This document shows positions 1 through 34,091 of a stretch of DNA of 34,091 bases, piece after piece; within the stretch, counting starts at the first letter, position 1, and each line of letters starts with the position of its first letter. Position numbers and translations under genes: made by a program. This DNA is from a virus. The notes beneath the pieces were generated by a model. It ran no database searches, was not told where the DNA came from, and saw nothing but the letters and a program-made list of their open reading frames with translations. Location: the IMG/VR virus record IMGVR_UViG_3300042691_004247, positions 1 through 34,091 of that record; one strand, 5' to 3'.

Positions 1-1136
1 TGATTGAATACTCAGAAGATTTTGCTAATGCTAGATGGGCTAACGGAAATATTAGCATCACTTCAAATACTACTACAACAACAGCGCCAGATGGAACAAA
101 TACAGCATCTCAAATTGTTCCAACTACGGCGGGAACAGTTAATAGAAATTTGTCGCAAGCAATTTCTAGCGTATCAGCAGGAACATATACGCTTTCTGTT
201 TACGCTAAGATGTTGAATAAAGTTGGAGTATATAATGGTATTGCATTGAGAATGAGAAACTCATCGTCAACATCTGATGCGGTTGCAAACTATAATCTAT
301 CGGCTGGTACTGCATCAACTGGTATTATGTCTGGTTCCGACATCACGCTTCTCAATACAAGCATTCAGTCTGTCGGAAACGGATGGTATAGATGTTCTCT
401 GAGATTTCAAGTCAATAGCACTCTGACAAGCCCGAGAGCCGAAATATGGTATGGTGGATATTCAGGTTCAGACAACTTTGCTGACATTTTTATTTGGGGT
501 TCTCAACTTGAAAATAGTCTGACAACCACAACATACAACAAGACAACAGCTTTACCCGCATCAAAGTATGGCGGTGGATGTAGATTGACTACTACAGGCA
601 ATCTTGCTGTATCAAACTTCCTATACAACAATCACACATGGGAGATTTGGTTCAAAATAAATGACAGAACAGTTGGCAACTACGGAAACACATCAATTGA
701 GGGCGTCAGCAATCTTGCGGTGTACAGAGGATATCATGCTGGATTCTGGTATAGTCCAACCGCACTAACTTATCAGTTTTGGGACGGAATAACATCATCT
801 CCAGTCTGCGCATCATGGACAGTGGGAACATCAGGCGCCCACATAAACGAAGGATCATGGGCTCAAGTTGTAGTGACAAGAAGCGGAAATGTGTTCACAC
901 CATACGTAAATGGTGTTCAGTTGGGAGCTGGCAGCACAAACTCTCCATCAAATACCGGCATTGGAACTACTAATGAATTGTGGCTAGGAAAAACAGCAGC
1001 AGTCGCAGCTAACACTGGGCAATATCTGTTCTATTCAAGAAACACAGTAGGAAACATGAAGATGTACACTAGAGCATTGAGTGCGTTTGAAGTGTTGCAG
1101 AATTTCAATGCCCTTCGCGGCAGATATGGACTGTAA
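1..1136 (+). CDS. LamG-type adhesin, 5' truncated by the window edge
   Basis: The reading frame is open from the first bases (codons start at base 3) to TAA at 1134-1136, so this is the C-terminal 377 residues of a longer protein. The TTG at 150 is an internal codon, not the start. The visible N-terminus (EYSEDFANARW, then APDGTNTASQIVP) resembles a carbohydrate-binding-type beta-sandwich seen repeatedly in phage tail proteins. From about residue 185 a LamG/concanavalin-like jelly roll follows (HTWEIWFKI, SWAQVVVTR, YVNGVQLG), closing with a C-terminal signature LSAFEVLQNFNALRGRYGL. The next two genes end in the same signature. The family typically binds glycans. I infer a host-surface or virion-surface adhesin; the exact virion location is unknown. 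Confidence 0.75.
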   Translation, partial: IEYSEDFANARWANGNISITSNTTTTTAPDGTNTASQIVPTTAGTVNRNLSQAISSVSAGTYTLSVYAKMLNKVGVYNGIALRMRNSSSTSDAVANYNLSAGTASTGIMSGSDITLLNTSIQSVGNGWYRCSLRFQVNSTLTSPRAEIWYGGYSGSDNFADIFIWGSQLENSLTTTTYNKTTALPASKYGGGCRLTTTGNLAVSNFLYNNHTWEIWFKINDRTVGNYGNTSIEGVSNLAVYRGYHAGFWYSPTALTYQFWDGITSSPVCASWTVGTSGAHINEGSWAQVVVTRSGNVFTPYVNGVQLGAGSTNSPSNTGIGTTNELWLGKTAAVAANTGQYLFYSRNTVGNMKMYTRALSAFEVLQNFNALRGRYGL

Positions 1137-1138
1137 TC

Positions 1139-1858
1139 ATGGGTTTGCATCACTCTCCTCTCATAGCTACTAATGGGTTGATTCTTTGCTTGGACGCAAT
1201 AAACACACGATCATATTCTGGCACAGGAACTACTTGGGCTGATTTATCGGGAAATGCATTCAACGGTACCATACAAAATTCACCTGCGTATAACTCGGCA
1301 GGATATTTCAGCTTTACTAACGCATCTACTGGTATAATTACATTTTCAAGTATACCTCAATTCCAATTTCTTGGAAGATCACAATACACACTTGAATGTT
1401 GGGTTAGAATAACAACAATTCCTGGAAATGCAACGTATAGAAGAATTCTCAACAGAGAAAGTAATCCAGGCATCGGAAGAGATGGATATAATTTTTTGAT
1501 TGACAGTTCTGTTGATGGAACCAATATATCATTCTATAGTGAAAGGTTTGTTGCAGGAATTCAGTCTGGCGTAGGTATAAATGTTCCATATGCAACAAAT
1601 GGCAATGGATGGAATCAATGGGCTATAACTTACGATGGGCTAAACCTACGTATGTATAGAAATGGAAGTTTGGTTTCTGGTCCAGTTTCAGACACTAGAA
1701 GTATCACAAATAACACTGCTACATTGTCATTAGCAAATCAAGGTGGACCAAATAGTATTGGTGGTGATTTTGCGTCTATCAAAGTCTATAACGTTGCATT
1801 ATCTGCATCTGATGTAAGACAGAACTTCAATGCACTAAGAGCGAGGTATGGAGTATGA
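1139..1858 (+). CDS. LamG (jelly-roll) domain virion protein
   Basis: This 239-residue protein is essentially one LamG-type jelly roll. It opens with the hallmark GLILCLDAINTRSY (residues 13-26) and TTWADLSGN, familiar from phage LamG proteins of the form GL-L-LDA-N-SY...W-DLSGN. The core strand YTLECWVRI lies near residue 82, and QWAITYDGLNLRMYRNG near 170. It closes with LSASDVRQNFNALRARYGV. The ATG at 1139 follows the upstream stop by two bases, and its own stop overlaps the next start in an ATGA junction, so the three LamG genes are translationally linked. The likely role is glycan binding by a tail adhesin or decoration protein. No enzyme motif is visible. Confidence 0.75.
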   Translation: MGLHHSPLIATNGLILCLDAINTRSYSGTGTTWADLSGNAFNGTIQNSPAYNSAGYFSFTNASTGIITFSSIPQFQFLGRSQYTLECWVRITTIPGNATYRRILNRESNPGIGRDGYNFLIDSSVDGTNISFYSERFVAGIQSGVGINVPYATNGNGWNQWAITYDGLNLRMYRNGSLVSGPVSDTRSITNNTATLSLANQGGPNSIGGDFASIKVYNVALSASDVRQNFNALRARYGV

Positions 1859-3042
1859 GCATTCACACTGGCACTAGAGCAGCAACAGACAATCTGATTC
1901 TTAGCATCGACGCCGAGAACCCTAAGTCTTTTGGTGGTGTCAACTTCGTTGCAAATTCGTCATACTCCGCAACAGATTGGGGAAGTTATTTTCCTGCAAA
2001 CACAACATTTACAACAGGAATTGACGCTCCAGACGGAACAAACACAGCAATCAGAGTTGCGTGTGCAAACACTGGAGCATCTTTGATTCGCGTTCTATTT
2101 CCAGCTTTCACGCCAAATGGTACCGATAGTTATGTAAGCAGTTTCTATGCAAGACTGATCACGCCAACTTTTGGACCAGGATTACTATCAACAGACGTTG
2201 CAGACGGCAACCCATCAAACAACTACGGACCATCTCTTATCGCAAACACATGGGTCAGAGTTCAGACATCTGGTGTTCCAACAGCAGTATCAAAGTCTTT
2301 CATTGATCTAATCTCAGACAGCACGACAAATGCGACAGTAGATTTCTGGGGCGTACAACTTGAACCTGGTGTAAACGCAACACCGCTGACAGTGACAACA
2401 GGAACTACAAAGACATCTAGAGCAAAGACTGTTTTTGATATGAGTCTTGCAAACACATCGACTGTCACATTCACCGGAACTTCACGTTATACAACAAATC
2501 CAGAGAAGTTTGATACCAACGCAACCGCAATCACTCAACAGTCACATCTAACACTGACTTCACCAATTGTTTTCTCAGACACTTCAGAGTATTCAATGGA
2601 GTTTTGGGTTAGACTCAGAAGTGGTGCAGACGCCACATTCCACAGTCTAGCTGGAAAAAATTCAACTAATGAATGGTTGATCATTCAAGCAGATAACACA
2701 GCTGGAAGTAGCTGGTCTGTTAGATACGTAGATGCAACATCTGTCTATAGAAATTCTTTAACCGTCACTTCAAGTAACATCCAAACCAGCTGGAATAACA
2801 TTTGCGTAACTACAGACTCTTCACGAAATGTGAGATTTTACGTCAATGGCGTTTTGTTGAACTCCGTTGCCGCAGCATCAACGCTATTCAACGTAAATGC
2901 AATAGCAGGTGGATACAGTGCAGGCGGTAATTTTTATCCTCTTCAGGGAAGTCTTGCGGTATGTAGAATGTACGCGAGAAGACTTTCTGACGATGAAGTG
3001 AGATCAAATTTCAATTCAAAGCGTTCTAGATTTGGTGTGTAA
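1855..3042 (+). CDS. LamG-type adhesin with inserted carbohydrate-binding-like domain
   Basis: The protein has 395 residues and starts at an ATG overlapping the previous stop (ATGA). The first LamG strand LILSIDAENPKSF (residues 14-26) is followed not by the usual W-DLSGN loop but by a separate beta-sandwich-like segment of about 160 residues (FVANSSYSATDWGSYF ... VDFWGVQLEPG, roughly 28-186). The jelly roll then resumes (YSMEFWVRLRSG, FYVNGVLL) and ends with LSDDEVRSNFNSKRSRFGV. The inserted segment resembles the N-terminal visible part of the first gene in the window, so the two are probably paralogues. I infer an adhesin. A late-promoter-like box starts at the end of this gene and probably serves the next one. 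Confidence 0.72.
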   Translation: MSIHTGTRAATDNLILSIDAENPKSFGGVNFVANSSYSATDWGSYFPANTTFTTGIDAPDGTNTAIRVACANTGASLIRVLFPAFTPNGTDSYVSSFYARLITPTFGPGLLSTDVADGNPSNNYGPSLIANTWVRVQTSGVPTAVSKSFIDLISDSTTNATVDFWGVQLEPGVNATPLTVTTGTTKTSRAKTVFDMSLANTSTVTFTGTSRYTTNPEKFDTNATAITQQSHLTLTSPIVFSDTSEYSMEFWVRLRSGADATFHSLAGKNSTNEWLIIQADNTAGSSWSVRYVDATSVYRNSLTVTSSNIQTSWNNICVTTDSSRNVRFYVNGVLLNSVAAASTLFNVNAIAGGYSAGGNFYPLQGSLAVCRMYARRLSDDEVRSNFNSKRSRFGV

Positions 3043-3048
3043 TAAATA
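3041..3048 (+). promoter_or_regulatory. Late-promoter-like box (AATAAATA)
   Basis: AATAAATA lies 35 bases before the tail-fibre ATG at 3083, overlapping the previous stop codon. It fits the NATAAATA consensus of late promoters in T4-like phages, and the same box precedes several other genes here. The assignment rests on motif and position only. Confidence 0.5.
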
Positions 3049-3082
3049 CAACAAGTAACTCAACAGAGGCTATTAGAGAACC

Positions 3083-6000
3083 ATGGCAAATTCAGATAAA
3101 AATCTAGTCATTACACCTAATATTGGATCCAGCGCTGGAGATCCAACCATCAATTTTAGTGGTGCAGATGCGTCCTTGGGTCCTCAATCACTTCAAGCTA
3201 GAATTTATCCTACATCAAATGGAACTCTTGCTTTTGAAGGTTCGGCAGGTCAACTCTTTAGCATTACAAATAGTCTGACGGGAACTTTATTCTCTGTCAA
3301 TGACGTTTCTGGTATTCCATCTATTGAAGTTCTCGACAATGGTTCTGTTCGTCTAGCGAGATACAACGGTAACGTTTTGATTGGTAACGTTGTTGACAAT
3401 GGTGTTGATAAACTTCAGTTCGGTGTAGGATCAAGCGTATCGTTCAATAATGTCACAGGAAACACGATGACATCGTTGTCTGGTTTCGCTGGAAATGGAT
3501 CTTTGCTGACAAACTTGAACGGATCTAACGTTGCAACAGGAACAATCGCAAACGCTAGAACAACAGCATCATCAGCTAACGGTGCAAACCTGATTGTTAC
3601 TAGAGGTGCTGCTGGAGAATTCAGTGCAGGAGCAATTACTGCAACAACTTTCACTGGATCAGGATCTGGTCTAACTTCAATTCCCAACTCAGCAACAACG
3701 GCGTCATCAGCTAACGGTGCAAATCTGATTGTCGCTAGAGATGCTTCTGGTAACTTTGTTGCCAACAGAATTGATGCAAACATCTCAAAAGCAAATCCAC
3801 AAGTATTCTCAACAGATGGAGAATTTTCTGTAGTTCAGAACGTTTCTTCATGGACTTTAAGCACAAGTCATCCGATCATCAGATGGTCATTCAATACGCC
3901 GTATGATGATAACACGATGATAAGTTCTGGTGGAAATGCAGCACCTACCACACAAACATCTCTTGTTGTCAGTGAAGTTGGCGGAATTATTTTCGGTAAG
4001 TCGAACACAACACCTTCGACAAATAGCGTTTTGTCAACAGAGTGGGGAAGAGCAAACTCCGCCGGTATCTTCTTGACATCGGGCATCGTGACAAGTGCTG
4101 GATTGAATAGTCTGACAGGAGGAGTCGCAAATAATCCAGGCGTCTGGAGCACTAGCAGTTTTGATGGAACATCAACTCCTTTTGCATCAATTTCGGGAGG
4201 CACGGGTGAAAGGGCACCAGCGGTATCATTGACTCTGTGGAATACAACTGCATCAGCAAAACCCACGTTTTCACTTTCACGCAGCAAGAGTGGAACCGTA
4301 GGAACATTCTCAAAAGTTTCATCGGGAGATGTTCTTGGTTCTGTAGATTTTCAAGGTGATGATGGAACAAAATTTGACGCATCAGCATCTCTCATGACAA
4401 TTGTTGATGGAGAAACGGCAAACAATATCATTCCTTCTGCATTTACAATTAGAACAGTTAGACCAACAGGAGGAATTCCTGTTGCTGGTTTGCATGTAAG
4501 CCCGTATCAATCTGTTTCTGTAGGATCGACTGTTATTGGTTCTCAAGTTGCTGGCGCCACAGCAACATCATCAACTGTGTTTACTGTGGCTGGCAACATA
4601 AGAACTAATAATGCATCTGGAACTGGTCAAGCGGTAGGAATGAGAGTTAGATCGATTGTTTCTCCTGATGTTACAGTGTCTGGTGCTCATTACGAAACAT
4701 GGTTTTATAGTGATGATGTTGTTTTCACAACAACAAACTTTCAGCATTACAACACTGCAATGGTTGGAAAAGCAGATAGACACACCGTAACAAATCTTGC
4801 AGGATATAATATTGGTTCTGGATTTCATGGTGGCACAAACAACTATGGATTCCAATCATCGCTGAATGCACCTCCAGCAGGAACAACAGCAGCATCTGCA
4901 ATATCTTCTCTTTCTGTTACTTCTAACGTTGTCACAGTAACAACATCAACTAATCACGGGCTTACTACTGGGCAGATTGTAACAATTGCAACCAATACTA
5001 TAGCAGCAACATCTACAGTCGCGGGCGTTGAATACACGATTGTTTCTGTTGGAGACACAAACTTTACATCTATCGGTGCTGCAAACACATCATCTTTCGT
5101 TGGAAATATTTCAGGAACAACTTTGACTGTTACTGGAGTCAATAGTGGATACATAAGAGTAGGAACAACAATCTTTGGCTCTGGCATAACGGCAGGAACA
5201 CAAATTACTGCTGCCGGCACAGGAACAGGTGGTCCCGGAACTTACACTGTAAACAACTCACACACGGTCTCGGGCGTAACATTTACTGGATTGACTCCAG
5301 GAATAACTTTCACCGCAACAGGTGCTGGAACAGGAACAGGAACCGTTCGTCTACAAACTGACGGTAGCGGAATAACAATTGCAAACACAGGTGTTGCGAC
5401 ATTCACATATTCAAGAACAACGGCTAACGTTTCTTCAGTTGCGGTTGGTGGAACAGTTACACCGAACAGAAGATACAGTTTGTATTTCCCAGGATCAGCA
5501 GACAGCTACATGGCTGGAAGACTTGGGATCGGAACAGAAACTCCTGCATTCCCACTTGATGTTACGGGTACAGTAAGGGCGACAACATTCTCCGGTGCCA
5601 TCGTCGGTGACGGTTCTGGTCTATCTAACTTGAATGCGGCAAACGTTGCAACTGGAACTTTATCTAACGCAAGAACAACAGCGACATCAGCTAACACCGC
5701 GTCAGCAATTGTTGCTAGAGGTACTGCTGGAGAATTTAGTGCTGGTAATATCACTGTAAAAAACATAGATTCTGATGTCACTATTGGTGCAAACTCATCA
5801 ACTTCATTGTTAGATGTCACATACACAATTGATAACACAGAGTCAATTTCGGCGTTAAGAAGTAAATTTGGTATTAGATCGACCATTGAAGCTAGTGATA
5901 AAACAGCAGAAGCATTTGATCTTGATCTTTATGGTGTTCAGGGGCTTATCAATTCTAATTATCAGTATTCTATCACTGGATATGGAAATTTGTATGGCAC

Positions 6001-7999
6001 GCAGGGTAGAGTAAACGTATACGACAACGACGGAGCAAATAACAAAATTGATTCTGTCCATGGAACTTATGGAACAGTTGTCGTCTATGGAGCAAATTCA
6101 GTAATTAACAATGTACGAGGAACCACAGGTGCTGCAAGTATAAATGGCGCAGTAGCAAATGCAAATATTCAAAATATGGCTGCTGCATATCTTGATTTGA
6201 GACCATTGGGCGCATCAACATCTAATGTTACTTCAACATATTTTGTATATGGAGTATATGGAGGCGGTGCTGCTACAGCTAACGTTGGTAATGCATACGG
6301 AATTCACATAGGTTCAGACATCAACAATTATTTGGGCGGAAGTCTAAAGATTGGATCTGCAGGTGGTGCACCAACTGGAAATACAGGATCAACCATTGGT
6401 CTTGAAGTTTCAGAAGTTGACGGTGCAACAATAAGATTGACTTCAACAGACACAACAGGCGCTCTTGATCAGATGATTGGTCAGATCCAGTTCTATGGAT
6501 CTGACTCAGATGCCCCGGGCGCCGGCGTAAAAGCTAAGATTGCGACATACATGACTCCTGCTGCCGGTGATGGTAGCTACTTGACTTTCAGCACTTCTGA
6601 CGGCACAACTAACGACATTGAGAGAGTTAGAATTCTTTCAAGTGGTAACGTTGGCATAGGAACTATTGGTCCAACAGAAAGACTGGAAGTTAATGGTACA
6701 GTAAAAGCAACATTGTTCTCTGGTTCTGGTGCTTCTCTAACATCTGTTCCTGCGGGTCAACTCTCAGGAACAATACCTTCTGCTGTACTTGGCAATTCAT
6801 CTCTTTTCATTGGTACAACTTCCGTTGCTTTGAATAGAGCGAGTGCTGATTTAGCGATTGCCGGCATTACATCTATTACGGGCAGAACTGGAGGCAGTTT
6901 AACTATTGAAAGTCCAGCTGCTGCCACTGGAAGCAGTCAATCCATAACCATAACTACAGGTAATGCTACTCAAGCAGCAGCCGTTAATAGTGGCGGATTA
7001 AACATCTATACGGGTAACGTTACTGATGCAGCAGGCACTGGAGCTGGTTTTATCAATATCAAGCCGGGTACCAGTGGAGGTGGTATTTCATTTGGAAGTG
7101 CCTTAAATTTAAGTGCTGGTGATGTATTTACTACGGGCAGTTCCGGCGGAACTGCTACTTTAGCTGGAGGAAAAAATACTGTTACATCAGGTACTGCTAT
7201 TGGCGGCGCGGTTTATGTAACGGGTGGTGCTGTATCAACTGTTAATGCTATCACTAAAAATACAGGTAGTGTTTACATCGACGGAGGTGGCAGTGGCGCA
7301 AGTGGTGCTATTACGTATGGTTCTGTCTTTATTGGAAATCAATCAAACGGTGTTACATACGGAACAACCCATGTAACTATAGGTAAGTCTGGCACAGAAG
7401 TAAGACTTCCTGGTGTTGGTACTTCTGGATTCGTTAAGTTAAGCACTAACGGCGCTCTAATTCAAGATACGAGTACATACGCTGCAACAAATCAGACGAT
7501 GTTCATTGGTACTACATCAGTGGCTATCAATAGAGCAAGCGCCAGTTTAGCATTAACTGGTATAACCAGCATAGACGGTTCAGCAGCTACTTTCACTAGC
7601 ACAACTCAAAACTCACAATTCAACTCAATAGGTGTTGGTACAGCAGGAAGTGGAACAGCAGGTGAAATTAGAGCGACAAACAACATTACAGCATATTACT
7701 CAGACGAAAGACTGAAGACAAATCTAGGCAACATAGATAATGCACTAGATAAAGTTAGTCAGTTGAACGGTTTCTATCATGAGGCTAATGAATTGGCACA
7801 GTCTTTGGGTTACGAAAAAATTCGTGAAGTTGGTGTGTCTGCTCAAGAAGTTCAAAGAGTTCTTCCTGAAGTTGTCGCAGCAGCACCTATCAGTGACGAA
7901 TACTTGACAGTTAGATATGAAAGAATTGTTCCTCTTCTCATAGAAGCTATAAAAGAACTAAAAGCCGAATTAGATGCAATCAAAAGAGAGATGAAGTAA
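3083..7999 (+). CDS. Long tail fibre with C-terminal Peptidase_S74 chaperone
   Basis: This is a 1638-residue fibre. The N-terminus (MANSDKNLVITPNIGSS, LAFEGSAGQLFSITNS, FSVNDVSGIPSIEVLDNG) matches a module recurring at the head of phage fibres. The middle has repeated units of the type GDGSGLSNLNAANVATGTL / NARTTASSANGANLIV (around residues 135-230 and 845-890), Gly/Thr-rich beta segments near 615-790, and a shaft. The C-terminus is the intramolecular chaperone of the endosialidase type: SDERLKTNL with the Ser-Lys pair at Ser1540 and Lys1545, then GVSAQEVQRVLPEVV and a terminal helix. By family rule it trimerises the fibre and cleaves itself before Ser1540, releasing 99 residues. The start is the ATG after a late-promoter-like box; the ribosome site is weak. 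Confidence 0.85.
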   Translation: MANSDKNLVITPNIGSSAGDPTINFSGADASLGPQSLQARIYPTSNGTLAFEGSAGQLFSITNSLTGTLFSVNDVSGIPSIEVLDNGSVRLARYNGNVLIGNVVDNGVDKLQFGVGSSVSFNNVTGNTMTSLSGFAGNGSLLTNLNGSNVATGTIANARTTASSANGANLIVTRGAAGEFSAGAITATTFTGSGSGLTSIPNSATTASSANGANLIVARDASGNFVANRIDANISKANPQVFSTDGEFSVVQNVSSWTLSTSHPIIRWSFNTPYDDNTMISSGGNAAPTTQTSLVVSEVGGIIFGKSNTTPSTNSVLSTEWGRANSAGIFLTSGIVTSAGLNSLTGGVANNPGVWSTSSFDGTSTPFASISGGTGERAPAVSLTLWNTTASAKPTFSLSRSKSGTVGTFSKVSSGDVLGSVDFQGDDGTKFDASASLMTIVDGETANNIIPSAFTIRTVRPTGGIPVAGLHVSPYQSVSVGSTVIGSQVAGATATSSTVFTVAGNIRTNNASGTGQAVGMRVRSIVSPDVTVSGAHYETWFYSDDVVFTTTNFQHYNTAMVGKADRHTVTNLAGYNIGSGFHGGTNNYGFQSSLNAPPAGTTAASAISSLSVTSNVVTVTTSTNHGLTTGQIVTIATNTIAATSTVAGVEYTIVSVGDTNFTSIGAANTSSFVGNISGTTLTVTGVNSGYIRVGTTIFGSGITAGTQITAAGTGTGGPGTYTVNNSHTVSGVTFTGLTPGITFTATGAGTGTGTVRLQTDGSGITIANTGVATFTYSRTTANVSSVAVGGTVTPNRRYSLYFPGSADSYMAGRLGIGTETPAFPLDVTGTVRATTFSGAIVGDGSGLSNLNAANVATGTLSNARTTATSANTASAIVARGTAGEFSAGNITVKNIDSDVTIGANSSTSLLDVTYTIDNTESISALRSKFGIRSTIEASDKTAEAFDLDLYGVQGLINSNYQYSITGYGNLYGTQGRVNVYDNDGANNKIDSVHGTYGTVVVYGANSVINNVRGTTGAASINGAVANANIQNMAAAYLDLRPLGASTSNVTSTYFVYGVYGGGAATANVGNAYGIHIGSDINNYLGGSLKIGSAGGAPTGNTGSTIGLEVSEVDGATIRLTSTDTTGALDQMIGQIQFYGSDSDAPGAGVKAKIATYMTPAAGDGSYLTFSTSDGTTNDIERVRILSSGNVGIGTIGPTERLEVNGTVKATLFSGSGASLTSVPAGQLSGTIPSAVLGNSSLFIGTTSVALNRASADLAIAGITSITGRTGGSLTIESPAAATGSSQSITITTGNATQAAAVNSGGLNIYTGNVTDAAGTGAGFINIKPGTSGGGISFGSALNLSAGDVFTTGSSGGTATLAGGKNTVTSGTAIGGAVYVTGGAVSTVNAITKNTGSVYIDGGGSGASGAITYGSVFIGNQSNGVTYGTTHVTIGKSGTEVRLPGVGTSGFVKLSTNGALIQDTSTYAATNQTMFIGTTSVAINRASASLALTGITSIDGSAATFTSTTQNSQFNSIGVGTAGSGTAGEIRATNNITAYYSDERLKTNLGNIDNALDKVSQLNGFYHEANELAQSLGYEKIREVGVSAQEVQRVLPEVVAAAPISDEYLTVRYERIVPLLIEAIKELKAELDAIKREMK

Positions 8000-8000
8000 A

Positions 8001-11000
8001 ATGCCAATTTCGTCAACAGGTGGAATATCATTTGCCGATCTTCAAGCTCAATTTGGAGGCTCTGGTCCGATATCTCTCAGTCAGTATTTTCCAGTTGCAA
8101 CTTTTGGTTCAGGACCAGAGGGCGGAACGGGAAGAGGATACTATGCTGGGGGTGTTCAAGGAGCATCGATACTAACAGAAATTGACGGCATTCAGTTTTT
8201 CAACGAAACTTCTATTAATCCAGCTGCCACCCTCTCGGAAGCAAGAGGTTGGACTGTTGGAATTGGTAACTCCCTAAATGGATATTTTTGTGGGCAAGGC
8301 GCAAGAATAGATAGACTCACATATTCAACAGAGTCTATACAACAACTTTCTGCACAATTAATTTCAACTATTACAGGATGTGCTGGAACTTTTAGTTCAA
8401 CAGCAGGATATATTGCAGGTGGAGAAGATTCTGCGACTTCAGGCAACCCCGCAAACACTATACAAAAGTTTTTATTTTCTACAGAGATCAGAACCACTAT
8501 ATCCACAGTTTTAAGTGTAGCTAGAGAATTTATCGCGGGCGTCAGCAGTGTGACGCGAGGATACTATGGTGGAGGAAATTCACTTGGAGGATATTCCACA
8601 GAAATAGACGGTATTCAATTCTCGAATGAGACTGCTATCAATCCATCTGCAACTTTGGCGTCAGCGCGAGGTTTTTTGACCGATGTCAATAGTTCAACAA
8701 GAGGATACTTCTGTGGTGGGTTCAATGGAGTCTCTTACTTTAAGGAAATAGACGGCATTCAATTCTCAGATGAAACTGCTATTAATCCAACCAACAATTT
8801 GATAGATTTTCGCTATGCTCCAGCAGGAACTAGCAGTTTAGCGAATGGCTATATTGCAGGAGGTTCTTATGCTGGAGAGTTAAGTTCTTGCGATAGGTTT
8901 AACTTTTCCGATGAAACAGTTAGAACTTTATCTTCAATTTTGTCAGTTGCCAGAAATGCAGTTGGCGGAGTTGAATACAACAGCACTCGCCCATTGTCGG
9001 GTAGAGGTTACTTCGGTGGCGGCAGTAATGGTCAAGGTGGGCAAACTGTAATAGATGGCATAGATTTTTCTAGCGAGTCTACAGTAATCACATCTGCAAC
9101 TATGGCAACTGCAAGGTCTGGTATAGCTGGTCTGAGTAGTACAAAACGAGGATATTATTGCTCAGACACAGAAATAGACGGTATTCAGTTCTCGGATGAG
9201 TCTTCAATTAATCCTACAGCATCGCTAACTAATAATAGAACACACAGGGCTGGAGTTAGCGCATCGACAAGAGGTTATTGTGGCGGAGGAGTGAATGCGA
9301 CTGTTCCATATGCACAAATCGACGGATTTCAATTCTCTGATGAGACTGCGTTTGGTCTAACGGCTACTTTGAGTGTAGCTAGACAGTCTTTAGCTGGAGT
9401 TAATAGTTCGATAAGAGGATATTTCTGTGGAGGTTCACCCACAACTGGAGAAATTGATGGCATTCAGTTCTCTGATGAGTCTGCGATTAATCCTAGTGCA
9501 AGTATAGGGGCTCGCGCAAACTTAGCTGGAGTCAGCAGTTCAACAAGAGGTTATTGTGGAGGTGGTGGCGCTGGAAGTGGAGAAATTGATGGTATTCAGT
9601 TCTCAGACGAAACTTATATCAATCCAAGCGCATCGATATCTGGTAGATATTATTTGACGGGCGTCAATAGTACAACTAGAGGATACTTTGCGGGTGGCTT
9701 TACTACAGATGAAATTGATGGTATTCAGTTCTCAGACGAAACTTATATCAATCCATCAGCAGCATTAACTGTCGCTAGAACACAGTTGGGTGGTGTATCC
9801 TTCAATCCTCCAAGAACTTTGTCTGCGAAGGGATTCTTTGGTGGTGGTAGCACATCATCACAGACTAATGAAATAGACGGTATTCAGTTTTCGGATGAAT
9901 CTGCTATCAATCCATCTGCAACATTGAGTGTTTCGAGGTATAATGTGGCTGGCGTTAATAGTTCCACAAGAGGTTACTTTGGGGGTGGAAATATAGGAGG
10001 AACCGAGTATACTGAAATAGATGGTATCCAATTCTCCGATGAATCCGCAATCAATCCAGCAGCAACATTAAGCGTCGCTAGAGGAAATGCAGCAGGTGTA
10101 AGTAGTTCTACTAGAGGATACTTCGGTGGTGGATATAGAAGTGGTCCAGGTGTAACAAACGAAATAGATGGCATCCAATTCTCTGACGAATCAGCAATCA
10201 ATCCAGCAGCAACATTAAGTGTTGCTAGATACAGATTGGCTGGCGTTAATAGTTCCACAAGAGGTTACTTTGGGGGCGGAGTAATAGGTTCATACACAAG
10301 CGAAATAGATGGCATTCAGTTTTCGGATGAATCTGCTATCAATCCATCTGCAACACTTAGTGATTCGGGTAGAATGGATCCTGCTGGTGTAAGTAGTTCT
10401 ACTAGAGGATACTTCGGGGGTGGATATAAAGTCACATATTCAAATATAATTGATAGTATTCAATTCTCGGATGAAACTGCAACCACACCAACAGCAACGT
10501 TATCCGCTGCTCGTTATGCTTTAGCTGGAGTGAATAGTTCTACTAGAGGATACTTCGGTGGTGGATATAGCGCATCTGGATATCTAAACGAAATAGATGG
10601 CATTCAGTTTTCGGATGAATCTGCTATCAATCCAGCAGCAACTCTAGCTGTGGGAAGATATTATCATGCTGGCGTATCATGCAGATTCAATCTAAACTTT
10701 CTAGTTCCTCACGATGGCGGAAAAGGCTACTGGGGAGGAGGCTCTGGTCCAGGCATAATAAGTGACGTCACCGGAATGAGTTTTTCTACTGAAACTAGAA
10801 TTAATCCTGGCGCTAATTTAAGCGAAGCAAGAGAAGGTGCTGCTGGTATTAATAGTGAAGTGAAGGGATACTGGGCAGGCGGAAAAAATACATCTTTAAG
10901 CTATGTCGGCACCATAGATTCAATAACGTTTAACAACGACTCTATTTCTGCTTTGACTCAAACTTTAAGCGTTCCTAGAATGGACTTAGCGGGAATAAAC

Positions 11001-13472
11001 AGTGGATCACGAGGATACTTCGGTGGCGGAACTAATGGATCTCCCGTATCTACGATAAACGGCTTTAGATTCGTAGAGGAAACTACTTTTACGCCAAGTC
11101 AAAATTTGTCTCCGTTTAGAAGCGGTCTAACTGGAGTTAGTGCCACGACAAAGGGATATTTTGGAGGCGGCGTAGATTCTAACAATTTTGTTCGAGGCGA
11201 AGTTGAACTATTTCGATTCTCTGATGAAACTAATCTTGGTGTGTATGCTTACCTAGCTGAGAATAGATCGGGTGTAGCGGGCGTGAGCAGTTCAACACGA
11301 GGATATTTTGGAGGTGGATTCAACACTAGTACATATTCAAGTCAGATAGATGGAATTCAGTTCTCAAACGACTCAGCTATCAATCCTTCAGCAACTCTAT
11401 CTCTTGCAAGAAATCTTTTAAGTGGAACTAACAGCAGAGTTCGTGGCTATTGGGGAGGAGGTGCAGATTCTGCTTTTAGGAGTGACATAGACGGCATTCA
11501 GTTCTCGGATGAAACTGCTATTAATCCAAGCGCAACTATAGCATCATCAATTTGGAGATTGGCGGGAGTTTCGTATATTGTTCCACAGACAAGTTTAACT
11601 CTTGCTAGAGGCCGCGGGTATGTCGGAGGTGGATATACTACTGCTGGTGTTAATGAAATTGACGGTATACAATTCTCCAACGATTCTGCAATCAATCCTA
11701 GCATCGCGTTGTCTACTACAAGTTTTTATATTACTGGCGTTAACAGTTCTACTAAAGGATATTTTGCTTATACAGCGTTCGCCGACGCACTCCAGTTCTC
11801 TACTGAATCCATATCTCTATTATCTTCCTTATTTAGTATTGGAAAGTACTCCGCAGCCGGAGTTAATAGTTCTACAGCAGGTTATATAGCTGGAGGATTA
11901 TCTGGTACTTTAAGAGATGAAATAGATAAATTACAATTTTCTAACGAAATCATATCAACTTTAGTAACAAAATTATCTTCAGCTAGACAGCGCATGACTG
12001 GACTTAGTTCTCTCACTAGAGGATATTATTGCGGAGGATATACTACTGCTGGTGTTAATGAAATAGACGGCATTCAGTTCTCTGATGAATCTGCTATCAA
12101 TCCAGGCGCAATGTTTACTGAAGCGACATATTTTAATGCTTCAGTAAATGACAGAAATGCACAAAAAGGATACATAGCAAAAGGTATAGGTGGTGCGTCT
12201 TTAAGACTTACAATATATGGACTAACATATTCAACTGAAACTACATTTATTTCATCGTCCGCCATGACGGAGTATGGTCAAGGGGCGATGGGGATGAATA
12301 GTACACAATCCGGATATTTTACTGGAGGTATCGTTTCTACCGTAAATAAAAACGTGTTTGAAAAAATGAGATTTGGAGATGAAACAGTTACTACTCTTTC
12401 GGCGACATTGAGTCAAGCTAGAGCATATTCGGGCGCCGTATCCGATACGGCTGACTCGCCACTAAACGGCATTTCAGGTCCATACTTACCAAATGACTTT
12501 TCTTCTATTGCACCATCTAGTGATTTATCATCAAATAGTTCTCTAACATTCGCGATGTCAATTGATCAGTTTAGAGGAGTGAATACCTACAGAGGATACT
12601 TTGGTGGAGGATTTGATTTTTCTCAAACTACCGAAATAGATGGCATTCAGTTTTCGAATGAATCTGCTATCAACCCATCTGCAACGCTTTCTTTAGCTAG
12701 AAACGTTCTAGCGGGGGTCAACAGTTCAACTAGAGGATATTTTGGTGGAGGTTTTACTGTGGCATCCGCACCTACGAATGAAATAGACGGCATTCGATTC
12801 TTCGATGAGTCTGCAATCAATCCAACATTAGTATTGAGCGTTTCTAGATTTGCAGTAGCGGGAGTTAACAGCACCATTAAAGGATATTTTGTCGGGGGGG
12901 CAACAGCTGGCACAGTGGCATCATCAGAGATAGACGGAATTCAGTTCTCGGATGAAACTGCTATCAATCCATCTGCAACTCTGAGCACAGCCAGATACTA
13001 TTCTGCTGGAGTTAATTCTGCTTCGCATGGTTATTGCGCTGGCGGAGATGGCGGGCAAGGTGAAATAGACGGCATTCAGTTCTCGGATGAAACTGCAATC
13101 AATCCGAGTGCAGTGTTAAACTCTTCTAGATCATTTATAGCTGGTGTCAATAGTTCTAGCCGAGGTTATTTTGGAGGAGGAAATACTGGTACTAACGGCA
13201 GTGGTTTCGACGTTAATGAAATCGATGGTATTTTATTTTCCAGTCAAACTGCAATCAATCCAAGTGCAACATTAAGTGTTGCTAGATATGGTGCTTCAGG
13301 CGTCAATAGTTCTATCCGCGGCTACTTTGCTGGTGGATATATAACTGGTACGGCAAGTAATACATCGGAAATTGACGGAATTCAGTTCTCTGATGAAGCC
13401 GCTATAAATCCATCAGCAAGTTTAATTAGTGCTAGAAGAAATTTTACTGGAGTTCAATCTGGTTCTTTATAA
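8001..13472 (+). CDS. Giant kelch-like beta-propeller repeat virion protein
   Basis: This is an 1823-residue protein whose ATG lies one base after the fibre stop. Residues 1-45 (ISFADLQAQFGGSGPISLSQYF) are a short module common at the N-termini of phage tail proteins, probably the virion attachment end. From residue 46 to the end the protein is a series of repeats of roughly 42-50 residues, consensus GYFGGG...EIDGIQFSDESAINPSATLSVAR...AGVNSSTR. The double-glycine strand and spaced aromatics resemble kelch blades. I count 36 repeats, separated after every sixth by a non-consensus linker, giving six sets of six starting at residues 46, 336, 611, 909, 1206 and 1532. Set 5 is the most degenerate and ends in a Ser-rich insertion. 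Similar GYFGGG repeats occur in marine T4-like phage proteins. Function is inferred to be receptor or glycan binding. Confidence 0.8.
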   Translation: MPISSTGGISFADLQAQFGGSGPISLSQYFPVATFGSGPEGGTGRGYYAGGVQGASILTEIDGIQFFNETSINPAATLSEARGWTVGIGNSLNGYFCGQGARIDRLTYSTESIQQLSAQLISTITGCAGTFSSTAGYIAGGEDSATSGNPANTIQKFLFSTEIRTTISTVLSVAREFIAGVSSVTRGYYGGGNSLGGYSTEIDGIQFSNETAINPSATLASARGFLTDVNSSTRGYFCGGFNGVSYFKEIDGIQFSDETAINPTNNLIDFRYAPAGTSSLANGYIAGGSYAGELSSCDRFNFSDETVRTLSSILSVARNAVGGVEYNSTRPLSGRGYFGGGSNGQGGQTVIDGIDFSSESTVITSATMATARSGIAGLSSTKRGYYCSDTEIDGIQFSDESSINPTASLTNNRTHRAGVSASTRGYCGGGVNATVPYAQIDGFQFSDETAFGLTATLSVARQSLAGVNSSIRGYFCGGSPTTGEIDGIQFSDESAINPSASIGARANLAGVSSSTRGYCGGGGAGSGEIDGIQFSDETYINPSASISGRYYLTGVNSTTRGYFAGGFTTDEIDGIQFSDETYINPSAALTVARTQLGGVSFNPPRTLSAKGFFGGGSTSSQTNEIDGIQFSDESAINPSATLSVSRYNVAGVNSSTRGYFGGGNIGGTEYTEIDGIQFSDESAINPAATLSVARGNAAGVSSSTRGYFGGGYRSGPGVTNEIDGIQFSDESAINPAATLSVARYRLAGVNSSTRGYFGGGVIGSYTSEIDGIQFSDESAINPSATLSDSGRMDPAGVSSSTRGYFGGGYKVTYSNIIDSIQFSDETATTPTATLSAARYALAGVNSSTRGYFGGGYSASGYLNEIDGIQFSDESAINPAATLAVGRYYHAGVSCRFNLNFLVPHDGGKGYWGGGSGPGIISDVTGMSFSTETRINPGANLSEAREGAAGINSEVKGYWAGGKNTSLSYVGTIDSITFNNDSISALTQTLSVPRMDLAGINSGSRGYFGGGTNGSPVSTINGFRFVEETTFTPSQNLSPFRSGLTGVSATTKGYFGGGVDSNNFVRGEVELFRFSDETNLGVYAYLAENRSGVAGVSSSTRGYFGGGFNTSTYSSQIDGIQFSNDSAINPSATLSLARNLLSGTNSRVRGYWGGGADSAFRSDIDGIQFSDETAINPSATIASSIWRLAGVSYIVPQTSLTLARGRGYVGGGYTTAGVNEIDGIQFSNDSAINPSIALSTTSFYITGVNSSTKGYFAYTAFADALQFSTESISLLSSLFSIGKYSAAGVNSSTAGYIAGGLSGTLRDEIDKLQFSNEIISTLVTKLSSARQRMTGLSSLTRGYYCGGYTTAGVNEIDGIQFSDESAINPGAMFTEATYFNASVNDRNAQKGYIAKGIGGASLRLTIYGLTYSTETTFISSSAMTEYGQGAMGMNSTQSGYFTGGIVSTVNKNVFEKMRFGDETVTTLSATLSQARAYSGAVSDTADSPLNGISGPYLPNDFSSIAPSSDLSSNSSLTFAMSIDQFRGVNTYRGYFGGGFDFSQTTEIDGIQFSNESAINPSATLSLARNVLAGVNSSTRGYFGGGFTVASAPTNEIDGIRFFDESAINPTLVLSVSRFAVAGVNSTIKGYFVGGATAGTVASSEIDGIQFSDETAINPSATLSTARYYSAGVNSASHGYCAGGDGGQGEIDGIQFSDETAINPSAVLNSSRSFIAGVNSSSRGYFGGGNTGTNGSGFDVNEIDGILFSSQTAINPSATLSVARYGASGVNSSIRGYFAGGYITGTASNTSEIDGIQFSDEAAINPSASLISARRNFTGVQSGSL
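9946..10276 (+). repeat. 40-bp perfect direct repeat within set 3
   Basis: Bases 9946-9985 and 10237-10276 are identical over 40 bases, both coding for the AGVNSSTRGYFGG junction between blades. Neighbouring blades use different synonymous codons for the same residues, so this identity is stronger than protein constraint alone explains. Confidence 0.7.
10301..10634 (+). repeat. 46-bp perfect direct repeat within set 3
   Basis: Bases 10301-10346 and 10589-10634 are identical, coding for EIDGIQFSDESAINP in two blades of the same set. This indicates recent exchange or duplication between blades. Confidence 0.7.
11631..12064 (+). repeat. 29-bp perfect direct repeat within set 5
   Basis: Bases 11631-11659 and 12036-12064 are identical, coding for GYTTAGVNEI in blades 1 and 4 of set 5. 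The residues of this variable loop are shared only by these two blades, so a local copy event is likely. Confidence 0.65.
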
Positions 13473-13492
13473 TTTTTGAAAAGGAAATACAC

Positions 13493-14143
13493 ATGAAAGA
13501 TTTAGTGACATTTGAAAACGCACAAGACGTTATTCAAGAGGTGGAAGATGCGTTCTTTGATATTCCGTTTGAAAACTCAAAGTTTCAAACGGAGTCATTC
13601 GTCATTGGCGGGCAGATCACTCCAGAGAGAGCATACAGAGCAATTGGTCTTCGTATGCACGCTAAACTTAGAGCCCTCAATGAAGCAAAGTTCGGCAGAA
13701 TGAAAGAGCAAGTTGACATTGATGAGATTGACTATAAGTTAGCTAATGAGAGTCTTTCTCCATTTGATAGAAGAAGAGAAGAGATCAAAAAGCAAGAAAT
13801 CTTGTCTCGTAGAACATGGACAGACAAGCTAATCAACGATGCGATCTCTGAACTGAACGTTCTCTACAAACACTTCAAAGCCCTTCCAAAGTATACGAGA
13901 GAGCAGTTTGAAGAGGGTGAACGTCTGCACTTTGAGCAGAGACTAAATCGTCAGGCGCTTGGTCTTGAGGGTGCAAAGGAGTCATTGATCAACATGAATG
14001 AAGACGTTAGAGCAATCGCTCAGTATGAAGAGAAAGTTGCAATGTTGGAAAACAACGCATCTACCGCTTCATTGCTTGAGTTGAGCAGGTCTCTTCCAAA
14101 CATTCTCAATGGAACCAGAGACAAAGTTCAAACTCCAAGGTAA
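13493..14143 (+). CDS. Unrecognised 216-residue protein upstream of the neck genes
   Basis: The protein has 216 residues, starts at ATG 13493 and is preceded by AAAAGGAAAT. I do not recognise the family. It is charged and apparently mostly helical, without signal peptide or membrane segment. A central helical stretch (about residues 60-150) is rich in Arg, Glu and Lys (FDRRREEIKKQEIL), and the C-terminus holds a likely coiled coil (EKVAMLENNASTASLLELSRSL). It stands alone between the kelch gene and gp13, with a late-promoter-like box immediately after its stop, so it probably ends the upstream transcription unit. A virion or assembly protein is plausible from position only. Confidence 0.7.
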   Translation: MKDLVTFENAQDVIQEVEDAFFDIPFENSKFQTESFVIGGQITPERAYRAIGLRMHAKLRALNEAKFGRMKEQVDIDEIDYKLANESLSPFDRRREEIKKQEILSRRTWTDKLINDAISELNVLYKHFKALPKYTREQFEEGERLHFEQRLNRQALGLEGAKESLINMNEDVRAIAQYEEKVAMLENNASTASLLELSRSLPNILNGTRDKVQTPR

Positions 14144-14144
14144 G

Positions 14145-14152
14145 CATAAATA
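14145..14152 (+). promoter_or_regulatory. Late-promoter-like box (CATAAATA)
   Basis: CATAAATA lies 28 bases before the gp13 start, just after the previous stop. It fits NATAAATA and would start the neck/terminase block. Confidence 0.5.
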
Positions 14153-14179
14153 GAAAGTAACTAACCATAGGAACTTTCT

Positions 14180-14923
14180 ATGTCAAATCCCACATCTAGA
14201 CAAGAACTAAAAGATTACTGCCTTCGTAAACTTGGTGCGCCTTTGCTTGAAATCAACGTAGCTGAAGAGCAAGTTGATGATAGAATCGATGATGCAATTT
14301 CTTACTATCATGACTATCATTTTGATGGCACAGAAAAGACATACCTAGCGCATCAAGTAACACAACAAGACATAGACAACAGATATCTTTCGATTCCTGA
14401 AGCTGTGATTTCAGTTACTAACATCTTTGATGTGGGTGATTCTTTCTCTACTAACAATCTGTTCAACATCAGATACCAGATCGCATTGAACGATCTCTTT
14501 GCGTTCAACTACGGTCCATTTGCTCCATACTACATGGCGCTACAAAACGTAGCCCTTGCTGAAGAGTTGTTCGTTGGTAGACAGTCACTAAGATTCAATC
14601 GTCACACAAACAAACTCTACATAGACATGGCGTGGGGCGAGAAGGTTGTCGTTGGTGAGTACATCATCGTAGAAGGTTATGCTGCATTAGATCCAGACAC
14701 TTATACAGACGTATACAACGACAGATGGCTGAAGAGATACGCAACAGCACTCATCAAGAAACAATGGGGTGAGAACCTAAAGAAGTTTGAAGGAATCGCT
14801 ATGCCAGGTGGTGTGCAATTCAACGGGCAAAAGATATGGGATGAAGCAACAGAAGAGATTACTCAACTCGAAAGCGAAATGATCAACTCTTATTCCCTTC
14901 CTGTGTCTGATATGATTGGATAA
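14180..14923 (+). CDS. gp13: Neck protein gp13 (head completion)
   Basis: This 247-residue protein is recognised as the T4 gp13 family from SRQELKDYCLRKLGAPLLEINV (residues 5-26) and DRIDDAISYYHDYHFDG (33-49), with LKRYATALIKKQWGENLKKFEG near the C-terminus. T4 gp13 is 309 residues, so this is a compact version. In the family, gp13 and gp14 form the neck that closes the packaged head below the portal and accepts the tail. The next gene is gp14, three bases downstream, as in T4. The ATG follows GGAACTTTCT; a stronger Shine-Dalgarno is not evident. Confidence 0.93.
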   Translation: MSNPTSRQELKDYCLRKLGAPLLEINVAEEQVDDRIDDAISYYHDYHFDGTEKTYLAHQVTQQDIDNRYLSIPEAVISVTNIFDVGDSFSTNNLFNIRYQIALNDLFAFNYGPFAPYYMALQNVALAEELFVGRQSLRFNRHTNKLYIDMAWGEKVVVGEYIIVEGYAALDPDTYTDVYNDRWLKRYATALIKKQWGENLKKFEGIAMPGGVQFNGQKIWDEATEEITQLESEMINSYSLPVSDMIG

Positions 14924-14925
14924 TT

Positions 14926-15738
14926 GTGGCACGTAACCGTTACTTCAATCAGTATGCTCCTATAAAAAAGGAGCAGAACCTCGTAGAAGACTTGATCATT
15001 GAGTCTATCAAAATCTACGGCGTCGATGTGTACTATCTTCCAAGAACCCATGTGAATCTTGATAGACTGTATGCTGAAGATGCGTCTATGCGATTCACAG
15101 ATGCACTTGAAATGGAAATGTACATCAAGTCATTTGATGGATTCCAGGGTCAAGAGGACTTTCTATCCAAGTTTGGTCTACAGATTGATGAGCAAATTGT
15201 CTTTGTCGTTGCACAAAAACGTTTCAATCAAGCATTGAAGTCATGTTTTCTGACTGAGTATTCATACAATATTGCAATGGAAGATGGTGGTGAACTTATT
15301 CAAGAGAGTGCATATGACTACGAAAGCATCATTCGCCCAAGAGAAGGCGACCTTCTGTGGTTTCCTATGGCAGGATACATGTATGAAGTCAAGTTCACAG
15401 AAAACATTGAGAACTTCTATCAGCTAGGAAAGCTATACACATACGAATTGCGCTGCGAACGCTACGAATACTCTAGCGAGAAACTCGACACTGGCATTCC
15501 TGAGATCGATAACGTCGAAGAAACATACAGTCAAGAGTCTGAGTTCGTTCCTAAGGTTCTTGCGGAAGATGATGTTCTTCTTCTGAATGAAGATGGCACT
15601 TACATCGTCTGGGATGAGATCAATATCGAACGTCAAGACGTTTCAGCAGAGAATGAGTACATACAAACCAAGATCGGAGAAGATGATATTCTAGACTTCT
15701 CCGAAAGAAATCCTTTTTCTGAAGTAAGGGTATACTGA
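14926..15738 (+). CDS. gp14: Neck protein gp14
   Basis: This 270-residue protein (T4: 256) starts at GTG 14926, two bases after the gp13 stop. It is recognised as gp14 by RYFNQYAPIKKEQNLVEDLIIESIKIYGVDVYYLPR (residues 5-40, quoted here in part only as RYFNQY and YGVDVYYLPR), then EMEMYIKSFDGFQGQEDFLSKFG and GDLLWFPMAGYMYEVKF. The family forms the neck ring with gp13 and connects the head to the tail terminator gp15. The region after about residue 195 is acidic and divergent. GTG is chosen because no upstream ATG is available in frame after the gp13 stop and the MARNRYF N-terminus fits the family. Confidence 0.93.
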   Translation: MARNRYFNQYAPIKKEQNLVEDLIIESIKIYGVDVYYLPRTHVNLDRLYAEDASMRFTDALEMEMYIKSFDGFQGQEDFLSKFGLQIDEQIVFVVAQKRFNQALKSCFLTEYSYNIAMEDGGELIQESAYDYESIIRPREGDLLWFPMAGYMYEVKFTENIENFYQLGKLYTYELRCERYEYSSEKLDTGIPEIDNVEETYSQESEFVPKVLAEDDVLLLNEDGTYIVWDEINIERQDVSAENEYIQTKIGEDDILDFSERNPFSEVRVY

Positions 15739-15739
15739 T

Positions 15740-16435
15740 ATGATGTTCGGTCACGATTTCTATCATGGAACAATAAGACGTTACGTTGTCATGTTCGGCA
15801 ATCTGTTCAATGAGATGCAGATTGGAAGATTTGATGCGAACGGCGCTAGAATTCAAACACTGAATGTTCCCATTTCATATGGTCCAAAGCAGAGATTCAT
15901 TGAAAGAGTTCTCGCTGATCCAACACTGAATAGATCGGTCTCTTTGACTCTGCCTAGACTTTCATTCTCTCTTGCAAGCATGAACTATGCTCCAGCTAGA
16001 AAACTGAACAGTACATTGAAGTTCCGCAAAAGCACAAACGATGAATATAACAAATTCACATCAGCTTTTGCACCTGTGCCATATGACTTCAATTTCTCGC
16101 TTGGAGTGATGGTAAAGAACTCTGAAGACGGCACACAGATCATAGAGAAGATTCTTCCGTTCTTCACTCCAGACTTCACAGTCACAATGAAAGTTCTGCC
16201 TGAGATTGGTGTCAATCTGGATATTCCTATTGAGTTGATGGGCATTTCATCAGATGATACATACGAAGGCGACTTCGACACATCGCGCAGAGTATTGACA
16301 TGGGATCTTGAATTCCTAGTCAAAGGATACTTGTTTGGACCAACAACTCAATCTGGATACATTGCAAACGTAGAGGTCAATCTATTCGACGGGCTAGAAG
16401 CAATTGATCCAGTTGTAACCATCACTAAACCATGA
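15740..16435 (+). CDS. gp15: Tail completion / sheath stabiliser protein gp15
   Basis: This 231-residue protein (T4 gp15: 272) starts with the family signature MFGHDFYHGTIRRYVVMFGNLFNEM, shown here in part (FYHGTIRRYV, residues 7-16), followed by VPISYGPKQRFIERV and LPRLSFSLASMNY, all typical of gp15. In T4 a hexamer of gp15 caps the tail tube and sheath and binds the neck. The start is one base after the gp14 stop, and its own stop overlaps the gp16 start (ATGA), indicating translational coupling. Confidence 0.94.
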   Translation: MMFGHDFYHGTIRRYVVMFGNLFNEMQIGRFDANGARIQTLNVPISYGPKQRFIERVLADPTLNRSVSLTLPRLSFSLASMNYAPARKLNSTLKFRKSTNDEYNKFTSAFAPVPYDFNFSLGVMVKNSEDGTQIIEKILPFFTPDFTVTMKVLPEIGVNLDIPIELMGISSDDTYEGDFDTSRRVLTWDLEFLVKGYLFGPTTQSGYIANVEVNLFDGLEAIDPVVTITKP

Positions 16436-16854
16436 AAAAGACAATTGACGAAAAGCTAAACGATGTGTTTGACATAGTTCCTACTGTTGTTTCTGATAAT
16501 GCAACGGTTGTTTCTCAGCAAGAAACACCACCAGAAGAACACAAAGAAGACGAAAACATTGATGCCGACTACGAATACGCAAGAGGCAATCTTCGCGGGC
16601 TGATTGAGAACGGCAAGATTGCTATGGAGAACATCATCTTTCTAGCCAAAGAGGGTGAGTCTCCTCGCGCATACGAAGTCGTTGGTCAGTTGATCAAGAC
16701 TCTAGCTGAGACTAACAAAGACTTGCTAGAGTTGGGCAAGAAAGCAAAAGAAGCTAGAGGCAAAGACAAGCAAGATTCTTCACCACAGCATGTGACGAAC
16801 GCACTTTTTGTTGGAAGCACAGCAGAGTTGCAGAAGATGATTAGAGGCAAGTAA
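16432..16854 (+). CDS. gp16: Small terminase subunit gp16
   Basis: This 140-residue protein (T4: 164) has the gp16 core DYEYARGNLRGLIENGKIAM (about residues 45-65), then SPRAYEVVGQLIKTLAE in the coiled-coil oligomerisation helix, and the very conserved C-terminal NALFVGSTAELQKMIRGK. Residues 1-44 are acidic and variable. The family recognises DNA for packaging and stimulates the gp17 ATPase. It overlaps gp15 by four bases and gp17 by one (TAATG). Confidence 0.95.
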   Translation: MKKTIDEKLNDVFDIVPTVVSDNATVVSQQETPPEEHKEDENIDADYEYARGNLRGLIENGKIAMENIIFLAKEGESPRAYEVVGQLIKTLAETNKDLLELGKKAKEARGKDKQDSSPQHVTNALFVGSTAELQKMIRGK

Positions 16855-18488
16855 TGCCAGTAAAGAGTTATCTTGGCAATGTGAATTTGAAGGCTGCTGG
16901 TGTACAGATTGGATTCACAAAAGAACAGCTAGAAGAGTACATCAAGTGCGCTGAAGATCCAATCTACTTCATCAACAACTATTGCAAGATCGTCACGCTA
17001 GATCATGGCTTACAGCCGTTCAAACTATATCCTTGCCAGATCAACAAAGTCAAAGTCATTCATGAGAACCGTAAAGTCATTCTCATGGAAGGGCGTCAGC
17101 AAGGCAAGACGACAACATCAGCAGCATACATTCTCTGGTATACAATCTTCCAAGAGAGTAAGACTGTAGCTATTCTAGCCAACAAGGCGCCTGCTGCTAG
17201 AGAAGTCTTGTATCGTTATCAGTTGATGTATGAGAATCTTCCTATGTGGATGCAGCAAGGTGTCACGACATGGAACAAGGGTGACATTGCACTTGAGAAT
17301 GGATCAATCGTCTTCACAGCAGCAACATCAGCATCTGGTATTCGTGGTAAGTCTGTAAACTTGCTGTACGTTGACGAAACTGCAATCATTCCAAACAACA
17401 TCGCAGAGCAGTTCTTCACATCAGTCTATCCTACAATCTCTGCTGGTGAAACGACAAAGATTCTGTTGAGTTCTACTCCACTTGGATACAATCACTTCTG
17501 GAAGTTCTGGAATGATGCACTGAATGGAAGAAATGGATTCGTGACTCTGTTCATTCCGTATTGGGAGATTCCTGGGCGTGATGAGAAGTGGGCTGAAGAA
17601 CAGCGCAAACTTCTGGGTGAACTCAAGTACAATCAGGAAGTCTTATGTAACTTCCTTGGATCAAGTCTGACACTGATCAATGCGGACACAATTGCACAGT
17701 TGTCACCTGTTCCACCGATCTACAGTAAAGATGGGCTTGACATCTTTGAGAAGCCAGACAAAAAGAACTCATATGTTCTCATTGCAGATACTGCAAAGGG
17801 TGTTGGTGGTGACTACTCAGCATTCTCTGTCATTGATGTGACTACGGTGCCTTATCGTATGGTAGCTAAATACAGGGACAATCAAGTCAGCCCATTACTG
17901 TATCCATCCATCATTCAAAAGGTCGGCAAAGAGTACAACGAAGCGTATGTGCTTCTAGAAATCAACTCATCAGAACAAGTTGCACACATTCTGCACGATG
18001 AGTATGAGTATGAAAACATCGTCTATGTGACAAGAAACACGAAGACCGGTCAAGTTGTCTCTGGCGGTTTCGGTGGTGGAAAGACTCAGTTGGGTGTTCA
18101 GACAGACAAGAAAGTCAAGCGTGTGGGTTGCTTCAACTTCAAGTCCATGATGGAAGAAAAGAAGTTGTTCATTCCAGATGCAGATACGATTGCAGAAATA
18201 TCCACATTCATTGAAAAGAAACAATCATACGAAGCCGACGAAGGCTATAACGATGATCTTGTGATGACGCTGGTTCTGTTCTCTTGGTTGAGCACTAATC
18301 CATATTTCAAAGAGATGTCCAATGTCAACCTTCGTCAAGTCATGTATGAAAAGCGAATGCAGTCAATTGAGGAAGAACTGACGCCGTTCGGTTTCATAAA
18401 TAGTGGAGTTGAGGACGAGATAGAAGTAGATGGTTCTGGTCAGACATGGCACATAGAAAGAGAAAACTCTAATTCTGATTTTTTATAA
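16854..18488 (+). CDS. gp17: Large terminase gp17 (packaging ATPase-nuclease)
   Basis: This 544-residue protein (T4: 610) has both motor domains. The N-terminal ATPase shows Walker A GRQQGKTT (residues 80-87, Lys85), Walker B LLYVDE (170-175, Asp174 and catalytic Glu175) and the coupling motif SST (206-208). The C-terminal RNase H-like nuclease shows Asp312 in IADTAKGVGGDYSAF, Glu369 in LLEINSS and Asp467/Asp468 in YNDDLVM, matching the three-acid site of T4 gp17. It docks on portal gp20, translocates DNA and cuts concatemers. It is shorter than T4 mainly at the N-terminus. The start overlaps the gp16 stop. Confidence 0.97.
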   Translation: MPVKSYLGNVNLKAAGVQIGFTKEQLEEYIKCAEDPIYFINNYCKIVTLDHGLQPFKLYPCQINKVKVIHENRKVILMEGRQQGKTTTSAAYILWYTIFQESKTVAILANKAPAAREVLYRYQLMYENLPMWMQQGVTTWNKGDIALENGSIVFTAATSASGIRGKSVNLLYVDETAIIPNNIAEQFFTSVYPTISAGETTKILLSSTPLGYNHFWKFWNDALNGRNGFVTLFIPYWEIPGRDEKWAEEQRKLLGELKYNQEVLCNFLGSSLTLINADTIAQLSPVPPIYSKDGLDIFEKPDKKNSYVLIADTAKGVGGDYSAFSVIDVTTVPYRMVAKYRDNQVSPLLYPSIIQKVGKEYNEAYVLLEINSSEQVAHILHDEYEYENIVYVTRNTKTGQVVSGGFGGGKTQLGVQTDKKVKRVGCFNFKSMMEEKKLFIPDADTIAEISTFIEKKQSYEADEGYNDDLVMTLVLFSWLSTNPYFKEMSNVNLRQVMYEKRMQSIEEELTPFGFINSGVEDEIEVDGSGQTWHIERENSNSDFL

Positions 18489-18491
18489 ATA
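18484..18491 (+). promoter_or_regulatory. Late promoter (TATAAATA) for the sheath gene
   Basis: This is an exact match to the T4 late promoter -10 element TATAAATA, overlapping the gp17 stop and 66 bases before the gp18 ATG. The leader ends in AAGGAG (18546-18551), a strong ribosome site. A second CATAAATA lies at 18395-18402 inside gp17. Confidence 0.7.
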
Positions 18492-18557
18492 ACACATATT
18501 GAAGAAACATGAATCATGAGTGAAGAGATACAAAATTCTTAAACCAAGGAGAAAAAA

Positions 18558-20471
18558 ATGGCAATTAATCTAGTTTCACCAGGTGTAAAGATCACCGAAG
18601 CTGACCTAGTTAAAACAATTCCAGCTACTGGCGGAACTGTTGGAGGTACAGCTGGCAATTTCCGTTGGGGTCCTATTGAAGATCCCGTATTAGTCACAAA
18701 CGAAGCAGAATTGGTAGCTGCTTTCGGCACACCAAATGCAACAAATGCAATCGATTTCCTAAACGTAACCAACTTCTTGTCCTATAGTGGAGCAATGCGA
18801 GTTGTCCGTGCGGCTAATACAACAGCAGCAAAGAATGCTACTGCTGAAGCTACAACTGGCGGTGGTCTAGCAGGAACTGGCATTTTGATCAAGAATGATG
18901 ACGCATACGAGGCATCATTTGCAGATGGTTCTGGAAACGTAGGTCCTTGGGCAGCCAAGTATGCTGGTGATCTAGGCAACTCATTGAGAGTTTCTGCTTG
19001 CCCATCAGCAGCAGCATGGCAGTCAAATCTGACAGGTACATTCACTGTTGCAGCAGGAGGAACTGTTGTTACTGGATCTGGTTCTACAGCAAATACACAA
19101 CTTGTTGTCGGTGACATCGTTGTTCTGAGTGGTCGTTCAATCAAAGTATCAGCAGTTACAAATGCAACTTCTTTCACTTTGGCATCAGCACACCCAACAG
19201 GCGCGACAGCAGCCACAGGTGTTCGTCGTTGGGAATACTATGATTCATTTGACAGCGCACCAGGAACATCACCTTCTGCTCTTGCGAAGGGTGCATCTGG
19301 CGATGAACTTCACGTTGTTGTGGTTGACGAAGATGGCTACATCACAGGTACAGCTGGTAATGTACTAGAAAAGTATGCTAAAGTGTCTAAGGGCTCCGAC
19401 GCACGTTCTTCAGACGGCGGATCTAACTACTACAAAGATGTTGTAAATACAAAATCAAAGTATGTTCGTTGGATGGATCATGACGGCGCAGGTACTAATT
19501 GGGGTACTGCACTAAAAGTTGGCGCAACAGGAACAATTTACACAGCAGTTACTCAACCAAAGAGCTACAGTCTAGCTGGTGGTGCAGATGGTGCTCCTAC
19601 AGATGGAAACTTGCAAACTGCATTCACTTTGTTTGCAAACAAAGAAACTATTGACATCTCTGTTATTCCAGTTGGAGCAGCATCAGCAGCAGTCATCAAT
19701 ACTGTTATCGGTGACGTTGCAGAAGTTCGTAAGGACATCATGGTTTGCTTCTCTCCATTGAGAGCAAACGTTGTTAACAACGCTGGCAGCGAAGCAACTT
19801 CAATCGCATCATTTGCAGACACAATCACACGTTCTACATACGCAGTGATGGACGGTAACTGGAAGTATCAGTATTTCAAGTACACAGACTCTTATGTTTA
19901 TGTTCCTTGCAATGCTGACGTTGCTGGTTGCATGGCAAGAACAGACAATGAATCTGCACCTTGGTTCTCTCCTGCTGGATACACAAGAGGTGTTATCAAG
20001 AACGCAGTTAAGCTAGCTTGGAATCCAAAAGAATCTGAGCGCGATGTTCTTTATAAGACTGCTGTCAATCCTGTTATCACACAAACTGGTCGTGGAACAA
20101 TTCTGTTCGGCGACAAGACATTCGTGACAACAACTGGTTCTTTCAGCAGAATCAACGTTCGCCGCTTGTTCATCCAGTTGGAAAAGTCAATCGGTGGATT
20201 TGCAGCTAACTTGTTGTTTGATCAAAACGATGACGCAACACGCGCAGGATTTGTTGACACGGTTGAGCCATACCTACGCTCGGTTCAAGCACAGCGTGGT
20301 ATGACACAGTTTGCGGTTGTATGTAACGAAACAAACAATCCAGAAGACGTTGTAAATGCAAACGAGTTTGTAGCCGACATCTACATTCGCCCAGTTTCAT
20401 CTATCAACTTCATCCAATTGAACTTTGTTTCTGTCGCAGGAGCTTCAGCTTTCTCCGTAATCGGCGCCTAA
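18558..20471 (+). CDS. gp18: Contractile tail sheath protein gp18
   Basis: This 637-residue protein (T4: 659) has the typical sheath N-terminus MAINLVSPGVKITEADL and NFRWGPIEDPVLV. The family core returns in WAAKYAGDLGNSLRVS, in YYKDVVNTKSKYVRW, and in the conserved C-terminal half (NPVITQTGRGTILFGDKTF, INVRRLFIQLEKS, and the tail-domain strand NEFVADIYIRPVSSINFIQL). Residues about 159-223 form an extra Thr/Val-rich beta module (TVVTGSGSTANTQLVVGDIVVLSG in part) seen in other environmental T4-like sheaths, probably on the outside. A strong AAGGAG site and an own late promoter suit the high copy number of sheath subunits. Confidence 0.96.
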   Translation: MAINLVSPGVKITEADLVKTIPATGGTVGGTAGNFRWGPIEDPVLVTNEAELVAAFGTPNATNAIDFLNVTNFLSYSGAMRVVRAANTTAAKNATAEATTGGGLAGTGILIKNDDAYEASFADGSGNVGPWAAKYAGDLGNSLRVSACPSAAAWQSNLTGTFTVAAGGTVVTGSGSTANTQLVVGDIVVLSGRSIKVSAVTNATSFTLASAHPTGATAATGVRRWEYYDSFDSAPGTSPSALAKGASGDELHVVVVDEDGYITGTAGNVLEKYAKVSKGSDARSSDGGSNYYKDVVNTKSKYVRWMDHDGAGTNWGTALKVGATGTIYTAVTQPKSYSLAGGADGAPTDGNLQTAFTLFANKETIDISVIPVGAASAAVINTVIGDVAEVRKDIMVCFSPLRANVVNNAGSEATSIASFADTITRSTYAVMDGNWKYQYFKYTDSYVYVPCNADVAGCMARTDNESAPWFSPAGYTRGVIKNAVKLAWNPKESERDVLYKTAVNPVITQTGRGTILFGDKTFVTTTGSFSRINVRRLFIQLEKSIGGFAANLLFDQNDDATRAGFVDTVEPYLRSVQAQRGMTQFAVVCNETNNPEDVVNANEFVADIYIRPVSSINFIQLNFVSVAGASAFSVIGA

Positions 20472-20476
20472 TCTGA

Positions 20477-20484
20477 TATAAATA
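20477..20484 (+). promoter_or_regulatory. Late promoter (TATAAATA) for the tail tube gene
   Basis: This is an exact TATAAATA six bases after the sheath stop and 38 bases before the gp19 ATG; AAGGAG precedes that ATG. It allows tube expression independent of the sheath transcript. Confidence 0.7.
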
Positions 20485-20522
20485 CCATCAGATTGAACGT
20501 ACATAACAATAAGGAGAAATAA

Positions 20523-21050
20523 ATGGCAATCGCAACAATCAGTCAAATCAAAGCTGCTGTTGGGGTTGGGGTTCGCCCCAACCTTTTCAGAGTCTCGTTT
20601 GCCGGAGGTTTGGTAGGTACAACAACATCAGACTTGTCTTTTCTAGTCAAGTCTGCTGCACTACCAGGTTCTACAGTAGGTCTAATTGAAGTCCCAAATA
20701 TTGCTGGGCGTAGACTAAAACTTACTGGAGACAGAACATTCGCAGACTGGACAGTCACAGTTGTAAACGACAGAGACTTCACGGTAAGAAAACAGATCGA
20801 AGCATATCAAAAGCTATTCGTCAATTGGGAACAATCTGGCGGAACAGTCGGTACAGGAACACGTAATGATGTGGCACTTACTACAGCTACTGTAGAACAG
20901 CTAGATCAAGCTGGATCCACACTAAGAACGTATTCTCTGAAAAATTGTTTCGTAACTGACATCTCAACAATTGATTTGTCATACGACACTACTGATGCCA
21001 TTGAAGAGTTCACAGTAACTTGGGTTTATGACTACTACACAGTAGCCTAA
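20523..21050 (+). CDS. gp19: Tail tube protein gp19
   Basis: This 175-residue protein (T4: 163) matches gp19: RPNLFRVSFAGGL near the N-terminus, FLVKSAALPGSTVGLIEVP (about 40-58), GDRTFADWTVTVVNDRDF (about 69-86), and the C-terminal ISTIDLSYDTTDAIEEFTVTW strand pattern of the tube fold. Stacked hexamers form the rigid tube inside the sheath through which DNA passes. The gene has its own late promoter and an AAGGAG site. It is followed 19 bases later by a paralogue. Confidence 0.93.
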   Translation: MAIATISQIKAAVGVGVRPNLFRVSFAGGLVGTTTSDLSFLVKSAALPGSTVGLIEVPNIAGRRLKLTGDRTFADWTVTVVNDRDFTVRKQIEAYQKLFVNWEQSGGTVGTGTRNDVALTTATVEQLDQAGSTLRTYSLKNCFVTDISTIDLSYDTTDAIEEFTVTWVYDYYTVA

Positions 21051-21069
21051 TCTATAGGGAGAAAACAAA

Positions 21070-21588
21070 ATGACATTCAGTATTTCAGATTTCAGAAAAT
21101 CTCTAAGAGGCGGAAGCCGTGCGAATCAGTTCAACATTTCGTTTGGTGCTCTTCCATCAGGAGTCGCACTACCAAATGCAACAATTCTTTGCAAGGCAGC
21201 CGCAGTTCCAGGATTCACAATCGGTCAGATTGCAGTTCCTTTCAGAGGGCGTACAGTAAAGGTTCCTGGCGACAGAACTTTTGCTGAGTGGACAGCAACA
21301 TTCATTGTTGATCCAGCCATGTCAATTCGTGTTGGTTTCGAGAATTGGATGAACTACATCAAGGCTCTTGACTTCACGACAACAACTTTGAGAACTGGAT
21401 CAGGAATTGACTACGACACGACAATCACTGTTGAGCATCTAAAGGATGACAACTCTGTTTCTAGAACATACAAGTTGGGAAGCGCATTCCCTACAGATGT
21501 GTCTCAGATTGATGTGTCATACGATTCAGCAGATGCAGTTGAAGAGTTCACTGTCACATTCCAATACTTGGATCTAATCGATTCTTGA
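21070..21588 (+). CDS. Second tail-tube-like protein (gp19 paralogue)
   Basis: This 172-residue protein shares the fold signatures of the preceding gp19: RANQFNISFGALPSG, CKAAAVPGFTIGQIAVPFRGR, GDRTFAEWTATFIVD and VSQIDVSYDSADAVEEFTVTFQY. The match runs the full length, so it is an intact paralogue, not a fragment. It could be a second tube subunit, a tube-tip/baseplate connecting protein (T4 gp48 and gp54 have related tube folds), or a specialised terminal ring. The ribosome site is TAGGGAGA. It ends the tail-shaft block, followed by a terminator. Confidence 0.88.
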   Translation: MTFSISDFRKSLRGGSRANQFNISFGALPSGVALPNATILCKAAAVPGFTIGQIAVPFRGRTVKVPGDRTFAEWTATFIVDPAMSIRVGFENWMNYIKALDFTTTTLRTGSGIDYDTTITVEHLKDDNSVSRTYKLGSAFPTDVSQIDVSYDSADAVEEFTVTFQYLDLIDS

Positions 21589-21601
21589 TAGCAAGACTTT
21601 T

Positions 21602-21622
21602 CGCAACGACTAAATAGTTGCG
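21602..21622 (+). other. Hairpin with CTAAATA in its loop
   Basis: CGCAAC (21602-21607) pairs with GTTGCG (21617-21622) around a nine-base loop that contains CTAAATA (21610-21616), one base off the late-promoter box. It lies just upstream of the terminator. It may be an mRNA-stabilising hairpin or a degenerate promoter. Function is unknown. Confidence 0.5.
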
Positions 21623-21635
21623 TAATAGTTTTCAT

Positions 21636-21659
21636 AAGGGGCTATTGCAGCCCCTTTTT
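21636..21659 (+). terminator. Intrinsic terminator after the tail tube genes
   Basis: AAGGGGCT (21636-21643) pairs perfectly with AGCCCCTT (21649-21656) around a five-base loop, running into TTTTT at 21655-21659. This is a classical rho-independent terminator. It lies only 20 bases before the portal ATG. Confidence 0.85.
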
Positions 21660-21679
21660 CATTATAGCAAGGACAAACC

Positions 21680-23335
21680 ATGGCAATAAAACTCTTCGGT
21701 TACAAGATCGGCAAAGATGAGCCAGAGAAGGACAATCTAAAGTCATTCGTTCCTCCAACAGAAGATGATGGATCAGTCTCCATCATGGGCGGTGGAATCT
21801 ATGGCACTTACATTGACCTTGAAGGGCAAATCAGAAACGATGCCGATCTTATCAAGAAGTATCGTGAGATGGCTATTCAGCCAGAATGTGATGCAGCAAT
21901 TGATGATATCGTCAATGAAGCAATCGTATTCCAAGACAATGACTATCCAGTTCAGATCAATCTAGAAAAACTCCAGCAACCTGAGTCTATCAAGAAGAAG
22001 ATCAAAGAAGAGTATGAGCATGTCATGAAGTTGCTTGACTTCAACAATCAAGGCTATGACATTTTCCGTCGTTGGTACGTTGATGGTAAACTATACTATC
22101 ACATGGTCATTGATGAGAAGAATGCCAGACAAGGTTTGAAAGAGATTCGCTACGTTGATCCTAGAAAGATTCGTAAAGTGCGTGAGTTGCAGAAAGACAA
22201 GTTGAACCTTGTTCAAGCTGAACCCGCAATCAAAAAGCCAGTTGAATACTATGTTTTCTCTGAGAAGGGTTTTGCTAAAGACGCAAACCAAGGGCTGAAG
22301 ATTTCTACAGATTCCATCTGTTACGTTCACTCTGGTGTTTCAGACAAAGATGGTAAAGTCATCATCTCTCATCTTCACAAAGCAATCAAGCCATTGAACC
22401 AGTTGCGTATGCTTGAAGATGCGACAGTCATCTATCGTATCTCACGCGCACCTGAGCGTAGAATCTTCTACATTGACGTTGGTAACTTACCAAAGATCAA
22501 AGCGGAACAATATCTACGTGAGATCATGCAGAAGTATAAGAACAAACTAGTCTACGATGCACAGACTGGTGAGATTCGCGATGATCGTAGATTCCAGACG
22601 ATGCTAGAAGACTTCTGGCTGCCACGTAGAGAAGGTGGAAAAGGAACTGAAATCACTACACTTCCTGGTGGGCAGAACCTTGGGCAGATTGAAGACGTTC
22701 AATACTTCCAAGAGAAGTTCTATAAGTCATTGAACGTTCCCATCTCTAGACTGAAGTCTGACACTGGGTTCTCACTTGGGCGCGCATCAGAAATCACTCG
22801 CGATGAATTGAAGTTCTCAAAGTTCATTGCGAGACTTCGCCTAAGATTCTCCCACTTGTTTGACAGACTTCTAGAGACTCAATTGCTTCTGAAGGGTGTA
22901 TGTACACGCGCAGAGTGGTTGCAGTTGAAAGAAGAGATCAGCTATACATTCCAATCGGACGTTCACTTCACTGAGATGAAGGAAGCTGAGTTGATGAAGG
23001 AACGCATTGCTATTCTCACAGACTTGGATCAGTTTGTTGGCAAGTACATTTCACGCAAGTATGTTCGCACTAAGGTTCTTCGTCAGACTGAAGATGAGAT
23101 GGAACAGATCGACAAGGAAATGGAAGAAGAGTTGCCACTTGAGCAAGCTGAAGCTGAAATGGATGCAATGGCTCAAGAACCACCTCCAGCTCCACCTCCT
23201 CCACCAGCACCAACTCAGATCGTGATCAAGAAAGAAGAAGTCTTTGATGACAACGATCAGAAAGAACTAGCACGTTCTATGTCTCGTTTCTTTGATGTTC
23301 TAACTGAAGAAACTGAAGATGACAGAAAGAAGTGA
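21680..23335 (+). CDS. gp20: Portal vertex protein gp20
   Basis: This 551-residue protein (T4: 524) is recognised by the portal signatures [21 protein letters not shown] (residues about 61-81), [55 protein letters not shown] and [25 protein letters not shown]. The dodecameric ring initiates head assembly, docks the terminase and later the neck. The C-terminus has a Pro-rich stretch (about residues 500-511) followed by an acidic tail, an extension typical of environmental T4-likes. The ATG follows AAGGA shortly after a terminator, with no visible promoter in between, so expression appears to depend on read-through. Confidence 0.97.
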
Positions 23336-24443
23336 TCTATTAGATGATGCTCTGAGCATCGCCACTTCAATTGCTTACACGAAGAAACAGTTTGGTAAGC
23401 TAAAGCAAGAGATCGAAGAGATCAAGCAATCTAAAGGTGGCGATGTTATTGTTGAGTATGTGCAAGGTCCTAAAGGAGACACGGGACCTCGTGGATTGCC
23501 TGGCGTCAAAGGAGACTTGGGTGAACAAGGTCCTGCTGGTCTTCCAGGTCCACAGGGTCCACAAGGTGAGCGTGGAGATCAAGGCATTCAAGGCAAAGAA
23601 GGACCAGTTGGTCCTATTGGTCCACAGGGCGAACAAGGCGTTCAAGGCGAACGTGGTGAAAAAGGTGAGAAGGGCGACAAAGGAGAAAAGGGAGACAAAG
23701 GCGACACTGGAGAACAAGGTCCTCAAGGTGTTCAAGGTGAACGTGGGCTTCCGGGCAGAGATGGCGTAGACGGTAAGAATGGTAGAGATGGTGTAGATGG
23801 TAAAGATGGCGCACAGGGACCAAAAGGTCCTAAAGGCGACAGAGGAGAAAAGGGAGACAAAGGTAACGTAGGTCCTATGGGTCCTGCTGGGTTACCTGGG
23901 CAAAAGGGAGACACTGGTGCAGTTGGTCCTAAAGGTGAAGATGGCAAAGACGGTAAAGATGGCAAGACTCCTGAAATAAAACCTTTCCTTGACAAGATAT
24001 CAGAACACTACAAATCGCTCCAGACTTCACTGATCAACAAAGTCAATCTCGCTATCAATACACTAGGTGGTGGTGGATCATCAGGTGGTGGTTCTGTCAA
24101 TCTTCTGGACAATGATGACGTTGAGTTCCAACAATTGTCTGCAACAGCAAACAACTCTGTTCTCATCTTTGATTCCACTAAAAAGAAGTTCGTCGCAAGG
24201 GATCTGGTAGCATTCATAAATAGCATACAGACAGGAGTAGAAGTGCAGTATAACAAGTTGATTGACGTTAGCGGTAACTATACGTACATTGGCGAAGCAT
24301 TGCCAGGTACTGCTACGTCATCTGCAACCTGGAGAATCAAGAGGGTTGAACAGATTGGTACTGACTACAACATTCTTTGGGCAAACGGATCATCCGAATT
24401 CAACAAGACGTGGAATGATCGTCTAACCTACGCATACACATAA
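23319..24443 (+). CDS. Collagen-like trimeric fibre protein
   Basis: This 374-residue protein overlaps the end of gp20 by 17 bases. Residues 1-40 form a helix with coiled-coil spacing ([27 protein letters not shown]), a plausible trimer nucleus. Residues 50-217 are 56 uninterrupted Gly-X-Y triplets rich in [12 protein letters not shown] and GLP. The remaining 150 residues are globular, with a Gly-rich linker (GGGGSSGGG) and a module around [24 protein letters not shown] that recurs at phage fibre C-termini, ending in an immunoglobulin-like [10 protein letters not shown]...[12 protein letters not shown] segment. It is most likely a thin virion-surface fibre; the attachment site (portal/neck or head) is suggested only by position. 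Confidence 0.88.
23466..23969 (+). repeat. 56 Gly-X-Y triplets (collagen-like)
   Basis: There are 56 consecutive nine-base units, each starting with a glycine codon, coding for residues 50-217 of the collagen-like protein with no interruption. Charged K/E/D/R triplets are concentrated in the middle, consistent with salt-bridge stabilisation where proline hydroxylation is absent. Confidence 0.9.
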
Positions 24444-24461
24444 GGATTGAGGAACTATTGA

Positions 24462-26858
24462 ATGGCTAAGATTAGAGACTCAGCAGTTACGATCTTTTCT
24501 ACTGCAACAGCATCTATGGTTTGTCAAATGCCTACACATCAGATAGGCGATCTTTTGTTGGCATTTGTTTCTAAAGTCGGCACTTCAGCATTTACAACAC
24601 CTGCTGGTTGGACACTCATCAGATCGTCAATCTCTGCTGGTGGTGCTGGTGGTGTCTACGCATTTAGGGCGACGACTACAACAACGACAGTAACGTTTAC
24701 TCTTACTTCAGCGGCATGTTGTGCTTCCGTTGTTTCCGTAAGTGGATGTGCAGGCGCTACAGTTGCTACTGCTATAACTAACAGTTCTTTGACTCTTGCT
24801 GATGATACAAGCATACCATACAGCAGCGGCACGCTAACAACAACACAAGCAAACTCTCTAGTGTTTTCTTCTATGTACGCTGAAGTTGGAGTTGGTATAG
24901 GACCAAATCCAAGATGGGTCAATGTTACATCTGTTGATACTGGTACTAACACACTGGGTGTAGCATACTCATACGTGAGAACTTCAGGCACTGTAGTCAC
25001 AGGAACCGATTGGTATCCAGGCGCCCTTACCACCGGTGTTGACGGGCGTGCATTCATGGTTCAAATCAATGACGACGGCAATGAAACTGCAATTGATCCA
25101 TATATTCCACTGACAACAACACCATCTACTCTACTATCAGTTTTTACTGGAATTGCAGCGGTAGATTTGGGAACTTGGACTGCCGGTAACGCAAGAACAA
25201 TTACTACAATTGGACCTAAATCAACAACATCTGCAACAGGATTGAGCATTGTTGCGACAACTGACTCTGGGTACACTCCATTCAGAACTGTTGCGCAAAC
25301 TCCAGGTGTTTCTAGCACAACAAACTTGGGACACACGGAATTTGTACCAACGACTTCTTGGAACCTAACATTGAACAAAGGATTGTTCTTTGCTACATTC
25401 AGACCAGCATCTCCTAGAGACTACATTGACGTGGGTGATATTGCATCTGGAGGAATTTATGTTGCGTTCTCAAATACAGCAATCGCAGCAACTCCTTACA
25501 GAGCATGGACAGTGGGTGGGCAATTCTCAGAAACAACTATTCCTGATGGAAGACAGAACATTCTAATTCAAGTTCAGCAGACATCAGACACAAGTTACGG
25601 AGCGTCTGGTACTGTCAACTGGGCGTCTGTAGCAAAAATAGCAGTAGGTTCAGCCGGCGTTTACGGTGCTCCTGCGATTCAGTGGACAGAACTTTACAAT
25701 CTGAACGAAGTAAACTTGGCTGGAGGAACACACACCAATCCATTGAATGAACTTGATATTATCAAAGGCATAAATGGTGGTTCGGGAAATATTCCTCTGT
25801 TGCAGAGATCGGGTGCTGCTATCACTACATGGGCTCCTATCAAGTTTGGTGGTGTTGATCCGTGTAGAGTCGGCTGCAATCTAATCACTTTCCAATATCC
25901 CAGAAAAGCAGACGAGATTGATTATGCAGACTTCCATGTAGACAATGATTACGTTGGATATGAATTTCATGGATTGTCTACAGATAAGTTTTCATTCACA
26001 AACTGCACATTTACAAGTCAGTCTCCTTATTACTGGAGATTCAATGCTTCCCACTCAGCAAGTGCATTAGTTGATTTTTCTGGATCTACAATCGTGAATG
26101 CGACAGTTACACTTCAGCCAACTGTCAGTCTATCGGACGTTACTTTCAATAGATGCGGTGAAATTGCTGAAGCGGGCAACACTCTAACTGATTGTACTTT
26201 CACAAACACAAGAGCAACAGCAACTCAAGGTGCAGTCATCATAAGTGGCGCAAGTCAAGCTGCACTTCAAGCGGAACTCAATAATTTCGTCAATTGCACA
26301 TTCAGTAACAACACATCGTCTAATGCTGCAATAAAGATTTTGTACACAGGATCGGGCAACGTTGCTTTGTCAATGACATCAGGCAACTTCTCAGGTAACT
26401 CTAAAGACATCGCATGGTGGGCTCCTGCTGGAAATAGTCTAACATTGAACTACTCTGGAACAGCAAATCCAACATCAACCACTTCAACGAACAACAATAT
26501 TGTTACCCTACAAAGTACAAAGACATTTACCATCAACAACATCGTAGCAAACACAGAAATCAGAATTCTAAAGCAGTCTGATCTATCTGTAATTGCAGGC
26601 GCTGAAGACGTTGGTAACACCGATCCACAGGCTGTAAATCTTGTAGTTTCAGCGGATACAGAAAATTCTATAAGCGGAAGATACAAAGCAGTTTACTCTT
26701 ATAACTTCCCAGTGTTGAATGGAGGAAACAATCTTCCAGTTTTCGTAGTTGCGCACAGTCTATCGCAACAATGGCTAAGATCAAGTTTCACAATCAAAGA
26801 TTTGAGTGAGTCTCTACAGATATCTCAGATACCGGATAGACAGTATCAGAATCTATAA
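24462..26858 (+). CDS. Virion/fibre protein with beta-helix-like C-terminal half
   Basis: This 798-residue protein has an N-terminal module (residues about 1-210) of the form GDLLLAFVS...TTPAGWTLIRSS...AFRATTTTTTVTFTL...ASVVSVSGC, recurrent in phage and bacterial surface proteins. The middle (about 310-460) is a beta-rich domain (FRPASPRDYIDVG, GGIYVAFSNTAIAATPYRAWTVGGQ in part). Residues about 500-690 show repeated short strands of the kind FTNCTFTS, VSLSDVTFNRCG, TLTDCTFTNT, NFVNCTFSNNTS, a pattern typical of right-handed parallel beta-helices. A tail with ISGRYKAVYSYNF follows. No catalytic motif is recognised. It is inferred to be a fibre or surface protein, second in the island after the portal. 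Confidence 0.75.
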   Translation: MAKIRDSAVTIFSTATASMVCQMPTHQIGDLLLAFVSKVGTSAFTTPAGWTLIRSSISAGGAGGVYAFRATTTTTTVTFTLTSAACCASVVSVSGCAGATVATAITNSSLTLADDTSIPYSSGTLTTTQANSLVFSSMYAEVGVGIGPNPRWVNVTSVDTGTNTLGVAYSYVRTSGTVVTGTDWYPGALTTGVDGRAFMVQINDDGNETAIDPYIPLTTTPSTLLSVFTGIAAVDLGTWTAGNARTITTIGPKSTTSATGLSIVATTDSGYTPFRTVAQTPGVSSTTNLGHTEFVPTTSWNLTLNKGLFFATFRPASPRDYIDVGDIASGGIYVAFSNTAIAATPYRAWTVGGQFSETTIPDGRQNILIQVQQTSDTSYGASGTVNWASVAKIAVGSAGVYGAPAIQWTELYNLNEVNLAGGTHTNPLNELDIIKGINGGSGNIPLLQRSGAAITTWAPIKFGGVDPCRVGCNLITFQYPRKADEIDYADFHVDNDYVGYEFHGLSTDKFSFTNCTFTSQSPYYWRFNASHSASALVDFSGSTIVNATVTLQPTVSLSDVTFNRCGEIAEAGNTLTDCTFTNTRATATQGAVIISGASQAALQAELNNFVNCTFSNNTSSNAAIKILYTGSGNVALSMTSGNFSGNSKDIAWWAPAGNSLTLNYSGTANPTSTTSTNNNIVTLQSTKTFTINNIVANTEIRILKQSDLSVIAGAEDVGNTDPQAVNLVVSADTENSISGRYKAVYSYNFPVLNGGNNLPVFVVAHSLSQQWLRSSFTIKDLSESLQISQIPDRQYQNL

Positions 26859-26861
26859 AAG

Positions 26862-26869
26862 CATAAATA
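26862..26869 (+). promoter_or_regulatory. Late-promoter-like box (CATAAATA)
   Basis: CATAAATA lies four bases after the previous stop and 38 bases before the next ATG, which has AGGAG (26894-26898) in front. Its sequence and flanks (GCATAAATAG) closely match the box before gp13. Confidence 0.55.
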
Positions 26870-26907
26870 GCACAATGGGCTAAAAACAACAACAGGAGAA
26901 AAAAGCC

Positions 26908-28494
26908 ATGGCAACATATCTACCAGCAAACGTAGTCAGCGATCCTGATTCGTTGTCAGCAGTTGTAAGACTGACAAACGAAGCACCAGGAGCAGGCGAC
27001 GAAGTTTTCATCGACACTGTAACTAAAAAAATTCAACTTAGAGTCACGGGCGCGTTGACGATCCACGGTGTTACTCTGAAGTGTTTGTACTCTTTCCTAA
27101 AAGAAGAATGGAAAGACAATGCAAACTTGATTCAGTTCCCATTCCCAATGACTCCTATTACTGACGAACAGTTTGAATTCTACAACGGATGGAATCTAGA
27201 CAATGCGAATACAACTGGCGCTGAGAATCAGACATCAGCACAACTAGTTCGTACTGGTGGTTGGGCTGTCAAGAAGTATGATTCAGGTACAGACACAAAC
27301 GGAAATGATACTGAGCGTTGGGCTTCAGTTATTACACTGGGCACACTAGGTGACGCAACAACATCCACTGACCAAGTTTATTTTCAACAAGTGGATTCAC
27401 TCACAACAGATAACACGACAAACTTCAAACTGACCGGGCCCGTCAATCAAGCCATTCAGTTCTACAGTGATCCTAATGGAGACGCAAACACTGCTGACGG
27501 ATACAGTTACTCACAATTCTTGAAGTTGTTCTGTCGCGAGTGGGCAAAAACATATGCATCTTCAGCATTGAACGACATCGGTGTAACGACACTTACTTAT
27601 CAAGCGTATCGTTTCCCGTTGACAAACTCGGCGGACGCAAAGATCGTAAACTTGGGTGTGTCTGAGGCAAATGCAGTGGGTGCTATTTCTCCATACAACA
27701 ACATGACGATCAAGTGGTATACAACTGGTCAAGAAAGAACTGGATTCACAACAGCATCTTCAAATGCAGGTTCAGCATTCTTTAAGGTTATTATTGATGC
27801 AGATGCAGGCAATTCTCTTCCGGAAAATCCAACAGCAGAACAAATCTACGCGCACGTTCAGGCGCAACTTCGTTTGACAACAAACATCAACGATGGAAGT
27901 TCAACTGCACCAGAAACAAATGCAGTAAAAATTGGTAAAGTTGTTCCTGAGAAGTTGCGTTTCATTGGTGACGACCTTTTCACACTAGGGCAGACATCAA
28001 TATCTGAGGGTGTTTTCATTGACGATTACAACACCAACGACACTAACAGATTGCGTTTCTGGGGTTATGGAACAGCATCTGGTGGCACAGAATACACAAC
28101 TACACAGTTGCCATTCACTGCGACACTGAGAATCAACTTCGGAGATAACTTGAAAAATGACAGCAATTCAATTTATCGTGTGTTCTTTACGAATGATGAT
28201 GCTGGTAACAATTCAGGAAGAGATTTTGGAACTAAAGATGCAATTCTTGTTCTAGATAAGAGTGGAAACACTATGGCTGGTTTTGCTAATACAACATCTG
28301 TGACATTGACATATGACTATGACGGTAACGTTCAAAGAGGTGCTGGATCTAACAATACTCCTGTACCTATTACGGTTGTTGCTATTGGTCTTGGAACTGC
28401 ACAGTACGTTAAGGCAACAGGAACCATTGAAAGAACTGTTACGAATTCATTGTCATTGGTTGCTCCTCTAGAAAGAAACTACAGCAATCCATAA
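26908..28494 (+). CDS. Virion structural protein of unknown function (528 residues)
   Basis: It starts at ATG 26908 behind AGGAGAAAAAAGCC. The N-terminal segment LTIHGVTLKCLYSFLKEEWK (residues about 50-70), followed by LIQFPFPMTPITDEQFEFYNGW and LVRTGGWAVKKYDS, belongs to a family I have met in structural modules of tailed phages but with no assigned role. The remainder is beta-rich and repeats Asn/Thr-rich loops; a further stretch (LRINFGDNLKNDSNSIYRVFFTNDDAGNN in part) looks like a separate beta-sandwich. There is no signal peptide or membrane segment. With its three followers it forms a co-oriented set. A surface or fibre-associated protein is inferred. Confidence 0.75.
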   Translation: MATYLPANVVSDPDSLSAVVRLTNEAPGAGDEVFIDTVTKKIQLRVTGALTIHGVTLKCLYSFLKEEWKDNANLIQFPFPMTPITDEQFEFYNGWNLDNANTTGAENQTSAQLVRTGGWAVKKYDSGTDTNGNDTERWASVITLGTLGDATTSTDQVYFQQVDSLTTDNTTNFKLTGPVNQAIQFYSDPNGDANTADGYSYSQFLKLFCREWAKTYASSALNDIGVTTLTYQAYRFPLTNSADAKIVNLGVSEANAVGAISPYNNMTIKWYTTGQERTGFTTASSNAGSAFFKVIIDADAGNSLPENPTAEQIYAHVQAQLRLTTNINDGSSTAPETNAVKIGKVVPEKLRFIGDDLFTLGQTSISEGVFIDDYNTNDTNRLRFWGYGTASGGTEYTTTQLPFTATLRINFGDNLKNDSNSIYRVFFTNDDAGNNSGRDFGTKDAILVLDKSGNTMAGFANTTSVTLTYDYDGNVQRGAGSNNTPVPITVVAIGLGTAQYVKATGTIERTVTNSLSLVAPLERNYSNP

Positions 28495-28524
28495 TTGATA
28501 TCATTTAATTGGGAGTAATGAAAC

Positions 28525-29052
28525 ATGTATGCAAGACGCGATGTGAGATATGAATGCTTTAGAATGAAGAATGGAACTCCACCAAAGAGACAAGAGATTG
28601 TTGATTTGGTGGAGAAAGAAAAGGGCGATTTTGAGTGGTCAAAGTTTGCGGTAGATTGGGATGTCTATGTCACTAGTTCAAAGATAAGCGTTGTTCGCTG
28701 CATCAGAGACATCAACAAAGTGACTGAAATTTGTTCTTATAAGTACATTGCTGCTAAAAAGAACTTTGAGATGGAGGTTCTGTCTGATGAAGAAGAAGCA
28801 ATCATCAGCATGATTGAAGCGCAGTTTCTTGATGGGCTCATGACATGGAGAAATTACCGTGAAGCATGGGGCGTAAGATGGGAACCAGAGCGTAATAGAA
28901 TTGAGACTTATTTGATGAACATGCCGCAGACACAGATTGAAGTTACTCCTGAAATGATTCAACAAGTTCTAGAAAGAGGAACAGCAGCATCAGACGTATT
29001 GTTTGATGCTGTGAAAGTCTCCATAAAAGATAACCAAACTAAAGAAGAGTAA
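28525..29052 (+). CDS. Unrecognised 175-residue protein in the structural island
   Basis: It starts at ATG 28525 behind GGGAG. I do not recognise it with confidence. It is compact, charged and likely alpha/beta: an N-terminal strand/helix (MYARRDVRYECFRM), a Trp-containing middle (FAVDWDVYVTSSKISVVRCI), an acidic helix (LSDEEEAIISMIEAQFLDGLMTWRNYREAWGVRW in part) and a Lys/Glu-rich end. It sits between two virion-type proteins, six bases from the next start, so co-translation is likely. It might be an accessory, chaperone-like or connector protein for its neighbours; this is inference from position only. Confidence 0.65.
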   Translation: MYARRDVRYECFRMKNGTPPKRQEIVDLVEKEKGDFEWSKFAVDWDVYVTSSKISVVRCIRDINKVTEICSYKYIAAKKNFEMEVLSDEEEAIISMIEAQFLDGLMTWRNYREAWGVRWEPERNRIETYLMNMPQTQIEVTPEMIQQVLERGTAASDVLFDAVKVSIKDNQTKEE

Positions 29053-29058
29053 TAGCAC

Positions 29059-30957
29059 ATGGCTGGAGAACGCAATTATCTTAGAGTTCCACCTGATAGC
29101 ACGGGTAAGCGTGTCCGTCTAAAGCACTCTGCACAAATTTCTTACACAAACAAAACTCCTGGATATGTGTGGAAGATAGGTGAAAGATATCTACTTCAAT
29201 CTGGTTGGACTGTTCATGTGCATGGTGTATATGAAACAACTTCAACAACTGGCATTCTTGAAGTACATTACGCAAAATCTGCAACATATGACAATCTTTC
29301 ACCATCAAATGGTCAGACAATTACTGACACAGATACAAGTACAGTTGTAGCAACAGTATCAAGCGCAGTTGATGTTTATATCAACTCAAACCATATCATT
29401 GGTTATGACAATCCAGAAAATGGAGTTGAGGTTGACGAATCTGGTTCAATGAACGTCAGATTCTCAGAAGGTCTACCACAGCTAGATGCATTCGGTAAAC
29501 TTCGCGTTTCTGGTGCAACTCTTCTAGGTGAGTACATCTTCAGTAGTGGAACATTACCAACTCAGTTTGCAAGTACACTCCGCTTCGGCGGCACTGTAAC
29601 TTGGGATGCAAACACTAGAGCGGTTGTTCTAACAAATACTACAGCAAATAACTCACACACATCTCACACATCTCACACATATCATCACTACTTTCCTGGA
29701 TCAAGTCAATTGTTCATTGGAACAGTTGCACTAGGAGACAATGGTAAGAATGGGCTGATGCGTGAATGGGGAATGTTTGACGACAAGAACGGTTTCTATT
29801 TCCAGCAAGATGATGGAGTTCTTGGTGTTGGAATTAGAAGCAATGTTTCTGGATCGGTTGTTGATATTTTTATTCCACAAACTGATTGGAATGTAGATAA
29901 AGCAGACGGCACAGGTCGTTCAAAAATGGATCTAGATGTTACAAAAGACAACATCTATTGGATTGACGTTCAGTGGCTAGGTGCTGGGCGTGTTAGATAC
30001 GGCACATACTACAACGGGCAGCGTGTTGTTCTTCATGAATACTATCACGGAAACAACTTCGCATATCCATTGACTGCAATGGGATCGCTACCAGTTTGCT
30101 TACATCAGATAAACATGAGTGCAACTGGCAGTTCAAGTGAAATGAGAGCATGGTGCATGGCAGTGTGGACTGAAAGTGTTCTTGATGTTAGAACCACATC
30201 ATCATCTTCATTGCAATCATTGTCAAAAACAGTTTCCGCAAATGACACTTACATTTATATGGGAACCTTGTCACCGAAAGAAAGTCTTCCTAATGGGCAG
30301 CCAAACAGAAGTTTATACTGGCCCACAGAAATCGAAGCATCTGGTTGGGACACTGTAACTGGTGCACCCGCAATCTTTGAACTAGAAATCTACGCAGAAC
30401 CAATCATCTCTAACTTCTCATGGCAAAATGTCGTGGGAAGTGACACTGTAGAATATGACACCGCAGGAACATTCATTGCATCTGGTATACCTGTAAGTCA
30501 AAGATTTGTTCAAGGGCGTGACGCTATCAATACAACAGACACATTCAACAACATGCAGTATGGTGCTTTCAAGAACTATGCTGAAGATGGTGGTACTGTA
30601 GTTCAGCCAATCACAAACATCACTCAAGCAAATCCTGCTGTAGCAACACTTGCTGGTGCTAGAACATTCTTCAGAGATGGAGAACCAATGACGATCTCTA
30701 GCGTTTCTGGAATGACACAAGTCAACGGAAACACATACTATGTCACACCACTGACAGCAAACACTGTCGCATTGTACACAGACTCCGCTAGAACAACATC
30801 GTTGAACTCTACAGGATTCTCTGCATACACATCAGGTGGCGTAGGATCAGGCACATTTGGTCCTAAGTTCCACTTCGGCATCATGGTCAAGAAGTTGTTT
30901 GGCACAAATCCAGCAAAGATTTACGTCAAGATTGCTTGGAAAGAAATCACTCAATAA
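29059..30957 (+). CDS. Virion structural protein with lectin-like core and His repeat (632 residues)
   Basis: It begins MAGERNYLRVPPDSTGKRVR with short beta strands (about residues 1-130). A central domain (about 145-390) has the pattern FGKLRVSGATLLGEYIF ... YFPGSSQLFIGTVALG ... GMFDDKNGFYFQQ ... WNVDKADGTGRSKMDL ... IYWIDVQWLGAGRVRYG, recurrent in structural proteins of many tailed phages and predicted here to be beta-sandwich. In this copy the strand before YFPG carries HTSHTSHTYHH (200-210). The C-terminal part (about 510-600) has a tail-type beta module (FRDGEPMTISSVSGMTQVNGNTYYV in part). No catalytic residues are recognised. Its stop shares the TAATG junction with the next gene. Confidence 0.78.
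   Translation: MAGERNYLRVPPDSTGKRVRLKHSAQISYTNKTPGYVWKIGERYLLQSGWTVHVHGVYETTSTTGILEVHYAKSATYDNLSPSNGQTITDTDTSTVVATVSSAVDVYINSNHIIGYDNPENGVEVDESGSMNVRFSEGLPQLDAFGKLRVSGATLLGEYIFSSGTLPTQFASTLRFGGTVTWDANTRAVVLTNTTANNSHTSHTSHTYHHYFPGSSQLFIGTVALGDNGKNGLMREWGMFDDKNGFYFQQDDGVLGVGIRSNVSGSVVDIFIPQTDWNVDKADGTGRSKMDLDVTKDNIYWIDVQWLGAGRVRYGTYYNGQRVVLHEYYHGNNFAYPLTAMGSLPVCLHQINMSATGSSSEMRAWCMAVWTESVLDVRTTSSSSLQSLSKTVSANDTYIYMGTLSPKESLPNGQPNRSLYWPTEIEASGWDTVTGAPAIFELEIYAEPIISNFSWQNVVGSDTVEYDTAGTFIASGIPVSQRFVQGRDAINTTDTFNNMQYGAFKNYAEDGGTVVQPITNITQANPAVATLAGARTFFRDGEPMTISSVSGMTQVNGNTYYVTPLTANTVALYTDSARTTSLNSTGFSAYTSGGVGSGTFGPKFHFGIMVKKLFGTNPAKIYVKIAWKEITQ
29656..29682 (+). repeat. 9-bp tandem repeat coding for His-Thr-Ser
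   Basis: Three units of CACACATCT (the last ending in TAT) encode HTS HTS HTY, followed by HH. It is in frame and length-neutral, so slippage could expand or shrink the His stretch without a frameshift. Confidence 0.75.
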
Positions 30958-31601
30958 TGTCTTGGGCGTCCGTCAACTATGGCTACTGGGAGTTTTGGGA
31001 AGCATACAATCCCAGCAATCAAACTTTCGGGCAACAAAAAGTCACATTTGATGGCGAGAATAGACTCATCTATGTAAATCCAGGTGAGACTACAGTTTAT
31101 GTGAAAGACGACATCTACTCTGCATGGAAAGAGTGGGTTCAAGTCAGAAACAATGCTCAGTTTCTAGATGCAATGAGAACCACAGGTGGAGATCCTGTAG
31201 GCGGTGGTCTTTTCGCTGGTGACATTTACTTCACAGTCAATGATTGGAAAGTTGTAATTCAAGAGCAGGTTGTTGTCAACGGAATCATCTATGATAACAC
31301 TCCAGGCGTATCACCTTTCATAGTTCAACCAGGCGGTGGCGTTAGAAACGTTGTCAGTAACCTTGCGTATGCATACAACATCACTGGTGTTACACCTCCA
31401 TCTGTACAAGAGATTCGTCAAGAAATGGATGCTAACTCCAGCAAGTTGATAGATATCAAGACGAAGGTTGATACACTCAACAATGCGCCAACGGTGGTTC
31501 AAATTAGAACCGAAATTGATTCCAACTCCACTAAGTTGCAACAGATTTCAGATAAGCAAGATCAAGCCCTCACTAAGGGTGACTTTCTGGCTCTTCAATG
31601 A
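30957..31601 (+). CDS. Virion-type protein with C-terminal paired coiled-coil repeat
   Basis: This 214-residue protein starts at ATG 30957 in a TAATG overlap with the previous stop. An in-frame TTG seven codons upstream is less likely because the overlap start is the classical coupling arrangement. Residues about 30-115 (LIYVNPGETTVYVKDDIYSAWKEWV, NAQFLDAMRTTGGDPVGGGLFAGDIYF, WKVVIQEQVVVNGIIY, in parts) belong to a domain recurring in phage structural modules, often beside long fibre proteins. The C-terminus has two related helical repeats, VQEIRQEMDANSSKLIDI and VVQIRTEIDSNSTKLQQI, suitable for a trimeric coiled coil. It may be a fibre-associated trimer. Confidence 0.78.
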   Translation: MSWASVNYGYWEFWEAYNPSNQTFGQQKVTFDGENRLIYVNPGETTVYVKDDIYSAWKEWVQVRNNAQFLDAMRTTGGDPVGGGLFAGDIYFTVNDWKVVIQEQVVVNGIIYDNTPGVSPFIVQPGGGVRNVVSNLAYAYNITGVTPPSVQEIRQEMDANSSKLIDIKTKVDTLNNAPTVVQIRTEIDSNSTKLQQISDKQDQALTKGDFLALQ

Positions 31602-31609
31602 TTGATTTT

Positions 31610-31617
31610 TATAAATA
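31610..31617 (+). promoter_or_regulatory. Late promoter (TATAAATA) for the prohead core block
   Basis: This exact TATAAATA is only nine bases before the ATG at 31627. Its last A is also the first base of the AGGAG ribosome site (31617-31621), so a transcript starting here would lack that site for the first gene and would serve mainly the genes from 31832 on. Confidence 0.65.
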
Positions 31618-31626
31618 GGAGATATT

Positions 31627-31845
31627 ATGACAACGTTACAACAAGCGATAGAATTTGCTAGAGATGCTAAAGTTGCAGACTTCAAAGGTGTCATCAACGA
31701 CATTCTTGCAGATAAGGTGCAAGATCATCTAGCAATTGCAAAGATGCGAGTTGCAAACAAAATATTCAACAATACGGAAGAGTCTGATACTTCGGATGAC
31801 GAATTCAGAACAGACGCAGAGGATAAAGTAGATGAAGACCTTTAG
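31627..31845 (+). CDS. gp67: Prohead core protein, gp67-like
   Basis: This 72-residue protein (T4 gp67: 80) has an amphipathic helical N-terminal half (MTTLQQAIEFARDAKVADFKGVINDIL, in parts) with DHLAIAKMRVANKIF, resembling the IAIAR segment of T4 gp67, and an extremely acidic C-terminal third (EESDTSDDEFRTDAEDKVDEDL). Position supports this: it opens the block that ends with gp21, as in T4 (67-68-21). In T4 it is part of the scaffold core and is later degraded by the protease. I see no clear LxE or IxE cleavage site in it. AGGAG is well placed before the ATG, and its 3' end overlaps the next gene by 14 bases. Confidence 0.75.
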   Translation: MTTLQQAIEFARDAKVADFKGVINDILADKVQDHLAIAKMRVANKIFNNTEESDTSDDEFRTDAEDKVDEDL

Positions 31846-33145
31846 AACTTTCTTGGAAGAGGCATTAACTGGTGTTGCACCCAAAGCAAAGGGTGAGCAC
31901 AAGTTCGTTCATTCCACATTTCTGAATCAGATCAAAGATCCAGGCGATCTAGAAAAAGTTGGTCCTGAAGAGATTGGTCCTCATGACACAAAGGCTGGAT
32001 CAGGCAAGCGCCCACTAGACAGACTGGACAACAAGCAAAAGTTCGGTGAGTCTGTTGATCTAGAAGAGAACTATCGCGCACTTGCCCAAAAAGGCATTGG
32101 TGCCGAAAGAAAGCAAGACATCAAGGTTGGTCACGGAGTTGACTACTATCATCCAAAAGATGGATCTAAGCACATGGGCAAGATTCACGACATGGACGAT
32201 AAGGGTTACACAGTCAAAGACGACAAGACTGGTGAGAAGCACAAGTTTGACTACTTCAGAAAAGAAGAAGTTGAACTAGAAGAAGCTCCTTACATGGGCA
32301 AAGGCAATCATCGCCCAGGTTGGATGCTTCGTGCTGATCCTGAACTAGCAAAGAAAGTCAAAGACAAAATTGACGCAGCAAAACTTCGCCAGAAGTACAT
32401 GGGTAAGACTGCCGACGAAATCGCTAAGATGAAGAAGGAAGAAGTTGAGCCCGTAGAAGAAGGCAGAGGCGCATACGATGAACTGACGCGCCGTATGGGT
32501 ACTAGCAGTCCAGGATTCAATAAGACTCCTGCGGGCAAAGCTAGAGAACAGAAACGCAGACAAGAACACCTAAAGGGTCAAATGAAGTTCACTCAGAGAA
32601 TGGGTGGGCTCACTGGTCCTAAGAGTAAACTTCCAGAAGAAGTTGAGTTGGAAGAAGGATCTTCTACATCCAAGAAACCCTTCCGTGACATCAATAGTCC
32701 AGAATATAAAGCAGCAGCAGAAAAGCAAAGAGAAAAAATGGCAAAAGATAAAGCTGCTGAACCAGGAAAGAAACTACTGGACAAGATTGAAAAAAAGGGA
32801 ATGAAAGAAGAGTCTGAACTAGAAGAAGCCGACTTCTCTAAGTCACAGACAAAAATGGCACATGCTATTGGTAAGCACTTCAAGTCAAAAGGTATTGGTG
32901 ACGAAAGCAAAGGTGGTCCATTTGCAGTTGCATCAGCAATGGTAAGAGACAAGCCAGATGCTGCTAAGAAAGCATATGCAACAATCAAAGCAAAGATGAA
33001 GAATGAAGATCATCAAGATATGCTAATGGCACTCTACGATGAACTATCCGAAGAAAATCAATCAAAGTTTGAAGAGATGCTAGAAGTTGATCCAGAAAAG
33101 CTATTGACTTTTGCACAATCTCACTTCTTTTCCACTGAGGAATAA
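31832..33145 (+). CDS. Prohead core / internal capsid polyprotein candidate
   Basis: This is a 437-residue Lys/Glu-rich protein in the place of T4 gene 68. Its N-terminus MKTFRTFLEE-ALTG closely resembles the capsid-targeting peptide of T4 internal proteins (MKTYQEFIAE-A), which gp21 cleaves after residue 10. LEE tripeptides, fitting the (L/I)xE cleavage rule, end at residues 10, 79, 151, 275 and 332, and VEE ends at 210. The intervals are about 57-72 residues. Between them lie small basic modules, for example an SH3/KOW-like one (VGHGVDYYHPKDGSKHMGKIHDMDDKGY in part, about 99-126) and a helical one (FAVASAMVRDKPDAAKKAYATIKAKMK in part, 364-390). It is probably incorporated in the scaffold, cut by gp21 and partly retained with the DNA. 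It overlaps gp67 by 14 bases. Confidence 0.75.
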   Translation: MKTFRTFLEEALTGVAPKAKGEHKFVHSTFLNQIKDPGDLEKVGPEEIGPHDTKAGSGKRPLDRLDNKQKFGESVDLEENYRALAQKGIGAERKQDIKVGHGVDYYHPKDGSKHMGKIHDMDDKGYTVKDDKTGEKHKFDYFRKEEVELEEAPYMGKGNHRPGWMLRADPELAKKVKDKIDAAKLRQKYMGKTADEIAKMKKEEVEPVEEGRGAYDELTRRMGTSSPGFNKTPAGKAREQKRRQEHLKGQMKFTQRMGGLTGPKSKLPEEVELEEGSSTSKKPFRDINSPEYKAAAEKQREKMAKDKAAEPGKKLLDKIEKKGMKEESELEEADFSKSQTKMAHAIGKHFKSKGIGDESKGGPFAVASAMVRDKPDAAKKAYATIKAKMKNEDHQDMLMALYDELSEENQSKFEEMLEVDPEKLLTFAQSHFFSTEE

Positions 33146-33147
33146 TC

Positions 33148-33606
33148 ATGGCTGATGCAGTAACGACACAGATTCTAAAAGACCACGCAAGAGGTTATGC
33201 AGTCAAGCTGACTAACATCTCTGATGGCACAGGCGAAACAAACGTAATCAAAGTTGATGCATCTGCACTTGTTGCAAACACTGGAGTTGGTGCAGAGAGA
33301 TTGACAATCACAAAGGTGTATTGGTCTGTTGCTTCTGGCACATCTTCCACAATGTCACCAAGAGTTGTATTGTCTTGGGGCGGATCACCAAACACAGTCA
33401 TTGCTACGCTAACAGGTTCAGGATATTGGGACTTGTCAACTAGCGGGCAAGCACCATTCACAAACAATGCTTCATCTCCAACAGGCGACATTCTACTTTC
33501 AACAGCTGGATTTACAGCAAACGCTGCATACACAGTTGTCATTGAGGGCAGAAAGGTTGCTGGATATGCAAGTCGTGAAACTACAGACGATGGCGTATCA
33601 CCATAA
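33148..33606 (+). CDS. Small beta-rich virion protein in the head block
   Basis: This 152-residue protein has MADAVTTQILKDHARGYAVKLTNISDGTGETNVIKVDASAL (in parts), then ERLTITKVYWSV and a C-terminal TGDILLSTAGFTANAAYTVVIEGRKV. The combination of a start with an SDGTGE-KVD segment and an end with GDI-ST-G-T--A-YT--IE is a family I recognise from phage structural modules, function unassigned. It starts two bases after the previous stop and 12 bases before gp21. Position in the prohead block makes a capsid decoration or head-surface role possible; a fibre accessory role is the alternative. Confidence 0.7.
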   Translation: MADAVTTQILKDHARGYAVKLTNISDGTGETNVIKVDASALVANTGVGAERLTITKVYWSVASGTSSTMSPRVVLSWGGSPNTVIATLTGSGYWDLSTSGQAPFTNNASSPTGDILLSTAGFTANAAYTVVIEGRKVAGYASRETTDDGVSP

Positions 33607-33618
33607 AAAGGAACTAAG

Positions 33619-34091
33619 ATGAGACTAATTACCGAAGTAAACGAACAGATTAAGTTTGTAACTGAAGCTAGAGAAGATGGCAAGAAGAGCATGTACATTG
33701 AAGGCGTGTACATGCAATCTGAAAGACCAAACAGAAATGGTCGCATGTATCGTTTCGAGACTCTAAACAGAGAAGCGCAGAGATACATCAATGAGTATGT
33801 TCAAAAAGGTCGTGCATTCGGTGAACTTGGACATCCACAAGGACCAACAATCAATCTAGAACGATCAGCTATCCTTATCAAAGACCTTCGTGCTGAAGGA
33901 AATGACTTTATAGGTAAAGCCAAAGTTCTAGACACACCATACGGTAACATCGTAAAGAATCTAATTGATGAGGGAGCTACCCTAGGCGTTTCTACACGCG
34001 GTATGGGAAGCCTAAAAGAAGGAAAAGACGGTATCAAGATTGTGGAAGATGACTTCTATCTTGCTACTGCCGCAGATGTGGTGGCTGATCC
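33619..34091 (+). CDS. gp21: Prohead core protease gp21 (3' truncated by window edge)
   Basis: The frame runs from ATG 33619 (after AAAAGGAACTAAG) to the window end, giving the first 157 residues. It matches T4 gp21: MYIEGVYMQSERPNRNGRMY (about 25-44), AFGELGHPQGPTINLERSA with the catalytic His72, and LGVSTRGMGSL with the catalytic Ser125; the His-Ser spacing is near that in T4 (His85, Ser140). The enzyme is a serine protease of the herpes-assemblin type that matures the prohead by cutting after (L/I)xE. Its own LITE at residues 3-6 fits that rule and may be a self-cleavage site. T4 gp21 has 212 residues, so about a quarter is missing here. Confidence 0.93.
   Translation, partial: MRLITEVNEQIKFVTEAREDGKKSMYIEGVYMQSERPNRNGRMYRFETLNREAQRYINEYVQKGRAFGELGHPQGPTINLERSAILIKDLRAEGNDFIGKAKVLDTPYGNIVKNLIDEGATLGVSTRGMGSLKEGKDGIKIVEDDFYLATAADVVAD

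Follow-up and report, generated by a model that had tools for sequence, protein, structure and literature searches.

The internal proteins (IPs) of phage T4 provide the classic example of protein injection along with phage DNA, and to our knowledge each known member has its own gene and its own tag. IPI starts with MKTFKEF and has ITE/A at the expected end of its tag, while IPII and IPIII start with MKTYQEFIAE/A. In IPIII, residues 4 and 7 are needed for targeting and residues 8 and 10 for processing (PMC9026906). The T4 IPs are delivered by injection, and two of them, IPI and IPIII, counter host defences or probably do so (PMC3012670; PMC9391042): IPI blocks a restriction enzyme and IPIII is required on one E. 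coli strain (PMC9391042). The T4 proteins gp22, gp67 and gp68 belong to the prohead core, are encoded around the protease gene 21 (the head-gene order being 20-67-68-21-22-23) and are cut by gp21 at LxE sites, gp22 and gp67 at several of them. Head proteins of SPN3US and phiKZ are also cut repeatedly by the prohead protease after short Glu-ending motifs (PMC10052503). Polyvalent proteins, such as DarA and DdrB of phage P1, are multidomain chains delivered with the DNA for which proteolytic release has been proposed, and they were likened to viral polyproteins by their authors (PMC5512222). Multiple gp21 cuts per chain and targeting tags are therefore already known, and polyvalent proteins are the closest idea to the arrangement described here. 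A published account of a one-tag, cassette-swapping polyprotein cut by a separate prohead protease was not found in the open-licence literature, and we know of no description of the swapping of dissimilar folded cassettes in gp22, gp67 or gp68.

The DNA analyzed here, referred to as the window, is an isolated virus contig of 34,091 bases from an uncultivated T4-like phage and ends inside gene 21. We consider that the ORF at 31832..33145 (plus strand), which encodes a 437-aa protein, specifies a modular polyprotein precursor of internal head proteins that is directed to the prohead by a capsid-targeting sequence (CTS) and processed by gp21, and we place the probability of this reading at about two in three. 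Orthologues occupy the equivalent place in relatives. The genes around the ORF, all on the plus strand, are those of a head operon. The head-gene region begins with the gp20 portal protein (21680..23335; PHROG 213, E 5e-208). Directly upstream of the polyprotein is a 72-aa gp67-like prohead core protein (31627..31845), whose gene overlaps the polyprotein start at its 3' end and which aligned with T4 gp67 by hhalign (probability 75%, E 2.7e-5), with a weak match to PHROG 1064 ("prohead"). A 152-aa protein that is kept in relatives by synteny (33148..33606; no family match in Pfam or PHROG) separates the polyprotein from the candidate processing enzyme, the gp21 prohead protease (33619..34091, with the 3' end cut by the window), which was identified by PF03420 (E 1.8e-33), PHROG 207 (E 5.6e-62) and alignment and which lies two genes downstream, as an earlier sequence-only reading of the window had stated. 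The order gp67-like gene, polyprotein, small ORF and gene 21 is common to many contigs. Elsewhere in the window, a collagen-like GXY repeat protein (23319-24443) is encoded immediately 3' of the portal gene, and similar genes are found near the portal gene in relatives (e.g. L004, L187 and L258). An ORF of 1823 aa (8001-13472) is made up of at least about 20 GYFGGG...TEIDGIQFSDETAINPSATLS-type repeats and is preceded by a 1638-aa ORF (3083-7999) whose C-terminus resembles, by eye, a tail-spike chaperone domain.

The predicted capsid-targeting peptide of the polyprotein comprises residues 1-10 (31832..31861, plus strand), MKTFRTFLEE, with the cut predicted after E10 and before Ala, and the translation agrees with the sequence-only reading at this point. 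Having F4, F7, L8 and E10, the peptide contains the residue pattern of a T4-type CTS, and residues 4-13 were predicted by AlphaFold to form a helix. The proposed likeness to the T4 tags is further supported by an alignment of 14 syntenic orthologues of 67-437 aa, in which M1, F4 and F7 were the only invariant N-terminal residues. The putative cut site that closes the tag, read by sequence motif, is LEE/A in the window and LDE, ITE, VDE, IKE or ISE in orthologues. A tag motif derived from the T4 IPs alone, MK[TS][FY]xxF, occurred 54 times in 1.1 million residues, 45 of these at an ORF start, and 52 of the 54 occurrences were followed by [LIVMF]xE within 24 residues. The strict tag pattern was passed by 26 of 58 synteny-defined orthologues and by 8% of control ORFs. 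A tag and cut site were also present on a small gp68-like protein of relatives (MLSFKEFI..; PHROG 3503, head scaffolding). In addition, tag-like N-termini were seen on two proteins encoded next to a linker-bearing polyprotein, MKSFTSFFTEA on a putative cytitidyltransferase of Prochlorococcus phage P-TIM68 (L175:2611-3816) and MKSFLELVEEQ on L013:3669-5465, and these may be packaged enzymes.

The remaining predicted sites in the 437-aa protein were located as previously claimed, with LEE tripeptides ending at residues 10, 79, 151, 275 and 332 and VEE at residue 210, giving intervals of 69, 72, 59, 65 and 57 residues. This near-regular spacing exceeds that of random placement (CV 0.089, P ~1e-4), and the five LEE tripeptides compare with 0.35 expected from residue shuffles (p ~5e-5). 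The (L/I)xE motif overall was not enriched in the protein by the same shuffles (7 versus 4.5, p 0.15), and as such the signal lies in the location of the sites and in a longer linker, not in the number of LxE motifs. The fuller linkers are KEEVELEE, KEEVEPVEE, PEEVELEE, KEESELEE and ESVDLEE. At sites 151, 210, 275 and 332 the linker DNA itself is repeated (GAAGAAGTTGAR..GAAGAA), which could guide module exchange by recombination. The protein is Lys-rich (15.3%), as had been noted, and near neutral over the whole chain (86 K+R versus 83 D+E). No family match was obtained in Pfam, PHROG or PADLOC and nothing significant in the PDB, these searches revealed no embedded peptidase or known enzymatic effector domain, and no recognized activity could be attached to any module. 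Neither tblastn against annotated phages nor a scan of genome contigs with the 437-aa protein returned a relative.

Relatives were gathered by scanning viral contigs with the polyprotein and then with gp21. In these, the slot flanked by the gp67-like gene and by the small gene (153 aa) that precedes gene 21 is occupied by proteins that differ greatly in length and share their ends, with extremes of 67 aa (L178) and 437 aa within the close clade and a maximum of 839 aa (L315) in the wider set. The smallest orthologues consist of the tag and a C-module (L178, 67 aa; L007, 92 aa as called or 81 aa from the tag Met, in which a cassette remnant is present). L187 (126 aa) and L179 (174 aa) have an N-module in addition to the tag and C-module, and one or two cassettes are added in L184, L186, L194, L003, L181, L182 and L258. 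L002 (404 aa as called) is 60% identical to the window protein, lacks module 3 and has a different module 5, with both changes falling exactly between sites. The replacement in slot 5 was modelled as a beta-barrel between low-confidence segments, whereas the original in the window is helical, indicating that the slot accepts unrelated folds. This incoming module was also found in L009, after EQIDE. Two further arrangements were observed: the 839-aa syntenic polyprotein (L315:2231-4747) contains a ~50-aa module (SNLSDARLKFHVL...HGSYSKKEMSAEHLRRKKT) three times, and in L321:3895-5001 the join QLDE/A links the basic gp68-like domain to sequence of the linker type, as though the polyprotein had taken up a core gene.

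In the loci fetched, at least three strict linkers were present in 57 distinct ORFs, compared with 0 of 2,006 shuffled ORFs, and the median linker spacing was 72 aa (most 50-80). For gp21-adjacent proteins, length and strict-linker count were moderately correlated (r 0.44) in a set to which the automatic rule had also admitted some portal proteins. Many of the multi-linker ORFs lie elsewhere in the genome and have no tag, and several distant linker-bearing proteins have neither a tag nor a nearby gene 21 in the DNA fetched; for this reason our packaging model is limited to the orthologues adjacent to gp21. One tagless linker-bearing polyprotein of 1431 aa (L009:5453-9745, a contig that is also L016) contains a HicA_toxin domain (Pfam E 2e-11) as well as an insert resembling an intein (Pfam E 6e-4), which matches inteins of phage DNA polymerases. 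In L015, two similar ORFs (YGFVYIWYDKKHKRFYVGSHWG..; 2068-2730 and 10342-10956) flank head/tail genes and by eye resemble GIY-YIG homing endonucleases.

A comparison of homologues had been set beforehand as the check on whether LEE positions are conserved against the modules between them, and it refined the claim: the letters LEE were often replaced (by LDE, ITE, VDE, IAE, ISE, FGE, MKE or MRE), but a hydrophobic-x-Glu motif was kept at the borders. Bare LEE was accordingly rejected as the conserved unit and is a local string. The clearest case is the cassette beginning ADFSK, which follows LEE in the window and L002, FGE in L179, MKE in L186, MRE in L258, VDE in L182 and L194, IAE in L181 and ISE in L007. 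At these joins P1 was Glu in 9/9 and P3 hydrophobic in 9/9, with P2 and P4-P14 variable, against a background of 3.4% for [LIVMF]xE at a random position in these proteins; the nine joins are kin, probably six or seven of them independent, so that 9/9 is not a formal probability. Likewise, the APYMGK module follows LEE in the window and IGE in L006 and L096. Site 79 is found only in the window and L002, other relatives joining at FGE or FAE. Of 119 gp23 proteins read from these loci in the relatives, 112 had [LIVMF]xE at the position cut by gp21 in T4, with P3 mostly Leu and in a few cases Phe, and the predicted cuts in the polyprotein thus match the motif of the clade's own protease as read independently from gp23. 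Phe or Met at P3 is less usual for gp21. The MKE and MRE joins are the less secure ones, since the listed gp23 sites included no Met at P3. Within modules, the deficit of (L/I)xE in the window was not significant (0 versus 1.5 expected), and the wider set, like the control proteins, showed an excess instead, so that avoidance of the motif was not supported by this test, which was weakened partly by the strict linker pattern missing sites. Retention of the motif when the upstream sequence changes is expected if gp21 acts at module borders. The tag, the site motif at the joins, the specificity of the clade protease and the swapping of modules can all be read in the sequences, and on this comparison of orthologues the proposal of gp21-type sites at module borders and of one precursor with many predicted products is well supported.

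Cleavage at the six sites would produce, besides the tag, six products, all encoded on the plus strand. Product 1 (residues 11-79; 31862..32068; 7.5 kDa) is the constant N-module, modelled mostly at low confidence and present in 12 of the 14 aligned clade-A orthologues (L007 and L178 being those without it). Product 2 (residues 80-151; 32069..32284; 8.4 kDa) is modelled as a small beta-barrel of SH3/Tudor-like fold with pLDDT 81-87 across residues 101-140. Its best PDB fold matches, to Tudor domains, were weak (target TM up to 0.74, E ~0.1), and no reliable viral match was found in the fold searches. Products 3 (residues 152-210; 32285..32461; 6.8 kDa), 4 (residues 211-275; 32462..32656; 7.3 kDa) and 5 (residues 276-332; 32657..32827; 6.4 kDa) are predicted to be helical. 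The product 3 module is absent from L002 and follows IGE in L006 and L096, and a homologue of product 5 sits after ELEE in L009. Product 6 (residues 333-437; 32828..33142; 11.7 kDa) combines the ADFSK cassette with the constant C-module and is also modelled as helical (pLDDT 75-89); in the alignment of 14 orthologues the C-module has the invariant residues L398, L401, Y402, L405, N409, F413, F427 and A428. In the AlphaFold model as a whole, the tag is helical, module 2 is a confident small barrel and modules 3 to 6 are helical, with the linkers at sites 151, 210, 275 and 332 (pLDDT <50) lying between more confident modules. The predicted pI values are, in order, 5.9, 6.6, 9.3, 10.0, 8.9 and 5.6; hence the earlier expectation of basic peptides holds for three of the six products, the other three being neutral or acidic.

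The polyprotein is like the T4 IPs in its ten-residue tag with an aromatic residue at position 4 and Phe at position 7, in the (L/I)xE cut site that follows, in its Lys-rich and variable mature part and in having a protease of the same kind encoded in its own genome. It differs in that one tag serves about six modules with internal sites, whereas T4 has one gene and one tag per IP, and in that its gene lies in the head-core operon and not in ip loci. Homology between the mature parts and the T4 IPs was not detected, and a test of the C-module against IPII was also negative. With gp22, gp67 and gp68 it shares the location around gene 21 and, on our reading, a place in the prohead core and cutting by gp21, but the C-module is unlike gp68 in lacking a profile match (probability 0.3% in a profile comparison with T4 gp68), and it is a different ORF in relatives that matches PHROG 3503. 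In SPN3US and phiKZ it is a propeptide that is cut many times and discarded, with one mature product following it in the chain, whereas about six products are predicted here. Polyvalent proteins often include a peptidase of their own together with large enzymatic domains (PMC5512222), whereas the window protein has no peptidase domain, its products would be of 57-105 aa and its candidate cutter is a separate prohead protease.

According to the mechanism that we propose, the first ten residues would act as a T4-type capsid-targeting sequence and carry the chain into the prohead core, where gp21 would cut after hydrophobic-x-Glu at E10, E79, E151, E210, E275 and E332. The tag and about six products of 6-12 kDa would be freed inside the head, and some of them would remain associated with the DNA. 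A core function is probable for the constant end modules, and the central cassettes are probably accessory proteins that exit together with the DNA at infection, like the T4 IPs. We infer the cleavage, packaging, injection and function of the products in this way, and by analogy with the T4 IPs the cassettes may act against host defences. Condensation of DNA by all six products is less likely given that three of them are acidic or neutral.

The most serious alternative, although in our view an unlikely one, is that the protein is a filler of the prohead core or scaffold, which gp21 chops, as it does T4 gp22 and gp67, into pieces that can exit before DNA packaging and have no later role. The location of the ORF among core genes, next to the gp67-like protein and gp21, and the constancy of the end modules, as for a structural role, are consistent with this, as is the fact that T4 core-protein fragments, which are cut many times, and the repeatedly cut propeptides of giant phages are mostly lost (PMC9026906; PMC10052503). 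Less readily accommodated are the central cassettes, which are predicted folded mini-domains of unrelated folds that are freely gained and lost, the 67-aa orthologue that has no central cassette at all, and the placement of the window sites between modules and not scattered inside them.

It is less probable still that only the targeting peptide is removed and the chain stays whole, with the LEE linkers serving as flexible joints and the repeats in their DNA promoting the shuffling of modules. Similar linker DNA at sites 151, 210, 275 and 332 would indeed favour recombination and the low-confidence linkers fit flexible joints, but the joins that lack the linker (FGE, IAE, VDE, MKE, MRE and ISE) keep hydrophobic-x-Glu despite differing flanks, which points to selection on a protein motif recognized by gp21. 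There is very little to commend the view that this is an ordinary cytoplasmic late protein that is not packaged and resembles the IPs at its N-terminus by chance: 8% of control ORFs also pass the strict tag pattern, but M1, F4 and F7 are invariant among 14 orthologues, the gene lies in the head operon and the small gp68-like protein of relatives also has a tag and cut site.

If the reading of a cut-site-delimited, gp21-processed polyprotein is true, many proteins would be loaded into the head by one gene, and a large pool of unannotated phage modules would become testable candidates for proteins that are injected, perhaps to counter defences, and whose ends can be predicted. We also tentatively suggest, as a possibility that we hold to be well short of probable, that the locus is a head-delivered cassette array in which one tag loads different small effectors, mainly for counter-defence, gp21 separates them and phages exchange them between cut sites, much like integron gene cassettes. 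In that event, no new promoters or tags would be required to re-assort the set of injected effectors.
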